Positions 1-64,000 of a stretch of 64,000 nt of DNA are shown here, piece after piece. The DNA is taken from contig JADHXR010000006.1 in the NCBI GenBank assembly GCA_016782865.1, forward strand, positions 16,464 through 80,463, given 5' to 3'. The stretch's first letter is position 1. Every line of letters begins with the position of its first letter. The notes under the pieces are model-generated. The model saw nothing but the letters and a program-made list of their open reading frames with translations. It had not been told where the DNA came from and did no database searches. Position numbers and translations under genes: made by a program. Origin of the DNA: Phycisphaerae bacterium (lineage in GTDB: Bacteria; Planctomycetota; Phycisphaerae; Sedimentisphaerales; Anaerobacaceae).

Positions 1-849
1 TATGGAAGGCAGGTTACAGGTGCGGTTGTGGTCACAATCCTCATGGCCGGTTTGAGTTGGTCGGCGCCGCAGGAGATCAAGACGCTTGGGATTGGTGATA
101 CGGCGCCTGATTTCAGTTTGCCGGGCGTGGACGGGCGGCGATACAGGCTTGCCGATTTCGACAGGGCCGAGACCCTCGTGATTGTCTTTACCTGCAATCA
201 TTGTCCGACGGCTCAGGCGTACGAGGAGCGGATCAAAAAGCTGGCGGCCGACTACCGGAACAAGGGTGTTGTGCTGGTAGCCATTTCGCCGAATGATCCG
301 AAGGCGGTGCGTCTTGACGAATTAGGCTACTCGGATATGGGCGATTCGTTCGAGGACATGAAGATCCGCGCCAAGGACATGGAGTACAATTTCCCCTATC
401 TTTATGACGGGCAAGACCAGAAGGTCTCGATGTCCTACGGTCCCGTTTGTACACCGCACGTTTTTGTCTTCGACAGGCAACGAAAGCTGCGCTACGAAGG
501 CGGTATCGACGATGCCGAAAAGCCCGGACTGGTCAAATCGCAGGATGCGCGCAATGCGATCGAGGCGCTGCTCAAAGGCAGAAAAGTCCCCGCCGAGAGA
601 ACCAGAACAATAGGCTGTTCGATCAAATGGTCCGACAAGCGGGAGTCCGCCGCGCAGTCGCTCGAGAATTGGGCGAGAGAAAGTGTTGCCCTGGAAATGA
701 TAGATGCAAAGGGCGTGAGGGAGCTTGTTAAGAACGATTCGGGCAAGCTTCGCGTGGTCAATGTCTGGGCGAGTTGGAGCGGCCCGAGCGTCGAGCAGTT
801 GGCCGAGTTTGTAACTGCGAACAGAGATGTACCGCAAACGGGAATTTGA
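1..849 (+). CDS. Redoxin (AhpC/TSA-like) protein, 5' partial, frameshifted at 3' end
   Basis: Secreted thiol-redox protein. The frame is open from the window edge, and a hydrophobic export signal (VVVTILMAGLSWSA) lies at the first GTG/ATG codons near base 28-42, so the true start is probably just outside the window. A redoxin domain follows, with GDTAPDFSLPG and the peroxidatic/thioredoxin-type motif TCNHCP at about residues 54-59. A second thioredoxin-like segment begins at KLRVVNVWASWSGPS, where the usual WCGPC has become WSGPS, so both redox cysteines are serine. The frame then ends in an unrelated tail (DVPQTGI), while the +1 frame continues the fold from base 827. I read this as one gene broken by a one-base insertion near base 826. 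Family assignment is secure; physiological substrate unknown. Confidence 0.8.
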   Translation, partial: YGRQVTGAVVVTILMAGLSWSAPQEIKTLGIGDTAPDFSLPGVDGRRYRLADFDRAETLVIVFTCNHCPTAQAYEERIKKLAADYRNKGVVLVAISPNDPKAVRLDELGYSDMGDSFEDMKIRAKDMEYNFPYLYDGQDQKVSMSYGPVCTPHVFVFDRQRKLRYEGGIDDAEKPGLVKSQDARNAIEALLKGRKVPAERTRTIGCSIKWSDKRESAAQSLENWARESVALEMIDAKGVRELVKNDSGKLRVVNVWASWSGPSVEQLAEFVTANRDVPQTGI

Positions 850-1120
850 AATGATTACGATCAGCGCCGATTCGTCGAGTCGCAAGAGTAGCGTGCTGTC
901 CTTGTTGAAGAAGCAACAGGCATCGTGCCGGAATTATCTGTTCGATTCGCAAGATCAATACCAGCTTATGACCGCGCTGGACAAGGATCTGCTCGGCGGC
1001 GTCCCGTGCACGATTTTGATCAGGCCCGGCGGCGAAGTTATTTATCGCAGGCTGGGAACGATCGATCCGCTTGAGCTTAAGAAGGCTATTGTCGGATACC
1101 TGGGACGTTATTACAAGTAA
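827..1120 (+). pseudogene. Out-of-frame continuation of the redoxin gene (second thioredoxin-like domain)
   Basis: This 97-residue frame starts inside the end of the upstream redoxin gene and has no ribosome-binding site of its own. Its sequence (MYRKREFEMITISAD, then LLGGVPCTILIRPGGEVIYRRLG) is the second half of a TlpA/thioredoxin-like fold: the strand after the active-site helix, the cis-Pro strand (GVPCTILI) and the final beta-hairpin. Joining ...FVTANR to MYRKREFE restores an uninterrupted domain, which is why I call it the frameshifted 3' part of the same gene and not a separate gene. A sequencing or assembly error is an equally possible explanation. Confidence 0.7.
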
Positions 1121-1149
1121 AGGGCCGACGAAATTATTCGCCGGCCCTT
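1120..1149. terminator. Bidirectional terminator hairpin between convergent genes
   Basis: An inverted repeat with arms AAGGGCCGACGAA and TTCGCCGGCCCTT (one mismatch) and a 4-base loop starts at the last base of the redoxin stop codon. It lies between two convergent genes and can act in both directions. A weaker hairpin (CCCACGGTCCG / CGGTCTGTGGG) at about 1173-1202 lies next to the stop codon of the reverse-strand gene. Confidence 0.7.
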
Positions 1150-1207
1150 GAAGAATCAACTCTCAGACTGAAGTCCCACGGTCCGCTTTTTCACGGTCTG
1201 TGGGGGA

Positions 1208-4090
1208 TCAGTTGCCTGTAAATGTGCTTATGTAGACATCTGCCGTGCCGAAGAAAGATCGACCTGTCTTAAAAAGACCTTTGACCTTCACTGTGACGTG
1301 TCCGTGTTCATCCACGGCATCCAGGGCATTCAGCATTTCAGTCTTATCGAATTTAGCCATGATCTTTGTCATGGTTGGTCCTGCGAATATGGCGTGATCT
1401 ATTGCTCCGACGTTACCTGGTCTAAGTACAGGCCTAACGTCTCTCATAACATCGCTTCCAATTCCCGGCGGCATTACCAGGATGGCCTGTACGTCATATG
1501 CATCTCCTGAGCGTCTGATCATGTCGGGGACTATCCTCAGACCCTCGACTCGTAGCGGCGGTCTGGGGGCCGTGATAACATAAACGGTCGTATCCGTTGG
1601 CGCCGGCGCCGTTTGCTTGCTGGCGATACTGACCGAGTTGACGATTGTCTTAAGCGGTTTGACGTTGGGATTGACGTGGACCACCAATTCCACCAGTGCA
1701 GATTCTCCGGCCTCAAGAGACGGATATACCCACTGGTAAGTGTGCGAATCAGGATCGTAGCTTCCGAAGACGCCGTCGTCGTCAGCGGTCACAAAGCTCA
1801 CCTCCGCGGGCAGCTTGTCTGTAATGACTACATCGGTCACGGCAAATTCGTTCTTGTTTGTGTATTCAATGCCGTAGGTAACGTCATCGTCTACGTCCAC
1901 CCACTCAATATCGTCTCCGAATCCTCCGATGACGGTCTTGGTCAGATCAAGAGGGAAATATGTAGCGGCGTCAACGCTTGCCGTTGCCGATGCCGTTCCA
2001 GGGCTGCTAATGGTGACCGAATTGGAGATAGTGGTGGCCGCCGGTATGTCTTTGTTCACCCGTACGGCCAGCTTCACACACGTGGGCGATTCTGAATTTG
2101 CCTTCAGAGACGGATGTGACCATGTGTAAGTATGTGTCTTCGGATCGTACTGCCCTTGGGGAATGGCCTTTACGACCTCCACCTCCGGCGGGAGAGTATC
2201 AACAATAGTCAGATCAGTTATGTCACTGTCGCTGTTGTTCTCGAAGCAAATCAGATATTCGATATCCTCATTCGGCCCAACCAGCGCGAGCTCGCCTTCG
2301 GCGCCTCCTACAATACTCTTGCTGATACTGAGGGCACTGTAAGATGTTCTGGCATCGACGCTGACCATTGAAGACGGCGTTTCATTGCTGTCAATAATCG
2401 CGGAATTTGTTACGACCGTGCCCGGCCTCAGATCCGGATCGACGCGGGCCACCAGGCCCACACAGGCGGATGCTCCCGGCGCCATGTTCCGAGGCCTCCA
2501 GGTATAAGTATGTGACTTTGCATCATAATAACCGCTGGCTTTGCCGTTGTCAGCCGACACGAAGATCAGCTCGGGCGCAAGCATATCAATGAGCAAAATG
2601 TCCGTTACCGTGAAATCGTTGTCACTGTTGTCGAAGCAAATAGTATATGTGACAAGCTCATTCGGCTCGACCTTTGCGACCTGTCCCTCAGCGGCCCCAA
2701 GAATGGTCTTTTCCAGGTTAAGGGAATTGCTCGTTGCAACAACGTTAAGCCTTGCCGTTGCCGGCGCGGTCTCATTGCTGTTGATAGTCGCCGAGTTGGA
2801 GATTATCGTCCCGCTGTCCACGTCGCTGTCCACCCGCACGGTCAATTCCAGAAGCGTAGACGATCCCGGGGGCAGATCCGCATAAAACCATGTATAAGTG
2901 TGCGTCTTGCTGTCGTAGTGACCGCCTACCCCATCATCATCCGCCGAAACAAAGGTTACGTCGCGTGACAGTGCATCGACTATGGACACGTCGGTCACGG
3001 TGAATTTATTGCGGAGGTTGCTGAATCCAATACCGTAGGTAATGGTCTTGCCCGCACCTACGGACGCCATTTCGCCGGGAGCACCGTCGTCAACGGCGCC
3101 TCTGATGAGTTCCTTGGTGAGACTGAGCGGGTTAAAGCCAATGTCCTTGCCGGGAACAACCATGCCGGTGGAATTTCCCCCGATGTGGATTTTGCCGACC
3201 AGGTTGAGTCTCGTGTCGTAGGTCAAGATATTGTCCCCGCCCGGTGCGTTGTTCTTTCCGGTACCCATATATACCAGGCCCGTGTCCGTGTCTACTGCGA
3301 GACCCATAACGCCTGCATCGGGCTCTACCTGGACCTCAGCCTCCGCACCCGTAGCCAGGTGGTACTGGGTAAGGTAGTTGTTGCCTGCATATCCTCCGCC
3401 TGTATAAAGAAAGCCCCTCACAACGCCTACGGCCACGCTGATGGCGACGCGGCTGAGTTCGATCTTCTTTACCCGCGACCAATTGGAGGTACTGTAGACA
3501 CTGACGGTCGTGGTGCCGCTAGTTACGTAGAGGAGGCCGTCGATTTCGTCCAGAGCAATCCCAAATGCATCAGGGTGTCCCCACAATGTGAACGGCGAGC
3601 CAGTCACGCTGGTGAGCGAGAGGGTCTGTGCATCCCAATCGTACACGTGCAACTGCTCTCTGCCACGGTCAACGCAGTAGAGCAATCTCTTGGAATGGTC
3701 GTAGGCAATTCCGGCCAGGTCAGTGGCGTTTTCGGCTTCAACTTTGCCTATGCCGGTCATAGTTATCCCATCCACCAGTTCAATTTCATCGGAGGCCTCG
3801 TATGTGATGAACAGGTATCCGGAATCCGAATCCATCGCCATGCCCACGGCACCCATCATGCGGGAGGGTATATTATGCTCGACCTGGAAAGTCAATGTGC
3901 CGTCGACACCGATATCATATGCGTGTACCGGTTCTGTCCGGTTGGTCGCGCTGCGCTGGAGGATGTCGGCTATGATATACAGCGATTTTGCCTTTGCGGT
4001 GTTTGTCACGGCTGCTAACAACATAGCTGCCATCACGAACATCCAAAGGACATTAGCTGACGATATACTCTTTCGGTTCTTGTTTCTCAT
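1208..4090 (-). CDS. Secreted protein with N-terminal beta-propeller-like region and four DUF11 repeats
   Basis: A 960-residue exported protein of unknown specific role. Residues 1-35 are a Sec signal peptide (ANVLWMFVMAAMLLAAVTNTAKA). Residues about 36-335 contain repeated blades such as LAGIAYDHSKRLLYCVDRGREQLHVYD and GLAVDTDTGLVYMGTG, typical of an YncE/SMP-30-like propeller. Four DUF11 units of about 120 residues follow, each with the pattern VTYxIxFxNxxxFTVTDVxIxDxLPxEVxFVSA...YDxxTHTYTW...GxxxxLELxVRV...TIxNSVTI. The C-terminal 120 residues form a separate domain (VEGLRIVPDMIRRSGDAYDV). DUF11 repeats are usual in cell-surface proteins and may be stabilised by crosslinks; adhesion or envelope structure is inference. 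It is convergent with the redoxin gene. Confidence 0.85.
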   Translation of the reverse strand: MRNKNRKSISSANVLWMFVMAAMLLAAVTNTAKAKSLYIIADILQRSATNRTEPVHAYDIGVDGTLTFQVEHNIPSRMMGAVGMAMDSDSGYLFITYEASDEIELVDGITMTGIGKVEAENATDLAGIAYDHSKRLLYCVDRGREQLHVYDWDAQTLSLTSVTGSPFTLWGHPDAFGIALDEIDGLLYVTSGTTTVSVYSTSNWSRVKKIELSRVAISVAVGVVRGFLYTGGGYAGNNYLTQYHLATGAEAEVQVEPDAGVMGLAVDTDTGLVYMGTGKNNAPGGDNILTYDTRLNLVGKIHIGGNSTGMVVPGKDIGFNPLSLTKELIRGAVDDGAPGEMASVGAGKTITYGIGFSNLRNKFTVTDVSIVDALSRDVTFVSADDDGVGGHYDSKTHTYTWFYADLPPGSSTLLELTVRVDSDVDSGTIISNSATINSNETAPATARLNVVATSNSLNLEKTILGAAEGQVAKVEPNELVTYTICFDNSDNDFTVTDILLIDMLAPELIFVSADNGKASGYYDAKSHTYTWRPRNMAPGASACVGLVARVDPDLRPGTVVTNSAIIDSNETPSSMVSVDARTSYSALSISKSIVGGAEGELALVGPNEDIEYLICFENNSDSDITDLTIVDTLPPEVEVVKAIPQGQYDPKTHTYTWSHPSLKANSESPTCVKLAVRVNKDIPAATTISNSVTISSPGTASATASVDAATYFPLDLTKTVIGGFGDDIEWVDVDDDVTYGIEYTNKNEFAVTDVVITDKLPAEVSFVTADDDGVFGSYDPDSHTYQWVYPSLEAGESALVELVVHVNPNVKPLKTIVNSVSIASKQTAPAPTDTTVYVITAPRPPLRVEGLRIVPDMIRRSGDAYDVQAILVMPPGIGSDVMRDVRPVLRPGNVGAIDHAIFAGPTMTKIMAKFDKTEMLNALDAVDEHGHVTVKVKGLFKTGRSFFGTADVYISTFTGN

Positions 4091-4766
4091 GATCGAATTC
4101 TCGCAATTAACCTGTTCGTATTCTTATTCTTTCTTACGTGGCACACTAAGATTCTTCAGCCGTATCCTGATTGCGTCCCGGATACGCGACGACCAGCTTA
4201 ATGGTGGGGAAAACATGCGAGAAAAGAGACTATGCCCGTTTTCACCACACCTCCAGATGCTACAGGCATAAGTATACATTATTCGCACACATTTGTCAAG
4301 AACAAATGACCTCCGGCAGTCCTGGAACCGTGCTTTGAGGCGGGAATCATCGGGCTTACTTGACCCAATCCGAATGTTCTTTCACGTTTTGAGTGCAAAC
4401 GGTCGGTTCGAGACTCCCATGGCCGGCGGGATTGTCTTGGAGTTCTCCGGCCAGGTTCCGGCGCCTTACAGGCGATTGCTGGCCCTCACCCTGGCCCGAA
4501 ACCGGGCATCTCGCCACAGACTTGCGTGTTTCTTGCTGCCGCCGGCAAGGAAAAACGGTTGAGCTGACGCATAAGGAGGGTTCATGTCAAGCACATTTTG
4601 CAGTATTGTTCAAAATTGCGGGTTTTAGCAGTACTGATGGGTGTTTTTAAATGGCAAATCTCAAAAAAAGAGAAAGCTTTTTGTTAAGGCGGGTCGATAT
4701 GTGATAGTAAGATAGAAATGCCAAGAGATGTCACATATTAATATGGAATTGAAAGGAGTGTGACTT
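4091..4766. other. 676-base intergenic region with one tiny ORF
   Basis: No gene of ordinary size is convincing here; the longer open frames lack start signals and recognisable composition. It must hold the promoters of the divergent flanking genes. The one notable element is a 14-codon ORF at 4584-4628 preceded by a strong AAGGAGGG sequence, listed separately. Confidence 0.5.
4584..4628 (+). CDS. Putative 14-residue leader ORF
   Basis: ATG at 4584 is preceded by ATAAGGAGGGTTC, a near-perfect ribosome-binding site at good spacing. The frame encodes MSSTFCSIVQNCGF and stops at TAG 4626. It lies about 140 bases before the beta-barrel gene, so it could be a leader peptide, the remnant of a lost gene, or chance. 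No family is recognised. Confidence 0.2.
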   Translation: MSSTFCSIVQNCGF

Positions 4767-5636
4767 ATGGAAAAAAGAACTGCAATGTTGGTTGTAGCCC
4801 TTATGGTGGTGAGTATGTGCAGTTCGGTTGTTGTCGCTTTGCCCCCGATGGGTCCGCCGAAGGCCATGGTGGGACAAGACCAGTGGACCGTCGGTGTTGG
4901 CTTTTCTCATGGGGAAGTGGATCTTGACACACGTGGCACGGGTCGGGAGGACGAGGGGTTTGGATTTTTCGCACCTGTTTCCGACAAACACGAAATTGAG
5001 AATCTGACGACGAACATAATCCTGGGCAGCCTGGGCTTTGGCATTTCCGATAGTTGGGATGTGTTCGTGAGCGTTGGTGCGGCCGATGCAGAGGACGACA
5101 TAACCGAGGAGCTTGCAGGCGGTGCCGTCGGCAATCGCTACACCGGCTTTGACAGCAGCTATGAGATTGCCTATGGTTTCGGCTCGAGAGCGACCTTCTG
5201 GGAGGACGGCGATATTACCTGGGGCGGACTGTTCCAGATTCTCTGGCAAAACCCCGACGGAAGCGTTGACCTCGGGGCGTTCACCGATCCCATTGCACGC
5301 ACCGGCGCGTTCACCCTTACAGGCGACGCCGAGTTGGACTTCTGGGAACTCCAGGTCGCCGTTGGCCCGACCTGGGAGGGGGACAACTTCCGTGTCTATG
5401 GTGGTCCATTCCTGCATATTGTAGATGGAGATATTGACATTGATACTGCCGGCGTCGATGCAGCCGACGCGCCCTGGCGTGTAGTGTCCTCAGGAGAAGT
5501 CGAGGAGGCTTCACGATTCGGCGGCTACGCCGGCGCACAGTGGCTCATGAGCGAAAACACCATCGCCAATCTGGAGATTCAGGTTACCGCCGATGCCTGG
5601 GCCGTTGGCTTGGGCGCTGTTTGGAAATTCGAATAA
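4767..5636 (+). CDS. Outer-membrane beta-barrel-like protein
   Basis: A 289-residue protein with a clear signal peptide (TAMLVVALMVVSMCSSVVVALP). The mature part consists of alternating aromatic/polar strands (WTVGVGFSHGEVDL, WDVFVSVGAAD, ITWGGLFQILWQNP, WELQVAVGPTW) and ends in AWAVGLGAVWKFE, with an aromatic residue near the C-terminus as in outer-membrane barrels. GAAAGGAGTG sits before the ATG. It is monocistronic, with its likely terminator about 245 bases downstream, beyond a palindromic insertion. Transport substrate unknown; a porin or small surface barrel is plausible. Confidence 0.7.
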   Translation: MEKRTAMLVVALMVVSMCSSVVVALPPMGPPKAMVGQDQWTVGVGFSHGEVDLDTRGTGREDEGFGFFAPVSDKHEIENLTTNIILGSLGFGISDSWDVFVSVGAADAEDDITEELAGGAVGNRYTGFDSSYEIAYGFGSRATFWEDGDITWGGLFQILWQNPDGSVDLGAFTDPIARTGAFTLTGDAELDFWELQVAVGPTWEGDNFRVYGGPFLHIVDGDIDIDTAGVDAADAPWRVVSSGEVEEASRFGGYAGAQWLMSENTIANLEIQVTADAWAVGLGAVWKFE

Positions 5637-5675
5637 GACATGTTGCCAAAACCTCCGGGCAGAACCGTTGCGTCT

Positions 5676-5838
5676 TAGGCTGTGTCGGAAGACTCGATCT
5701 GGCTTCGAGCGGCTTATTTTCCGCCTGACTGCATCCGGCTGCATCGACGATAGAACCGATATCGCCTGCTTCGCCGTCTTTGCCAGGCGAAAAACCGCTC
5801 GCTCTCGGGCCGACGACGGAGTCTTCCGACAGAGCCTA
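5676..5838. repeat. MITE-like palindromic element
   Basis: A 163 bp element bounded by 20 bp inverted repeats, TAGGCTGTGTCGGAAGACTC and its reverse complement, with one mismatch. The interior is also loosely self-complementary: GGCTTCGAGCGGC...CCGCCTGACTGCA on the left mirrors the right half. Four-base direct repeats GTCT (5672-5675 and 5839-5842) flank it and may be a target-site duplication. It carries no gene. A miniature inverted-repeat element moved by a transposase encoded elsewhere is the best reading. Confidence 0.6.
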
Positions 5839-5880
5839 GTCTTTTGCCCTGCGGATTCCATCTCAGTGGCTTTCTTACGT

Positions 5881-5914
5881 GCGGGCCCTCGCTTTCGAGA
5901 GGCCCGCCGTTTTT
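5881..5914 (+). terminator. Rho-independent terminator
   Basis: A perfect 7 bp GC stem (GCGGGCC / GGCCCGC) encloses a 13-base loop and is followed by CGTTTTTG. It probably terminates the beta-barrel gene, from which it is separated by the palindromic element. Confidence 0.7.
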
Positions 5915-6180
5915 GCGCTCGCGCCAGGACATCCTCGCGTGGCATGTCCTGACTGCGCCGGCATCACAACCGGCAGAAGTACTGCGGCCCACAACTCGAC
6001 AAGCCGGCGCGCACTGCGGATATGTGATTCGGCCCGCACACAGGTGGGAACCTGCCCGGGGCGTCTGAAAAATAAGAATTGCAATTTTGCCCGCTTGCTC
6101 TTAGATTACCCCCGTAAGTGATCTTTGCTCTAATCGAGCGAGAACGTTGGTGTTTTCATGTGGTATCAAGGAGCATTGTA

Positions 6181-6771
6181 GTGCCGGAAGTCATACCCAG
6201 TCGTGAAGACGCTTTTTCACTGCTGAAAGAGTACAATCAGAATGACGGTTTGATCAAACATGCGCTGGCCGTGGAGGCTGTGATGCGCTATTGTGCCCGC
6301 AAACACGGCCTGGACGAGGAAGAATGGGGCCTTATTGGCCTGATCCACGATTTGGACTACGAGCGATTCGGCGAGCAGCACTGCCGAAAGACCGAAGAAA
6401 TCCTGATTTCGAAAAACTGGCCCGCGCCGTACATACGGGCCGTGCTCTCGCATGGGTGGGGTTTATGCACTGACATTGAACCTCAGACCGAGATGGAGAA
6501 GGTTCTTTACGCCGTTGATGAGCTGACCGGGCTGGTGGCCGCTACGGCGCTTGTTCGGCCGAGCAGGAGCGTGATGGACACCAAAGCAAAATCGGTCAAG
6601 AAGAAATGGAAAAACAAGGCCTTCGCGGCCGGCGTGAACAGAGATGTTATCCAAAAAGGCGCCGAGATGTTGGGCATGGATTTAGGTGAGCTTATTACCG
6701 ACGTGATTATGGGGATGCGCGAGGTCGCCGGCGAAATTGGTCTCAAGGGAAATCCGGATGTGTCGGAATAG
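6181..6771 (+). CDS. HD-domain metal-dependent phosphohydrolase family protein
   Basis: An HD-superfamily protein. The metal-binding signature is visible as KHALAVEAVM followed by LIGLIHDLDYERFGEQH, with a later DELTGL. I place the start at GTG 6181 because AAGGAG lies 7 bases upstream; the frame is open further upstream (GTG 6118) without a good site, and the upstream residues are not HD-like. The C-terminal half (KAKSVKKKWKNKAFAAGVNRDVIQKGAEMLGMD) is typical of small bacterial HD proteins whose substrate is unknown. It is the first gene of a run with the parvulin lipoprotein (38-base gap) and acpS. Confidence 0.8.
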   Translation: MPEVIPSREDAFSLLKEYNQNDGLIKHALAVEAVMRYCARKHGLDEEEWGLIGLIHDLDYERFGEQHCRKTEEILISKNWPAPYIRAVLSHGWGLCTDIEPQTEMEKVLYAVDELTGLVAATALVRPSRSVMDTKAKSVKKKWKNKAFAAGVNRDVIQKGAEMLGMDLGELITDVIMGMREVAGEIGLKGNPDVSE

Positions 6772-6809
6772 GCCTTTGAGTCTCCATGTAGCAGGTTCGG
6801 GATTGGGAT

Positions 6810-7925
6810 ATGTGTAGAGAGGTCTCTCTAACGGTTTTGATGCTATTGCTGATAGGCGGCTGCCAGGGCGACAAGTCAGGCATGACTGATGCCGAGCTGG
6901 AACGCGTCGCCCTGACCCAGAGGATTGAGCTTGTCGAAGCCAAAGGTGGGCTCGTGCTGGTGGTCGGCGGCGAGACGGTGACCAGTTATGAGGTAATCGA
7001 GTCTTCTGCTGAACTTTTCAGACCGCTCGCTCGTGTGAGTGAACTCGAGCAGTTCAAAGCACAGGCCACCGAACGGCTCGAAGAGGTTGTCATGGGCAGA
7101 ATATCGAATGTCTTGCTTTATCAGCACGCCAAGAAACAGGAGCGAACGAACGACGAAGCTCTGGAAGCAATGGCGGAAAGTGAGTACCGCAAGTTCGTTC
7201 TCGAGCACGGAGGTGACGAGTTCAAGGCCGATGAGCAACTTAAGAGCGTTGGGATGAATCGTGAGAGCTTCAAGGAAAAACAGAAGAGATCGATTCTCAT
7301 CCAATTCTATTTGCGGAAGAAATCATCCACCGAGAGGCCGATCACCTATCGTGAGCTGATCAAATGCTACGATGAAATGAAGGATGAGTATTTCTCGATA
7401 GAGGCGGAAATCACATTTCGTCTGATTGATATCCAGCCGGGCCGCTTCGAGGTGACCGACCCGAACCAGGACCGCAATGAGCTGGCGAGAAACCTGGCCG
7501 GCGAACTGATCGAACGATTGAGGTCGGGTGAGGATTTCGGCGAACTGGCAAAGCAGTCTTCGCATGGGCACAGGAAGGACTTCGGCGGACTGTGGCCTTC
7601 CGTTCACCCGGAGTCTCTGGCTGCGCCGTACAACCTAATCGCAGCGGCGGTTGAAGGAATCGAGCCCGGCCAGATCGCCGGGCCCGTGGTGACCCAATGG
7701 CATTTGTTCATCATCAAACTGGAGGCAAGACAGTTGGCCGGTTACGAGCCGTTCGAGAACGTGCAGGAGCAGGTGGAAAGGAAGATCATTCTCGACCGTC
7801 GCAATGGAGTTTTCGATCAGCTAAACGCCAAGCTCAAGGAGGAGGAGGCGGGAGTCGCAAGGACGGATGAATTTGTAGATTTCTGTCTGGAGAAGATTTA
7901 TCAGATGGGCCGCCAGCAGCCATGA
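6810..7925 (+). CDS. PpiC/SurA-like peptidyl-prolyl isomerase lipoprotein
   Basis: A 371-residue lipoprotein: the signal sequence ends in the lipobox LIGGC (Cys18). A SurA N-terminal-like chaperone helix bundle (about residues 45-180, including VVGGETVTSYEVIE) precedes one parvulin domain (about 195-305) with the characteristic LRSGEDFGELAKQSS...FGGLWP...AAAVEGIEPGQIAGPV pattern and the strand WHLFIIKLEAR. It would help fold exported or outer-membrane proteins in the periplasm. It lies in the same direction between the HD protein and acpS. Confidence 0.85.
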   Translation: MCREVSLTVLMLLLIGGCQGDKSGMTDAELERVALTQRIELVEAKGGLVLVVGGETVTSYEVIESSAELFRPLARVSELEQFKAQATERLEEVVMGRISNVLLYQHAKKQERTNDEALEAMAESEYRKFVLEHGGDEFKADEQLKSVGMNRESFKEKQKRSILIQFYLRKKSSTERPITYRELIKCYDEMKDEYFSIEAEITFRLIDIQPGRFEVTDPNQDRNELARNLAGELIERLRSGEDFGELAKQSSHGHRKDFGGLWPSVHPESLAAPYNLIAAAVEGIEPGQIAGPVVTQWHLFIIKLEARQLAGYEPFENVQEQVERKIILDRRNGVFDQLNAKLKEEEAGVARTDEFVDFCLEKIYQMGRQQP

Positions 7926-7986
7926 TGGGCCGGCCGGTGACGTTGGAGTCTTGCATTGACGATCAGGTATCGATTGGAATCGAGAG

Positions 7987-8370
7987 ATGGGAATCGTTGC
8001 ACACGGCATAGACCTCGTGGATTGTCCGCGGATAGAGCAGATGATACAGCGGCACGGCGAGCGTTTCGTCAACAGGGTATTCACCGCCGCCGAGCAGGCC
8101 TATGCCGGGGCGAATAAAAACGAGATCGAGAAATTAGCCGGTCGCTTCGCGGCCAAGGAAGCCGTTCTCAAACTGATCGGAACAGGCTGGCGGGGAAAAA
8201 TCGCCTGGACGGATATAGAGATAATAAACAATGCTTCCGGTCAGCCTGAGGTCACTATCGGCGGGGAGGTCAGAAGAATCGCCAACGAGCTTGGGATCGA
8301 ACACATAAGTGTCACTATTACCCACACGGCGAATTTCGCCATCGCTTCGGCGGTCGCCCTGGCAAAATAG
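7987..8370 (+). CDS. acpS: Holo-[acyl-carrier-protein] synthase
   Basis: A 127-residue enzyme that transfers 4'-phosphopantetheine from CoA to the serine of acyl carrier protein. Family hallmarks are intact: GIDLVDCPRIE at the N-terminus, with the metal-binding Asp, and LAGRFAAKEAVLKLIGTG with the catalytic Glu/Lys helix. Length matches the family. ATG 7987 follows a purine-rich GAGAG. It is probably cotranscribed with the parvulin lipoprotein gene (61-base gap). Confidence 0.95.
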   Translation: MGIVAHGIDLVDCPRIEQMIQRHGERFVNRVFTAAEQAYAGANKNEIEKLAGRFAAKEAVLKLIGTGWRGKIAWTDIEIINNASGQPEVTIGGEVRRIANELGIEHISVTITHTANFAIASAVALAK

Positions 8371-9084
8371 GCGGCAGCTTCGAGCTTCTGGCCCAAGGCC
8401 GGCGATTGGCTTTGAATTGGCTTTGTTTTTCCAAATTAGCCACGAATTCACACGAATAAACACCGAGAAATAGTCAATAACCGCGGATTTCTCTGATTAC
8501 GCGGAAGAAAAGAAAAAATCGTAAATCGCAAGTCGTAAATGGTAAATGGCACAGTGCCCTGTCCCTTCTGTATTCTGTCTTTCCCGTTGTTCTCTTGGCC
8601 CGCATCTTTCGCTCGCGCGCAAAAGATGCGCGTCTATAACATGCACGTTTTGAACGAAAATCTACAAAATTGAAGGCACTGTTTCAGCCGTAAGTCCTTA
8701 TGCCCGAGCCAATAGAAGAATCTTCAAACTTTTCCATTTTTGCCCAGCGCTACCCGCAGTTTTGAACGAAGGCTGCTCGATTTCTCTATTCTCAATTCCA
8801 CCCCGTCATCGCGACCGGACCACCCCGTCATCCCGACCGAAGTGGAGGGATCTGGCTGCAAACCCAGGCCATGTCAACGCCCAATCCGGATGCCTCGACG
8901 AAGTCTACCCCTTCAACTGCGTTCAGGGCAGGCTCTGAGCCCGTTCGGCTATGAAAAATGTAACCGACACCTTTAATTCTCCCCTTGAGTGAAAAATGTA
9001 CCGCCATTCGTACCGGACACCTTAATTCGCCCCCCTTTAATTCCCTCGATTGTAGGTGGTTTGTCAGAATATGTGTGTGTGTAC
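8371..9084. other. Intergenic region rich in dispersed repeats
   Basis: No credible gene. Contents include the common CACGAA-type repeat (ATTAGCCACGAATTCACACG near 8437), a hairpin CGCATCTTT / AAAGATGCG at 8601-8630, and CGTCATCCCGACCGAAGTGG-type sequence near 8827 that recurs in variant form near 39160-39310. Two diverged direct copies of a CGACACCTTTAATTC / GGACACCTTAATTC block lie near 8966 and 9022. It looks like a landing site for small repeats, and it separates the acpS run from the accessory cassette. Confidence 0.55.
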
Positions 9085-9113
9085 TTGACTTCATTAGTGT
9101 CATTGAGTATCAT
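9085..9113 (+). promoter_or_regulatory. Sigma-70-like promoter of the accessory cassette
   Basis: TTGACT (9085-9090), a 17-base spacer and TATCAT (9108-9113) lie 45 bases before the ATG of the TIGR04255-type gene. An overlapping TATAAT at 9113 is 22 bases from the -35 box, so the TATCAT box is preferred. Confidence 0.5.
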
Positions 9114-9157
9114 ATAATGTAAGGATGTAGTAGCTGGTTGTCTGTTTGGGAGAAATA

Positions 9158-9940
9158 ATGATCGAAGAAACACTGAAGAATCCTCCAATCGTAGAAGCAT
9201 TGGTTGAAATAAGGTGGGAGCTTAAGGAAAAAACGTCTGGCGGCCATGTTGATCCACATTATCAGTTTTTGCTGGGCACATTTCGCAAGTCCATTGAAAG
9301 AGAATATCCATTTCATGAAGCGTTGCCCACCTCCGAAGTGCCCGACGAGATAACTGGGGGCATAGTGAAACATCGCTTCCGAGTTGAGAAGGATGCTTGG
9401 CCGTTGGTACAAATCGGTCCCGGGGTTGTGACTGTCAATATAGCAGAGAACTATGGAACATTTGAGAATTTCAAGCCCAAGGCCGTTAACGTAGTTAAAG
9501 CTCTATTTGAATCTCACCCCGAACCACGGGACCTAAAGATAAAAAGTCTGATGTTTCGATACATCGACGCAGTGGAATTCGACTACTCTGCGAATGATGT
9601 GTGTGAGTTTCTTTCTAATAGCATGAATGTAGAATCAAAAATACCAGAGTTCTTGCTGATACCAGAGAAAATAGAGAAACTTCCAGTGGGCTATTCTGTG
9701 GAAAACTCATTTAGATGTAATAATCCTCCTGGAGTGGCATCATTGAGAATCGACACCGGGCACAAGTCGAAGAAAAGAGCTATAATATGGAATCAAATTT
9801 TGAAATCCTCAGGAGAGGACGTGCCTGACGATATGCCAACTGGTTTTGAGAATTGGATTAGCGAGGCACATGAAGTGATCTACACATGGTTCGAAAGCAT
9901 AATCAAAGGAAAGCTCAAGGATGAATTCAATCGTGGTTGA
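9158..9940 (+). CDS. TIGR04255 family protein
   Basis: A 260-residue protein of unknown function. The N-terminus, TLKNPPIVEALVEIRWEL, matches the start signature of the sporadically distributed TIGR04255 family. Later strands (VQIGPGVVTVNIAENYGTFENFKP, LMFRYIDAVEFDYS) also fit that mixed alpha/beta protein. ATG 9158 has GGGAG five bases upstream; the in-frame TTG at 9146 is less likely. Composition is visibly AT-richer than the flanking acpS and mnmG genes. It is the first gene of a three-gene operon, and its end overlaps the next start by 20 bases. Confidence 0.75.
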   Translation: MIEETLKNPPIVEALVEIRWELKEKTSGGHVDPHYQFLLGTFRKSIEREYPFHEALPTSEVPDEITGGIVKHRFRVEKDAWPLVQIGPGVVTVNIAENYGTFENFKPKAVNVVKALFESHPEPRDLKIKSLMFRYIDAVEFDYSANDVCEFLSNSMNVESKIPEFLLIPEKIEKLPVGYSVENSFRCNNPPGVASLRIDTGHKSKKRAIIWNQILKSSGEDVPDDMPTGFENWISEAHEVIYTWFESIIKGKLKDEFNRG

Positions 9941-10265
9941 ACATGAGAATAAAAGTGTAGACATAACTGAACAAGCTGCACTGAATGGAGCAGAAGAAAA
10001 TGCTCAATCAAATACAGAAATAGAAAAATCTCCTACGATGTTTACAGGTTCCACACCAAAGGTTATACTCTCCACATCATCAACTTTGGGCGAGAAGGAT
10101 GCTGTTTATTACAAGGAGTGTTTGCGGAGTGCTACTTCAATTGATCTAAAGATTTCAAAAAGGTATCACATAACTCTGGAACAGGCTAGGAATAGAGCAC
10201 TAAGGGCGATCAAAAGGGCAAGAGAACGAAATGCTTTGTCGCTGGACGAGGATGACGAGTCATAG
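9921..10265 (+). CDS. Small acidic protein of the accessory cassette, unknown function
   Basis: A 114-residue hydrophilic protein that I do not recognise. It starts inside the end of the TIGR04255 gene (AAGGA before the ATG), which implies translational coupling. The first half is acidic and probably disordered (TEQAALNGAEENAQSNTEIE). The second half (YYKECLRSATSIDLKISKRYHITLEQARNRALRAIKRARERNAL) looks like a basic helical, possibly nucleic-acid- or partner-binding segment. The tail is DEDDES. Confidence 0.6.
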   Translation: MNSIVVEHENKSVDITEQAALNGAEENAQSNTEIEKSPTMFTGSTPKVILSTSSTLGEKDAVYYKECLRSATSIDLKISKRYHITLEQARNRALRAIKRARERNALSLDEDDES

Positions 10266-10278
10266 AGGAATATGGTAA

Positions 10279-10920
10279 ATGAATTATGATTTTCCACTTT
10301 CCTCAGACTTGATTGAACAAGGGGATATTTTTATGAATATTCCTTGTGTTGCCTTTGACTTTTCGGGTGAATTGTCTGTCTTAGAAGAAGGTGCTAAACC
10401 CGTCAATCTTACGTGGGAAGAGATCGTCAATGATAAGAAAGATGTTGCGGCAATCTTGGGAATCGACTCAGTTCCCGCTATCGTTGCAACCCAAACCTGC
10501 GATGCTCAAAGCAAAGAGTATGTGACACTTTGTCAAATTCTGGAACTGTCTGAAATCAAACCATTCCGAGAATACAAACAGAGAACTACAAAGCGTCTTG
10601 CGGAAGAGTTAATCACACAGCATAGAAAGATGCCAGGATTCTTCTACCTTCCACCAGACAGCAAAGTTGGATTTTCTGATAGGATGGCAGTTGCTTTTGC
10701 AAACACAATAAGAGTGCGAAGGAAGAGTCTGGAAAAGTTCGTAGCAAATAGAAAGGGACGGCTAAATAAGATGGCGTACGAACATTTTAGAGAGAAGCTG
10801 TCTCACTTCTTCCATCGATATGCGTGGAATGAATGGTATATCCTGAACAAAGAAGAGATTGAAGCACATAAGGAATACTGTACTTACCCTCCGAATAAAC
10901 TGTTTGACCATCAGAAGTAA
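10279..10920 (+). CDS. Unknown protein with QGDIF...ATQTCDAQ motif, accessory cassette
   Basis: A 213-residue soluble protein and third gene of the cassette, 13 bases after the previous stop. The N-terminal region contains LIEQGDIFMNIPCVAFDF and then SVPAIVATQTCDAQS. The combination of QGD and a (T/S)-x-(T/D)-CD strand is one I associate with uncharacterised proteins in variable genomic regions, but I cannot name a family. The C-terminal half is helical and basic. No membrane segment or signal is visible. Confidence 0.65.
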   Translation: MNYDFPLSSDLIEQGDIFMNIPCVAFDFSGELSVLEEGAKPVNLTWEEIVNDKKDVAAILGIDSVPAIVATQTCDAQSKEYVTLCQILELSEIKPFREYKQRTTKRLAEELITQHRKMPGFFYLPPDSKVGFSDRMAVAFANTIRVRRKSLEKFVANRKGRLNKMAYEHFREKLSHFFHRYAWNEWYILNKEEIEAHKEYCTYPPNKLFDHQK

Positions 10921-11192
10921 TATCCACAAACTGGGGAATTAAAGGTGCTTGGGACCATGTGGGACTATGGGGTGAGCCCTTGAGTTAGTAGTCAGAGAGC
11001 TTCCCCAGCCAATCGGATATATCCGGGGCCACTATAGCTATTTCCCTTTTTCGCTGCCTTGACTGTCTGGTCTGTAACCATCCACAAGGCATATATTATC
11101 AAACGTGAGTCTGTTTGTCATGTGCTATCCGGGGAAAAGGCAAGACCGGACTTGCCTTGATTCGGCGACTTAAAGAGTTATACTATCCGGCT

Positions 11193-13058
11193 ATGTCTTT
11201 CAGGACCAGGACAAATGATTTTGACTGCGTTGTCGTAGGTGGAGGTCATGCCGGCGTCGAGGCTGCCCATGCGGCTGCAAGAATCGGCGCCAAAACCTGC
11301 CTTCTTACTATCAGCACTGATACGATAGCCAAGATGAGCTGCAACCCGGCGATCGGCGGGCTTGCAAAGGGACAGATTGCGCGCGAGGTCGATGCGCTGG
11401 GGGGGCTAATGGGTCTGGCGACGGACGCCACGGGGATCCAATTTCGTCTGCTGAACCGTTCGAAGGGCCCTGCCGTGCAGGCTCCGAGGGCGCAGGTCGA
11501 CAAATACAAGTACAAGGCTCATGTCCGCGCGCTACTCGAACAAACGCCCAATCTGACAATCGCCGAGGCAATGGTTACTCAAATCGTTACCGAGAGAAAT
11601 AGCGTTCGAGCGGTCAAATGCAGTGATGGAAGGGTGTACAACGCCCCGGCTGTGATTGTGACCGCGGGGACGTTTCTTCGCGGGCTAATGCACATAGGAA
11701 CGGAGAAGTTTCCGGGTGGACGGCTCGATGAACCGGCAGCTAATGAACTTTCCGACAGTTTGCGACAGCTCGGATTGAAACTCGAGAGGCTCAAGACCGG
11801 AACGCCGCCAAGACTGGACGCGGCAACGGTGGCGCTGGACCAGCTTGAGATGCAGCGCGGAGACGAAGAACCGACTGCCTTTTCATTCATGACCGAAAGA
11901 ATAGACCGGCCGCAGATTCCATGCTGGATAACCTATACAAATCAGAACATTCACAACCTGATCCGGGACAATCTGCATCGCGCCCCGTTGTACTCGGGGC
12001 AGATTGCCTCGCAGGGGCCGCGATATTGCCCGAGCATTGAAACAAAAATCGTGCGCTTCGCCGATAAGGACCGCCATCAGGTCTTTCTGGAGCCGGAGGA
12101 CGAAGAAAAGACCACCATTTACTGCAACGGCATCAGCACTTCCGTGCCCAGGGACGTCCAGGACCAGATCTTCAAGCTCCTTGCCGGCACGGAGAACGCC
12201 CGGATTGTCCATTACGGCTACGCGATAGAGTACGATTATTGCCCGCCGATCCAGCTCAGGGCCAGTCTGGAGACAAAGAAGATATCGGGATTGTTCCTGG
12301 CCGGCCAGCTCAACGGCACCAGCGGCTACGAAGAGGCCGCCGGCCAGGGCATCGTCGCCGGCATAAATGCGGCCAGAAAGCTGCAGCAAAAAGAGCCGAT
12401 AGTCCTCGGCAGAGATCAGGCGTATATCGGAGTGATGATCGACGATTTGCTCACGAGAGGCATCGACGAGCCCTATCGAATGTTCACTTCGCGAGCCGAG
12501 TATCGATTGTCGCTGAGAGCCGACAACGCCGACAGAAGGTTGACGCAAACGGGCAGGGCGGTCGGACTTGTCGGCGAGAAACGATGGTCGAAGTTCCAGA
12601 ACAAGCTGGACCGGATCAACGCGCTCAAGGGCTATCTGAAAGACCCGTCGAAAGCGCCTCCGAGCGGGATCAGCCTGTGGGATCAGCTTCGCCAGCCGGA
12701 CAATCCACTTGCGACTACTCTGTCTGAACATCCTGACGTCAAGAACATGAATCTTACCGGCGATGCGTTGCAGGCAGTAATTATAGACGCCAAGTATGAG
12801 GGCTACCTCACCAAGCAGGAGCGGCTCGTGGCCAATTTGAAGAGCCTCGAGGGCAAGAAGATTCCGGAGGATCTGGATTACAGCAGCATCCTGCATCTGC
12901 GAAGCGAGGCGAAAGAAAAGCTCTCGGCCTTTGGGCCGGGCACGCTCGCTCAGGCCTCGCGAATAAGCGGAATAACCCCCGCCGACATCACCGTAATTCA
13001 AATCCACATGAAAAAACAATATCAAAAATCAAATAGTAAATATCAAAGCTTGTACTGA
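11193..13058 (+). CDS. mnmG: tRNA uridine-5-carboxymethylaminomethyl(34) synthesis enzyme MnmG
   Basis: The FAD-dependent partner of MnmE, which modifies U34 of certain tRNAs. The FAD-binding motif VVVGGGHAGVEAA is at the N-terminus, followed by the family signatures MSCNPAIGGLAKGQ, LNRSKGPAVQAPRAQ, TGTPPRLD, FLAGQLNGTSGYEEAAGQG and MFTSRAEYRLSLRADNADRRLT. I choose ATG 11193; the 26 residues upstream in frame are not family-like. The C-terminus (HMKKQYQKSNSKYQSLY) is extended by an ATCAAA-rich low-complexity repeat that occurs elsewhere between genes. Confidence 0.95.
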   Translation: MSFRTRTNDFDCVVVGGGHAGVEAAHAAARIGAKTCLLTISTDTIAKMSCNPAIGGLAKGQIAREVDALGGLMGLATDATGIQFRLLNRSKGPAVQAPRAQVDKYKYKAHVRALLEQTPNLTIAEAMVTQIVTERNSVRAVKCSDGRVYNAPAVIVTAGTFLRGLMHIGTEKFPGGRLDEPAANELSDSLRQLGLKLERLKTGTPPRLDAATVALDQLEMQRGDEEPTAFSFMTERIDRPQIPCWITYTNQNIHNLIRDNLHRAPLYSGQIASQGPRYCPSIETKIVRFADKDRHQVFLEPEDEEKTTIYCNGISTSVPRDVQDQIFKLLAGTENARIVHYGYAIEYDYCPPIQLRASLETKKISGLFLAGQLNGTSGYEEAAGQGIVAGINAARKLQQKEPIVLGRDQAYIGVMIDDLLTRGIDEPYRMFTSRAEYRLSLRADNADRRLTQTGRAVGLVGEKRWSKFQNKLDRINALKGYLKDPSKAPPSGISLWDQLRQPDNPLATTLSEHPDVKNMNLTGDALQAVIIDAKYEGYLTKQERLVANLKSLEGKKIPEDLDYSSILHLRSEAKEKLSAFGPGTLAQASRISGITPADITVIQIHMKKQYQKSNSKYQSLY

Positions 13059-13112
13059 GCGCAGTCGAAGTATTGCGGAATTATCGCTTTGCGATGATGA
13101 CTTTCTTTTGCG

Positions 13113-14132
13113 ATGATTGAGCTGTCTGAAAACATCTACAATAGCCGGCTGACACGGAGCGAGCCCAAGTTCAAGCTCTGGCGCTCGGCGGGATTGCTCC
13201 TGACGTACAAGTGCAACTGCGCCTGTGAGTTCTGCTACTACAACTGCGACATTGAGAAGGGGGGGCTGATGTCCGTCGAGACCGCGATCAATGCCTGGCA
13301 TTCGGTGAGGGCCCTCGCAGGCGAGACCGCAAGGATACACATCACCGGCGGTGAGGCCTTTCTATATTGGGACCGTTTGCAACAGATCCTCGAAGAGGCC
13401 CAACGCGAAAAGCTCGGCAAAGTCGATTTGATAGAGACAAACGGCTTCTGGGCTTCGAATGAAAGAATCGCCCGACGGCGGCTGAAAAGACTCGACGAAC
13501 TCGGGATGCATCGGTTCAAGGTCAGCACCGACCCGTTTCATCAGGAGTACGTTGACGCAGAATTGGTGCGCCGATTGGCCGCGACGGCCACCGATGTTCT
13601 TGGGCCCGACCGCGTGCAAATCCGCTGGCAAAAGTACCTCGACAATCCCACCGAAATGAAGGACCTCTCGTCCGCTGAGCGTAAAGAGCGGTATATCAGT
13701 ACTGTTAACGACTATCGGTGCCGCTTCACCGGCCGAGCAGCGGGAAAACTGGCGCGACTTCTCGCGGCACAACCGATAGAGAGTTTCACTGGGGCCAACT
13801 GCAAATCGGATCTTCTCGGCGCCAAGGGCGTGCATATCGACCCGTTCGGCAACGTCTTTAGCGGCACGTGCAGCGGCATCATTCTCGGCAACGTGAGCGA
13901 GACGCCGCTTGAGGACATCTGGAAACAGTTCGACCCCGCGCACGACGACTTTATCAACCGGCTGTTCAATTCGGGCCCCTCGGGCCTGCTCGACGAAGCC
14001 GCAAAACAGGGCTATGAAAGACAAGAGGTCTACGCGAGCAAATGCCATCTCTGCACCGGCATCCGGCAGTTCCTCTTCAATAACGGCCTCTGTGGACCGA
14101 CAATAGGCCCCGTGGAGTGTTACGCTGATTAG
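13113..14132 (+). CDS. Radical SAM protein with C-terminal cysteine (SPASM-like) region
   Basis: A 339-residue iron-sulfur enzyme. The SAM-binding cluster motif C-x3-C-x2-C is in [14 protein letters not shown] near residue 33. [12 protein letters not shown] is the radical SAM GGE motif, and IETNGFWAS and [10 protein letters not shown] are further strands of the partial TIM barrel. The C-terminal part has [15 protein letters not shown] and [10 protein letters not shown], as in proteins with an auxiliary cluster or SPASM-like domain. Substrate unknown. It starts 54 bases after mnmG with a repeat between, so cotranscription is uncertain. Confidence 0.8.
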
Positions 14133-14138
14133 CGCCTT

Positions 14139-14184
14139 AGCAAAACAACCGGGGCCTATGCCGAGTGAATCAGCATAGGCCCCG
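14139..14184 (-). terminator. Terminator of the CBM9/fibronectin-like gene (reverse strand)
   Basis: A perfect 12 bp stem, CGGGGCCTATGC / GCATAGGCCCCG, has an 11-base loop and is followed on the reverse strand by GGTTGTTTTGC. It sits 66 bases past the stop of the reverse-strand gene. Nearly the same hairpin and tail occur after the paralogous gene at 30215-30258. Confidence 0.75.
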
Positions 14185-14249
14185 AACTGGTGCAAATCTA
14201 TCTTCTCAGCAGCGCGGTTACTTGCTGCTTCAATCAGCTTCCAAAGAAC

Positions 14250-16409
14250 TTACCTAACCAGCCGAATGTCGTCAAAATACATCGTGCCAGTACTGCCGGC
14301 CGCCGGGCCGTTTTTCGTGCCGATGCCGATGGTAATTGAATTGACATTAGCGAGATTCACGCCCGCAAACGCCTGCAGGTCGATGACCCACTGTCTCCAT
14401 CCGGTAATGTTCGTTGCCGCAGGATCATCATGATAGACAATCGACGTACCATTGAGGGCGACAAACATCCGATCGGGAGCGTTCGCCGATGCGCCCCTGT
14501 GCCACAGGATGAGCTTCGTGACGCCTTCGGTGGTCCAGTCTTTCGGCCAGAGAAGCGTCAAAGTCGCCTCGGAGGTCTTGCCGGCGTTGTCGTAGCGATA
14601 AACAAGCGACTGGATGCCGCCGTGAACGATACCCTGCTCGGCATAGGGCGGCAGATCGTTGCCCACCAGTGCGCCGTTTGTCGTGGTTCCAAAGCCGTCG
14701 ATCCATTTATCGAATATCCTGTTGCTCGCGGCATCAGGCGGGTCAATATCGTTGTACGACTCGAAATCGTCCACGGCAATGAAATCGGCCGTCGTAAAGC
14801 TCCAGAGAAGACCCTTGACCGTTCCGGTCGGATATACCTCATCCACGCGCCAGGCGTAACCGCTATCCCGGGCAAGTCCTCCGGGATCATAGCTCTCGGC
14901 GCCAAGCGCCCTGGGACCTACGTACTCAGGTGAGGCCGTCGTGGCGCTCTTGACCGCATCGGCATCGGTCCCGAAGTACAGCTCGTGCGAGGCGGCATTG
15001 TCCGCTGCTGTCCAGCCAAGCGTTGCTATCATCTGAACATCCGCCGCGCCGTTGGCCGGTTGCGGATTGCCCACCGCGCCGGGTGTAGTGAAACTCCAGA
15101 CTTCCCCTTTGTGCGTGTTTGGGGGATCGAATTCATCGACCCGCCAGTAATAGACCTTCTCTGCCTCAAGCGAACCGGGGTCGAAGGTCGCAGCGCCCTG
15201 CGGTACTCCCGTGACGGCATCATTTACCTCGTCGAAACCTGTGCCGATAAAGACGGTGTGCAATTTGGCACCGTACCCTCCCTTCCAACTGAAGGTTGCA
15301 TCCAGGTCCACAAATTCGGCGCCGTCGGCCGGGTCGGGATTGGAGGCGGTATAGGGCAGTATAGAGAAGCTCCAGACGTTACCCTTCCAGGGACTTGCTG
15401 CATTGGCGTCGTTGACCTCGTCGACTCGCCAGTAGTAGGTCGTTCCCGGAATCAGACCGCCCGGAATAGGAAAACCGGGAAAGCCGACAATAAACATGTC
15501 CGAGGCCTGCCGGTTGCCTACGAATGTGTCGGCGGCGCCGTTGTTCACATCGTCGAAATTATCGCCTATGTACACATCGTGCGATACCGCCCATTGTCCC
15601 GGCTTCCAGGAAAGCGTCGCCCATGTCAGCTCAAGCTGGTCGCCGTCTGCCGGATCCGGACGCCGAGCGAGCGGGTTGCCGCCACTGATTGCAACGTCGG
15701 AGAAAGTAATATGCCCAAATCCCAGACTCTGGTCATGAGCTTCTCGGCTGGTCCAGGTCATCTGGATTTCCCGGTCACCGTTATCGGTGTCGTCAAGAAC
15801 GGGGTGGAAGCCGACGGTACTGCCTACTGAAAAGTCCAGTGAAAGCATTTGTCCGTATTCGATAGAGGCTTCGCAGATGTATCCCTCAGGAGTTAGGGAG
15901 GAGGCTACCTTGAGGTAATCAATCTGGCTCTGACCACCACTGTCCATATTGCACCAGTTCCATGTCTGTTCCTTGAAATCAAAACCGTACTGGTAATGTT
16001 CATCATGTGGTGGAACGGCGTTTAGCGTAGAGAAAAACACTTCTACAGCGTCGGCATTCCAGATAGTGCCGCCGGTTTTATTCTGGGATAACTTGTCGTC
16101 TTTCACAATCACTGCCATGTAGATGTTCTCGTCATCCCAGAGCAGATAGAATTCTCCGCCCAAGTCGTCAACGTTCTCCCAACTTGTCTGTCCAGTATAC
16201 AATTGCGCTTCCACGTCAAGTATCGCCGGGGTCATAGCTGAAAGATTCCAGTCGCTCAGATCCCCGTCAATCTCGGGAGTGCCCCTGAAAACGTCTATCA
16301 CCAGTGGCTCTCCGGTCTTTGGGTGTACTGCAGGTGGGTCCTGCGCAATCGCCAGACTCACGCTGAGCAAAGTAATAATCCCCATGAAAAAACATTTCTT
16401 AGCTAACAT
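14250..16409 (-). CDS. Secreted protein with CBM9-like domain, fibronectin-like repeats and C-terminal binding module
   Basis: A 719-residue exported protein. ATG 16409 is chosen over 16454 because AAGGAGG lies directly upstream and the signal peptide starts there (KKCFFMGIITLLSVSLAIAQ). Residues about 30-240 resemble a carbohydrate-binding CBM9/DOMON-type module (PEIDGDLSDWN, FYLLWDDENIYMAVIVKDD, WNADAVEVFFS). Three fibronectin-III-like repeats follow, each with the pattern GTTYYWRVDEVNDANxxSPWKGxVWSF. The end is a lectin-like beta-sandwich: FIAVDDFESYNDIDP through TGTMYFDDIRLVR. The forward-strand gene at 28109 is a close paralogue over the last 470 residues. A polysaccharide-associated surface role is inference. 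Confidence 0.8.
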   Translation of the reverse strand: MLAKKCFFMGIITLLSVSLAIAQDPPAVHPKTGEPLVIDVFRGTPEIDGDLSDWNLSAMTPAILDVEAQLYTGQTSWENVDDLGGEFYLLWDDENIYMAVIVKDDKLSQNKTGGTIWNADAVEVFFSTLNAVPPHDEHYQYGFDFKEQTWNWCNMDSGGQSQIDYLKVASSLTPEGYICEASIEYGQMLSLDFSVGSTVGFHPVLDDTDNGDREIQMTWTSREAHDQSLGFGHITFSDVAISGGNPLARRPDPADGDQLELTWATLSWKPGQWAVSHDVYIGDNFDDVNNGAADTFVGNRQASDMFIVGFPGFPIPGGLIPGTTYYWRVDEVNDANAASPWKGNVWSFSILPYTASNPDPADGAEFVDLDATFSWKGGYGAKLHTVFIGTGFDEVNDAVTGVPQGAATFDPGSLEAEKVYYWRVDEFDPPNTHKGEVWSFTTPGAVGNPQPANGAADVQMIATLGWTAADNAASHELYFGTDADAVKSATTASPEYVGPRALGAESYDPGGLARDSGYAWRVDEVYPTGTVKGLLWSFTTADFIAVDDFESYNDIDPPDAASNRIFDKWIDGFGTTTNGALVGNDLPPYAEQGIVHGGIQSLVYRYDNAGKTSEATLTLLWPKDWTTEGVTKLILWHRGASANAPDRMFVALNGTSIVYHDDPAATNITGWRQWVIDLQAFAGVNLANVNSITIGIGTKNGPAAGSTGTMYFDDIRLVR

Positions 16410-16579
16410 TTTGTTCCTCCTTCTAAAAAGAGTTTTAGTGTAGCAATGAATCATCGAGAAGAAACTCGGAGCTGATGTCCATGCTGGTCAGGGGGGACGA
16501 GCCACCGGGCTCGGCCATGAGGTGGTTTGAGAATCAGGCACGCTCATTACACGCCTCCTATCCATCTAACAGAAATCAT

Positions 16580-16702
16580 CCGGGATTTCTCATATACACT
16601 TCACTGAACCACTCCTACAAACTTCAAGTCTCACAATACCGTAATCTCATTTCAATTTCAAGATAATTCCAGCAGATTCAGCATATCGTGCCGGAAAAGC
16701 CG
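16580..16702 (-). promoter_or_regulatory. Copy A of a 123 bp promoter/leader repeat
   Basis: This block aligns without gaps to 31371-31493 at close to 90% identity by eye. Read on the reverse strand it holds TTGAAA (16656-16661), a 17-base spacer and TATTGT (16633-16638), so it can serve as promoter for the reverse-strand CBM9-type gene, with a leader of about 220 bases. The sequence upstream of the -35 box (TGCTGAATCTGCTGGAATTA) is also conserved. Confidence 0.55.
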
Positions 16703-16739
16703 AAAAAAAATTATTTTTCCATTTTTTGTTGGCATCTTG

Positions 16740-16786
16740 TACAAGTGTACGATATTATGGTTGTACATATGTACAATACACTTGTA
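16740..16786 (+). promoter_or_regulatory. BlaI-type operators
   Basis: Three copies of the palindrome TACA-N2-TGTA lie directly before blaI: TACAAGTGTA (16740-16749), TACATATGTA (16764-16773) and TACACTTGTA (16777-16786). TACA-N2-TGTA is the known core of BlaI/MecI operators, so autoregulation of the blaI-M56 pair is strongly suggested. AAAAGGAG follows, 7 bases before the start codon. Confidence 0.8.
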
Positions 16787-16799
16787 AAAGGAGATTGAT

Positions 16800-17174
16800 A
16801 TGACGGTGGAGAATCTACCGGCCTTGAGCCCTTCCGAAACCGAGATACTGAGATTAGTCTGGCAGCTCGACAAAGCGACCGTGCAGGAGGTTTGCGAGAA
16901 ACTGCCTGCCGAAAGGAAGATAACCTATGCCACCGTTCAGACCCTGCTGCGCCGGTTGGAAAAGAAGGGCTACCTGAAACACACAGTCAATGGCAAGGCC
17001 CACGTTTTTTCGGCTGCGGTCGAGAGGGAACACGTCGTAAAGAGATCAGTCGGTGATTTTCTGGACCGGCTATTCGGCGGCGATCCTATTCCACTCATGC
17101 AGTACTTAGCCGAGCACGGCACGATCAGCGCCGACGATATCGAGAACCTCAAACGGCTCACGAGTAAACAATGA
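16800..17174 (+). CDS. BlaI/MecI/CopY family transcriptional repressor
   Basis: A 124-residue winged-helix repressor. LSPSETEILRLVWQLDKATVQEVCEKLP and ITYATVQTLLRRLEKKGYLKHTVNGKAHVFSA are the recognition-helix and wing sequences of the family. The C-terminal dimerisation helices include SVGDFLDRLFGG and EHGTISADDIENLKRLTSK. In known systems such a repressor is inactivated when its partner M56 membrane peptidase senses a signal; the partner here is the next gene. Three TACA-N2-TGTA operators precede it. Confidence 0.92.
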   Translation: MTVENLPALSPSETEILRLVWQLDKATVQEVCEKLPAERKITYATVQTLLRRLEKKGYLKHTVNGKAHVFSAAVEREHVVKRSVGDFLDRLFGGDPIPLMQYLAEHGTISADDIENLKRLTSKQ

Positions 17175-17277
17175 ATAGAACATTGCCACAGAGATCACAG
17201 AGAGAACGGAGAACAATTAACCACAGATGCCGCCCTGAGCGAAGTCGAAGGATTTCGCAGATTAACGCAGATAAGGA

Positions 17278-17342
17278 TTAGCCACGAATGAACACGAATT
17301 GGCACGGATAACAGCAATGAATTGGAGAAAATTCGTGGCTAA
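17278..17342. repeat. CACGAAT hairpin between blaI and the M56 gene
   Basis: Perfect 12 bp inverted repeats TTAGCCACGAAT (17278-17289) and ATTCGTGGCTAA (17331-17342) enclose further ACACGAAT copies. The same wording recurs near 8437 and in another form at 46566-46655. Just upstream, at about 17232, is the CCTGAGCGAAGTCGAAGG motif. The hairpin separates two genes expected to be cotranscribed and could attenuate the second. Confidence 0.6.
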
Positions 17343-17372
17343 GAACCAATAGTTTTTTGCGGAGAGATAGCA

Positions 17373-20300
17373 ATGGAAACTTACCTGACCCAAATCACAA
17401 ATTATCTGCTGATGCAAAGCTGGCAGATAGCAGTCCTGGTGGTCGTAATAGCTGCTGCAACCTTCGCGCTGAGAAACAGAAGCGCACACGTCCGCTACCT
17501 GCTCTGGCTTATCGTCCTGGCCAAATGCCTGGTTCCGCCGTTGCTCGAAGTTCCGGTTGCCGTGTTGCCCGAAAGAGTGCCGGTCGCTGCTGCTTTCACC
17601 ATCCCTTTGCCTGCCGCAGTCGAGACGATGCCGGAAACAACAGGGCCACTGGAGGTCGCGCCGATAGTTGCGCCTGTAGTACCCTCTCGACCGCAACTAA
17701 GCCCCCGACAATGGATCGTGATCGGGTGGTTGGCTGGCGTGTTGGCGTTTGCTTGCATCGCGGCTGTCAAGGCCGGCCGCACCGTGCGATGGCTGCGCCG
17801 GGACCGCAGACCGCTCTCTCACGACGTGCAGACCGGCGTCAACGATCTGCTGTCCCCGCTCGGCCTGCGAAGGCTGCCCAGAATGTGGCTGCTTGAGGGG
17901 ATCGGCCAACCCTTCGTCTGGGGAGCAGTGCGGGGAGACATCTACCTGCCCGCAAGCTTCGTTCGGATTCCGGATGATGGACATCGCAGGCACGTTCTGG
18001 GTCATGAACTCGGTCACGTGATGCGTTTCGATGCTGCGGTCAATCTCGTGCAGATAATCGCCCAATCCGTTTTCTGGTTCCATCCTCTTGTATGGTGGGC
18101 GAACAGGAGAATCCGCGCCGAGCGCGAGAAATGCTGCGATGAAATGGCAATCGCCCGTCTGAACGCCCAAGCCAAAGATTACACCAGAGCAATCGTTGAG
18201 ACGCTCGTTACCGAATATGAATCGACCCGGCCAGTTCCATCGTTGGCTATAGCGGGTCCGGTGAGGAACATTGAGGAAAGGATCAAGATTATGTTGAAGC
18301 CAGGAAAGAAATTCTACAAACACGCAAGCGTGCCCGTTCTATTGATTGTCGGTTTGATAGCTCTGTTGGCTGTTCCAACAGCTTTAGTCCTGACCGCCAG
18401 AGCTGGCACAGCACCCGGCTTCGGCAATCCCACAAACCTTGGGCCGTCTGTCAACAGTTCAGCTCACGAGTATGATCCGAGCATTTCCGCCGATGAATTG
18501 GAACTCTACTTCAACTCATATCGGCCCGGGAGTTTTGGCGAGGCCGACATCTGGATGACAACGAGGAAGACGAAGGCCGACCCTTGGGGCAACCCCGTGA
18601 ATCTTGGACTCACGGTCAACAGCCCGGCTCGCGAGCTTGCCCCAAGCATATCGGCCGACGGACTGTCGCTCTACTTCAGTTCGGACCGGTCAGGAGGGTA
18701 CGGTGTTCAAGATATCTGGGTGACAACGCGGGAAACGAAGAGTGCTCCTTGGGGCGAGCCGGTGAATCTCGGCCCCACGGTCAACAGCGTGGCTCGCGAG
18801 CACGCCCCAAGCATTTCCACTGACGGCCTGGAGCTTTACTTCTCTGGGCTCTGGGAATTCCCTGAATCATCACGACCCGGAGGTTCGGGTAAAGCCGACA
18901 TCTGGGTGACAGCGAGGAAGACGAAACGTGACCCTTGGGGCACACCGGTTAACCTCGGCCCAGCAGTCAATAGTACTACCTATGACGAATCACCTTCCAT
19001 ATCGGGAGATGGTCTGTCGCTCTACTTCTACTCCCATCGATCATGGGGTTCTGGTAAATCCGATATTTGGGTGACGAAGCGCAAAAGCACGAGCGACCCT
19101 TGGGGTGCACCGGTGAACCTTGGTCCAACCGTCAATAGTGTGAGCATGGGAGGCAATCCCGATATTTCCAGGGATGGTTCTACCCTATACTTTGCATCGA
19201 GGCGGCCCGGTGGTTTGGGCGGATCCGACCTGTGGCAGTTGTCCTTGGGGAAACATGGGGCGAAAGAAAATTCTGCCCCTGAAGATGAGAAAAGACAACC
19301 GACAAAGTCACTGCAGCAGGCTGCTGCTGATGGTGATCTTGAGCAGGTCAAGTTGCACATTTCAAGCGGTGCCGATGTCAACGCCAAGGACCAAAGGGGC
19401 AGGGCTGCCGTGCATCGTGCGGCTTATGCCGGCCACATAGAGGTCGTGAGACTGCTTATCGAGCATGGCGCGGACGTCAACGTGGAGGACAAGCTGAAGA
19501 GAACACCGCTGGAACACGCGGCAGTTGCCAGCCGCACGAAGGTGGTTAAGCTGCTCATCGAAGAAGGGGCTAATCCGAACGCCCGCAATGAGGATCGGGC
19601 AACACCACTCCATGTTGCTGCGAGCTCAACAGACAAAGATACTGTCAGGTTACTCATAGATGAGGGCGCTGACGTCACTCTGAAGGATGCTGCCGGGAAA
19701 ACACCGTTGCACGCCGCGATGATGAGTGCAAATCCGGGCAGGAGGGAAATTGTAGACATCATCGTGGCCACAGGCAAAGTCCCATCCACCATTCATTTGG
19801 CGGCGTATATGGGGGATCTGGCCAAAGTCAAAACCTTCATCGAAGAAGGTGTAGCTGTGAATGAGAAGGGAGTTGGTGCTGTGACGGCCTTACACTGCGC
19901 CGCTGCCGGAGGCCGGAAAGAAGTGGCGGAGCTGCTACTGGCCCATGGCGCCGATGTGAACGCACGAGAAACCGATGGTATGACCCCACTGCAGTCCGCT
20001 GTTTACTGTTCGGATGATAAAGAAACCATCAAGCTGCTTATCGCCAATGGATCAGATGTCAACGCGACTGCCCACGTCGAGGGTGAAACGGGAATGTCAG
20101 TACTGGGGCTGCGGCTTGAAAGATGCGTCAGCCAGCCTATAGAACTTGCTGATGCAGGGGGCAAAGAGATGAATGCACGAGTCAAATCGCTTTGGAACAG
20201 TGAGATAACACGGCTCCTGACGTCCAAAGGGGCCAGGTTTGGTGACGGCGACGAATTTTGGCTGTCCATCGCAGAGAAAATGGACATACCGGAAATTAAG

Positions 20301-21443
20301 GAGTTGGCCCCCACCAACAGCGATGATGATAACAAGGAACAACCCAAAGACTCAGCCACTTTGCACCAGGCAGCCGCTGATGGTGACCTTGAGCAGATCA
20401 AACTGCACATTTCAAAAGGCGCCGATGTCAATACCAGGGACGAGAATGCCAGGACACCTCTGATCATTGCTGCTGATGAAGGTCAGAAGAACGTTGTCGA
20501 GCTGCTACTTTCAAATGGTGCGGAAGTAGAGGCACGTGATGACACCGGTGCCACGGCTCTGCACCACGCAGCGATAGACGGATATCTCGACATAGTTGAG
20601 GTGCTGCTGGAAGACGGGGCCGATGTCAATGCATGGAAAGGCGACCGTAGTTGGGCCGCAATACATGCAGCAATACAACTTGGTTACTATGACATTGTGA
20701 AATTGCTCATCGATAAAGGAGCCGATATTAACACCAAATGCAATATCAGTGGCACACCTTTGGAGACTGTAACACATTGCGGGACCGAACAGCATCAGCG
20801 GATAGCTCAGTTACTTTTGGAAAGAGGGGCTGTGTCGCGCTCACGGATACACACGGCCAGCTTCATTGGCGACGTTAATTCAGTGAAGGAATTAATCGAG
20901 GCCGGAACAGATGTCAATAAAAAGGGCTGCGGGGGACGCATGCCCCTGCACTGCGCGGCGGTCTCGGGCCAAAATGCGGTTATGGAATTGCTACTGGCTA
21001 GGGGCGCAAATGTAAACGCAAGAGGTGGGGGGAATCTAACGCCCCTGCACGAAGCGAGTGGGAAAGATCAACCTGAGGCGGTGGCCCTGTTAATCGCCAA
21101 AGGTGCGGATCTCAATGCAAGAGACTACGATGGCGATACGCCTTTACACCTTGCTTCACGCGGATGGGGTAATGTTCATTTCCCTGGAAGTTTAGCAGTG
21201 GCGAGACTGTTACTGAATAGAGGAGCAGAGATAGATGCTCGCAACAAATCGGGGGAGACACCCTTGCATCGAGCGGCCGAGAGCGGTTTCAAGGACGTTG
21301 TCCAAGAGCTTCTGGAGAAAGGTGCCGATGTGAATATCCAGGACAGCCAGGGGCTGACGGCCCTGGGATTGGCAAAACAAGAAGATCATACGAAAGTCAT
21401 CGAGCTGTTGCGCAAGCACGGGGCGAAAGAAAAGAATTTATAA
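17373..21443 (+). CDS. BlaR1-like M56 membrane peptidase fused to PD40 and ankyrin repeats
   Basis: A 1356-residue fusion. Residues 1-345 are an M56 (BlaR1/MecR1) peptidase: membrane segments at about 15-32, 40-58 and 112-132, the zinc motif HELGH at 211-215, the downstream EKCCDEMA, and a last membrane segment at about 321-343. In place of the penicillin-binding sensor, about 280 residues of five PD40-type blades follow, each like PVNLGPTVNSxxxExxPSISxDGLxLYFxSxRPGGxGxxDIWVTxRKT. About 700 residues of ankyrin repeats (ADVNAKDxxGxTPLHxAA) in two blocks follow, split by a linker near residue 1000. It probably controls the adjacent BlaI repressor by proteolysis, with the repeats sensing an unknown ligand; that is inference. 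Confidence 0.85.
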   Translation: METYLTQITNYLLMQSWQIAVLVVVIAAATFALRNRSAHVRYLLWLIVLAKCLVPPLLEVPVAVLPERVPVAAAFTIPLPAAVETMPETTGPLEVAPIVAPVVPSRPQLSPRQWIVIGWLAGVLAFACIAAVKAGRTVRWLRRDRRPLSHDVQTGVNDLLSPLGLRRLPRMWLLEGIGQPFVWGAVRGDIYLPASFVRIPDDGHRRHVLGHELGHVMRFDAAVNLVQIIAQSVFWFHPLVWWANRRIRAEREKCCDEMAIARLNAQAKDYTRAIVETLVTEYESTRPVPSLAIAGPVRNIEERIKIMLKPGKKFYKHASVPVLLIVGLIALLAVPTALVLTARAGTAPGFGNPTNLGPSVNSSAHEYDPSISADELELYFNSYRPGSFGEADIWMTTRKTKADPWGNPVNLGLTVNSPARELAPSISADGLSLYFSSDRSGGYGVQDIWVTTRETKSAPWGEPVNLGPTVNSVAREHAPSISTDGLELYFSGLWEFPESSRPGGSGKADIWVTARKTKRDPWGTPVNLGPAVNSTTYDESPSISGDGLSLYFYSHRSWGSGKSDIWVTKRKSTSDPWGAPVNLGPTVNSVSMGGNPDISRDGSTLYFASRRPGGLGGSDLWQLSLGKHGAKENSAPEDEKRQPTKSLQQAAADGDLEQVKLHISSGADVNAKDQRGRAAVHRAAYAGHIEVVRLLIEHGADVNVEDKLKRTPLEHAAVASRTKVVKLLIEEGANPNARNEDRATPLHVAASSTDKDTVRLLIDEGADVTLKDAAGKTPLHAAMMSANPGRREIVDIIVATGKVPSTIHLAAYMGDLAKVKTFIEEGVAVNEKGVGAVTALHCAAAGGRKEVAELLLAHGADVNARETDGMTPLQSAVYCSDDKETIKLLIANGSDVNATAHVEGETGMSVLGLRLERCVSQPIELADAGGKEMNARVKSLWNSEITRLLTSKGARFGDGDEFWLSIAEKMDIPEIKELAPTNSDDDNKEQPKDSATLHQAAADGDLEQIKLHISKGADVNTRDENARTPLIIAADEGQKNVVELLLSNGAEVEARDDTGATALHHAAIDGYLDIVEVLLEDGADVNAWKGDRSWAAIHAAIQLGYYDIVKLLIDKGADINTKCNISGTPLETVTHCGTEQHQRIAQLLLERGAVSRSRIHTASFIGDVNSVKELIEAGTDVNKKGCGGRMPLHCAAVSGQNAVMELLLARGANVNARGGGNLTPLHEASGKDQPEAVALLIAKGADLNARDYDGDTPLHLASRGWGNVHFPGSLAVARLLLNRGAEIDARNKSGETPLHRAAESGFKDVVQELLEKGADVNIQDSQGLTALGLAKQEDHTKVIELLRKHGAKEKNL

Positions 21444-21507
21444 TGTCGAATTGAGAATGTAGAATTTGGATTGTCAATTCTCAATTCTTCATCCCAAATT
21501 CTCAATT

Positions 21508-22629
21508 CTAATTCTTTGGCATCGCCGTGGCTTCGATTTCGAATAGTAGGTCGGGGCGGCAGACGTCGCAGATGACCGTTATCCAGGGCCAGTTGAGGGC
21601 TTTCCTCGTGGCTTCGAATTCCTTTTCGACGTCGGTTGTTTTGCAGTAGGCGATGACCTGCACGAGATCTTTCTCGTCGGCGTCCATTTCGGCCAGGACG
21701 GCCCGAACGTTTTCTATCGTTGCGTCTATCTGGCCTGCAGCGTCGTCGATATGGGTGGTGACTCCGTCGGCGTTGATGGAAGCGGTTCCAGAGACCCATA
21801 CTGCGTCGCCGGCGGGCATGGCGCTGCGAGCGGCGCGTGAGAATGCCGAGCCGTAATCGAACGCGCTGTGCTGTTTTCCCGTCGTCAGAAGGTACTGCGT
21901 GCAGTCGGTCGGTTCGAGGACAGCCATAATGTCCATCGCGCAGTGGCCCCCGTCGGCCGGTCCGAGTCCGATACCGGTGCTGGCGGGCATTGTTTCGCGC
22001 GTCCCTTTTCCGAGAAGGCCCCACTCGACGAAGAAGTTTGTCCTGACGGCGTTAAAGTCATCGTACCAATCGAGGATATCCTTGAGCCACATCCAGGTGC
22101 GCGGCACGGAAAGAAAATCGGCGCCCAATTGCCGCAGCGCCGCTTCAACTTTTTTCATCATGGCTTTGGCCTGCCCGGGTGCCTGGCTGTCATGCAGATC
22201 GGATATGCCTGAGAGTGTGAGATATGCCCGGCCGGGCATGCGCAGAATCCGCCCGACAAGGTCTCCTTTGAGGCCGATCACTTCCGGCTTGTTTTTGCTG
22301 CTGACCGCGTGGACCTGCACTCCGGCTATAGGGCCCGAGAGTCCTTCTTTGCCCACTAACAAGGCCGGGGCGACTCCGTCGTCCAGATCGCCGTAGGCCG
22401 CCGAGCGCGCCTGGCAGAGAGTTTCCATCGCCGGCTCGGTGGAAAAGAGCCGTTCCTGGAGGATGTGGGCCTTTTGGGACCGGAGAACGTCGCTGATACC
22501 GGCAAATATGTCCTGCGCCTGGTCCTGCAAGGGGGCTTTCGGATCCGGCGCCGCCGAAATATAGAATTCCGTTGCTGAAGCTGATTCGACACTGCGTATG
22601 TCAAGGTGTACAGTCATTTCTCGTCCCAT
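21508..22629 (-). CDS. RidA/YjgF-like two-lobed protein, possibly chorismatase-related
   Basis: A 373-residue soluble protein. The C-terminal lobe has a RidA/YjgF pattern: DAVWVSGTASINADGVTTHIDDAAGQIDATIENVRAVL, then DLVQVIAYCKTTDVEKEFEA. The N-terminal lobe has AHILQERLFS, a glycine-rich strand and MPASTGIGLG. This two-lobe arrangement is that of FkbO/Hyg5-like chorismatases, but I cannot confirm the catalytic residues, so function stays open. A second ATG (22617, MTVHLDI) has a slightly better upstream GGACGAG. It is convergent with the M56 gene. Confidence 0.65.
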   Translation of the reverse strand: MGREMTVHLDIRSVESASATEFYISAAPDPKAPLQDQAQDIFAGISDVLRSQKAHILQERLFSTEPAMETLCQARSAAYGDLDDGVAPALLVGKEGLSGPIAGVQVHAVSSKNKPEVIGLKGDLVGRILRMPGRAYLTLSGISDLHDSQAPGQAKAMMKKVEAALRQLGADFLSVPRTWMWLKDILDWYDDFNAVRTNFFVEWGLLGKGTRETMPASTGIGLGPADGGHCAMDIMAVLEPTDCTQYLLTTGKQHSAFDYGSAFSRAARSAMPAGDAVWVSGTASINADGVTTHIDDAAGQIDATIENVRAVLAEMDADEKDLVQVIAYCKTTDVEKEFEATRKALNWPWITVICDVCRPDLLFEIEATAMPKN

Positions 22630-22874
22630 TGGTCACTTGCACAGTCAGAAATTCTTACATTCGGGGTTGCATTCTAAGTGCCGTGAGCAAGAAAGACAAG
22701 CTAAATTCCGCTCCTGACGGAAAAAGCCTTCATACCGTGAAACGAGTTGCTGTCGCCGGGAGAAAAATATTAAAAAAAGGACAAAACCGTAACAAAACGG
22801 TAACGTCCAAACTGCATAATTGCTCCTGTTGAAGTAACCGTTTTTTTGTTAACCTATTTGAAAGGAGCAAGATT

Positions 22875-24875
22875 ATGGAAAGGTTCAGGAACATCACAAT
22901 CATCTTTTTGTTGGCTGTTGTCCTGCCCGCCTCAGGCGCTAAAGCCAAGTCGGCAAGTGTCCTGCTGCAGGAAGGACTCTTCGCCGAGCAGATGGAGGGC
23001 GATCTTGATGCGGCAATCAAGGTTTACGAGCGCGTCCTCCAAGAGTTTCCCAAGAGCCGTGCGCAGGCGGCAGAGGCGCTGCTCCACATCGGTCTATGCT
23101 ACGAGAAGCTCGGCAAACAGGAGGCGCAGAAGGCCTACCGACGCCTCATCAAGGAGTATGCCGACCAGCATGAGCCCGTGGCCCAGGCCCGCGCACGACT
23201 TGCCGCTATTAATCCCTTGGACGACACGCAGCAGGCAGGCCTCGTTATGCGGGAACTAGACATCAGGAACCTATACAAAATCGGGAATTATGGAAGTTGG
23301 GGCGCTTGTCTCAGCCGGGATGGTCGCAAACTCGTGTACTGCAAACAAGAGAACATCTTCACCAACCTTATATCGAATCTTGTCGTGCGCAATCTTGTCT
23401 CAGGCGAAGAAATCCAAATAACAGACTATGAGACTGGGGAAGTACTTCTCCCTGTATTCTCCCCGGATGGAAATGAGATTGTCTATGCATATACGACGAA
23501 GCCAACACCTGACGGCTATCCGCTTCATGTCGTATCGGTCGAGACAGGCCAGGATCGCACGTTGGGCCTTTCTGGATGGCCTGTCGATTGGTCAAGAGAT
23601 GGTCGGTTCATTCTTATCAAAGGCCCCATTAATCCTCGTGCCAAGCACAAAATCTTGTCAATCAATAAAGAGGGGGCTGAATTATTGGATTTGCCGGTGC
23701 CAGCAGGGAAGAACATGCGATTTTCTCCGGACGGGAGATACCTGAGCTATGCGTGTGAGGGAAATCTATATCTGTTCGATATCGGCGACCAAAAGGAGAT
23801 CCAGATTACGGAAGAATCCCACGGGGATGTTCATCCAATCTGGTCTTCCGATGGACAGGGACTCTTATTTCGTAGTCAGCGACGCTTTGATCCCATAAAG
23901 GACCTCTGTTATGTCTCCATCGTTGAGGGCAAGGCACGCGGTGAAGTACGAGTGCTTAAACCCGATTTCAGTGGCGACTGGGGCTTTTCGCATAGTGAAA
24001 ACGGACGACTGCTTTACCAGCGGGACATGCAGGAGAAATGCATCTATACCGTCACAATTGATCCTCAAATGGGCCAGCCAATCGAAGACCCTCAGAAACT
24101 CGCGGCCGGAATGCAGCCCGAATGGTCACCCGACGGTAAGCAGATCAGCTATGTTGCGGAAGATGCCCTTCGTATTATGTCCGCAGATGGCAGCCATGAT
24201 AGGGAGATCATGAAGATTCATGGGCACTACACGGGCACATACGCCTGGACAAACGACAATCACATCTATATGAGTGAGACCATCGATGGTGCTCGGGGCA
24301 TTTATGCAATCTCCCTGTCTGCCAAAGAGAGACGAATGGTTCTTAAAGGGAAAGGCGAGCATTTAACTTACTCCCGTAGAACGAAGCAACTTGCATTTGT
24401 GGAGAAAAAACAGATATTTACCATGGATTTGGATGGAGGCAATCTCCGTCAAGTCACGTCAGACAACAAGATAAAATACAATCCTGCCTTCTCACCTGAT
24501 GGCAAACAGATCGCGTTTGAATCTGGACCTCCAGGTGGAGGTGGCATAAGAACGCTCACTGTCGTCTCAGTCGAAGACGGAACGGCTAGGGAGCTGTTTC
24601 AGGGTAGTACGCCCAAAGACCGGTTTCTTCAGTCATCCTGGTCTCCTGACGGGACTAAAATTGCGTGGTATTCCCGGATTGGCATAATACGAATCGGTCA
24701 AGTATCAGGTGGAAAATCTAGCATGTTCAAGGTCAAAGCTGACCGACCATACATGCCGCACATGCCGCACATGCCGCGTTGGTCCCCCGATGGCACGAAG
24801 ATGTTATTCTGGAATCCCGTTAACTATTTCCAGCTGATGATCATGGATAACTTTCTGCCGGAGCTTAATGATTAG
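22875..24875 (+). CDS. Secreted TPR plus TolB-like PD40 repeat protein
   Basis: A 666-residue exported protein with a signal peptide (RFRNITIIFLLAVVLPASGAKA). Residues about 30-115 are TPR-like (GDLDAAIKVYERVLQEFP, ALLHIGLCYEKLGKQEAQKAYRRLI). The rest is a TolB-type propeller with repeated FSPDG(R/K/N) motifs. A 9-base tandem repeat near 24753 produces the PHMPHMPR segment. GAAAGGAGCAAG precedes the ATG. The kinase gene starts 12 bases after its stop, so it is probably a periplasmic partner or co-regulated output of that two-component system. Confidence 0.82.
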   Translation: MERFRNITIIFLLAVVLPASGAKAKSASVLLQEGLFAEQMEGDLDAAIKVYERVLQEFPKSRAQAAEALLHIGLCYEKLGKQEAQKAYRRLIKEYADQHEPVAQARARLAAINPLDDTQQAGLVMRELDIRNLYKIGNYGSWGACLSRDGRKLVYCKQENIFTNLISNLVVRNLVSGEEIQITDYETGEVLLPVFSPDGNEIVYAYTTKPTPDGYPLHVVSVETGQDRTLGLSGWPVDWSRDGRFILIKGPINPRAKHKILSINKEGAELLDLPVPAGKNMRFSPDGRYLSYACEGNLYLFDIGDQKEIQITEESHGDVHPIWSSDGQGLLFRSQRRFDPIKDLCYVSIVEGKARGEVRVLKPDFSGDWGFSHSENGRLLYQRDMQEKCIYTVTIDPQMGQPIEDPQKLAAGMQPEWSPDGKQISYVAEDALRIMSADGSHDREIMKIHGHYTGTYAWTNDNHIYMSETIDGARGIYAISLSAKERRMVLKGKGEHLTYSRRTKQLAFVEKKQIFTMDLDGGNLRQVTSDNKIKYNPAFSPDGKQIAFESGPPGGGGIRTLTVVSVEDGTARELFQGSTPKDRFLQSSWSPDGTKIAWYSRIGIIRIGQVSGGKSSMFKVKADRPYMPHMPHMPRWSPDGTKMLFWNPVNYFQLMIMDNFLPELND

Positions 24876-24887
24876 GCAATAGAATTC

Positions 24888-26969
24888 ATGCCGAGAAAAG
24901 GATTTAATAGTAGCGGTTATGGTCAACTGCGGTGGGTAATATTATTGCTTGCGATAGCGGTGATATTGCCCACCGTGTGCCTGCTCTGGTTTATGGGCCA
25001 GGCGGTCAAGAACGTGCAACTGGCAGCCAGGCAAAAGCTGATCACGCTTTACGAGGAGAAGCTTGACAAGGCTTCGCAAGAGAAGAATCAGTCATGGTCC
25101 CAACAGTTCGAGCAACTTGATAAGCGGGTGGACCGGAACCTTCCGTCGGAACTCTTCGATGATTTGTTCAAGGCCCAGTACCATTCTGTCATCGTCTACG
25201 ATGAGGACGGCAGGCGAATCTACCCTTTGATTTCGGCTGATGTTAGCGTTCCGGTCGATCCGGCCGAGGAATTCCGCAACGCGTGGCGGCTCGAATTCGC
25301 CGAGCAAAAGTTGGCCGAGGCTATCGAGCTGTATGAAGAAGAAACGCAGTCGAACAATACCTATATTAGTCTTTCAGCGCTAATCGGCAAGGCCAGATGT
25401 CTGGCAAAACTCGGCAACTCGGACCAGGCTGTGGAGGTGTACAAGAAAGTCGCCTTCAGTCCCGAAGAGGTAACCTGCGACACGGCGACGCTGATGCTTA
25501 TCGCCAATACACGCCTGCTGCTTGCTGAATTATTAAAGCCAACCCTGAAAAAACCTGAGACCCTTGAGACTCTTACTTATCCCGCGTTCCGGGAAGAACT
25601 CTCGAAGTTATTACAAATAATCGGAGGACAAAACGAAGCAGGAGCGGTTCTGCCTTTGGACCGGAGCATATTCCTTGCCCACAGATCCATCGAGCTTGCC
25701 GAGGCTGCTGACACGGTATATTGTGAAATGTATAGAGACATGCCTATGGTGATGTATGACATAGATATGGAGCTGTTTATTGAGTTAGAATCTCTGAGGG
25801 GAGTGCTGAACGAGGGCGAGATTGCGCTTGCAGTGATTGATCGTTTTCCAACGGCAGCGGAATTCCGGGATTGGCCCGCAGATCAGTTTGGGCAATTGCA
25901 ATTGGACGAACAAACCTTCTGTTACGGAGCAAAGCATGATGTCGGCGACAAAACCATACTGCTGCTGCAGCCCGATCAAATTCTTGGCGTGAATTATGAA
26001 CACGATTTCAGGAACACCGGCGTGGCATATCGAGTACTTGATAATTTTGGCCGGGTCGCCGGTGGACTTGAGGAATCCCGAGGCAGGCCTTTTCTTACGG
26101 CACGAATCGGCAAGTACTTTACCGACTGGCAGGTCGAGCTTTATTTTGAGGACGACGATATTTTTGAAGGAGCTGCGCAGAGACAGATTACGCTATATAT
26201 CTGGGCCGGAGTGCTTGTTATTGTTTTGATCCTTGCGACCGGCGGTTTTGCAGGCCAGGCGGTTAGCAGGCAGATAAAAGTTAACAGGCTCAAGAACGAT
26301 TTTATCGCGACTGTCTCACATGAGCTGAAAACGCCGCTATCGTCGATGCGCGTGCTGGCCGATACGCTGCTGGAAGGAAATTACGAGGATGAAGAACAAG
26401 CGACAGAATACCTACAGTTGATCTGCAAAGAAAACAAACGGCTCAGCGGACTGATTGATAACTTCCTTACCTTCTCGAGGATGGAGCGGAGCAAGCAGGC
26501 CTTCGATATGGTAAAAACCAGCCCGGTTGAAATCGCCCAAGCCGCCGCCGAGGCGGTTAAGACAAAATTCAACGGGGGCCAATGCGAGTTCCAGGTGCAA
26601 ATCACAGAGAACCTGCCCGATGTCCTCGCCGACCAGAATGCAATGGTAACGGTGCTTGTGAACCTGCTGGACAATGCGTATAAATATTCCGAAGACGGCA
26701 GGAAAGTTGAGTTGAGGGTTTTTGCCGGGGACGGTTCGGTTTGTTTTTGCGTTTGCGACAACGGTATCGGGATGTCACGCCGGGTCGCTAAGAAGATTTT
26801 TGAGAGATTTTACCAGGTTGACCGTAGCCTCTCGCGAGGAGCCGAAGGATGTGGATTGGGTCTGAGCATAGCGAAGTTTATCATCGACGCCCACAAAGGC
26901 TCGATTAGCATAGACAGCAGACCCGGCGAAGGGAGCACGTTTACCGTAGAACTGCCGGCAGTGAAATAA
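24888..26969 (+). CDS. Membrane sensor histidine kinase with extracytoplasmic domain
   Basis: A 693-residue kinase. It has a membrane segment at about residues 16-37, a large periplasmic region of about 390 residues with TPR-like helices (LAEAIELYEEETQ, LIGKARCLAKLGNSDQAVEVYKKVA), and a second membrane segment at about 428-450 (LYIWAGVLVIVLILATGG). The HisKA phospho-acceptor His478 is in SHELKTPLSSMR. The ATPase boxes are LLDNAYKYS (N), CDNGIGMS (G1) and GCGLGLSIAK (G2). All catalytic elements are intact. The response regulator follows 115 bases downstream. Signal unknown. Confidence 0.92.
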   Translation: MPRKGFNSSGYGQLRWVILLLAIAVILPTVCLLWFMGQAVKNVQLAARQKLITLYEEKLDKASQEKNQSWSQQFEQLDKRVDRNLPSELFDDLFKAQYHSVIVYDEDGRRIYPLISADVSVPVDPAEEFRNAWRLEFAEQKLAEAIELYEEETQSNNTYISLSALIGKARCLAKLGNSDQAVEVYKKVAFSPEEVTCDTATLMLIANTRLLLAELLKPTLKKPETLETLTYPAFREELSKLLQIIGGQNEAGAVLPLDRSIFLAHRSIELAEAADTVYCEMYRDMPMVMYDIDMELFIELESLRGVLNEGEIALAVIDRFPTAAEFRDWPADQFGQLQLDEQTFCYGAKHDVGDKTILLLQPDQILGVNYEHDFRNTGVAYRVLDNFGRVAGGLEESRGRPFLTARIGKYFTDWQVELYFEDDDIFEGAAQRQITLYIWAGVLVIVLILATGGFAGQAVSRQIKVNRLKNDFIATVSHELKTPLSSMRVLADTLLEGNYEDEEQATEYLQLICKENKRLSGLIDNFLTFSRMERSKQAFDMVKTSPVEIAQAAAEAVKTKFNGGQCEFQVQITENLPDVLADQNAMVTVLVNLLDNAYKYSEDGRKVELRVFAGDGSVCFCVCDNGIGMSRRVAKKIFERFYQVDRSLSRGAEGCGLGLSIAKFIIDAHKGSISIDSRPGEGSTFTVELPAVK

Positions 26970-27015
26970 AAGCAAAAGTGTTGGTTCAGAATTAAAAAAG
27001 GTTCCAGGTTAAATA

Positions 27016-27073
27016 AGGTTCACGGTTCAACGGTTGTAGGAAGGCTTTTTCAACCAACCTTGAACCCTGAACC
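27016..27073. repeat. Inverted repeat between kinase and regulator genes
   Basis: AGGTTCACGGTTCAACGG on the left and CAACCTTGAACCCTGAACC on the right form an imperfect long hairpin built from GGTTCA units. It separates the kinase and regulator genes and may change the ratio of the two products; that is inference. Confidence 0.45.
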
Positions 27074-27084
27074 GTTTTAGCGAA

Positions 27085-27774
27085 ATGGAAACGGTCTTAA
27101 TAATTGAAGATGACGCGACGATGCTGCGGGGCCTCAAGGACAACTTCGAGTTCAAGGGCTACCGCGTGCTTACCGCCGCCGACGGCGAGGAAGGACTAAA
27201 TGCTGCTCTCGGTGAGAAGCCTGACCTGATCGTTCTCGATATTATGCTGCCCAAGATAAACGGCTACGAAGTATGCAGACTGATCCGCGAGGAAGATCTT
27301 GATATGCCCATAATAATGCTGACCGCCAAAGGCGAGGAATCGGACATCGTGCTGGGTCTGAACCTCGGCGCCGATGATTATGTCACCAAGCCTTTCAGCA
27401 TCAAGGAGCTTCTCGCCCGCACCACGGCGTTCCTGCGCCGAAGCCAGCAAACCGACGAGAACAGCTATGAGTTCGGCGATTATCGCCTGGACATCCCCGC
27501 CAGGAAGCTCACCCAAAAGGGCGATGAAATCAAGCTCTCGCCCAAAGAGTTCAGACTGATGGAACTGTTCCTCAAGAAGCCGAACAGGGCGCTGACCCGC
27601 GATGAGATACTAAACGCCGTCTGGGGCTACGATTGCTACGTCGGCCCCCGCAGCATAGACCGTTTCGTCACCACGCTGCGAAACAAGATAGAACCCGACC
27701 CCCACAACCCAACCTTCATCCACACAATAAGAGAAATCGGCTACAAATTCGAACCGCCTGAGCAGATTGCTTGA
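27085..27774 (+). CDS. OmpR/PhoB family response regulator
   Basis: A 229-residue regulator. The receiver domain has the acidic pair in IIEDDATML, phospho-acceptor Asp52 in LIVLDIMLP, and Lys102 in DDYVTKPFS. The C-terminal winged helix (about 130-225) has KLSPKEFRLMELFLKKPNRALTRDEIL and RSIDRFVTTLRNKIEPDP, ending at IREIGYKFEP. It is the cognate partner of the kinase immediately upstream. Confidence 0.95.
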   Translation: METVLIIEDDATMLRGLKDNFEFKGYRVLTAADGEEGLNAALGEKPDLIVLDIMLPKINGYEVCRLIREEDLDMPIIMLTAKGEESDIVLGLNLGADDYVTKPFSIKELLARTTAFLRRSQQTDENSYEFGDYRLDIPARKLTQKGDEIKLSPKEFRLMELFLKKPNRALTRDEILNAVWGYDCYVGPRSIDRFVTTLRNKIEPDPHNPTFIHTIREIGYKFEPPEQIA

Positions 27775-28108
27775 CTATAATGGGCCAGCAACGAGACGTC
27801 CCCAAGCTGCGTTTGATAATTCCACGAACCTTGTTGAATAATGGTCGTGATATATGATGTAACATGAGTAATCGTAGATTCTCTGGCCCTTTTAATCTCT
27901 CATCGGATCCTACGCAGACGAATGGAGCTACGCAAGAAAAGAATCAAGATAGAGGCCAGGTGAGTTTGGCGTTGACTTTCATAGGATTCTGCGGTAACAT
28001 TAGGGTGTTGTTAATAAACTGAATTGAGTTTGAGGAGGAGTTGTCACGTATCGGCGCTGTACCTCCGGCTGTACATCATTTTATTAGGTATTTGGAAAGG
28101 GGTGTCAA
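27775..28108. other. 334-base intergenic region
   Basis: No gene. It ends with GGAAAGGGGTGTCAA before the ATG of the next gene, so the promoter and leader of that gene must lie here. I see no operator repeat or terminator that I would call with confidence. Confidence 0.5.
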
Positions 28109-30151
28109 ATGAGTAATCTCAAGTATTCTGTTGTGGCATTTTTACTAGTGTGTGTGTGCTCCAGTACATCAGCGGAAGTCCTGTATTTTGAAGATTTCGA
28201 GTCCTTTGATGCGGGGACCGATCTTCATGGCCAAGCTGGCTGGGAAGGTTGGTATGATGCTGCTGGTTCTGCAGCGCCCGTATCCGACAAGTATGCCTTT
28301 AGTGGTACAAAGTCGATTGAGGTTGTTAGCAGTGCGGATGTTGTTCAGGTCCTCGATATTACCGAGGGCAAATGGGTACTCACCGCCATGCAGTACATTC
28401 CATCGGGGACGAGCGGTGTAAGCCGATTCCATATGCAGAATCAGTACCAGAATGGTGCTATCGGTAGATCCGTACAATGGTCCTTCTCGTTGAGTGACGG
28501 CGTTGTAGGGGAGGATTATGATGCCGGTGCATCAGCGAGTATTATCTACGACGAGTGGATTGAGCTGAAATTAATCATCGATCTGGACAACGATCTCCTG
28601 GAGCAGTACTACAATGGCGAGCTGTTTTCCTCACGTGCGTGGGTGTTCAGCGGGAGTTCACAGATACAGAGCATCGACCTGTATGGCAACGGTGCGTCTT
28701 CGGTTTATTATGACGACATAAAGATAGCAGCCCCGCTCGTAGCCTACGGCCCCGAACCGGCCGACGGCGCTCTTCATGCCGCTACGTGGGCAAACATCAA
28801 GTGGCAGCCGGGCAGCCAGGCGGTTTCGCACGATGTGTACCTCAGCACCAGTTTCGACGAAGTCAATGACCGCCTCGCCGAGGCGTTCGGCGGCAACCAG
28901 GCTGGGACATCTATGGTGGTGGGTTTTGCGGGTTTTGCCTTTCCCGACGGTCTCGTTCCGGGCACGACTTACTACTGGCGAATCGACGAGGTCAACGATG
29001 CCGATCCGAACAGTCCGTGGAAAGGCGACCTCTGGAGCTTCTCGGTTCCGCCCAGGACGGCCTACTTCCCCGATCCACCTGATGGCGCCGAGTTTGTGGA
29101 GCCGGATACAGCCTTTAGCTGGGCCGGCGGTTTCGGCGCCATGTTGCACACAGTCTACATCGGCAACAACTTCGAAGACGTCAACAACGCCGGCGGAGGA
29201 GCCCTGCTGGGTGTTAAAACCTATACCCCCACACTCGAACCGGAGAAAGTCTACTACTGGCGCGTCGATGAGTTTGACTCTGCCGCCACTTACAAGGGTG
29301 ACATCTGGAGCTTCACAACTCTGGGCGCCGTGGGCAATCCACGGCCGGCTAACGGCGCGGCGGATGTTCCGATGACGGCCACTCTTGGCTGGACGCCCGC
29401 GGATAACGCTGCTTCGCACGAGTTGTATTTTGGCACAGATAGCGACGCTGTGAACAACGCAACCACAGTCTCACCTGAGTACATAGGCGCCAAGGCGCTT
29501 GGCTCGGAGAGCTACGATCCCGGCACACTTGTCCTGAACACGACCTATCACTGGCGTGTGGATGCGGTTTATCCTGCTGAGACGGTGAAGGGACTGCTAT
29601 GGAGCTTCACCGCGGCCGATTTCCTCTTGGTGGACGATTTTGAATCCTACAACGACGTCGATCCGCCCGATCCGAACAGCAACAGGATATTCGACAAATG
29701 GGTGGATGGCTTCGGAACCACTACAAACGGCGCTCTCGTTGGCAATGAGCTGCCTCCCTATGCCAGCCAGGCCGTTGTTCGCGGCGGAGCCCAGGCGATG
29801 CCGTATTTCTACGACAACAATCTCAAGACGTCTGAGGCAACTCTGACTCTGGTTTACCCGAAAGACTGGACTGAGCAAGGCGTTGCGCGATTGTCACTGT
29901 GGTTCAGGGGTGATTCGGCCAATGCCGCCGAGCGCATGTTTGTCGCTCTCAACGGCAACGCCGTAGTCTATCATGACGATCCGAGTGCAACTCAAATAGG
30001 CGCGTGGACCGAGTGGGTAATTGATCTTGTAGCGTTTGGCGTAGACCTTGCCAATATCAGTACCATCACCATTGGCTTTGGAACGAAGAATAGCCCGGCT
30101 GCCGGCGGCACAGGTACGATGTACTTCGACGACATTCGCCTGGTTCGGTAA
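28109..30151 (+). CDS. Secreted fibronectin-like repeat protein, paralogue of the gene at 14250
   Basis: A 680-residue exported protein with signal peptide KYSVVAFLLVCVCSSTSA. The N-terminal 200 residues are a LamG/concanavalin-like sandwich (LYFEDFESFDAGTDLHGQAGWEGWYDAAG, EWIELKLIIDLDNDLLEQYYNGELF). Three fibronectin-like repeats and the C-terminal module follow (LLVDDFESYNDVDPPDPNSNRIFD through GTGTMYFDDIRLVR), which are very close to the protein at 14250-16409. The two differ only in the N-terminal binding module. Ligand unknown; a surface polysaccharide is a reasonable guess. Confidence 0.8.
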   Translation: MSNLKYSVVAFLLVCVCSSTSAEVLYFEDFESFDAGTDLHGQAGWEGWYDAAGSAAPVSDKYAFSGTKSIEVVSSADVVQVLDITEGKWVLTAMQYIPSGTSGVSRFHMQNQYQNGAIGRSVQWSFSLSDGVVGEDYDAGASASIIYDEWIELKLIIDLDNDLLEQYYNGELFSSRAWVFSGSSQIQSIDLYGNGASSVYYDDIKIAAPLVAYGPEPADGALHAATWANIKWQPGSQAVSHDVYLSTSFDEVNDRLAEAFGGNQAGTSMVVGFAGFAFPDGLVPGTTYYWRIDEVNDADPNSPWKGDLWSFSVPPRTAYFPDPPDGAEFVEPDTAFSWAGGFGAMLHTVYIGNNFEDVNNAGGGALLGVKTYTPTLEPEKVYYWRVDEFDSAATYKGDIWSFTTLGAVGNPRPANGAADVPMTATLGWTPADNAASHELYFGTDSDAVNNATTVSPEYIGAKALGSESYDPGTLVLNTTYHWRVDAVYPAETVKGLLWSFTAADFLLVDDFESYNDVDPPDPNSNRIFDKWVDGFGTTTNGALVGNELPPYASQAVVRGGAQAMPYFYDNNLKTSEATLTLVYPKDWTEQGVARLSLWFRGDSANAAERMFVALNGNAVVYHDDPSATQIGAWTEWVIDLVAFGVDLANISTITIGFGTKNSPAAGGTGTMYFDDIRLVR

Positions 30152-30214
30152 GTTGTTTGAAAACCGATTGAAGTAGCAGGTAATTGCGCTGCTGATACGA
30201 CATGTTTATGAGCT

Positions 30215-30258
30215 CGGGGCCTGTACCGATTCACTCGGTATAGGCCCCGGTTGTTTTT
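30215..30258 (+). terminator. Rho-independent terminator, duplicated with its gene
   Basis: The stem CGGGGCCTGTACC / GGTATAGGCCCCG has one GU pair, and the hairpin is followed by GTTGTTTTT. It is almost the same hairpin, loop and tail as after the paralogous gene on the other strand (14139-14184). Confidence 0.8.
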
Positions 30259-30294
30259 GCGGGCCGCTTTGGCCTTCGTCGGGATGGGTTGAGA

Positions 30295-30338
30295 CAAAAA
30301 GGCCCCTGCTGGAAGGAGGATATGAGAACAGCAGGGGC
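30295..30338 (-). terminator. Terminator-like hairpin on the reverse strand
   Basis: A perfect 10 bp stem, GCCCCTGCTG / CAGCAGGGGC, is followed on the reverse strand by CTTTTTG. No reverse-strand gene clearly ends here. On the forward strand the loop contains GGAAGGAGGATATG, a ribosome-binding site plus start codon. Confidence 0.5.
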
Positions 30339-30609
30339 ACATGACAGCGGGAAGCTTCCGTGCTTACCCGGCCGAATGCATAATAGCACATGGGGCGTGT
30401 TCGTGTCTACTGTGGCAAATGCGTATTTTTGGATGAACGGCCCTGGCGGGACTGTTTCTGGAGCGTTGTATGCCAAGATCGCCCTCGGGAGCACACGGAC
30501 AGCTCCTGTCACATTCTGTTGGAGTTGGCAGACTCGCAATGAAAGATTGTTGGAAAAAGCCGGCCGATGTGGTATGATTAATGGAGCAAGAAGGTTGGAA
30601 AATGTTTAG
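30322..30609 (+). CDS. Hypothetical 95-residue ORF starting inside a hairpin
   Basis: ATG 30322 is preceded by GGAAGGAGGAT, a very good ribosome-binding site, and both lie in the loop of a 10 bp GC-rich hairpin. The translated protein (including VANAYFWMNGPGGTVSGALYAKIALG) matches nothing I recognise and has unremarkable composition. The hairpin could gate translation, or the ORF could be chance. Confidence 0.25.
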   Translation: MRTAGAHDSGKLPCLPGRMHNSTWGVFVSTVANAYFWMNGPGGTVSGALYAKIALGSTRTAPVTFCWSWQTRNERLLEKAGRCGMINGARRLENV

Positions 30610-30676
30610 GTCGCAGATGAGGACAACTAATCTTCGCAGCTTTTTTGCTTGGCAGCTCTATCTAATAGGAGTCGTG

Positions 30677-30838
30677 ATGGAAAGAAAACCAAGGACTTCG
30701 CCTGAGGGCAGGAAATGCAAGTTTCCGAACTGCAAGCGTCCCTTGAGTATCTACAACCATTCGGCTTATTGTCGTATTCATTGGGATCAGGTGTCTCGGA
30801 AGAAAGTGGGGAAGACTCCATACCGTCATCTTGCATGA
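30677..30838 (+). CDS. Small zinc-finger protein
   Basis: A 53-residue basic protein starting at ATG 30677, with AGGAG upstream. CKFPNCKRPLSIYNHSAYCRIH gives C-x4-C and C-x2-H ligand pairs with the LS-x-YN signature seen in small uncharacterised bacterial zinc fingers. It could bind nucleic acid; function unknown. The in-frame ATG at 30581 is not needed. Confidence 0.6.
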   Translation: MERKPRTSPEGRKCKFPNCKRPLSIYNHSAYCRIHWDQVSRKKVGKTPYRHLA

Positions 30839-30968
30839 ACTGACACTCCCAGTGAAGTCACCACCACCCGAGACGAGCCCATTCCTCAAATAGCCTGTCA
30901 TGAGGTGCAGGGACTCGTAGGCATACGCCTACTGAAATCCGGACCGGATGCCGGTTCAGGAAGGTTCT

Positions 30969-31352
30969 CTATTCTTTGTCACCGACAAGCGGCCAAACAT
31001 CGTTTATTTGAAGGAACACGAGATACTTGTTCGAGTCATCGTCAGCGGCACATATCTCCGGTTGTCTCCTTCTGAACTCTTCGATTAGGGACGTGTTGGT
31101 TTCCTCGCGGGTTTTGGTCAGATACAACCTCTTGCCGACATATCCTTCGCCTTGCTCGACGAACATATACGCCGCATTCGGGTTGGATTTAAGATTCTGG
31201 TGGCTCAGACGCTCCCGCATGACAAAAGCGATTGTAATCTCATCAATGACGTGAGGTCTGGCATAAATGGCAAGATCAACCATTCCGTCGGAATCAGCCG
31301 TAGCCAGGATGCCGAGACCTTGCACATTGTCAAAATAATCCGATAAGCTCAT
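30969..31352 (-). CDS. Pyridoxamine 5'-phosphate oxidase-like FMN-binding split-barrel protein
   Basis: A 127-residue protein with the split-barrel pattern: LGILATADSDGMVDLAIYARPHVI, TIAFVMRERLSHQNLKSNPNAAYMFVE and GKRLYLTKTREET. TAAGGAGTGATTACAG precedes the ATG. Such proteins bind FMN or related cofactors and reduce small molecules; the specific substrate is not visible. It is driven from copy B of the 123 bp promoter repeat. Confidence 0.8.
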   Translation of the reverse strand: MSLSDYFDNVQGLGILATADSDGMVDLAIYARPHVIDEITIAFVMRERLSHQNLKSNPNAAYMFVEQGEGYVGKRLYLTKTREETNTSLIEEFRRRQPEICAADDDSNKYLVFLQINDVWPLVGDKE

Positions 31353-31370
31353 CTGTAATCACTCCTTAAC

Positions 31371-31493
31371 CAGGATTTCCCACATACACTTCACTGAACC
31401 ACTCCTGCAAACTTCAAGTCTCGTAATACCGTAATTTGACCTCAATTTCAAGATAATTCCAGCAGATTCAGCATACCGTCCCGGAAGAGCCGA
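31371..31493 (-). promoter_or_regulatory. Copy B of the 123 bp promoter/leader repeat
   Basis: Gap-free match to 16580-16702. On the reverse strand, TTGAAA (31446-31451), 17 bases and TATTAC (31423-31428) lie 71 bases before the start of the split-barrel gene. The conserved part extends well beyond the promoter boxes on both sides, so either a transcription-factor site or a recent duplication is possible. Confidence 0.55.
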
Positions 31494-31799
31494 TTCAAAG
31501 CGCGATCTCTGAAAACAAGGCCCACGCCTTTGGGCTTGCCACCCTGCTTTGGACCGACCTTTCGCAAGTCAAGGGCCGGGCATTTCGCGTTTTCGGGGTG
31601 AGAGGGGCCAGACTTTTATCTGTCTGATAAAATCATAGCTAATTTTCAAGACAACGCCATAATTTTGCATCTCCCACCCCGTTTCTTATAGTTTGACAAT
31701 ACGGTCATGGCTTGAAGTATCAAGAAGATGACCTGAGTAGAGTATGAAGGTTTGTGTCGTTTCGGGACATTTCTAATTTTGGACATAGGAGATAGGACA

Positions 31800-32036
31800 A
31801 TGCATTATTTCGAAGAAATCAAGAAATGGATTGGTGAGCTTACTGAAATCTCTTTGTTGTTAATTGCCTTCGGGATTGTTGTTCAGATTCTGTTTGGCAG
31901 CGTAGTTCCCTTTTTTGGCGGGATCACCACTAATCTGATGGGATTGCTTAATACATTGGGCGAGAACGGAATCGTTGGCCTGATCGCTTTGGGCATTATT
32001 CTTTACCTGTTTCAGAGAAGGAAAGCGACTGCTTAG
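31800..32036 (+). CDS. Small membrane protein, two transmembrane helices
   Basis: A 78-residue protein with ATAGGAGATAGGAC before ATG 31800. Two hydrophobic segments (ISLLLIAFGIVVQILFGSVVPFF and GIVGLIALGIILYLF) are joined by a short loop, and the C-terminus is basic (QRRKATA). No family recognised. The preceding 300 bases contain TTGACA near 31694 and the motif ATGGCTTGAAGTATC. Confidence 0.6.
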   Translation: MHYFEEIKKWIGELTEISLLLIAFGIVVQILFGSVVPFFGGITTNLMGLLNTLGENGIVGLIALGIILYLFQRRKATA

Positions 32037-32306
32037 AAGCACACGTGTCTCCCAACATCAAGAGCAACACAGACTAACGCCTTTGGTTTTAGGGGGGCGC
32101 GGTACAGCATCAGTTGGTTGACGCGTCAACAAACCGAACATTGACAGCCGCGTGCAATTGTACTATCATGGAATGATACGTATGGGGGCCGCCCGAAGAA
32201 CCTCATCGCTTCGCGGTGCTGATTTGATCCGAAAGAGTTAAATGTGTAATCGATGGCCGCGATGGTATGGCACAAAGGGAAAGGCTGAAAAAGTCTCAGA
32301 CAACTG

Positions 32307-32945
32307 ATGACGGATTCAACGATGACAGAGCAGAATGCACCCAAGGAACTTGACTTGTCTTGTGACGCAGCATGGCCTCGGATGACCAAGGAACAGATTA
32401 ATGCACGTCCGATTAGGAAATATCAGGGACGTATCCATTTGATTCAAAGATCCGAACAAGTCGAGCAGGCGGTCAGGCAGTTGGAAAAGGAGAAGGTCCT
32501 GGGATTTGACACGGAAACACGGCCCACGTTTCGAGTGGGGCAGAGCTATCTGCCTGCGGTCCTGCAATTAGCCGGTGAGCAAGCGGTCTACATTTTTCAA
32601 TTGCGACATTGCAGTTTGTCCAAGGCCTTACGTCGACTGCTGGCCAATCCAAAGATCATTAAGGCGGGCGTTGCTTTGGATAATGATGTGCAGGAATTGA
32701 ATAAGTTGGCCCCGTTCAAACCCGCAGGATTTGTGGATGTGGGAAAACTTGCCAAGCAGGCAGGTTGTATGAATCACGGTCTTCGTGGGCTGGCCACGCT
32801 GTTGCTGGAATTCCGGGTGTCAAAGAAGTCCCAAACTTCAAACTGGGCCAAAAGAGCATTGACCCGTGCACAGATCGAATATGCCGCAACGGACGCCTGG
32901 GTGGGGCGAGAGCTATATCACAAGCTGCAACAACTGTTGCCCTGA
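32307..32945 (+). CDS. 3'-5' exonuclease, DEDD (RNase D-like) family
   Basis: A 212-residue single-domain nuclease. Exo I motif LGFDTETRP (Asp-x-Glu), Exo II around KAGVALDNDVQELN, and Exo III IEYAATDAWVGREL with the Tyr-x3-Asp spacing of DEDDy enzymes are all present. It lacks the HRDC domains of full RNase D. Substrate could be DNA or RNA. It ends about 150 bases before the 3' end of tmRNA, which lies on the other strand. Confidence 0.88.
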   Translation: MTDSTMTEQNAPKELDLSCDAAWPRMTKEQINARPIRKYQGRIHLIQRSEQVEQAVRQLEKEKVLGFDTETRPTFRVGQSYLPAVLQLAGEQAVYIFQLRHCSLSKALRRLLANPKIIKAGVALDNDVQELNKLAPFKPAGFVDVGKLAKQAGCMNHGLRGLATLLLEFRVSKKSQTSNWAKRALTRAQIEYAATDAWVGRELYHKLQQLLP

Positions 32946-33101
32946 TCACTACAACAGGGCCAGATCTACACGACCGTCCATGTCGCTTCGCTTGGGTGTC
33001 GTCAGTACGCTGTTTGGATTTGTCTGATCCTGAGTTGTGACATTAACCATCCCAATATCTGTCCAAATGTAGTTAAGTTATTGCCAGACGATTCGGCACA
33101 A

Positions 33102-33454
33102 TGGAGGCGGGGGGATTCGAACCCCCGTCCCGAGATGCTTCAAGGCAAGCGTCTACATGCATAGTCACTTGATTGTTTTTTCGCCTTACCAAACACCAAG
33201 CGACAGGCACTTAGCTCGGCTATTTCGGTGAGTTGTCGCCTCGCCGGCCCGAAAAACCGGTTCGGCCAGCCTGCTGTTTGACGCCCTTACCTAACCCACA
33301 GGCAAAGCCAGGCAGGACGGGCCGCTAATTTAAGCAGCCATGCGCAACTGTGAGTTGCCAATTAAAAATTAGTTGTCGGATGATTAGCCAGGCCAACCGA
33401 CATCCTGGGCATGCAACTTATCTCTCCGACATCCGGTCGAAGCCATTCGCCCCC
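33102..33454 (-). ncRNA. ssrA: Transfer-messenger RNA (tmRNA)
   Basis: On the reverse strand the 3' end has the T-arm GGGGGTTCGAATCCCCC and the acceptor half CGCCTCC-A, which pairs with the 5' end GGGGGCG (one GU pair). CCA is not encoded. The tag frame, read on the reverse strand from 33359 to 33330, is probably GNSQLRMAA followed by TAA, with the typical AA ending; the resume codon assignment (GGC) is inferred. The RNA rescues stalled ribosomes together with SmpB. Total length of about 353 nt is normal. Confidence 0.92.
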
Positions 33455-33485
33455 GTATTAACTTGTCAAATCTGCCACTTTGAGC

Positions 33486-33514
33486 ATTATAGAACATAAT
33501 ACGTTGAACCGCAA
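33486..33514 (-). promoter_or_regulatory. Promoter of tmRNA
   Basis: On the reverse strand, TTGCGG (33509-33514), a 17-base spacer and a perfect TATAAT (33486-33491) lie about 30 bases before the mature 5' end, so the primary transcript has a short leader that would be removed. Confidence 0.6.
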
Positions 33515-33633
33515 CAGAAGTTTGCTCTTTGTTGCTCAATTGAAACGATTGTGGCCGGGAGGCTGTGAACCGCCGGATTCGGTTGACATCGCGGCGGTGT
33601 TGGATTATCCTCAGGCAATTGAAGAGGAAAACC

Positions 33634-34152
33634 GTGAAGAAACAACTGACTTTGTGTGTTAATGTCAATGCCGTGATCTTTATCTTTCTCTCGGCGTATG
33701 TTTTGCTCGTCCCTGCGGGCATGCTGATTCGCGATCTGCGGGATCCGGCGCTTTACAGTCACAGTACTCCGCGCTGTACGTTTCGCTGGCACAAGGCACT
33801 CTCGCCCAAGTACGAGAAATGGGCCCGGCGGCGTGTGGAAGCCGGGGCTGCGAAGAAGCTGACAACCGGGGACATATCCGGCACCGAGTGGCCGGTATTC
33901 GGCTCGGTGTTCTACCTGTGGGCGACCGAGTCGCTGCAGGAGGCATTCGACGAGGACCTAAGCTCGGCGTCTTCGGCGCCGAGGGACTACGCACGCGGGG
34001 CGATCGAGGCGGCCGCAGCTCTGGTTGCCGATCCTAATCATGCCAGTTGGGTCAGGGATCATTGGGGCGAGACCTATCTCGAAAAAGAGAATCTGTTCGC
34101 CAGGATGCAGCCGCGGGCAGTTGATACCAAAGCCGCCGGGCCGCACAGCTAA
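33634..34152 (+). CDS. Hypothetical protein with one N-terminal membrane helix, possibly truncated
   Basis: I choose GTG 33634 (AGAGGAAA upstream); the open frame continues back to an ATG at 33565 with basic residues. Residues 8-28 are a membrane helix (VNVNAVIFIFLSAYVLLVPAG). The rest is soluble: LRDPALYSHSTPRCTFRWHKALSPKYEKWARRRV, SGTEWPVFGSVFYLWATESLQEAF, ADPNHASWVRDHWGETYLEKENLFARM. The highly ordered sequence stops abruptly after ENLFARMQ with an Ala/Lys-rich tail, so it may be the N-terminal part of a longer membrane protein. The stop overlaps the stop of the convergent oxidoreductase gene. Confidence 0.55.
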   Translation: MKKQLTLCVNVNAVIFIFLSAYVLLVPAGMLIRDLRDPALYSHSTPRCTFRWHKALSPKYEKWARRRVEAGAAKKLTTGDISGTEWPVFGSVFYLWATESLQEAFDEDLSSASSAPRDYARGAIEAAAALVADPNHASWVRDHWGETYLEKENLFARMQPRAVDTKAAGPHS

Positions 34153-35471
34153 ACCTCCGGATAGACCCAGGGTTTTCGATATTCGCGGCGGAGCAATTGG
34201 TTTGCCGCGGCGTCACCTACTATCACTTCTCTTTCGGCGTCCCATTCGACGCTGCGGCCGATCTTTAGCGACAGCATGCCCAGCAGGCTCATGGTCGTCG
34301 AGCGGTGGATCAGCTCGATATCGCAAACGGGCCGCGTGCGCATCTTGATGGCTTTGAGCAGGTCCACCCACAATTCCAGGATGTTCTGATCGTCCGGCTT
34401 GTTCAACCTCGGTTCCTCGTGGATGACCTTCTGTCCCCTGCCGGTCGGATAGAAATTCCAGCCGTCATGCCAGGCCATGTGGAAGGTGCCCTTGGTGCCG
34501 TAGAAGTAGCAGCCGACGTTTTCGCCCTTCTCTGCGTTGTTGGCCCCGAACTTGCGATGCTCCCAGACCGCGGTGAAATCGTCGAACTTGAAGCTAACGA
34601 CCTGGTGATCGGGAGCGTCGGTTGTCTGCCCTCTGGCGTCATTGACCGGCGGACCTGAGATGGCGCGACCGCCCGTTGAGAAGACGCACCTGGGGTATGC
34701 CTCTCTGGCCCACCAGAGGATTTGATCCATCCAGTGTATGCCCCAGTCACCCAGTGTGCCGTTGCCGTAGTCGAGGAATTGGCGGAAACCCTTGGGATGG
34801 ATCTTCGTGTTGAACGGACGCTTCGGCCCGGGCCCGCACCACATGTCCCAGTCCAGCCCCTGTGGCGGCTCCTGATTCTGCCTGGGGCTCTCCGGCCCGC
34901 CTCCGGAATGCACGAACGCGCGGACCATGCCGATCTTGCCGGCCCCGCCTTCCCAGAGAAACTTCATGCCCGAAACATTGTGCGGCGATATCCGCCGGTG
35001 CGTACCGACCTGAACGACCCGCCCGGCTGCACGAGCGGCGTTGACCATCGCCCGGCCTTCCTTGATCGTGTGGCATATCGGTTTTTCCACGTAAACGTGC
35101 GCGCCGGCCTTGACCGCCGCGATAGTGATCAGCGGATGCCAGTGATCGGGCGTACCCACGATAGCAATGTCCGGCTTCTCGGCGTCCAGAAGCTCTCGAT
35201 AGTCCTTGTACTTCTTGGGCTTGTCGCCGCTAAGCTTCTCGATTTCCGCCGCGGCGGGATTCAATTGATTAGTATCGACATCGCACATGGCGACTATCCT
35301 GCACTCGCCCGATTGCAGAGCCGCCCGGGCGATGTTCATGCCCCACCAGCCGCTGCCGATGAGGGCCGTGCGGTACTTCCTGCCGCTGTCGGCTCGGATG
35401 ATATTAGGGGCCGCCAGCGCCAGGCCCGACGCCATCGAGTGTTTGAGGAAGGTGCGACGATCTATTGCCAT
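34149..35471 (-). CDS. Gfo/Idh/MocA family oxidoreductase, Tat-exported
   Basis: A 440-residue NAD(P)-dependent sugar/cyclitol oxidoreductase type. The twin-arginine signal is MAIDRRTFLKHSMASGLALAAP. The Rossmann start is TALIGSGWWGMNIARAA, with MCDVDTNQL as the acidic end of the second strand and YVEKPICHT as the catalytic EKP motif; HWHP-type GTPDHWHPL is also present. Proteins of this type are abundant in Planctomycetes and act on secreted or periplasmic sugars. Substrate unknown. A second member is at 39874. Confidence 0.9.
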   Translation of the reverse strand: MAIDRRTFLKHSMASGLALAAPNIIRADSGRKYRTALIGSGWWGMNIARAALQSGECRIVAMCDVDTNQLNPAAAEIEKLSGDKPKKYKDYRELLDAEKPDIAIVGTPDHWHPLITIAAVKAGAHVYVEKPICHTIKEGRAMVNAARAAGRVVQVGTHRRISPHNVSGMKFLWEGGAGKIGMVRAFVHSGGGPESPRQNQEPPQGLDWDMWCGPGPKRPFNTKIHPKGFRQFLDYGNGTLGDWGIHWMDQILWWAREAYPRCVFSTGGRAISGPPVNDARGQTTDAPDHQVVSFKFDDFTAVWEHRKFGANNAEKGENVGCYFYGTKGTFHMAWHDGWNFYPTGRGQKVIHEEPRLNKPDDQNILELWVDLLKAIKMRTRPVCDIELIHRSTTMSLLGMLSLKIGRSVEWDAEREVIVGDAAANQLLRREYRKPWVYPEV

Positions 35472-35534
35472 GGTAAGATTCCTTTAGCCGATACTTAGTC
35501 ACTATTTTGACTTAGTGTACCAGGAAATTGACCG

Positions 35535-36383
35535 ATGAGAAGAAAAAGTGAGAAAATGAGAAAAAATAATTTGGAAATTTGCGAGCACGTCGATGCGTGG
35601 TTGCATTTTTGTGCCAGGACGTATTCAACTCGCACCACCGAAGCATATAGCGGCACGATAAATCAGCTTCTGCGATTTTTATCGGCGAACGAATTATCGT
35701 TTTCGACGGAAACGGTCGAGGCGTGGCTTGACTACAAACTGGAAAATGGCGCGAGCCGTTCGTCGTGGAATTCATGGCTCGTACACATTCGCTCGTTTTG
35801 CGCCTGGCGTAAGAAAAGATACGGAGTCCCATCAGTAGTTCATGGAAAAATCACACGGATTCGCCAGGACCCGCCTCACAGACGGATGATTACGAAAAAA
35901 GAATATGGTATGTTGCTCGCTGCGACGTCGGGAATTTCTAACGATATAATCAGATTCTTAGCAAACACTGGCATTCGCAAAGATGAGTTTCGTCGATTGA
36001 CGTGGGGCGCTATGAAGAAAGATCGGCTGCACATCGTTGGAAAAGGTCGTAAGTTTCGCGTCGTGCCGTTAAACAGCTCAGCGAGGACAGTTATATCGCA
36101 TTATCTGCGTGGCGACGACGACGATCCATTTCCGCCGAGTATTTTGTACGAATCGCGAGAAGGCTGCTCGTTTTTGATTCGCAAGACTTGCAGAAGAATC
36201 GGCATTGAGCGAGCGGGCTCACATTCGTGCCGCAGATTCTTTGCCACCCAATGCCCAGAAAATGGAATGCCTATGCCCGTCCTCCAACGTATATTAGGCC
36301 ATAGCGACATTTCTACAACGATGCAATACGTTCGGCTCAGCGACGAAGCGTTGATTGGCGCCACTGAATGTCTTGTCGGATAG
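35535..36383 (+). CDS. Tyrosine recombinase (XerC/D-like integrase)
   Basis: A 282-residue recombinase. The N-terminal SAM-like domain (about 15-105) contains TTEAYSGTINQLLRFL. The catalytic set is complete: Arg148 (NTGIRKDEFRRLTW), Lys173 in the beta-hairpin (GKGRKFRVVPL), His230-x2-Arg233 (SHSCRRFFATQ), His256 (ILGHSDISTTMQYV) and nucleophile Tyr265. The additional segment typical of integron integrases is absent. Thirteen bases after the stop lies the first of three palindromic 10-7-10 sites, presumably its recombination sites. It is the only recombinase in the window and is adjacent to the cassette array. Confidence 0.93.
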   Translation: MRRKSEKMRKNNLEICEHVDAWLHFCARTYSTRTTEAYSGTINQLLRFLSANELSFSTETVEAWLDYKLENGASRSSWNSWLVHIRSFCAWRKKRYGVPSVVHGKITRIRQDPPHRRMITKKEYGMLLAATSGISNDIIRFLANTGIRKDEFRRLTWGAMKKDRLHIVGKGRKFRVVPLNSSARTVISHYLRGDDDDPFPPSILYESREGCSFLIRKTCRRIGIERAGSHSCRRFFATQCPENGMPMPVLQRILGHSDISTTMQYVRLSDEALIGATECLVG

Positions 36384-36395
36384 TGACGCAGAATC

Positions 36396-36422
36396 GTAAA
36401 CATACTACATTAGTATGTTTAC
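36396..36422. repeat. Recombination-site-like palindrome S1 (recombinase-proximal)
   Basis: GTAAACATAC, a 7-base spacer (TACATTA) and GTATGTTTAC. Perfect 10 bp arms with a 7-base centre are the usual geometry of a tyrosine-recombinase core site. It lies 13 bases after the recombinase stop codon, in the position an attI site takes in integrons. The outer 20 bp arm found at the two other copies is absent here. Confidence 0.65.
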
Positions 36423-36495
36423 TGTTTGTGTTGTGAGGCGATTGACGGGCGTCGTTCGTCGTTCGTCCTCGTCCTTTATTGTCGCGGCTGTGGCT

Positions 36496-36771
36496 TCAAC
36501 GGTTGCTCTTGCTATTAGGCGGCAGACCCTGGCTAGATTGGGCTGTACGACGCGCCGTACCTGTTTTAACCACAATTGTTTGTTCATTATCTCCGTTATG
36601 TATTGTCCCAAAGAACGCATCGAACTTCACCGTATTCTTTGTGACCAATAGATTGCCTTCGCCATCATAAGCTATGTTTGTGACAAAAGGCCCGGCATTG
36701 GTACAGCCGACAACAAACATGAGAGCAGCCAACAGACAGCCAAACAATACATTCTGAATTCTTGATTTCAT
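36496..36771 (-). CDS. Small lipoprotein (cassette 1)
   Basis: A 91-residue protein with signal sequence QNVLFGCLLAALMFVVGC, whose lipobox Cys is at residue 23, and a mature part FVTNIAYDGEGNLLVTKNTVKFDAFFGTIHNGDN. GAAAGGG lies upstream of the ATG. Function unknown. A 13 bp perfect inverted repeat (GACGAGCGTCGTG / CACGACGCTCGTC) lies just upstream at about 36810-36860. Confidence 0.65.
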   Translation of the reverse strand: MKSRIQNVLFGCLLAALMFVVGCTNAGPFVTNIAYDGEGNLLVTKNTVKFDAFFGTIHNGDNEQTIVVKTGTARRTAQSSQGLPPNSKSNR

Positions 36772-36956
36772 CGTAAAACCCTTTCAAATAACTTTTCTAA
36801 AATTATGTGACGAGCGTCGTGCGTTCTGGCGCTTGTGATAAATCTACACGACGCTCGTCGAGGTGCGAAAACTAATCAGGATTCTTTGTCTTTCGGATCG
36901 CCATCGAGCTATCCTATGCAATCATTGCGGAAAGACTCTCCTTCTTCTTCTATCTC

Positions 36957-37373
36957 TTACCCTCTTTCCTTCTTCTCCGCTTCTTTTTCCATATTCTCAA
37001 CACACGTTTTCAGACGTTTGAAACAGTCCCTAATCGCATCTATTCCCTTTTGGCCAATATACGCAAGTACGTCTATATCGTTATCTCTTTCGAATTCTAG
37101 CGGCAATTTATAAATCTGAGGCACCTCAGTTGAAAATTTATGTTCTGTTCGAATGTCTTCAAGGCCCTTCTTGCAGGCTTCTAGGTCATGAAGTGTATCC
37201 CTGATAGGTGGGCTAAGGGGAGTGGGACATATCTTGTCAAAGCATTTGCGGAGTTCGTCGAGTTCATCTTTTATCCTCTCAGTTTTTTTAGGAAAACTCT
37301 TAGGCAGACCTTCGAAGAATTCATCACTAAAAAACTCTCCTGCCATTTTAGGTGGTTTTTGTTCCGCACACAT
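36957..37373 (-). CDS. Unknown charged protein with shared MCAEQ leader (cassette 1)
   Basis: A 138-residue soluble, highly charged, mostly helical protein (KSFPKKTERIKDELDELRKCFDKI; FKRLKTCVENMEKEAEKKERG). I start it at ATG 37373 (MCAEQKPPKMAGEFF) because GGGAGACGAATT and the first five codons are nearly identical to those of the gene at 38507, marking the real start; the frame extends further back to 37448. No family recognised. Its promoter region lies between the start and site S2, so it is transcribed towards the recombinase. Confidence 0.6.
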   Translation of the reverse strand: MCAEQKPPKMAGEFFSDEFFEGLPKSFPKKTERIKDELDELRKCFDKICPTPLSPPIRDTLHDLEACKKGLEDIRTEHKFSTEVPQIYKLPLEFERDNDIDVLAYIGQKGIDAIRDCFKRLKTCVENMEKEAEKKERG

Positions 37374-37470
37374 AATTCGTCTCCCTATGCTTGAATATGG
37401 TTTCCACGAAATCAGACAGTTGCAATTCACTATCGGCTTATTCTTCACGCCGCTTTATTGGGTTTATGCT

Positions 37471-37574
37471 GGTTTTCAGTGGTTCGACGCCTGGTGTCAT
37501 TGCAAAGTGTAAACATACTGACTGAGTATGTTTACAAAAAGCCAGAAAATCATGCGTCGGACCACCGAAAAGCC
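37471..37574. repeat. Recombination-site-like palindrome S2 with outer arms
   Basis: The core GTAAACATAC-TGACTGA-GTATGTTTAC is at 37509-37535. At exactly 18 bases on each side are outer arms: GGTTTTCAGTGGTTCGACGC (37471-37490) and, inverted, GCGTCGGACCACCGAAAAGC (37554-37573), matching at 17 of 20 positions. The whole is a symmetric 104 bp site, which is consistent with recombinase core and accessory binding sites, or with a folded single-stranded site. Confidence 0.7.
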
Positions 37575-37584
37575 AAACAATCGC

Positions 37585-37722
37585 CTAACGCAGCTTCTTG
37601 CATTGCTTGCACAGGCGTTTACCACCTGTGCCTTGCCGACGATTCTTCGTTTCGATGTTGTTCCCTACTGTACAATTACGGTTGTCATGATACACCTCTG
37701 AGTCCTTAGCGTGCCAGGCCAT
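37585..37722 (-). CDS. Small zinc-ribbon-like protein (cassette 2)
   Basis: A 45-residue protein. The start at ATG 37722 is set by AAAGGAG seven bases upstream. YHDNRNCTVGNNIETKNRRQ followed by GTGGKRLCKQCKKLR has one His/Cys pair and one C-x2-C pair, typical of small conserved stand-alone zinc ribbons. Function unknown. It is last in the reverse-strand gene order of cassette 2, next to site S2. Confidence 0.6.
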   Translation of the reverse strand: MAWHAKDSEVYHDNRNCTVGNNIETKNRRQGTGGKRLCKQCKKLR

Positions 37723-37796
37723 TGGCTTCTCCTTTGAAATCTCAAGTTCCATTTGACAACGTTTCGACGTTCGACGGGATGTTGATGAAACTGAAC

Positions 37797-38057
37797 CTAA
37801 AACCAAGATTGTTCTTGGCAGTAATCCGTGCCTCTGTCAGTAAGACTATAGAGTTTTGTGTGAAAATTTGTCGAATATTCACCAGAGATCATCTTCATGG
37901 TTTTCTCCAGTTTATGAATGCGACAGTCGATATCATTCTCGCTAAAATTAGTTCTGAGGCGGTTGAAGATAATGCCTATCGCGAGCGCCGTGCGTGTAGC
38001 ACGCTCCCAAAGGAGTTTAAGTATAGCTTTATCCAGTTCTATTAGATTCTCACACAT
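37797..38057 (-). CDS. Small helical protein, possibly winged-helix, with MCEN leader (cassette 2)
   Basis: An 86-residue protein. ATG 38057 follows GGGAGACGGATT, a variant of the leader shared with the two MCAEQ genes. The sequence (LIELDKAILKLLWERATRTALAIGIIFNRLRTNFSENDIDCRIHKLEKTMKMI, then KLYSLTDRG) has the helix-helix-wing rhythm of a small winged-helix DNA-binding domain. That reading is inference. It lies 117 bases after the end of the next upstream cassette gene. Confidence 0.55.
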   Translation of the reverse strand: MCENLIELDKAILKLLWERATRTALAIGIIFNRLRTNFSENDIDCRIHKLEKTMKMISGEYSTNFHTKLYSLTDRGTDYCQEQSWF

Positions 38058-38174
38058 AATCCGTCTCCCTACTATACCATTATATCGCCGATGGCCCGTC
38101 GTCATTTCAAACGTCGTTCGATGAAGCCTGGTTACATTCAAAGGCGGGCGTCGAGATGTTGCGAAATGCTAAGC

Positions 38175-38507
38175 CTACTTCGCATCTTTTCTTGGATACG
38201 TTCCTGGAAATACACGCGGCTCGCCTCTTGACTCAGTAAGACGCCAGTCTGTCCTCATCCTCATGTCGCGATCAAGTTCTTGACCAAGCAATACGTCTAG
38301 TTCACCACTGATAAACCCGGCTTCATGCAGTTCCTCAATCGCGGCTTTGATTTCTTCTTCCGTAAAACGATTATTCGCCAGCAAGGGTTCGTAGATTCCA
38401 TTTTCCGCGTGCAGCACATATTTCATACTCACGCGATTCTTACTCTCGCGATAGAGATCAAGTATAGCCTCTGCTGCTTCTAATAGTGTTATTTGTTCCG
38501 CACACAT
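38175..38507 (-). CDS. Unknown protein with shared MCAEQ leader (cassette 2)
   Basis: A 110-residue protein: MCAEQITLLEAAEAILDLYRE at the start, RFTEEEIKAAIEELHEAGFI in the middle, and a basic tail (RGEPRVFPGTYPRKDAK). The middle looks like a winged-helix or helical regulatory fold. Its leader from GGAAACTATATTAAAGCATAG to the fifth codon is almost identical to that of the cassette 1 gene at 37373, although the remaining proteins are unrelated. It is the first gene of cassette 2 when read from site S3. Confidence 0.55.
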   Translation of the reverse strand: MCAEQITLLEAAEAILDLYRESKNRVSMKYVLHAENGIYEPLLANNRFTEEEIKAAIEELHEAGFISGELDVLLGQELDRDMRMRTDWRLTESRGEPRVFPGTYPRKDAK

Positions 38508-38739
38508 AATTCGTCTCCCAACTATGCTTTAATATAGTTTCCGCGAAATTCGTGCCGTTGCTGTTTCGCTCCTCTTATTAAAGAACAAGAATATACTATT
38601 GCGTGATTGGTGGCGAGACGTGATGTTTCGCCACCAAATCGCGATTGCCGCAACAAGCGGCGGAGCTAACGGCTAACACCGTTAATGCATTTCTCTCATC
38701 ATCGACTCATTTCTCGCGGTGATTCACTGGAATTATGCT

Positions 38740-38804
38740 GGTTTTCAGTGGTCCGACGTCTGGTGCCATTGCAAAACGTAAACATACTTATCGACTATGA
38801 CGAC
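38740..38804. repeat. Recombination-site-like palindrome S3 (distal, half degenerate)
   Basis: Outer arm GGTTTTCAGTGGTCCGACGT (38740-38759), exactly 18 bases, then GTAAACATAC, a 7-base spacer (TTATCGA) and a right arm CTATGACGAC that keeps only TATG of the expected sequence. No right outer arm is present. It probably marks the distal end of the cassette array. Confidence 0.65.
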
Positions 38805-38925
38805 GAACGAAAAGGGACGTGCGATCTTGATTGTTTGATGCGGTTTTTATAGGAACTAATTAGCAATAAATAAAAACACGCTTTCTGCGCGAATAACGGC
38901 CTGTGAATGTAACGTAACGTTCATT

Positions 38926-39123
38926 TTACGGGACGTTGTGGTCGTTACCTTTCCCAATTGGGATTATTAGTACAGCCCTACCAACAGCGACCCCAACTTC
39001 CTGATCCGTCCATTTACTCCCATTAAATTTTGGTGTAAGAATCACTGCGAGAGCATCCATAGCGAACAGCGCCTTCTCTATTTCATCCTGCCATTCCTTA
39101 TACGCTGCAATCGTATGGTCCTT
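38926..39123 (-). pseudogene. Truncated TIR-domain gene
   Basis: The frame encodes AYKEWQDEIEKALFAMDALAVILTPKFNGSKWTDQEVGVAVGRAVLIIPIGKGND, which is the middle of a TIR-like domain: the conserved W-x2-EIE helix, LTP strand and S-x-W-T-D-x-E helix. The N-terminal strand and the rest of any effector are missing. Upstream, the same frame runs into the dispersed CGTCATTCC-type repeat, which seems to have replaced the 5' part. TIR proteins often serve in anti-phage defence; this copy is probably non-functional. Confidence 0.6.
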
Positions 39124-39340
39124 CCCGCTCGAACGCAGATTCCTCCGCTGCGTCCCGATTTCATCGGGACTCCGGTCGGAATGACGGCGTGAGATCCTGC
39201 CATATCCGGCGCGGACAAGTGTTCCCAATTTTCATTTCCAGCGCGGACTTCTACTCCCAAGTGTCATTTCGAGCGGAGCGAAGCCTTAAGCCCTGAGCGG
39301 AGTCGATGGGGAAGTCGAGAAATCTGGCTCACTTGCTACA
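39124..39340. repeat. Dispersed repeat block
   Basis: Contains TCCCGATTTCATCGGGA (a short palindrome), CTCCGGTCGGAATGACG, TCATTTCGAGCGGAGCGAAG and CCTGAGCGGAGTCGATGGGG. Related wording occurs near 8827, 13056 and 17232. These are non-coding interspersed repeats; here they separate the TIR fragment from the GIY-YIG gene. Confidence 0.5.
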
Positions 39341-39637
39341 TCAACCGTACCAGCCGTCACTGAGGTCACGCCAGTCGGGATTATCCTGAGCGATCAGTCG
39401 CAGCTTCTTATCGCGGCGCCAGCGTTTGATCTGCTTTTCTCTGGCGATGCCCGAGAATGCATGGCGGAAGGACTCAACGTAGACCAGCGTATCGATGTTG
39501 TAGCGGCCTGTGAAGCCTTCGACAAGTTCGGCTTTGTGCTGTTGCACTCTTCTCTCGATATTGTCAGTGAATCCAACGTACAGCGTGCGCGACTGGTTGG
39601 CCATGATGTAGACGTAGTAGATTCTGTCCGCAAACAT
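39341..39637 (-). CDS. GIY-YIG domain protein
   Basis: A 98-residue single-domain protein of the small GIY-YIG type. YYVYIMANQSRTLYVGFTDNIERRVQQHK carries the family motif with conserved Arg, followed by FTGRYNIDTLVYVE, IAREKQIKRWRRDKKLRLI and the typical ending DNPDWRDLSDGWYG. I start at ATG 39637 because residues further upstream in frame are not family-like. Small proteins of this family are often of unknown role and occur near repeats and mobile DNA. Confidence 0.8.
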   Translation of the reverse strand: MFADRIYYVYIMANQSRTLYVGFTDNIERRVQQHKAELVEGFTGRYNIDTLVYVESFRHAFSGIAREKQIKRWRRDKKLRLIAQDNPDWRDLSDGWYG

Positions 39638-39873
39638 GTGGGCATTATAGAGCGAACAACGTTGCGAAACCAGACACCTATGACAATCGCGGAGCCCGCC
39701 CTGAGCATCCTGGAACAACACGGAATTCCTGGATATGCCATCAGCCAAATGTGGGGCCTTGCTCAGATCAGCAAGTGGTTGTATTCTGGTCAGTGATATC
39801 GAAGGAAACATTTGATGGACGAAAAAAAGATCACAATTAGAGCTTTCGCAAGAAAAACAGGAGGTAAGACAAG

Positions 39874-41259
39874 ATGAGTAGTCAGAGAAAGATCGGCCGG
39901 CGGGCGTTTTTGGCATCGACTGCGGCTGCGGTAACGGGATATGCCACGGGGGCAAATGCCGCCTTTGCGGCCGGGCGCAGGCAATCTCCTAATGAAATTG
40001 TCAACGTTGGGCTGATCGGTCTTGGCGGCCGGTGTACGCGGCTGGCTCCGTCGTATTTGAATATCCCCGGGATGCGGGTCGTCGCGGTCTGCGACTGTTT
40101 CAAGCCGCGGGTGGATACATTCCTGAGCAAGGTCGGCAAGGGACGGAACTGGAAGGGATATACGGATTTTCGCAGGATGATAGAGAAGGAGAATCTTGAC
40201 GGCGTGATGGTCGAGACGACGACACACGCCCGCGCCTGGGTGACTTGTCACGCTATGGCCGCCGGCATGGACGTCTACATCGAAAAACCCATGTGCCTGA
40301 CCGTCGCCGAGGGCCGGCACATGGTCGAAACGGCCCGCAAATACAAACGGGTAACTCAGGTAGGAGCGCAACAGCGGTCGATCCCGCTCAATAACTGGGC
40401 GAGTGACCTGGTCAAGAACGGCGCTATCGGCAAAGTAAGGCAAGTCCTCGCTCCGAACTTCGTAGGCCCGGTGCGATGGCAGCCCAAGGAGGCCCAGCCG
40501 ATGCCGCCGGGCGGCAGCGACAACTGGTGGGACATCTGGACGAACCAGGCGGAGCTGCGGCCTTATCATAGCGAACTGCACAGAGGTTGGATGAAATGGT
40601 GGGCCTATGATCCGGGCGGGATTTCCTTCGGCGTCACCGGCTGGGGAACGCACAGTTACGACCAGATACAGCGAGGCCTGGGAACCGATGAGACCGGACC
40701 TGTCGAAATTGTGTTGGAAGAGCCTGTCCGTAACAGGTCCAGCGGAAAGTTCGAAGAGCGACAACCGGCAGAGAATGAAACCGGCGCCAAGTATTATCCC
40801 GGGGCCAAGAACAAGTTCGGGCCAAGGGCGAAGGTCAGCATGAAATATGCCAACGGAACGGAGCTTAAGCTCCATCTCGATGGCGACTGGGGTCCGGGGC
40901 TGGGATGCATCTTCGTGGGCGAAAAAGGAAAGATCGAGATCAACCGCGACAGGATATCAGCAAACTCCACCCAACTGATCCAATCGGCCGACAGACCCGC
41001 TCACCTGTCAGTCCCCGAGACACAGCCTCACATCGAAAACTGGATCGAGTGTGTCAGGACCCGCGATAAGTGTACCGCCGACATCGAATACGGCCAGCGC
41101 AGCTCAACGATCTGCTACCTTGTCAACATCGCCCGCGAAGTTCGCTCAGTCGGCAGGAAACTGAAATGGGACCCCGAGGCCGAACGCTTCACAAATTGCG
41201 AAAAGGGCAACAAACTGCTCGCACGGGCCAGGCGAAAAGGTTACGAGCTGCCAACGTAG
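39874..41259 (+). CDS. Gfo/Idh/MocA family oxidoreductase, Tat-exported
   Basis: A 461-residue relative of the enzyme at 34149. The Tat signal is KIGRRAFLASTAAAVTGYATGANAAFA. VGLIGLGGRCTRLAP is the Rossmann glycine motif, VCDCFKPRVDT ends the second strand, and YIEKPMCLTVAEG holds the catalytic EKP. A long insertion between about residues 205 and 300, with PMPPGGSDNWWDIW, is characteristic of the planctomycete subgroup. CAGGAGGTAAGAC precedes the ATG. Substrate unknown. Confidence 0.9.
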   Translation: MSSQRKIGRRAFLASTAAAVTGYATGANAAFAAGRRQSPNEIVNVGLIGLGGRCTRLAPSYLNIPGMRVVAVCDCFKPRVDTFLSKVGKGRNWKGYTDFRRMIEKENLDGVMVETTTHARAWVTCHAMAAGMDVYIEKPMCLTVAEGRHMVETARKYKRVTQVGAQQRSIPLNNWASDLVKNGAIGKVRQVLAPNFVGPVRWQPKEAQPMPPGGSDNWWDIWTNQAELRPYHSELHRGWMKWWAYDPGGISFGVTGWGTHSYDQIQRGLGTDETGPVEIVLEEPVRNRSSGKFEERQPAENETGAKYYPGAKNKFGPRAKVSMKYANGTELKLHLDGDWGPGLGCIFVGEKGKIEINRDRISANSTQLIQSADRPAHLSVPETQPHIENWIECVRTRDKCTADIEYGQRSSTICYLVNIAREVRSVGRKLKWDPEAERFTNCEKGNKLLARARRKGYELPT

Positions 41260-41301
41260 ATTCATTCGGGCCGGACGAGCAAGAGAGCAAGGGCCAAGTA
41301 G

Positions 41302-42303
41302 TCATCTGAGCTTGAGCTTCTTCCTTTCTTCAAGCACTTCAAGAATGACATCTGAGTATAATGCGAAACCATAATCTTTCGTTGCGTGTCCTTCTGTTAC
41401 AACGGCACACAGCGCACCATGCTGGTCGACAAGAGGCCCGCCGCTGCTGCCGGAATGGACAGTGGCATCTGTCTGCAAATAAGTCTCCCGAAGTGCGGAT
41501 ACCACTCCTGCCGTAAAGGAATGATCAAGTCCTATCGGACTGCCAATAGCGTAGATGGCTTGGCCAACCCGTAGACCGGACTTGAGATTCATCTGTAATG
41601 GCTTGGCATAATCTTTCATGCCTTTGACAGCCAAAATCGCGAGATCATGTTGTCGAGAGTAGAAATCAAGTGACGCCTCGAACTTCGCACCGGAGTGCTG
41701 GCTCACCTCAACTCTTACGCGGTCTCCTTTTTTTCCATGCGCACTGATACTTGAGTTCTGAATCACGTGCTTGTTGGTGATTATGTATAGCATGTCCAAG
41801 TCATCAGCGCCAATGACAGATCCCGATCCGCTGCATACGGGTACATAGTCGACAAAAACGCGAACAGAGACAATGCTGTTGCAAACCTTATCAAAAACGT
41901 CCTGGCCTGAAGGCAATTGAGATGTTGGCGGATCATTTGCCGGGAATATCAATACGGATATCTCCTTGCCACTGCATGCTTCTCGAAGGGTGGTAAGATT
42001 GTGAGCACGGGTATCAACACTCTCACGTCCAAATTCTATATATAAGACTATGACAGTCCCCACCAAACATGTGAATGCAAATGAGTGGATCAGTTTACTT
42101 GGAATCCAAGCTTTCGCGTTCCGGCATGTCTTTGCGAGCCTTTTCCGATACGACCAGCGCCCGATGCCGCAAACCTTCCGCAATGTACGCAAGAATCGCA
42201 ACTCCCGTAGGTTGATTCTTCCGTCACTCGCCAAAGTCTCCAGGCATGTGTCAAAAACATATATCTTTCCTTCTTTGCTCAACGGCTCAATTTCTGCCAG
42301 CAA
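41302..42303 (-). CDS. TerB-like / trypsin-like serine protease membrane protein (3' part of a frameshifted gene)
   Basis: A 333-residue protein. Residues 10-45 (IYVFDTCLETLASDGRINLRELRFLRTL) are the second half of a TerB-like helical domain. A membrane helix is at 72-90, and a trypsin-like (S1C) domain covers 135-325 with a complete triad: His179 (ITNKHVI), Asp220 (RQHDLAIL) and Ser287 (VHSGSSGGPL). The frame continues upstream of the first Met as RRIFRDIRLQETNEDLL, which joins the TerB-like start encoded at 42518 in another frame. Probably a membrane-anchored protease with a cytoplasmic sensor domain. Confidence 0.78.
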   Translation of the reverse strand: MLAEIEPLSKEGKIYVFDTCLETLASDGRINLRELRFLRTLRKVCGIGRWSYRKRLAKTCRNAKAWIPSKLIHSFAFTCLVGTVIVLYIEFGRESVDTRAHNLTTLREACSGKEISVLIFPANDPPTSQLPSGQDVFDKVCNSIVSVRVFVDYVPVCSGSGSVIGADDLDMLYIITNKHVIQNSSISAHGKKGDRVRVEVSQHSGAKFEASLDFYSRQHDLAILAVKGMKDYAKPLQMNLKSGLRVGQAIYAIGSPIGLDHSFTAGVVSALRETYLQTDATVHSGSSGGPLVDQHGALCAVVTEGHATKDYGFALYSDVILEVLEERKKLKLR

Positions 42304-42518
42304 TAAATCTTCGTTTGTTTCCTGGAGTCGAATATCTCTGAAGATTCTTCTCTCTGCTGGGTTTTACACAGCGCCTCGGTCAGGTGCGACAGACTGCGTC
42401 GTTCTTCGGAAGTCATCGTCGCGTCCGACCAGACGGCAACATGACACGCCTTGAAGACGATGACCTTCAGTTTGCGATCATCAGTGTTCATATTGGTTTG
42501 TTTTGAACTCATACGCAT
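42279..42518 (-). pseudogene. Out-of-frame 5' part of the TerB/protease gene
   Basis: This frame encodes KLKVIVFKACHVAVWSDATMTSEERRSLSHLTEALCKTQQ, a good first helical pair of a TerB-like domain (helix, acidic turn with SEE, helix). The following residues (REESSEIFDSRKQTKIYCWQKLSR) are not. The next frame supplies RRIFRDIRLQETNEDLL and the second TerB half. The switch lies in an AGAGAGAAGAA stretch at about 42343-42360, where slippage or a sequencing error is plausible. Confidence 0.6.
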
Positions 42519-42759
42519 CTAAGCTCGGAATCAGGAATGTACTTCATTTTCAGGACGGTAGCCAACACAATTGCCCATCGCCGACACGATTCATCACACC
42601 CTGTGTTGTCGGCAATCAGTGCTGATATATCAAAAAAACAACAACAATTGCACAACTTGCGGTTCTGTGTTAGCATTGACCTGAGATGTTAGGTCTCGGC
42701 ACGCCGGGGCGGATTGGAATGAGAAATCTAAGTTTATACTTTTGTCGAGAGGTTGAAAA

Positions 42760-44625
42760 ATGAAAAACGCTGTATGGAAGAACCACAAATCATCCTATGC
42801 TCTCATGTTGCTGTGCTCTTATGCCCTATTTCTCTTGTGCCCGCCGGCCGGCGTTCGTGCGGCCGAGCTGCCCAAGACCGCCAAGCTTGTCCCGCCCGGG
42901 ACCGTTTTACTGGTGAATGTCGAGGACTTTGGCCGGCTCAAAACGATGTTCGAGAAAACCAGCCTCTTCAAACTTTACAAAGACCCTGCGATGAAGGCCT
43001 TTGTCGAGGATTTCAAGACCAAGTGGCAGGAAAAGGTCAGAGAGTCGGACAACGAGCTGGCCGGGATTGTTAAGGATGCCGCGACGCTGCCCCGGGGCAG
43101 AGCGGCTATCGCCGTGGTGCTCGATGAGAAAACGGAAGATACCAAAGAGCCGCCGGTTGTGCTCATAACCGAATGGGGTGAGAACACCGGCCGGATCAAG
43201 GAGATGGTGGAGCAGATTGTCACCAAGGGTGTCGAAGAAAAAGACGCCAGGCGCCAAACGGAAGATTACCGCGGCATCGGCATCACGTCAGTAACGGGAA
43301 AGTCCTCCGGCGCTCTGAGTTATTGTTTCATCGACGACTGCCTGATAGTCTCTGCGAATCTGGAAACTCTCAAGTTTGTCATCGCACAGGCCAAGGGCGC
43401 CTCCAGCCCGACGCTCGCCGATGACGACGATTATAACGCCACTTTGAGAGCGGTTGGCCCGTCCGGCGAGGGGCGGATCGATATCTACGTAAACATAAAA
43501 CAGATCATCAAGACTGCAACCGCCCAGGACGAGGCGGGCAAGATAAAGCAAATAATAACCAACCTGGGGCTCGACAATGTCACGTCCTTCGGCTTTTCAA
43601 TCGACGCTGGCGGCGGCCCCGGCGGCACCACATCCGGCAAAGCACTGCTGAAGATCGACGGCGCCAAGAAGGGTATCTGCAAATTGCTCGAGGTCGAATC
43701 CGCCGCTGTTAATGTGCCGCCGTTCGTCCCTTCCTCGGCGTCGGCGCTTTCATTTGTGAATCTGAATATAAGCAAAGCGTTCGACGAGCTTGTCAAGATT
43801 CTCAGCAGCTTCTCGCCGCAAATTGCCATGATGGCGAACATGCCGCTCGCGCCGCCGAGCGCACAGGGCGAGCCGCCGCTCACGTTGAAGGCCGGCATTA
43901 TCGACCACCTTGGCTCGCAGATTATCGTCACCCAGAGCATGGACGAATCGGCCGGCGGCACAAGCCCCGCAGTCGTCCAACCTGACTCGCTTGTCGCCCT
44001 GGCTGTAAGCGACCGCAGCGCCCTCGAGAAGACTCTGCTGTACATTCACAGCAACCTGATCGCACCGGGTAAGCCCGACGCCAGGCGAGAGCTGCTCGGC
44101 CACACGATATATCTGGTCGAACTCGGGGGCATGTTGCCCGGTTTCGGCCCGGCAGCCAGGCCGCCGATGCAGGCGCCTCTCGCTACTGGTGCTCCGTCAA
44201 TGCCCAAGCTGGCGTTTACCGTCACCGACACGCATCTGATTTTCGCCGGTGAAGACGCCGTCGAGCAGGCCATTCGCACGTTGAGCAGCGGCGGTGGCGA
44301 ATCAGTCGCTTCGACCAAGTGGTTCGCTCGCGCCAAATCGAGCATCCCCTCGGCGGTGGGGCTGGCCGGCCTGCAAGACATCGCGGCCTCCGGCGAGTTT
44401 ATCTGGTCGGCCCTGCACAAGATGAACAAGCCCGCCCAAGGCGGGGCGATGATCCCGGCCGGCATCCTTCCACAGGGGCTTTCATTGACAGGCACCGATC
44501 TTTTCGATTTCAGTCTGCTGCCCGAATTCGAAGCCGTTAAAAAGTACTTCGGCTCCTCCGCCTCTTACGGCGTCGCCAGGCAGGACGGGTTCTTCTTCGA
44601 ATTCAAGTACCTGAATCCCCAATAG
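42760..44625 (+). CDS. Secreted DUF3352-like protein
   Basis: A 621-residue exported protein with signal peptide YALMLLCSYALFLLCPPAGVRAAE. It opens with LVPPGTVLLVNVEDFGRLKTMFEKTSLFKLYKDPAMKAF, the start pattern of DUF3352-type periplasmic proteins, and continues with alpha/beta repeats (GALSYCFIDDCLIVSANLETLKFVIAQ; PKLAFTVTDTHLIFAGEDAVEQAIRTL). Function of this family is unknown. The polysaccharide-lyase-like gene starts 68 bases downstream in the same direction. Confidence 0.7.
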   Translation: MKNAVWKNHKSSYALMLLCSYALFLLCPPAGVRAAELPKTAKLVPPGTVLLVNVEDFGRLKTMFEKTSLFKLYKDPAMKAFVEDFKTKWQEKVRESDNELAGIVKDAATLPRGRAAIAVVLDEKTEDTKEPPVVLITEWGENTGRIKEMVEQIVTKGVEEKDARRQTEDYRGIGITSVTGKSSGALSYCFIDDCLIVSANLETLKFVIAQAKGASSPTLADDDDYNATLRAVGPSGEGRIDIYVNIKQIIKTATAQDEAGKIKQIITNLGLDNVTSFGFSIDAGGGPGGTTSGKALLKIDGAKKGICKLLEVESAAVNVPPFVPSSASALSFVNLNISKAFDELVKILSSFSPQIAMMANMPLAPPSAQGEPPLTLKAGIIDHLGSQIIVTQSMDESAGGTSPAVVQPDSLVALAVSDRSALEKTLLYIHSNLIAPGKPDARRELLGHTIYLVELGGMLPGFGPAARPPMQAPLATGAPSMPKLAFTVTDTHLIFAGEDAVEQAIRTLSSGGGESVASTKWFARAKSSIPSAVGLAGLQDIAASGEFIWSALHKMNKPAQGGAMIPAGILPQGLSLTGTDLFDFSLLPEFEAVKKYFGSSASYGVARQDGFFFEFKYLNPQ

Positions 44626-44639
44626 CCCAGGGGACGAAA

Positions 44640-44760
44640 ATGCAAAGATCAAAAATCAAATATCAATCCCGGCGCGCCGGGAGACTGTTCCTATGAAAAG
44701 GTCAAAACAGCCCGCGAAGCGGCTCCTTAATTTTGCACTTTGTATTTTGATTTTTGACTC
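44640..44760. repeat. Inverted ATCAAA-rich repeats around the start of the lyase-like gene
   Basis: The left copy ATGCAAAGATCAAAAATCAA and the inverted right copy TTGCACTTTGTATTTTGATT flank the palindrome TCCCGGCGCGCCGGGA (44667-44682). The right copy lies inside the coding region and encodes NFALCILIFDS, part of the signal peptide. Related sequences occur at the 3' end of mnmG, at 46362-46396 and near 50490-50525. Confidence 0.55.
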
Positions 44761-46546
44761 TCTTGTGTGTCCCGCGGCCGAGTTGTTCTCGTCGCAGCAG
44801 CAGAAGGACGCCTTCCTCAGGGTGCTGAGCAAACAGGATGAGCGCTACGATCCCGCCGAGCAAATGATCCGCCGGCCCTTTTCCTCGCCGGGCTACCACA
44901 CAACGCTCAAGGGCGGCTACGTCCACCCGACGCGCGATTCGCTTGACTACGCCGTCGCCCTGCTCGATTCGGGTCAGCCCGACCGGCTCAAACGTGCCGA
45001 GCAAATCCTCCGACGGGTCATCTCGCTCCAGGACCAGGACCCCGAGAACCGAACCTATGGAATCTGGTCGTGGTTTGCCGAAGAGCCGCTCGACAAGATG
45101 TCACCGCCAGACTGGAACTGGGCCGATTTCTGCGGGACCCAACTGCTCCAGGTTGCCATCGACCACATGGACCGCCTGGATGCCGATCTGCAGCGGCAGA
45201 TCAGAGAATCGATCCTCCACGCCGGCCGCGCCATCAAGCGCCGAAATGTCGGCCCCGGCTACACCAACATCGCCGTGATGGGCGCCTACGTGACACTCGT
45301 CGCCGGCGAGCACTTCGACACTCAAGAACTCGCCGACTACGGCAAGGCCCGGCTCAAAAGATTCTACGACCACACCTTCTCGCAAGGCTCGTTCAGCGAG
45401 TACAACAGCCCGACCTACAGCATCGTCGCGATCACGGAACTGGCCCGCATGCTCCGACACGTCAAAAACGCCGAATCGCGAAAGCTGCTGCGCGAGCTGA
45501 ACCGCTTCGCATGGAGCCACGTCGCGCGTCACTTCCATGCACCGACCGGCCAGTGGGCCGGCCCGCATAGCCGATGCTACGCCACCCTGCTGCGTGACAG
45601 TACCCGCGCATACATCCAGCGGGCTGCGCACGGCCAGGTAAGCTTCCTGCCCGAGAGCGCAGCGCTCGAGAGCCTCAACGCCCATCGCCTCGGCGCGAGA
45701 TGTCCGCCGGATCTCCTGGACTATTTCACCAGTCTGGGCGAGCCGCGCGTCGAAACCGAGGCATTCGCCAAGAACTCGCCCGACACCCACGATATCATCG
45801 GCACCACATACCTTCACCCGGACTACACGCTGGGCTCAGTCAACATCGGCGACCTCTGGAACCAGCGACGCCCGCTGCTGGCTTACTGGCAAACCGAAGC
45901 CGGCGTTGTCGCGATGCGCCTTCGCTGCCTGCACGATGATTACGACTACTCGTCCGCAGGCATCTTCGCCGTCCAGGACCAAGGCGACATCCTCGGCGCG
46001 GTCGTCTTCGCCACCGACGGTGGCGATACCCACATCTCCCTCGACCGAATCAAGAACGCAACCATAAAGGCCAAAGACCTCCGCCTGCGCCTGCAATTCG
46101 AAGGCGCGATCGATAATCTAAAGCTGCCCGCCAGGCCCCGGCTCAATCAGCCAATCAGGATTTCCTCAGGCCCCGTGAATGTTGACCTCCAAATCCCCCA
46201 CGCTGTCTTCGCCGATTATCCGGTATCAACCGAAACGACCCGAACCGCAATAGACGTGGTCTTGTACCGGGGCCCGGAAAAGAGCATCAATTTCAAGAAC
46301 ATCGGCGAGGCCGCCGTCATTTTCGCCCTGACAGTTTCCACCGGGCAAGACCAGATCGAGAATAATCAATTATCAATAACCAATAATCAATCAACAATGC
46401 TTGCCGACTTCTCCAGAGGCGGCAGACCGAGAATGTTGCTGGCCGTCCCGGCCAATCCGCTTGCCACCAAAGACCAAAGAAAAGCCGCCTCAGCCAAACT
46501 CAACTCGACAAATCCCTGGAAGATCTCTGCCCCGCACCGACCCTGA
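44693..46546 (+). CDS. Secreted probable polysaccharide lyase (alpha/alpha-toroid type)
   Basis: A 617-residue exported protein whose signal peptide core is LLNFALCILIFDSLVCPAAE. Helical repeats such as LDYAVALLDSGQPDRLKRAEQILRRVI, WNWADFCGTQLLQVAIDH, RNVGPGYTNIAVMGAYVTLVAGE and FSEYNSPTYSIVAITELARM suggest an incomplete alpha/alpha toroid, followed by beta-sandwich-like strands after about residue 380, as in alginate- or heparinase-type lyases. Conserved Asn/Tyr/His residues (EYNSPTY, GPHSRCY) fit a lyase active site. Substrate unknown. A repeat-derived segment (QIENNQLSITNNQSTM) interrupts the C-terminal part. Confidence 0.6.
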   Translation: MKRSKQPAKRLLNFALCILIFDSLVCPAAELFSSQQQKDAFLRVLSKQDERYDPAEQMIRRPFSSPGYHTTLKGGYVHPTRDSLDYAVALLDSGQPDRLKRAEQILRRVISLQDQDPENRTYGIWSWFAEEPLDKMSPPDWNWADFCGTQLLQVAIDHMDRLDADLQRQIRESILHAGRAIKRRNVGPGYTNIAVMGAYVTLVAGEHFDTQELADYGKARLKRFYDHTFSQGSFSEYNSPTYSIVAITELARMLRHVKNAESRKLLRELNRFAWSHVARHFHAPTGQWAGPHSRCYATLLRDSTRAYIQRAAHGQVSFLPESAALESLNAHRLGARCPPDLLDYFTSLGEPRVETEAFAKNSPDTHDIIGTTYLHPDYTLGSVNIGDLWNQRRPLLAYWQTEAGVVAMRLRCLHDDYDYSSAGIFAVQDQGDILGAVVFATDGGDTHISLDRIKNATIKAKDLRLRLQFEGAIDNLKLPARPRLNQPIRISSGPVNVDLQIPHAVFADYPVSTETTRTAIDVVLYRGPEKSINFKNIGEAAVIFALTVSTGQDQIENNQLSITNNQSTMLADFSRGGRPRMLLAVPANPLATKDQRKAASAKLNSTNPWKISAPHRP

Positions 46547-46565
46547 TTAACACCGTTTTGGATTC

Positions 46566-46655
46566 ACCACGAAGGCACGAAGAGCCACGAAGAAAAAGAT
46601 AACGAATTCTTGTTAAAACTTCGTGTACCTTCGTGTTCCTTCGCGCCTTCGTGGT
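46566..46655. repeat. Long CACGAAG hairpin
   Basis: Tandem CACGAAG units on the left (ACCACGAAGGCACGAAG) pair with CTTCGTG units on the right (CCTTCGCGCCTTCGTGGT), giving a long imperfect hairpin. It lies just after the lyase-like gene and may stop or stabilise its transcript. A 16 bp palindrome TCCCGGCGCGCCGGGA follows at 46687-46702, identical to that at 44667-44682. Confidence 0.6.
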
Positions 46656-46822
46656 AAGAGAACCTCTCAGTTTTGTCAGAGGGGCATCCCGGCGCGCCGG
46701 GACCCCTACAATATCTGCGTAAATCCTGTGCATCCAGTCTGAAAGTGATTACACATTTCACGCAGCGCCAGCGTATATTATAGTGAAAGGAATAATCGCA
46801 TCTACAAAGTCAGGAGACGAAT

Positions 46823-47344
46823 GTGGAACGAGGCACGGAACTGTACGAGAAACTGATCGAACCTGTCCAGGACAGGATGATCGCCATCGTTACCAGGATT
46901 GTACGGGATCATGACGATGCGATGGATGTCTTTCAGGAAGTTTTGGCGGTCATCTGGAGGAAACTCAAGGTCATCGACCGCCATCCCAGTCCGCAGGCCT
47001 ATATCATGCGGATATGTGTGACCCGGTCGTACGATGCCCTGCGAAAGAAGGCAAGACGCCGGATGCAGGTCAGACTCGATAAGGATATAGAGAAGTCCAA
47101 GCGGCGATCGCGCATGGAAGATTCGACGACGCTGCTCACCATCCGCGAGGCCATCGGTCTCTTGCCGCCCAAGCAGGGCAAGACGGTGCTGCTGCGGCTG
47201 ATCGAGGGCGAGGACTTTGCGAGTATCGCCAGCGTCCTGGGTTGCTCGTCCGCCACGGCCAGATCACATTTCTCAAAAGGCAAGGCACAACTTCGCACCG
47301 TTCTCGCAGATGCAGGTATCGGCCCCGAAAGGAGTACGCAATGA
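46823..47344 (+). CDS. ECF-type RNA polymerase sigma factor
   Basis: A 173-residue sigma factor. Region 2 is RMIAIVTRIVRDHDDAMDVFQEVLAVIWRKL with YIMRICVTRSYDALRKKARR. Region 4 is AIGLLPPKQGKTVLLRLIEGEDFASIASVLGCSSATARSHFSKGKAQLR, a complete helix-turn-helix. Start codon GTG 46823 has AGGAG upstream. The stop overlaps the ATG of the next gene (ATGA), so the two are translationally coupled; the partner has the membrane layout of an anti-sigma factor. Confidence 0.93.
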   Translation: MERGTELYEKLIEPVQDRMIAIVTRIVRDHDDAMDVFQEVLAVIWRKLKVIDRHPSPQAYIMRICVTRSYDALRKKARRRMQVRLDKDIEKSKRRSRMEDSTTLLTIREAIGLLPPKQGKTVLLRLIEGEDFASIASVLGCSSATARSHFSKGKAQLRTVLADAGIGPERSTQ

Positions 47345-50106
47345 ATCCTAAAGAAGATAAACACGCCAACGAAGCCGAATCGAAGCAATGGCAGGCCATT
47401 CAGGACATGTTCGACGGCGAAAACCACTGCGATGAGCAGCCGTTTCGTGAGATGCTGGACAACTTCAGGCGAGACCTGGAGAGCCATCCGTACGTTCGAG
47501 GCCGGCGAAAAGAGGGCACTTTTGAGAATCGGCGCTGGCCGAGGATCATCAGGAGGCTGAGCATCCCGGCGGCGGGCGTTGCAGCGGCTGCGATACTGAT
47601 CGCGTTTGTCCTCTTGAGCAGCCCTGGGCTGACCTGGGCGCAGGTCGCGCAGCGGTTCGCCGAGGTGGAGTTTATGTACGCCTCGATCTACAACAAACAA
47701 GACGGACTCTCGGCACCCGAACATATCGAACTGTGGGCGGGCAAAGGATGCAAGGTGCGCATCCGGATGGGCGATAAGCTGATCTTCGCCGAGAAGGGAA
47801 AGGTGCTGGCGGCTTTCGACCTGAAAACGCGGAAACAGGCCGAGCCGGGGCAGATGGCGGTCGGCTTCGTCGAACTCATAGGTTCCGAAGACGTATTCTC
47901 ACTGGACACCATCATCCGAAGCCTGTCAAGAGGCAGGGTTCCGGACAGGATACCGATTCGCAACGCCAACGCGGTGATCTCCGAGGACATGGCAGTTTTC
48001 GATCTCGAATTCAAGGAAGACAGCAGCCTGCAGTGGTGCCGATTCTGGACACTGAAGAAAAGCGGCCTGCCGGTCAGGATCAGGATGTGGGACCCTTACG
48101 ATGCGGCTTCGGTCGACGCGTATATTGACTACTCGAAGCCTCAGTCGGAGGTGTTCTTCGATCCCAAGGCCTTCGCATCGGCGCTTGCGACGGTCAAGAC
48201 CGATCAGCTAAACCTGGCCTATCTCTACCTGAAAGATCCCGGCGGAAAGGTCTACGCTCCGGGGATCGCAGATGAGCACGAGGCGATGTCAGTCGTGACG
48301 ACCACAATTGACGGCGAGCCGTTCAGTCTGGCGTATCACCGGCACAAGAATCTTGTGCTCTATTTCTGGGACGAGGATGCGGAAGATCGCGATTGGGAGT
48401 GGCTCACCAAGTTTGACGAGAAATACGGCTCGCACGAAGACTTCGAGATCATCACCGTAGCGACGGAGAAGGACAGGGCGAAGGTCGTCCGGCTGGCCGA
48501 ATCGAAGCAGATCACCTATCCGGTCCTGTACGAACCGGGCAAGGGCATCTACAACTCGCTGGCCCGAGCCCTGGGGCTGAAGCACTCCAACCAGGCGTAT
48601 TTGATAGCGGACGGCAAAGCTCATTGGTTCGACCGGGCGCATGAGGAAATGATCGATCTTCTCTGCAACGGTCTCAACTGCGAGAATCAAAGATGGCTGG
48701 GTAAACTCACAACCATGCGCGAGACGACTAAGGAGCGAATGCTGGATCTCTGCGGGGCGCCTCACGAGATCGAGACCACCGACAACAAGGAACTGTGGTA
48801 CTACAGGTTCACCTCGGCCGATGGCCAATCCAGGAGCACCGTGACCATTCGATTTGACGAAGAAGGCAGGTACAACGGTCGCGCTTCAGCCAGCAGACTC
48901 ATAGAACCATCGTCTGTGTCAATAGAAATCAGCAGGGAATTCTGGCTCAAGCACGTGGAAGCCGTGTTGGGCAAGGAGAATATGCCGGAAGACAACAGCG
49001 ACCATCACGCCCAGATCGTGATTGGTACAGGCGATCGGGGCGGGTATATCATCGGTGGCGGTCATCCGGTCACGAAAGTCGTGCCTGAGAAGAAGTACAG
49101 CCGCGAAATACCGCCAGGGACCTACAGCATAAGGGTGCAACTGATGGACGACAAGGGCACCACCTATCGTGCGCAGACTAAGACTGCGGAGATATTGAAA
49201 GAGATCGCCGTGGGCAGAAGCGAAAGTGTCGGCATGTACTTCGGGGATTCGGATCAGCCTGAGATAACACGAGCGGCCTACGCAGGCGGACAGATCGACT
49301 ACGTAGCCAAGGGGAGAGAACAACTGCTGAAGAGACCGGATTACAGGAAAATGCTGAAAGATGCAACCGCGCAGCAGGACGTGTACGACGACCCCAGGTA
49401 TCTGCCGTGGCAGATGCACCTCAAGGAGATTGCCGCCAGATACGAGAACAGGCCTCTGCCGGAGACAATGGAGCTGATGCCCAAGCAGACGGATGAAAGC
49501 TACAAGTTAACAATGCTCCCGAAGAACCTGCCCGGGCACGAGGGCTATAGCGCGGTTTCTATCGAGGGTGATCTGAAAGGTCAATTTCGCGGTCATCCGC
49601 TCGGCCCGGGTGTGATGCGCTGGCCCGAGGCGACTGCTTCTGTCGAGATGAGTCATGATCTTGTCTATCGAGACGACGCAACGAGAGCCGAGAGGTACAC
49701 CTTCATCCTCGAACAGATGGGCTACGAACTGAAGAAAGTGACTCAAGAGCGCAAGGTCTTTGTCGCAACCTACGACGGCCGGGAATTGCCCGATCCGGAG
49801 AAGGTCTCAGCTCCCAATGCCGCCGGCTGGGGCGCGTTCGCCGCCAGGACGCTAATCGACACCCTGACGCGCGTGAACGACCCGGACCTGCAGGCCGCCG
49901 GCCCGGTATTTATCGATCAGACCGGGCTGCCCGACCGACCGGCCCCGGGCCAGGAATACAAGGACATAGCGATCACGATGGAAATGCCGAACTTCACAAC
50001 CCAGAGTTTCGAGACGCTCAGACCCTGGTTCGAAGAGACTTTCGGCATCACCTTCGTCGAGCAAACCCGCCCTATGGAGATACTTGTAGTCACCAGGGCC
50101 AAATAG
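47341..50106 (+). CDS. Membrane protein with anti-sigma-like layout and thioredoxin-like domain
   Basis: A 921-residue protein coupled to the sigma factor by a 4-base stop/start overlap. The first about 75 residues are cytoplasmic and acidic. One membrane helix follows (IPAAGVAAAAILIAFVLLSS), then WAQVAQRFAEVEFMYASIY, a segment common in planctomycete sigma partners. Residues about 330-440 look thioredoxin-like (FSLAYHRHKNLVLYFWDEDAEDRDWEWLTKFDEKY...ITVATEKD...YPVLYEPGKG) but lack a CxxC. The remainder (residues 500-921) has beta-rich carboxypeptidase-regulatory-like parts (REIPPGTYSIRVQLMDDKG). It is a likely regulator of the sigma factor; sensing function is inference. Confidence 0.7.
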   Translation: MNPKEDKHANEAESKQWQAIQDMFDGENHCDEQPFREMLDNFRRDLESHPYVRGRRKEGTFENRRWPRIIRRLSIPAAGVAAAAILIAFVLLSSPGLTWAQVAQRFAEVEFMYASIYNKQDGLSAPEHIELWAGKGCKVRIRMGDKLIFAEKGKVLAAFDLKTRKQAEPGQMAVGFVELIGSEDVFSLDTIIRSLSRGRVPDRIPIRNANAVISEDMAVFDLEFKEDSSLQWCRFWTLKKSGLPVRIRMWDPYDAASVDAYIDYSKPQSEVFFDPKAFASALATVKTDQLNLAYLYLKDPGGKVYAPGIADEHEAMSVVTTTIDGEPFSLAYHRHKNLVLYFWDEDAEDRDWEWLTKFDEKYGSHEDFEIITVATEKDRAKVVRLAESKQITYPVLYEPGKGIYNSLARALGLKHSNQAYLIADGKAHWFDRAHEEMIDLLCNGLNCENQRWLGKLTTMRETTKERMLDLCGAPHEIETTDNKELWYYRFTSADGQSRSTVTIRFDEEGRYNGRASASRLIEPSSVSIEISREFWLKHVEAVLGKENMPEDNSDHHAQIVIGTGDRGGYIIGGGHPVTKVVPEKKYSREIPPGTYSIRVQLMDDKGTTYRAQTKTAEILKEIAVGRSESVGMYFGDSDQPEITRAAYAGGQIDYVAKGREQLLKRPDYRKMLKDATAQQDVYDDPRYLPWQMHLKEIAARYENRPLPETMELMPKQTDESYKLTMLPKNLPGHEGYSAVSIEGDLKGQFRGHPLGPGVMRWPEATASVEMSHDLVYRDDATRAERYTFILEQMGYELKKVTQERKVFVATYDGRELPDPEKVSAPNAAGWGAFAARTLIDTLTRVNDPDLQAAGPVFIDQTGLPDRPAPGQEYKDIAITMEMPNFTTQSFETLRPWFEETFGITFVEQTRPMEILVVTRAK

Positions 50107-50291
50107 ACACGCCGCGCACGGGCAATCATGCACTCCAGAAGTAAGTGGTGCGAAGTACGCAATACGAGATCACAACTGCGCCACGAGACTTGAAGCACCG
50201 GCTCCGGACGGGTTTGTATGTTCGCGAGCAAGTAAGATATCGCCGTGGTGCGAACAGACCCACAGTGAGATAAGTGTCCAGGCAGGTTTAA

Positions 50292-50375
50292 TGCGGATGA
50301 GAGGAGTCGAACCTCCACGCCCCGAAGGGCACAGGCACCTGAAGCCTGCGCGTCTGCCAATTCCGCCACATCCGC
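50292..50375 (-). tRNA. tRNA-Leu (anticodon CAG)
   Basis: On the reverse strand the acceptor halves are GCGGATG / CATCCGC plus discriminator A. The anticodon arm is CAGGC-TTCAGGT-GCCTG, giving anticodon CAG. A long variable arm (class II, TGCCCTTCGGGGCG) and the T-arm GGAGGTTCGACTCCTC complete the fold. The 3' CCA is not encoded. Confidence 0.95.
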
Positions 50376-50916
50376 TCGTAACAAGGCAAATCAAAATGTA
50401 AAGGTCAAAGACCAAAATAGCACAATCCCGGCAAGCCGGGATGACTTCTTCGACTTTGCATCCATTCGGCCTCGCTCAGAGCCTGCCGAACGGGACAAGC
50501 TTTACATTTTGATATTTGATATTCTTCTTCTCCAATAATAGCAACTTCCGGCAGTTCGTCAAGGGCGAAGGGGAGAAAATAGAAAACACCAAAACGCAAG
50601 TCAGGAGTCAGAAGTCTCCCATTCGGTCTCTGATATCGGACCTCTGCCTTCGGAGTTCCGGTATCGGACCTGCGACTTCTTTCCGGACGATCCCATAAAT
50701 GCCCCAGGTCTTGTGAGAGCAGGATACGGCAAAGCAGAGAGCAGGGGGGCGGAAAACCGAAAGGACAAGGCAGAAAATAGATGCCTAAGGTCTGATTTGT
50801 GAATTCTGACCTCTGAATTCGAAAGATTTATGAGATTTGCATAAATAGTCACCGGCAAATGTCCGAAATTAAGACAACTGAGTAGAGCGCATGGCGTTGA
50901 AGTATCTTATTGCGGA
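50376..50916. other. Intergenic repeats before the pilus cluster
   Basis: No gene. It contains the palindrome ATCCCGGCAAGCCGGGAT (50425-50442), an ATCAAA-type low-complexity block, two diverged copies of a CGGACCTCTGCC / CGGACCTGCGAC unit near 50640-50672, and, 24 bases before the GspE start, the motif ATGGCGTTGAAGTATC that also occurs before the small membrane protein gene at 31800. Confidence 0.5.
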
Positions 50917-52716
50917 GTGAGATCAAATCGGATGGATGGCGTACAAGCTATAGCCGGGATTCATGAGACGCAGGCCGCCCTTCCTTTCGGCGAGCTGCTG
51001 GTCTCCAAAGGTCTGCTAAGCCGTGAAGAATTAGAGAAAGTTCTGGACGAGCAGCATAAGAAAGGCGGGCGACTGGGTGAGAACCTGCTTCGACTTGAGA
51101 AGCTGAATCACGAGGATGTTACTCTGGCCCTGGCTGAGCACCTCTCGATGGAATACATTCGTTTAGATGATACCAGCAAGATAGATATGGATATCGCTCG
51201 CATGTTGCCTGAGGGCCTCGCCAAGCGATTTTGTCTTGTTGCTATCGGCGAGGTTGATGACAAAGTCGTCGTTGCGATGGCTGACCCGCTCGACGTTATC
51301 GCAATAGATACTGTTACACTGAAAATGAAGCGTCAGATTAAGCTTGCGATTAGTGCCCCCCGGGAAATTCGCCGGGCGATAGAGTTGATTTATCACAGTT
51401 CGGATGTTGAAGAAAAACAGCTTCGCAGCCTGGCAGGGGGTGAAATCGACGAAGAAAGTGGAATAGACGAAGAAAGTGGAATAGACGAAGATACACTTTC
51501 AGAAAAAGACGATGAATCGGAAATCAGCGGCGAATCAGAGGCAAACAGGGCACCTGTGATTCGGTTCGTTAATTTGCTCCTGAGCCAGGCGGTCAAGAGC
51601 AGAGCAAGTGACATTCATATAGAGCCTCAGGAAAACAAACCGGTGGTTCGCATGCGAATTGATGGTGTGCTCCGTGATATGATCCCCCCGGCCCAAAAGA
51701 TGCAGGCAGCGATAATCGCCAGAATTAAGATTATCGCCCGGATGAATATCGCCGAGCGAAGGCTCCCCCAGGACGGACGATTCAAAGTGAAGATATCGGG
51801 TCGAAGCATAGACGTACGAGTTTCGGTAATTCCGACAATATACGGCGAAAAAGTTGTCATGCGAATACTGGATGCATCGGCGGTAAAGCACGACCTGGCC
51901 CTACTTGGGCTTGAGCCTAGACTTCTCGACGAGTTTAAGGGGATGTTGGCGCGGCCCCACGGGATAATGATTGTTACCGGGCCGACCGGCAGTGGTAAAA
52001 GCACGACGTTATACTCGGCGCTGAATTATGTCAAGGACGCGACGAAAAATGTTACAACGGTTGAGGACCCTGTCGAATACCGCCTTCCAGGAATTAACCA
52101 GATTCAGGTTAAGCCGGAAATTGACCTCGATTTTGCAAAGTGCCTGCGAGCAATTTTGAGACAGGACCCTGACATAATTCTAATAGGTGAAATCCGGGAC
52201 AAGGAAACGGTCGAAATTGCAATAAAGGCATCTTTGACAGGTCATCTTGTTTTGAGCACGTTTCACACCAACGATGCACCCAGTGCGATAAGCAGATTGC
52301 TCTATATGGGGATTGAGCGGTATCTGTTGGCTTCGTCGCTCAATTTAGTTGTTGCCCAGCGACTGGTTAGAAAAATCTGTGAACACTGCAAAGAGCCTGT
52401 AACCTTAAGCGCAGAAGTCCTCAAGCATCTGGGGCTTGACCACAAGAAAACCAAGGATTATGTCTTCTACCATGGCAAAGGCTGTACAGCCTGTGGAGGG
52501 ACAGGTTGTTTGGGTAGATTGCCCATATTTGAGTTTTTGGTTGTGGATGATGACATAGGTAAAATGATAGTTGCCGGCGAAAGCGAGGGGAAGATAAGAG
52601 AGGCATCACGCCAAAAAGGCTATGGCGGCTTACTTGAGAGCGGTGTAAAGAAGGCATTGGCGGGTTTAACAACCGCCGAAGAGATCATTAGTGTGGCTTT
52701 TACAGGAAGAGCTTAG
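50917..52716 (+). CDS. GspE/PilB-type secretion/pilus assembly ATPase
   Basis: A 599-residue hexameric ATPase that powers pilin or pseudopilin polymerisation. It has an N-terminal MshEN domain (LPFGELLVSKGLLSREELEKVL), Walker A GPTGSGKST (about 354-362), VEDPVEY Asp box, Walker B DIILIGEIRDKET and the His box LSTFHTNDAPSA. A zinc motif is visible as CEHC...CTACGGTGC near the C-terminus. An 18 bp tandem duplication (51451-51486) encodes EESGIDEESGID in the acidic linker. GTG 50917 is used; ATG 50932 is an alternative. It is the first gene of the cluster. Confidence 0.93.
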   Translation: MRSNRMDGVQAIAGIHETQAALPFGELLVSKGLLSREELEKVLDEQHKKGGRLGENLLRLEKLNHEDVTLALAEHLSMEYIRLDDTSKIDMDIARMLPEGLAKRFCLVAIGEVDDKVVVAMADPLDVIAIDTVTLKMKRQIKLAISAPREIRRAIELIYHSSDVEEKQLRSLAGGEIDEESGIDEESGIDEDTLSEKDDESEISGESEANRAPVIRFVNLLLSQAVKSRASDIHIEPQENKPVVRMRIDGVLRDMIPPAQKMQAAIIARIKIIARMNIAERRLPQDGRFKVKISGRSIDVRVSVIPTIYGEKVVMRILDASAVKHDLALLGLEPRLLDEFKGMLARPHGIMIVTGPTGSGKSTTLYSALNYVKDATKNVTTVEDPVEYRLPGINQIQVKPEIDLDFAKCLRAILRQDPDIILIGEIRDKETVEIAIKASLTGHLVLSTFHTNDAPSAISRLLYMGIERYLLASSLNLVVAQRLVRKICEHCKEPVTLSAEVLKHLGLDHKKTKDYVFYHGKGCTACGGTGCLGRLPIFEFLVVDDDIGKMIVAGESEGKIREASRQKGYGGLLESGVKKALAGLTTAEEIISVAFTGRA

Positions 52717-52733
52717 TATCCGAGAGTTGTTAA

Positions 52734-53951
52734 ATGAAAAGCTACAAATACGTTGCACGAAATTCAACAGGGATACAGAAGAGGGGTCTTGTGCAGGCAG
52801 CTTCCTCAGATGACGTACTTCGCCATCTTCGGGAGCGGGGTTGTACGCCTATTTCAGTCGATGAGATATCCACGGGTTCCTCAAAAAGACAGCGAACAAG
52901 CAGTAGCAAACGCATCAAATCAGCGGAGCTTTCAGCATTTTGCTGGCAGATGACTAATATGTTCGAGGGGGGAATTCCTATTACAACAGCTTTAGAAATG
53001 ATAGCCGAAGACACAGACAATTTATATCTTCGGGAGGTTCTGGAGCACATTTCGGATAAGGTGAAGAAAGGTGAGTCATTCTCGACCGGTATTGCAGATT
53101 ATCCCAATGTTTTCAACAAGCTCTCTTACGCTTTGGTCATGGCCGGCGAAACCGGCGGTAACATGGCAGATGCGATGAAGAGGCTGGCAGGGTATTTTGA
53201 CAGACGCGATAAATTGTCCAAAAAGCTAAAAGGGGCAACGGCTTATCCGGTCTTTGTATTGTCTTTTATTATCCTGATAGTGATATTCATAATGGCTTTT
53301 ATAGTCCCGCGGTTCAAGACGATATTTGACCAGCTTGGGGGGCAACTGCCTCTGTTTACGCGGGGATTTATGGGCTTTTACGACATACTCAGCGGCAATA
53401 TTCTCTACATCATCGGATGTATTATTGTCCTGATAACTTCCGGCGTTCTTATCTCCAAGACCAAAAAAGGACATTATTATTTTAGCAAAGCTGCTTTGCG
53501 TATCCCTTTGCTTGGCAAGGTATTCAGCGAGGCCTTCATTTCATCGTTTAGCAGGACGATGTCAACCTTACTGTCTGCCGGCGTTTCAGTGGTTGAGGTA
53601 TTCGATGTTCTCAGTGGGATGACCGGTAATGATATTATAAAGTCAGCGATAGTACAAGCCAGAGAAAATATTGTCGAAGGTTCAAGAATCTCCTTGAGCA
53701 TGGCGGAAACGGGTTTTTTCCCCAATATGGTTACCAAAATGATAAAGGTCGGGGAAGAAAGCGGCTCTTTGCCCATAATACTCGAAAGGACCAGCGAGCA
53801 TTATGAACGAAAGGTCGATGCCGCAATAACCACTCTGACGAGCCTGCTTGAGCCGATAATGATTATAAGTGTTGGCGCCGTTGTGGCGGTGGTAGTTATT
53901 GCTCTGTATCTGCCGATCTTCACAATGTCGGATATGCAGTCAGGAGGATAG
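52734..53951 (+). CDS. GspF/PilC-type inner-membrane platform protein
   Basis: A 405-residue polytopic protein on which the ATPase and pseudopilins assemble. It opens with KSYKYVARNSTGIQKRGLVQAASSDDVLRHLRERG, then two GspF domains: FCWQMTNMFEGGIPITTALEMI...ADYPNVFNKLSYALVMAGETGGNMADAMKRLA, and FSRTMSTLLSAGVSVVEVFDVL...MVTKMIKVGEESGSLPIILER. Three membrane helices are visible (about 170-192, 220-243 and 372-395). It starts 17 bases after the GspE gene. Confidence 0.93.
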   Translation: MKSYKYVARNSTGIQKRGLVQAASSDDVLRHLRERGCTPISVDEISTGSSKRQRTSSSKRIKSAELSAFCWQMTNMFEGGIPITTALEMIAEDTDNLYLREVLEHISDKVKKGESFSTGIADYPNVFNKLSYALVMAGETGGNMADAMKRLAGYFDRRDKLSKKLKGATAYPVFVLSFIILIVIFIMAFIVPRFKTIFDQLGGQLPLFTRGFMGFYDILSGNILYIIGCIIVLITSGVLISKTKKGHYYFSKAALRIPLLGKVFSEAFISSFSRTMSTLLSAGVSVVEVFDVLSGMTGNDIIKSAIVQARENIVEGSRISLSMAETGFFPNMVTKMIKVGEESGSLPIILERTSEHYERKVDAAITTLTSLLEPIMIISVGAVVAVVVIALYLPIFTMSDMQSGG

Positions 53952-54330
53952 TCCAATCTCACCTGCACTGGCGTAATCGGCGCTCTTGCTCTGGCAAGAA
54001 GGCACGCCGGTGCGAGCGGGGCCCGGCACAAAGACTGGCGGTGCTATGAAATAGGTTTCTTTTTTGTTTCTTTGTATTCTGTGCTATACTTTGGATAGCG
54101 AAATATTGTGGAGGCTAAGGAGCTTTGCACACCTGATATTATGCCTCCAGCCCTTGATGAGATAAGCAAAAAAAAACCTGAAAAACTCATACAGTTGTTA
54201 ATGATTTTGGCCGATAGAGGATTAGTCGTTTTTGCTGTGTGATTACGTATCGTACAAGATAAGAATGCGATACGAGATTATCATAAGCAAGAGTTAATTT
54301 TCAAAACACTTTTAGGGCAGGAGATTGAAA
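53952..54330. other. Intergenic region before the major pseudopilin
   Basis: No gene. Two hairpins are visible: GGAGGC / GCCTCC at about 54110-54147 and CGTATCG / CGATACG at about 54246-54276. A promoter-like TATACT near 54090 could drive separate, stronger transcription of the pseudopilin gene. Confidence 0.4.
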
Positions 54331-54747
54331 ATGGAAAAGAAAAGAGAAAGAAAAGGCTTCACACTCGTTGAGCTGATGGTCGTTATTCTGATTGTCGGCA
54401 TCTTGGCTGCGGTCGCGGTTCCGATTCTTCGCGGCAAAATCAACGCGGCAAAATGGTCGGAGGCGGCAGCGACGGCGGGCGCCATCCGTTCAGCCGTACG
54501 AGCTGCATTCGCCGAGGATCAGGCTACGATAGATGCCTGGGCAAACAGGCCTCTCAATGCGGCTACCATGCGGACTTTAGGTTTTCAAACAGGCGACCTT
54601 ACCGGCACGTACTTCGCACCCGCTCAGTTCATAATCACTTCTGTGGACAGCACTGGAAACGCCGTTATCACCGTAACGTCCCCCGGCGCCTCTGTGCCCG
54701 GCTCAGCGGTACTTAATAATAACGGCTGGAGGTATACTGCTCCGTAA
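54331..54747 (+). CDS. Type IV pilin / GspG-like major pseudopilin
   Basis: A 138-residue prepilin. The leader KKRERKG is cut before FTLVELMVVILIVGILAAVAVPIL, with the canonical Gly at -1 and Glu at +5. The globular part is small (AAKWSEAAATAGAIRSAVRAAFAEDQ; GTYFAPAQFIITSVD) and has no cysteines. ATG 54331 has AGGAG upstream. As the only complete short pilin with its own leader region it is the likely major subunit. Confidence 0.9.
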   Translation: MEKKRERKGFTLVELMVVILIVGILAAVAVPILRGKINAAKWSEAAATAGAIRSAVRAAFAEDQATIDAWANRPLNAATMRTLGFQTGDLTGTYFAPAQFIITSVDSTGNAVITVTSPGASVPGSAVLNNNGWRYTAP

Positions 54748-54888
54748 TGTTTAAGAGCATAAGGAGGCGGGGCGTGAATATTAAGCGACCCACAATTTGC
54801 CCCCGTCATTTTGCTTGCCTCGCACCTGTCATAACGCGAGTGCGGGCGCAAAGCAAAGAAGCAGGCCAATCAGTTCAATTGAGCTATA

Positions 54889-54925
54889 AAAGGTGGCTAT
54901 GGCCGTTGTGGCCACAGCCACCTTT
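54889..54925 (+). terminator. Terminator-like hairpin after the pseudopilin gene
   Basis: AAAGGTGGCT / AGCCACCTTT forms a perfect 10 bp stem, with a further GGCC-GGCC pairing inside the loop. It lies 142 bases past the pseudopilin stop. A partial stop here would give more pseudopilin transcript than transcript of the following genes. Confidence 0.5.
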
Positions 54926-55036
54926 AGATTTAAAAGCCTTCTGCCGGTTCCGAGACGGAGCAAAAGATTCTTGTTCTCAACACAATTCAATTTACTGTTC
55001 GGGTTCTCAGTTGCTTGAAAATCAGGGAGAGGAATA

Positions 55037-55567
55037 ATGGCGATTATGATTATTAAGCGACGCAAATTCGCGGCGGCATTTACCCTAATTGAGGTAATGA
55101 TAGCTACGATCCTTTTGGTCCTGACTGCTACAGGTGCATTAGGCTATCAATATCATGCGGCCAGAGACGCCCAAATAGCGCGTGCGCATATCGCTGCCAC
55201 ACGCACTGCACAGTTGCTGCTGGAAGACTGGATGAGCACCGGCGGTTCAAGAGAGTATGACCCGTCCACCCTGGGGCTGGGTTTTTCATCCGCCATACGC
55301 ATACCATCTCACTTCAGTCGGGGTCAGGGAGGGGGACTGGGCAACCCACTACGCGATGCCGTACATTCTATCACTGTCGATGACATTCCAATGTTGGTTA
55401 TGCTTACATCGAGGGACATTGCCCAGGATGCCCAAGCACAAGTAATACTGCGGCAGCTTGGTGTCGTGGTTGAATTCTCAGAGGAAACCCAAATCACTGA
55501 ACGGTTAGAGAATATCGAGTCTGTTACTCTGACTACTTATGTCCGAGTTAGTGCATCAAGCGGCTAA
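55037..55567 (+). CDS. Minor pseudopilin (PilV/GspI-like)
   Basis: A 176-residue prepilin. The cleavage region is RKFAAA|FTLIEVMIATILLVLTATGAL, with Ala at -1 in place of Gly and Glu at +5. The following QYHAARDAQIARAHIAATRTAQLLLEDWM is the N-terminal helix extension seen in GspI/PilV-type minor subunits. GAGAGGAATA precedes the ATG. Confidence 0.82.
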   Translation: MAIMIIKRRKFAAAFTLIEVMIATILLVLTATGALGYQYHAARDAQIARAHIAATRTAQLLLEDWMSTGGSREYDPSTLGLGFSSAIRIPSHFSRGQGGGLGNPLRDAVHSITVDDIPMLVMLTSRDIAQDAQAQVILRQLGVVVEFSEETQITERLENIESVTLTTYVRVSASSG

Positions 55568-55627
55568 TAGTCAGTGTAAGAAAGTAAATCGGCGAGTGTA
55601 AATTGAGCCAAATATACGGGATATGAG

Positions 55628-56335
55628 ATGCAAAATACAAGACACCAAATACGAAATAGAAAATACGAATTCCGATTCGGTCTGACTATGACCGAGCTGC
55701 TTGTCGCTATGTTGCTGAACATAATTGTCATATCAGCAGTCGGGACTCTATTGGCTGGTGGTAATCGGGCCTGGCTGAATACTTTTGATTCGGCGAACAA
55801 GCAAATAAAACTGGATGCTCTGGCTACCACGGTAGCATTCGGGAGCATGGGAAGAAGGTCCAACCGTCTTGGTTACACAATCTATAAGGTAAATGGCGGG
55901 ACTTTTACCCCCGCGGTGCCCGTAACGTCAGATCCCCAGGAAGTAGTTTCCGGGGATGCGGTGGAATTCAGATATTGGGATGTTGGGCTGGACAGTACCG
56001 ACAGCTACAACTTGTTGGACGTTACAAAGACAGCAACGGCTTATGCGTTTTTTTATCTCGACGGTGACCAGTTGAAGGTTGACTACGCACCATATCCGCC
56101 CGCAGCGGTGCCGGCCGGTGGCGGCAGCAGAAATACCGCCGGCGTAACGACAAGAGTTCTTGCCGAAAATGTGTCCACCGACCCGAATTCTACTATTGAT
56201 GCTTTTAGCCATACAACAATAAACGGCATAGGTCAGGGAAGTGTCCGAATAAATGTTATCCTGACAGACCCGGAAGATAATGAGAGTATCAGGGTGATGA
56301 CCGCCACATTGATGCGAAATATATGGCCAAGGTAA
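55628..56335 (+). CDS. Minor pseudopilin (PulJ/GspJ-like) with repeat-derived leader
   Basis: A 235-residue prepilin with cleavage site FG|LTMTELLVAMLLNIIVISAVGTLLAGG; Glu is at +5. The long basic leader (MQNTRHQIRNRKYEFRF) is encoded by an AATACGA/AAATACGAA-type dispersed repeat. The globular domain is beta-rich (GDAVEFRYWDVGLDSTDSYNLLDV). It lies 60 bases after the previous minor pseudopilin. Confidence 0.82.
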   Translation: MQNTRHQIRNRKYEFRFGLTMTELLVAMLLNIIVISAVGTLLAGGNRAWLNTFDSANKQIKLDALATTVAFGSMGRRSNRLGYTIYKVNGGTFTPAVPVTSDPQEVVSGDAVEFRYWDVGLDSTDSYNLLDVTKTATAYAFFYLDGDQLKVDYAPYPPAAVPAGGGSRNTAGVTTRVLAENVSTDPNSTIDAFSHTTINGIGQGSVRINVILTDPEDNESIRVMTATLMRNIWPR

Positions 56336-56368
56336 GTATTGAAAAAGTTAGATTGGAGGATTGAGACT

Positions 56369-58096
56369 ATGGAAACTCAAAACTCGAAACGGGCTTCGGT
56401 TTCACTTAAAATCCAAGGCCATCAGAATGGCTCAGCCCTTTTTCTGGTCGTTTTATCGCTGTTTGTCCTGTCTGCTCTGGGAGTAGGTATGTTGACGGTC
56501 GGTTATGGCGCAAGACTCAAAGCAATCAGGTTGAAAAATGAAGCGGCCGCGATGCTTGCCGCTGACGCCGGTTATGAACAGGCGATTTTCTGGATGAGCC
56601 AGCAGCAGGATATGCTAAGCGCACTGCAAGATGGTTTGCCGGGAACAAGCGGTACACTGAATTTCCCAGACGGGGATTGTAACTATCAAATTGGTTTTTT
56701 TGCGTTTTTAGGAGCTCGTCCCGTTTACAGGGTCACATCCAGCGGCCAAAGTGGTATATTCAGAAGGACGGTGGACGTTCAGGTGCTTCAGGCGATGAGC
56801 GGCTGGGATATGGGAATGTGCAGGGTTGCAAGCGGGGTTAACGGGACCTATCCCGTGAACTTTGCAGACGGTGAAATAATTGATTTGCCACTTCACATTA
56901 ACAACATGAATGACAATCCGGATAACAGAGACATTTACATAATAGGCAGCCCACAATTTTTACAGTCTGCAGCTATGGGCGAACCGAGATATACCGCACA
57001 AGAATCTGATAAATATTCCGGTGTGATAGATCTTTTTGACGGCGGCATTTATTTTGACCAGCCTGACAGTAAAATAACGGACGAAGCTTCCGTCCAGACC
57101 AAGGTCGATCGCTTCAGAGACAGTACGAAAGCCCAATTCAGGCTTACCCCGTCAGGTACCGCACCGATTACAAATCCCAATTCTGCTGTTCAGCTTGAAT
57201 TCTTTGTCGAGGGCGGCGTCGGCAAAGTCCGCATCACAAACAATTGCACGGTTCGTGGCTTCCAGCAGAACAACGTTAACAGGACGTGGGATTTAAGAAT
57301 ACAATCCGGCAGCGGCGGGACCAGATACGAAAGATACAATATTTACGCCTATCATCTGATGCCTGCGGACGCGGATGCTACGGGCGAAAGATCTGTTCAG
57401 ATCATCGACCAGAGTTATGTTACTCAGTCAATAGGCAGCGTTGAGTCCGAACCGGGCGGTCAGATTTACGTCGATGGAAATGTCATTATAGGCAGCGGCG
57501 ATTCAGCCTTGCCCGGACAGGACAAAATAAAAGGCAAAATGACTGTCGTAGCAACAGGGAATATCTGGGTTGCCGATTCCATAGTTGCTGACGGCGCGCA
57601 CGATGCCGGTGGAAAACCGACAATGGATAATCCCAACGTCCTTGGCCTGGTTGCCCAGGGCATAATCAAGGTCGTTGACCCGGGCATGAGCGATTATAGC
57701 TATGTTGACGATACACCTGTTGAACCTGCAGGTTTTGAGTATGTTCCTATTGGTCTGGATGACGGTGGTTTGGAGCATGAGAGACATTTGCCGGATCCGA
57801 TGGTAGTAGAGGCCGCATTGACCCTCGGTGGGGGAGGATGGGGTGCGGAAAATGTCAGACGTGGCTCCTATGGTGGCAGGAAAGAAACCACTGGAAACCA
57901 GGACCAGTTGGTTGTACGCGGCACCATCACCGAAGCTATCCGGGGTGTCGTCGGGTTGATTGGCAATGATGGTTATTTGAAAGCGTATTATCTTGATGAA
58001 AGATTGCTCGAAGGCGTTTTGCCGGGCGATATGTGGTTGAGAGGCAAATATATTCCTGCTCCCGCGGGCTGGCGCGATTATCGACCAACCAATTAA
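56369..58096 (+). CDS. PilX-like minor pilin / large pseudopilin
   Basis: About 575 residues. I start at ATG 56369, which has GGAGGA 8 bases upstream; a TTG at 56339 is in frame. The single membrane helix near the N-terminus, GSALFLVVLSLFVLSALGVGMLTVGYGARLKAIRLKNEAAAMLAADAGYEQAI, is the PilX N-terminal pattern without the +5 Glu. The long C-terminal part is beta-rich (GGQIYVDGNVIIGSGDS; GKMTVVATGNIWVADSIV), like a beta-helix or GspK-like cap. It may sit at the tip of the fibre. Confidence 0.8.
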   Translation: METQNSKRASVSLKIQGHQNGSALFLVVLSLFVLSALGVGMLTVGYGARLKAIRLKNEAAAMLAADAGYEQAIFWMSQQQDMLSALQDGLPGTSGTLNFPDGDCNYQIGFFAFLGARPVYRVTSSGQSGIFRRTVDVQVLQAMSGWDMGMCRVASGVNGTYPVNFADGEIIDLPLHINNMNDNPDNRDIYIIGSPQFLQSAAMGEPRYTAQESDKYSGVIDLFDGGIYFDQPDSKITDEASVQTKVDRFRDSTKAQFRLTPSGTAPITNPNSAVQLEFFVEGGVGKVRITNNCTVRGFQQNNVNRTWDLRIQSGSGGTRYERYNIYAYHLMPADADATGERSVQIIDQSYVTQSIGSVESEPGGQIYVDGNVIIGSGDSALPGQDKIKGKMTVVATGNIWVADSIVADGAHDAGGKPTMDNPNVLGLVAQGIIKVVDPGMSDYSYVDDTPVEPAGFEYVPIGLDDGGLEHERHLPDPMVVEAALTLGGGGWGAENVRRGSYGGRKETTGNQDQLVVRGTITEAIRGVVGLIGNDGYLKAYYLDERLLEGVLPGDMWLRGKYIPAPAGWRDYRPTN

Positions 58097-58288
58097 AGCG
58101 AAGTCTTTTATCCCCCTTTTCTATTATTTATAGGACTGGACATCCAAAAAATCACGCAATTCAGCCTATGCACAATGGCTGTAAGTTTTGAGTAAAACGC
58201 TTTCCTTTTTAAGCCGATACACAGATAAATCTGTGAAATATGTGTTGCGAACTTTTTGCAAGGATTTATAAGAGTGGGCTGGAAACAG

Positions 58289-59362
58289 ATGCTTAGTTTT
58301 GGCAAGAGAGAACTTCTGGGGCTGGATATCGGTTCGTCTGCGGTCAAGGCAGTCCGGTTGCGCAAAGATGGTGCCGGCTATACAGTAACCGCAGCCGGCA
58401 TCGCCGAGATTGCCCCCGCTACTGCGTCTTGCGAAGCAGACGGTGGGATCGAAGATAATAATCATCGAAGAATCATAATCATCAAAAAAGCAATTCGTGA
58501 ATGCCTTGCATCGACCGATCGCAAGGCGAAATTGGCGGTTTGCGGCCTGAGCGGTCCGGAAGTGGCGGTGCGGGACTTTGAGTTTCCGTTATTATCGACT
58601 TCAGAGATAGATGGAGCTGTTTCGTTTGAGGTCTCGCAGGTTTGCCCGTTCAATGCGGCAGAAAGTGCCGTTGATTATCACTTGATACCTAATGGTGACG
58701 ATAAGACAAGAGGCATCAAGACAAGAGGCATCTTAGTAGCGGCGACAAATGCGCTGATAAAAAGCAAGGAAAAACTCGTCAAAGAATCCGCCCTTAAGTG
58801 CGTTCTGATGGATGTTGAGGGATTGGCACTTTTGAACTGCTTCAAGGGCCTGGCCGATGAATCACAAGAGTCTACAACAGCTATACTGAACGTCGGCGGC
58901 TCCGGCATAACTGTGGCAATTATGGGCGGCAATGGCCGGCCGTTTATTCGCGATATGACCTTTGCCGGTGACGATATTATAGAGCAGATTGCAGCCGATA
59001 AAGTTATGTCAACGGAAGACGTCAAGGAGATTTTGTCCGCCGATTCGACGGCGCCTAAAACGGAGCTTCATGATAGTCTTGAAAAAGCCTGTCTGAAACT
59101 GATAGTCAATGTCTCCGAAACGTTGCGCTATTATGCGGCCCAGAAGCAATCGACACCCGTTGAGAAGATATTTGTTTGCGGCGGTTTTGCCCTTACAAAA
59201 GGATTTGTTGAATTATTGAACAGCCGGCTCGGGGCCGAAGCCCTCCTGTGGAATCCGTTCGAGAAAATACCCTGCGATGCGGCTCAGCAGCTCGGAGATA
59301 TTTGCGACAAGAGAGGCCCTGCACTGGCAGTGGCAGCCGGCCTTGCTATGAGGACAATCTGA
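58289..59362 (+). CDS. pilM: Type IV pilus assembly protein PilM-like
   Basis: A 357-residue actin-like ATPase of the inner-membrane platform. LLGLDIGSSAVKAVRL is the phosphate-1 loop, SFEVSQVCPF and VLMDVEGLALLN are further family motifs, TAILNVGGSGITVAIM is phosphate 2, and KIFVCGGFALTKGF is the adenosine motif. I start at ATG 58289 (MLSFGKRE). A 15-base duplication gives KTRGIKTRGI near residue 142. It binds the N-terminus of PilN in known systems; PilN follows. Confidence 0.9.
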   Translation: MLSFGKRELLGLDIGSSAVKAVRLRKDGAGYTVTAAGIAEIAPATASCEADGGIEDNNHRRIIIIKKAIRECLASTDRKAKLAVCGLSGPEVAVRDFEFPLLSTSEIDGAVSFEVSQVCPFNAAESAVDYHLIPNGDDKTRGIKTRGILVAATNALIKSKEKLVKESALKCVLMDVEGLALLNCFKGLADESQESTTAILNVGGSGITVAIMGGNGRPFIRDMTFAGDDIIEQIAADKVMSTEDVKEILSADSTAPKTELHDSLEKACLKLIVNVSETLRYYAAQKQSTPVEKIFVCGGFALTKGFVELLNSRLGAEALLWNPFEKIPCDAAQQLGDICDKRGPALAVAAGLAMRTI

Positions 59363-59370
59363 AGTAGCGT

Positions 59371-59460
59371 GCTCGATGCTGGATACTCGATGCTCGTAAA
59401 AAAAAGTGAGAATCGAGTATCGAGAATCAAGTATCGAGAATCAAGTATCGAGAATCGAAA
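59371..59460. repeat. Tandem GAGAATCGAGTATC repeats
   Basis: At least three tandem copies of a 14-base GAATCAAGTATCGA unit run directly into the pilN start, with inverted copies (GGATACTCGATGCTCG) just upstream, able to form hairpins. The repeat frame is open and would add 19 residues to PilN if an upstream start were used. Confidence 0.6.
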
Positions 59461-59462
59461 TT

Positions 59463-60104
59463 ATGTTTACGATTGATTTGCTAAAGGGACAAAACGTCCC
59501 GGTAAAAAGCAGTCCCGGAGGCATAGCTATTGCTGTGGCAACCGTTGTAATACCCCTTGCCGCTGAAGCAATAATGTTCGGCTTCTATCTGAACAACAAA
59601 ATAATCATATCGGTAAATGAGCAGAAAATAGCCAGATGCCAGGCAGAGATCGGCGAATTGTCGGACGCTGTGGAGATGCAAGCATTATCAGAGAAACAGA
59701 AAACTACTTACGGCACTTACTTGTCGGAAGTTAAGTCCTCTATCAACAGATATACCCAATGGTCACCCGTGTTGGTGACATTAGTGGAGAATATGCCGGG
59801 CTCGCTGATGTTGACCAGGCTTGAGGTAGAGCAGCATACTGTAAGAAAAAAGGTTACCCAAAAAGATAACCCGCAAGAAATGATTGAGAAAGACGTCCCT
59901 GTAAGAATATTGCGGATCAGTGTAAGCGGTAGTCCGCAATACAACTGCGACAAAGCAGTCAGGGATTTTCGGGACAGCCTTCGTTCTTCAGCTTTCCTCG
60001 GGCCCAAGCTCGATAACATCGGAGTTTCGCAGGAATCCGGGACGCTTGAAGGCAAAGATATTGCCTCTTACGATATAGACTGTGTCTTTAAGGCGAGCTT
60101 ATAA
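59463..60104 (+). CDS. pilN: PilN-like pilus/secretion assembly protein
   Basis: A 213-residue bitopic protein starting MFTIDLLKGQNVP, the PilM-interacting motif type, followed by one membrane helix (IAIAVATVVIPLAAEAIMFGFYL), a coiled coil (INEQKIARCQAEIGELSDAVEMQ) and a C-terminal alpha/beta domain. The in-frame ATG at 59406 lies in tandem repeats and is not used here. One base separates its stop from pilO. Confidence 0.82.
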   Translation: MFTIDLLKGQNVPVKSSPGGIAIAVATVVIPLAAEAIMFGFYLNNKIIISVNEQKIARCQAEIGELSDAVEMQALSEKQKTTYGTYLSEVKSSINRYTQWSPVLVTLVENMPGSLMLTRLEVEQHTVRKKVTQKDNPQEMIEKDVPVRILRISVSGSPQYNCDKAVRDFRDSLRSSAFLGPKLDNIGVSQESGTLEGKDIASYDIDCVFKASL

Positions 60105-60105
60105 A

Positions 60106-60711
60106 ATGTCTTTTATAAAGACCCACAAAAATTATCTTATGGCGGCAGGAGCGATATGGGCAGCTAGCTTTGCAGTGTTCCTGCTTGTCTATTTTTTTGT
60201 GTTAGGACCTCAAAAGAACTACATAAAACACACCGAAAACAAGCTCACCGAGAAAAAACAGGTGGTCGAGTCAGCACTAAGAGCAGCACGAGAGGAAACC
60301 AAAATCCAGGCGAATGAACAAATCGAGCGTTTACAAAGCAGGCTGAAGGATTTCGTTATTGATTTCGAGGATTCAGCAAATTTGACGTTTGATATAAGTC
60401 AAATTGCCAACGAGGAGAAGGTTTCTTCGTTTGGCATCAAAGCCAAAGACAGCCGCGGACTTTCAGCAATACCTGATTGCAGCTACATTTGCGAGAACCA
60501 TATTGAAATCAACTTCACTGGAGGTTTTACGCAGTTCGCCACATTCCTGAATGCTCTGGAGAGACACCGGCCGGTTCTCTTTATAGACAAGTTCACGATA
60601 ACTCACTCAGAGCGGGAGGGCGCCGGGTATCAAGTGGGTCTGAATGCGACTTTTCTTGTCGGAAAACCGCAGGAGGGTAAAACAGCCGGTAAGCAACCGG
60701 CTCAAATTTAA
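60106..60711 (+). CDS. pilO: PilO-like pilus/secretion assembly protein
   Basis: A 201-residue bitopic protein: MSFIKTHKNYLMAAGAIWAASFAVFLLVYFFVLGPQ gives a short cytoplasmic tail and one helix. A coiled coil follows (NKLTEKKQVVESALRAAREETKIQANEQIERLQSRL), then a ferredoxin-like C-terminal domain (HIEINFTGGFTQFATFLNALERHRPVLFIDKFTI). It pairs with PilN in known systems. The start at 60106 follows the pilN stop by one base. Confidence 0.82.
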   Translation: MSFIKTHKNYLMAAGAIWAASFAVFLLVYFFVLGPQKNYIKHTENKLTEKKQVVESALRAAREETKIQANEQIERLQSRLKDFVIDFEDSANLTFDISQIANEEKVSSFGIKAKDSRGLSAIPDCSYICENHIEINFTGGFTQFATFLNALERHRPVLFIDKFTITHSEREGAGYQVGLNATFLVGKPQEGKTAGKQPAQI

Positions 60712-60722
60712 GGCAAAGAAAT

Positions 60723-61553
60723 ATGAGAACAATAGCAATAGCAAATCAGAAAGGTGGTTGCGGCAAGACGACCACCACTGTGAATCTCGCAGCGGCTTTT
60801 GCCGAGCGACAATACAGGACGCTGCTGATCGACCTCGATCCGCAGGGCCATAGCACGATAGGGTTCGGCTATGAGCCGGACAAGCTTGATACGACTATTT
60901 ACGATGCCCTGGTGAATGCTCAAACCGGAATCGACTCGATCACAATAGGTACGAAAGTCGAGTCGCTGGATCTGGCCCCGAGTAATATCTTGCTTTCGGG
61001 CGCCGAGCTTGACTTGAGCGGCGTGGCCGGCAGAGAATTCGTTCTAAACGAAAAGCTCGGACACATAGCCGACAAATACGATGTGTGTCTTATCGACTGC
61101 CCTCCGTCGCTGGGTCTGCTGACTCTTAACGGACTGCTCGCCAGCACGGGCGTGGTAGTGCCCGTTCAGGTGCATTACTATGCGACGCAAGGCCTGAAAC
61201 AGATTTTCGAGACGGCCAACATGATCAAGGATCGCTTCTGCCCCTGCTCTCTGACAATACTGGGCGTATTGCTGACCATTGCCGAGAGCAACACCCTGCT
61301 CAGCAAACAGATTCAACAGCAGATGCGGGATGTCTTGCACGAGATGGTATTCGAGACGGTTATTTCCAAGACTGTGAAGCTGGCCGAGGCGCCGAGCGTC
61401 GGCGAGCCGATACTGATGTACGCACCGGCAAGCAAGGCGGCTGCCGAGCACAGGGCGCTGGCCGAGGAGATAATCAAGAACTGGGCTTTGCTCGATGACG
61501 GAAAGGCGATGGCTGAGAAGATAAAGAAAGACGAGGCCTTGGTCGGGAGATAG
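60723..61553 (+). CDS. ParA/MinD-family ATPase within the pilus cluster
   Basis: A 276-residue ATPase. The deviant Walker A motif KGGCGKTTTTVN at 10-21 contains the signature Lys10. LIDLDPQGHSTIGFG and VCLIDCPPSLGLLTLNGL are the A' and Walker B regions. Sequence matches chromosomal ParA/Soj proteins, but no parB gene is adjacent. It sits between pilO and a PilP-like gene with gaps of 11 and 3 bases, so it is cotranscribed with them. Polar placement of the pilus machine is a reasonable inference. Confidence 0.85.
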   Translation: MRTIAIANQKGGCGKTTTTVNLAAAFAERQYRTLLIDLDPQGHSTIGFGYEPDKLDTTIYDALVNAQTGIDSITIGTKVESLDLAPSNILLSGAELDLSGVAGREFVLNEKLGHIADKYDVCLIDCPPSLGLLTLNGLLASTGVVVPVQVHYYATQGLKQIFETANMIKDRFCPCSLTILGVLLTIAESNTLLSKQIQQQMRDVLHEMVFETVISKTVKLAEAPSVGEPILMYAPASKAAAEHRALAEEIIKNWALLDDGKAMAEKIKKDEALVGR

Positions 61554-61556
61554 TCG

Positions 61557-62465
61557 ATGGCAAAATCTCAAAAGAACAAAGCGGGGCTGCACAAGAAAGT
61601 TTCATCAGTCCTCAAGGGCGTGTCCATTCCGCAGGGTGTCCGCGATTGGCAGCCTGCCGATGCATCGGCGCCGGAGAAGACCGCCGATGTCTCTGCGGCC
61701 ACGACGTCCAAAGTCTCGTCGGTTTTCAAGGGCGTGACTGCTCCGTCCGGCAACGACGCCCGGCAACCCGCCGGTAAGCACGTACAAGACCACGCCGGCG
61801 AACCTCCTGCAACCGCGACGACCAAGGACCGTCAGCCTCCGCCGAGTTCCCAGATCGAGAAACCTCATCGACCCGAGCAGCCCGCGGCCAAAGCCGCCCG
61901 GCCCAAGCAGCCCAAGGCTCCAGGTCACGTGGTTCACTCCGGCAATCCACAGGGCGCGACCATCAAGCGGCCCCTCAGGCACCGGATAAAAGACAAGCTG
62001 TCTACACCAAAAACAGGCGTCAGTGGCACAAAGCAAAAGACAATGGCGACAATGATGCCGGTTCTCTTTATCATCTTATTGGTTTTTGTGTTCAAAAGAG
62101 GCGTCTTTGGCACAAAGGTGCACAAGACAGAAGCGTCTGGGCAAGACAACGTGTCCAGCGTTGCCACTGCTGATTTTAATAATGAAATCGATTGGGAGAT
62201 TCCGGCGCCATATCCGACAACGCTTCGCGATCCTATGCGGTTAGGCCCGGTAGAAAATGCCCAGACCGAAACCGAAACCAGAACGCTCGTAAGATTAATC
62301 GTAAAAGGCATTCTGTATAGCGAGGACAAGGCATCGGCAGTTATTGGCAACCAAATAGTGCACGAAGGTGGAAAAATACGGGGTGTGACTGTCACAAAAA
62401 TAGGTAAAGATACTGTCGAATTCGAAATGAACGGGAAAAGATGGACCCAAAAGGTCCGACAATAA
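61557..62465 (+). CDS. Proline-rich membrane protein with PilP/GspC-like C-terminal domain
   Basis: A 302-residue protein. Residues 1-160 are low-complexity and rich in Pro, Ala and Lys, with two copies of a SSVLKGVSIPQG / SSVFKGVTAPSG unit. A membrane helix follows at about 162-182 (MATMMPVLFIILLVFVF). The C-terminal RLIVKGILYSEDKASAVIGNQIVHEGGKIRGVTVTKIGKDTVEFEMNGKRW is the small beta-domain type of PilP and GspC that contacts the secretin. Start ATG is 3 bases after the ParA stop. Confidence 0.75.
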   Translation: MAKSQKNKAGLHKKVSSVLKGVSIPQGVRDWQPADASAPEKTADVSAATTSKVSSVFKGVTAPSGNDARQPAGKHVQDHAGEPPATATTKDRQPPPSSQIEKPHRPEQPAAKAARPKQPKAPGHVVHSGNPQGATIKRPLRHRIKDKLSTPKTGVSGTKQKTMATMMPVLFIILLVFVFKRGVFGTKVHKTEASGQDNVSSVATADFNNEIDWEIPAPYPTTLRDPMRLGPVENAQTETETRTLVRLIVKGILYSEDKASAVIGNQIVHEGGKIRGVTVTKIGKDTVEFEMNGKRWTQKVRQ

Positions 62466-62528
62466 AAGCGGTCCTGGTGTGTCGGGACAGAAGTAGAATC
62501 GCTTAAACTAATTTGGAAAGGAGCTGTT

Positions 62529-63884
62529 ATGAGAAGCTTTATAATGAGATATGGGGTATTAAAGCTATTGACGGTTATCGCAGTGGTTTGCCTTAGCTGG
62601 GCTATCGCTGCGGCCGAAACCGACGGTGCCACGGTCGAGACCGACAGTGGTGTGATCGAGGCTGACAATGAGGATTCAGAGGAAAAATCGGATCTGTCAG
62701 ACCTTGAGCAGAAGATGAAAAAAAGGGTATTTGTCGATCATAATGACGTGCCTATCGATACGGTAATAAGACAATTAGCTGAGCAGGTAGACATGGATAT
62801 TATCATAAGCCCCAAGGTTATCGGTAATGTAACCGTTACGCTTACAGATGTGCCGCTCGAAGAGGCACTGAACAATATTCTTGCGGTGCACGATTGCACC
62901 TACGTGCTGACCAACAATATGATGAGAATAATAACCTCTGAAGAAATGGTTGCAAAAGTCGAACCAATTCTGACTAAAACCTATGAAATTGTCTATATAG
63001 ATGCTACACAAGTCGTAGAAGCTCTGGACAAGTTCAAATCGGCCCGGGGCTCGGTATCCTCCATCAAGGGCACCAGTCATATAATTGTTACCGACACCGA
63101 GAGCAAAATCAGAGAGATAAGTTCACTGCTCGATAAAATTGACCGCATCACGCCCCAAATACTGGTGGAGGCAAGAATCTACGACATAACCAGCCGGGAC
63201 AAGCTCGACCTCGGGGTCCAATGGAATGCCGGCCGCAGGAGCGATACCACATTTGATGCGCCAGTAGGCACAAATCCCACATTCGGGCCTCGCAACCCCT
63301 TTTTGTCAAGTGGCTTTAACAACCCAACAACCAAAACTGGGTCGTCTGTTACAGGGGCCCTGCGTTTGGGTTGGCTCAATGACAGTATTGATATAGACGT
63401 GCTATTAAGGGCTGAGAAGGAAATTACTGATGCCAAGCTTCTTGCCAATCCGAGAATATTAGTGCTTGATAATGAAACGGCCCTTTTCGATATCGTGACC
63501 GAACATCCCTACGTGGAACGGACTATATCGGAGGGCAGCATCACAGAAACGATTAATTTTAAGGAAGTCGGCGTTAAGCTTGAGGTTACACCGCATGTTA
63601 CAAGGGACGGTATGATAAGGTTGCACATCGTGCCGGAATTCGGCGTTTTTGTGGAGCGGGTTACACTCGCTACGAGTGATGTACCAGTTGTTGATACTCG
63701 CAAAGTTGACACGATAGCATTGGTCAAAGACGCTCAGACGGTAGTTTTGGGCGGAATGCGCAAAAAGGATGTCAGCAAAGAGATAAACAAGATACCGTTG
63801 CTTGGCGATATACCTATTCTGGGCAGGCTATTCAGATTTGAAGGTGAAGATACGTCTATAACTGCTGCGTCTCACATTATTTGA
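62529..63884 (+). CDS. GspD/PilQ-type secretin
   Basis: The outer-membrane channel subunit, 451 residues as read. Signal peptide LKLLTVIAVVCLSWAIAAAE; an N0/STN-type domain (VPIDTVIRQLAEQVDMDIIISPKVIGNVTVTLTDVPLEEALNNIL); an N1 domain (TYEIVYIDATQVVEALDKF...SHIIVTDTESKIREISSLLDKID); and the secretin core (ILVEARIYDITS, ANPRILVLDNETALF, GVKLEVTPHVT, DAQTVVLGGM, PLLGDIPILGRLFR). AAGGAG precedes the ATG. The frame ends early, right after SHII, without the usual last strand; a continuation is visible in another frame. Confidence 0.9.
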   Translation: MRSFIMRYGVLKLLTVIAVVCLSWAIAAAETDGATVETDSGVIEADNEDSEEKSDLSDLEQKMKKRVFVDHNDVPIDTVIRQLAEQVDMDIIISPKVIGNVTVTLTDVPLEEALNNILAVHDCTYVLTNNMMRIITSEEMVAKVEPILTKTYEIVYIDATQVVEALDKFKSARGSVSSIKGTSHIIVTDTESKIREISSLLDKIDRITPQILVEARIYDITSRDKLDLGVQWNAGRRSDTTFDAPVGTNPTFGPRNPFLSSGFNNPTTKTGSSVTGALRLGWLNDSIDIDVLLRAEKEITDAKLLANPRILVLDNETALFDIVTEHPYVERTISEGSITETINFKEVGVKLEVTPHVTRDGMIRLHIVPEFGVFVERVTLATSDVPVVDTRKVDTIALVKDAQTVVLGGMRKKDVSKEINKIPLLGDIPILGRLFRFEGEDTSITAASHII

Positions 63885-64000
63885 CCCTGATAGTCTTGAA
63901 TTAAATGACACTGAAAAATCCTGATAGTCCCGTATTCCCTATGGCCTCGTTTTTTCTTTGAGGATAACAATCCCGGCGAGATACTCAACGGCTTCAACAA
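63885..64000 (+). other. Window end: out-of-frame secretin tail
   Basis: Directly over the secretin stop another frame reads DPDSLELNDTEKS before its own stop at about 63930, which looks like a normal acidic secretin C-terminus. Removing one T from ATTATTTGACC would join it to ...SHII. No further gene is recognisable in the last 70 bases. Confidence 0.4.

Follow-up and report, generated by a model that had tools for sequence, protein, structure and literature searches.

In integrons, attI lies by the 5′ end of intI, the cassette genes point away from it, and each of them carries an attC site at its 3′ end. Known cases of cis-mobilizable elements in tandem accretion and of mobile insertion cassettes involve either large elements or single genes with an IS boundary.

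The plasmid dif (pdif) modules of Acinetobacter consist of small gene modules in a row, bounded by tyrosine-recombinase sites of 11 bp, a short variable spacer, and 11 bp. As described, they depend on host XerC and XerD, their sites are asymmetric and alternate in orientation, and identical or near-identical spacers recombine (PMC13141974, PMC10132070). Insertion sequences of the IS1202 family are reported to target dif sites, landing 5 bp from Xer sites (PMC10132070). A survey of dif sites, in its available text, predicted none in its one Planctomycetes genome (PMC3025954). Tn916-like elements such as Tn1549 are described as having 11-bp inverted ends, 5–7 variable bases with a critical T/A edge, and homology-free exchange (PMC5871717).

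Layout of the array and its core sites

The locus studied here lies in a window of 64,000 nt (the whole stretch of DNA that was analysed) and is ordered S0-recombinase-S1-module 1-S2-module 2-S3. From its sequence, it may be a short array in which a predicted XerA-like recombinase and two 1.1–1.2 kb modules sit between four 11-5-11 sites, and in which the recombinase would excise and insert the modules without a spacer match; we give this explanation even chances of being right. Its features are the following.

35485..35511, no strand: S0, degenerate site at the array's left edge, TAGCCGATACT-TAGTC-ACTATTTTGAC (consensus match, synteny break)
35535..36383, forward strand: predicted XerA-like tyrosine recombinase, 282 aa (Pfam, NCBIfam, alignment)
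36396..36422, no strand: S1, perfect core site, spacer T-ACATT-A (pattern match, shuffles)
36423..37508, reverse strand: module 1 (S1–S2 interval)
36496..36771, reverse strand: small ORF, 91 aa, lipoprotein-like N-terminus by eye (ORF list; zero family matches)
36957..37373, reverse strand: ORF1, 138 aa, start MCAEQ (ORF list; relatives confined to its own cluster)
37367..37385, reverse strand: leader GGGAGACGAATTATGTGTG of ORF1 (shared-leader search)
37471..37490, reverse strand: left outer arm of S2, IS-end-like (arm comparison, shuffle test)
37509..37535, no strand: S2, perfect core site, spacer T-GACTG-A (pattern match, shuffles, folding)
37536..38777, reverse strand: module 2 (S2–S3 interval)
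37554..37573, forward strand: outer arm to the right of S2, in inverted orientation (arm comparison, shuffle test)
37585..37806, reverse strand: small ORF, 73 aa from a TTG start (ORF list)
37797..38057, reverse strand: ORF2, 86 aa, start MCEN (ORF list)
38051..38069, reverse strand: leader GGGAGACGGATTATGTGTG of ORF2 (shared-leader search)
38105..38143, reverse strand: candidate outer arm, decayed, from a third head that may have been lost (shuffle test)
38175..38507, reverse strand: ORF3, 110 aa, start MCAEQ (ORF list; relatives confined to its own cluster)
38501..38519, reverse strand: leader GGGAGACGAATTATGTGTG of ORF3 (shared-leader search)
38740..38759, reverse strand: left outer arm of S3, IS-end-like (arm comparison, shuffle test)
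38778..38804, no strand: S3, exact in its left half and degenerate in its right, spacer T-TATCG-A (site comparison)

S1 and S2 match the perfect-site pattern, GTAAACATAC-N7-GTATGTTTAC, without a mismatch, and their half-sites are identical inverted repeats, i.e., symmetric. The left half of S3 is exact, and its right half keeps 6 of 10 bases. Dinucleotide shuffles of the window (n = 100) gave zero matches to the site, even with 3 mismatches allowed. The spacers TACATTA (S1), TGACTGA (S2), and TTATCGA (S3) have only the edge T and A in common, and the sites are better described as 11-5-11, GTAAACATACT-N5-AGTATGTTTAC, where T and A edge five unrelated bases. The ends of Tn916-like elements are reported to show such edges around unrelated middles (PMC5871717). 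S2 folds well as a single strand (z of −6.5 and −6.8), whereas S3 does not (z of +1.2).

S0 carries 13 of the 22 consensus bases; its inner part fits ATACT-N5-AGTAT at 9 of 10 bases, as do just four places in the window, S0 included, and its outer bases show no excess over background. It precedes the recombinase gene, at base 35485, where 89% synteny with the same-genus genome G001 stops, so that the recombinase itself is bounded by sites (S0 and S1).

An earlier sequence-only reading of this DNA had described a 10-7-10 site, perfect at S1 and S2 and degenerate in the right arm of S3, intervals of about 1.09 and 1.24 kb, and a 20-bp outer arm common to S2 and S3. These descriptions stand: the sites show 0, 0, and 4 mismatches, the coordinates give intervals of 1086 and 1242 bp, and at both S2 and S3 the arm is found to the left, 18 bases from the core, S1 being without one. 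The gap between the recombinase stop codon and S1, given there as 13 bases, was counted as 12. Seen in addition were S0, the T/A spacer edges, a 104-nt repeat with a leader, and the right arm of S2, an inverted copy that makes S2 73% self-complementary over 99 bp.

The predicted recombinase and the modules

The recombinase ORF matched Phage_integrase (E = 4.8e-23). Its best NCBIfam model was XerA, at 117.6 bits and below the XerA cut-off of 220, and the score for TIGR02249 (IntI family), 56 bits, stayed below the cut-off of 265, in keeping with its earlier assignment to a non-IntI tyrosine type. Within the 282 residues, a SAM-like and a catalytic domain were recognised, and no arm-binding domain was. 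Since two other genes of the genome match the XerD model better (323 and 308 bits, against 84.5), this is not the housekeeping Xer gene. By these scores, the predicted protein is a minimal, XerA-like recombinase distinct from the two Xer-type genes elsewhere in the genome. The GC content of recombinase and modules is 43–48%, compared with 51–61% in most neighbouring stretches measured.

The module genes read towards the recombinase, with a site and leader at their 5′ end. The module heads hold site, arm, leader, and start codon in common: the left sides of S2 and S3 form a 104-nt repeat of 78% identity, which picks up again past an insertion and reaches the start codons. The 19-nt leader is common to ORF1, ORF2, and ORF3, and its only exact copies across the genome are the three in the array. 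At 38105..38143, the arm score is reached by 5 of 1000 shuffles against the S2 head and by 268 of 1000 against the S3 head, of which only the former points to a third head possibly lost from the array.

ORF1 and ORF3 begin with the same five residues and then diverge, and ORF2 and ORF3, which by eye look like small winged-helix proteins, are weakly similar. A piece of about 100 bp in the 73-aa ORF is 72% identical to DNA of another genome (G133). Of the module ORFs, ORF1 and ORF3 were compared with the protein collection, and neither had relatives outside its own cluster. The clusters of the recombinase, ORF3, and ORF1 cover 9, 9, and 8 contigs, which gives no hint of module turnover and would rather fit a fixed content.

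Relatives elsewhere and competing explanations

The rest of the genome held no site with up to 3 mismatches; the sequence-only reading had named the same sites occurring genome-wide without a recombinase as evidence against its proposal, and this was not seen. Array DNA revealed no second array among 161 genomes of the order (own included), with no more than two candidates scored in each genome. The site pattern was also searched in 397 genomes, a sample of the larger class; of the 396 besides our own, one matched (3 mismatches), and this copy was rejected as an array site as it lies inside a reading frame. Exact site copies in Yersinia nurmii and Moellerella fall within corresponding 140/141-aa reading frames, Nudix-like by eye, and were considered coincidence. 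In viral_contigs, no exact site copy was present, and none of three pattern matches to the recombinase was confirmed as a relative. Plasmid and phage collections contained no DNA match to the array; none of their recombinase matches reached 60% identity, and the ten listed for each collection lay at 24–30%.

Variable modules beside orthologous recombinases, the support that the sequence-only reading had asked for, were not found at 10 homologous loci (30–46% identity). Shared palindromes were absent from 9 of the 10; scans of 9 of these loci for palindromes and of 9 for repeats showed nothing comparable downstream. At locus L022, the five weak imperfect palindrome pairs seen all precede the recombinase gene. 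L021 carries a single GC-rich inverted repeat, 56 bases past its own recombinase, and L024 has a downstream 23-nt repeat pair, the copies of which are unlike S1–S3. The closest homologs, in two genomes (G036 and G117), stand alone among other chromosomal genes, as judged by eye from ORF lists. In G036, a 6-7-6 inverted repeat noticed by eye just past the recombinase was taken as chance. Neither an empty site nor a right-hand boundary of the array was found.

If the modules are mobile, the recombinase would bind S0–S3 and exchange strands between sites whose five central bases need not match. A circular module would insert at an existing site and split it in two, one of the resulting sites keeping the crossover bases of the target and the other those of the circle; through repeated insertions, unrelated spacers would thus arise. 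The recombinase gene would itself have arrived as one such module, and each head would carry its own promoter. We count the perfect sites, their unrelated spacers with T/A edges, the synteny break at S0, the repeated heads, the array-only leader, the divergence of ORF1 and ORF3 past their common start, the two better XerD matches elsewhere in the genome, the lower GC content, and the differing bases that flank each module in favour of mobile modules. Against mobility, we count the single instance, the cargo with no relatives found, the contig counts, the degenerate S0 and S3, the IS-like arms, and the lack of an empty site or right-hand boundary found.

The outer arms look like one end of a DDE insertion sequence present in related genomes, so that the main rival is an origin of both modules from non-autonomous IS-like elements (mobile insertion cassettes), of which they would be relics. 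A DDE transposase with a tendency to land by the recombinase's sites, rather than the recombinase, would then have moved them. The left arms of S2 and S3 and the right arm of S2 match the end of an IS with an rve transposase at scores reached by 0, 0, and 3 of 1000 shuffles, respectively. Parts of this IS occur in 22 of 89 family genomes, own included (no more than four candidates scored in each genome), its end occurs in G001, and the IS1202 family offers a reported precedent at dif sites (PMC10132070). Inverted arms bound module 2 on either side, and module 1 has an arm at one end; however, the IS tips are absent, the outermost 16 bases not being retained, and S1 is perfect though armless. 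No target-site duplication flanks module 1 (ACATT/GACTG) or module 2 (GACTG/TATCG), as expected without DDE insertion, family scans recognised no transposase gene among the array ORFs, and no such palindrome is present in the flanks of inspected IS copies (12 bases each, by eye). On balance, we consider this origin unlikely.

One copy of the rve IS abuts tRNA-Ala. Targeting of tRNA 3′ ends was rejected, as a tRNA stands at the IS end in 1 of 12 stretches; in two more of these, a tRNA lies at a distance of 0.2 and 2.6 kb.

Alternatively, S0–S3 could be one small integrated element, mobile as a whole now or once, with S1 and S2 as internal scars or control sites. That its left edge, S0, coincides with the end of synteny, that the outer sites S0 and S3 are the degenerate ones with a common ACTAT variant, and that recombinase and modules have similar contig counts would all fit. 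Yet the perfect sites are the inner ones, S1 and S2, their spacers differ, and the presence of head and leader at more than one module border suggests that modules were repeatedly added or duplicated. We consider a single element improbable.

It is very unlikely that the palindromes serve transcription, as operators or terminators of a gene cluster that was duplicated locally, and have nothing to do with recombination. In favour of this, S1, S2, and S3 are all found past the 3′ ends of genes, S1 has a terminator-like score on the forward strand, and the ORF2-ORF3 similarity makes local duplication likely. Against it, S1 sits between two convergent 3′ ends with nothing there for an operator to control, and S2 and S3 are about 135 and 270 bp from start codons. 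The stems are rich in AT, the terminator scan flagged neither S2 nor S3, S3 has lost one half, and a terminator does not require stems identical at 22 of 22 bases around unrelated loops.

Comparison with known systems

The array had earlier been read as integron-like. What holds of this is a non-IntI recombinase by site-bounded modules, at sites that are indeed not attC. The proposed attI/attC logic fails, as the simple site is 3′ of the recombinase gene, a site bounds this gene on either side, the module genes face it with site and leader at their 5′ ends, and the arms are IS-end-like. The locus does resemble integrons in having a recombinase beside a row of small site-bounded genes, and S2 can form a long single-strand hairpin. 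Membership was rejected on the IntI score, the position of S1 past the recombinase stop, and the heads at gene 5′ ends.

Cis-mobilizable elements and mobile insertion cassettes likewise have enzyme-less cargo flanked by an element's ends and stacked side by side; here, two small modules would be served by one recombinase. SE-6945 and the SEs share tyrosine recombinases, a varying 6-bp crossover, and module-size circles; however, SE-6945 measures 7.1 kb, the SEs have two recombinases, their attB has no inverted repeats, and arrays are not described in the available text.

Like dif modules as described, the array is a row of small modules bounded by 11-bp/spacer/11-bp sites, which IS elements can adjoin. 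Unlike them, it has its recombinase within the array, and membership was rejected because the half-sites are identical and inverted, not asymmetric, and the three good sites have unrelated, not near-identical, spacers (ACATT, GACTG, and TATCG). The 11-bp inverted ends around 5–7 variable bases and the conserved T/A edges reported for Tn916-like elements are matched by S1 and S2 and, at S3 and S0, by the inner part of the site. Those elements are described as single large ones with an arm-binding domain in the enzyme, whereas here 1-kb modules accompany a 282-aa enzyme in which none was recognised; the array ORFs scanned gave zero matches to conjugation families.

Whether all of this amounts to an undescribed, self-contained cassette platform seems doubtful to us: a minimal Xer-type recombinase, itself a cassette, would perform homology-free exchange at symmetric 11-5-11 sites, each cassette having its own site, promoter, and leader as well as IS-derived ends. 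If true, it would add a third way of capturing genes as modules to those of integrons and dif modules.

If the modules move, they would offer a simple system for studying how an Xer-type recombinase does without matched crossover bases and how arrays of cassettes arise, and another case of IS ends directly beside recombinase sites, as reported for the IS1202 family at dif (PMC10132070). The array layout of dif modules would then be joined to the homology-free exchange of Tn916-like elements by a much smaller enzyme within its own array. By this comparison, the locus is best read as combining Tn916-like chemistry with a dif-module-like layout, and not as an integron.

Recombinase and core sites

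The array consists of a recombinase gene and two modules with reverse-strand genes, bounded by palindromic sites. The positions that the sequence-only reading had assigned to the recombinase and to three sites were confirmed, and a fourth, candidate site was added:

35485-35511, S0, candidate degenerate site (inner-core match at 35491)
35535-36383, + strand, recombinase ORF, 282 aa (Phage_integrase, 4.8e-23; SAM-like N-terminal domain)
36396-36422, S1, core site
36957-37373, - strand, ORF1 (module 1)
37509-37535, S2, core site
37797-38057, - strand, ORF2 (module 2)
38175-38507, - strand, ORF3 (module 2)
38778-38804, S3, core site

S1 starts 12 bases after the recombinase stop codon, which upholds the close spacing claimed earlier but not its exact figure. 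S1 and S2 fit the 10-7-10 pattern with no mismatches; in S3 the left half is intact and the right half retains 6 of 10 bases. In the shuffled window, the pattern had no matches even at three mismatches. As the 7-base spacers (TACATTA in S1, TGACTGA in S2, and TTATCGA in S3) all begin with T and end with A, the inverted repeat grows to 11-5-11, and the site is GTAAACATACT-N5-AGTATGTTTAC, with unrelated middles. Such middles would rule out exchange by a recombinase that depends on matched crossover bases. Passages of a study on Tn1549, a Tn916-like transposon, describe 11-bp inverted ends with 5-7 variable bases between them, of which the edge base matters, and report that Tn916-like enzymes tolerate unmatched crossover bases (PMC5871717).

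The recombinase reached the cut-off of none of the NCBIfam models, scoring best with XerA (117.6 bits, cut-off 220), followed by XerC (97.1), XerD (86.5), and the integron integrase (56.0, cut-off 265). Two other genes in the genome scored 323 and 308 bits with the XerD model (cut-off 329.6), against 84.5 for the array recombinase; as these are far nearer to the model, the array gene is, judging by these scores, not the housekeeping Xer gene. In an alignment, a short mid-domain loop was common to the array recombinase and ten homologs from related genomes and absent from the two XerD-like genes, and the array recombinase has the residues that we take to be catalytic. At the limits set, 8 of 98 other relatives and 6 of 88 other family genomes carried homologs, and the protein collection contained eight relatives outside the enzyme's own cluster (24-33% identity). 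Elsewhere in the genome, four open frames of 78-126 aa (L133-L136) match the XerD model in its C-terminal part, so short tyrosine recombinase pieces are scattered there.

Module heads, cargo, and outer arms

The left sides of S2 and S3 lie within a 104-nt repeat (78%). In the S3 copy of this head, a 135-nt insertion follows, after which the likeness returns and extends as far as the ORF1 and ORF3 start codons. The genome has three exact copies of the leader, GGGAGACGRATTATGTGTG, one each before ORF1, ORF2, and ORF3; the sole further match has three mismatches. ORF1 and ORF3 have MCAEQ in common and diverge thereafter, and ORF2 is weakly similar to ORF3 (33% over 63 residues, E 4e-4 in a single comparison). 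A lost third head possibly precedes the ORF2 leader, where the score of a possible decayed arm was reached by 5 of 1000 shuffles against the S2 head and by 268 of 1000 against the S3 head. By eye only, -10-like hexamers were seen upstream of the leaders; a promoter scan picked out none of the heads, and its hit count did not exceed that of shuffles (4 vs 5.1). At 38520-38700, the S3-head insertion contains several perfect or near-perfect hairpins, also seen by eye, including one whose stem, around TTGGTGGCGA, is 10 bp long.

Among ~5.8 billion proteins, ORF1 and ORF3 had no relatives outside their own clusters; the clusters of the recombinase, ORF3, and ORF1 spanned 9, 9, and 8 contigs, respectively. 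GC content was 48% for the recombinase and 43-45% for the modules, compared with 51-61% in most neighbouring stretches measured, and was likewise low (45%) in the 340 bases right of S3. Directly right of S3 is a TIR-domain-like ORF (38926-39228, - strand; Pfam TIR_2 27.2 bits, cut-off 28; weak ThsB and ThcB4 matches), which is perhaps a fragment, as its start runs into a short repeat recurring across the genome.

An inverted copy of the 20-bp outer arm lies on the right side of S2 and makes this site 73% self-complementary over 99 bp and capable of folding as a single strand; folding z-scores were -6.5 for one strand of S2 and -6.8 for the other, -3.2 for S1, and +1.2 for S3. Matches to the array DNA were sought in 161 genomes of the order (own included, with at most two candidates scored in each) and turned up in three others: G133, with a 100-nt piece of the array, and G107 (two places) and G117, with 31-bp copies of the S3 arm. 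These arm copies are insertion sequence (IS) ends, and an rve transposase lies inside the G117 copy. When the IS end was aligned to S2-left, S3-left, and S2-right, its scores were attained in 0, 0, and 3 of 1000 shuffles; for S1-right, S1-left, and S3-right they were attained in 63, 841, and 520. The outermost 16 bases of the IS are not retained in the array arms, and the module-flanking bases show no duplication. We read the arms as probable IS-derived module ends. A known parallel is the IS1202 family, for which passages of one paper describe insertion 5 bp from dif-type sites (PMC10132070).

Parts of the rve IS were found in 22 of 89 family genomes (own included), and one end also in the same-genus genome G001; one copy with both ends visible measures 963 bp in total. 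A complete 963-bp copy (L127, 4645-5607) starts one base past the end of a tRNA-Ala gene. Two stretches (L107 in G001 and L119 in G036) have the first 92-101 bases of the IS stretch, with no match to the transposase part detected, and resemble solo ends.

Left edge and search for further arrays

Within the 64-kb window, the inner core ATACT-N5-AGTAT with at most one mismatch matched four places: S1, S2, S3, and S0, which has the variant ACTAT in common with S3. This span was picked after S0 had been noticed, and by our own arithmetic about two matches are expected by chance in 64 kb; none was observed outside S0-S3. Counted over the full 22 defined bases, the score of S0 is 13, a value that 1.8% of the 50-base stretches beyond the array also reach, as does a second place 21 bases beyond S0. 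Synteny with G001 (89% at the DNA level) spans the neighbouring gene and stops at 35485, 50 bases upstream of the recombinase start. Given these cautions on the score, support for S0 comes mainly from this position. No empty site is seen in G001, since its DNA past 35485 bears no relation to the right flank of the window. Should S0 be real, the recombinase gene would be site-bounded on both sides, as the modules are. A tmRNA gene (33102-33454, - strand) lies 2 kb left of the array and is kept in G001 together with the next gene; from ~33.4 to 42.6 kb, much of the DNA differs between same-genus genomes, which marks a variable region.

The earlier reading would have been undermined by such sites occurring genome-wide without a recombinase. 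In the 7.25-Mb genome (assembly rated 84% complete), the 10-7-10 pattern was found nowhere else at up to three mismatches, nor was a second array. Its proposed search of related genomes yielded no other array, whether by array DNA in the order genomes (161 with its own, at most two candidates scored each) or by site pattern in 397 class genomes (own included), and the array was not found in viral contigs, plasmids, or phages. In the class set, the pattern matched one other genome (three mismatches, within a reading frame) and a reversed control pattern matched three. Exact copies in Yersinia nurmii (L035) and Moellerella wisconsensis (L036) occupy corresponding places in 140/141-aa reading frames (genome_contigs) and were dismissed as coincidence.

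Proposed mechanism and known systems

The anatomy of the array suggests a likely mechanism, in which a circular module that carries a single site would integrate at one of the sites of the array. As crossover bases would need no match, one of the two junctions formed at each insertion would have the bases of the target and the other those of the circle, and repeated insertions would build rows of sites with unrelated middles, matching what is seen. Once in place, the module would express its gene from the head that it carries. Searches of the open-access literature yielded no description of such a system (subscription papers and preprints were outside the scope).

Of the earlier proposal of an integron-like array run by a non-IntI recombinase, the latter part agrees with the low integron integrase score; the array failed defining tests of integrons. 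It likewise failed defining tests of dif modules, which it resembles in layout, and of Tn916-like transposons, to which it appears alike in chemistry.
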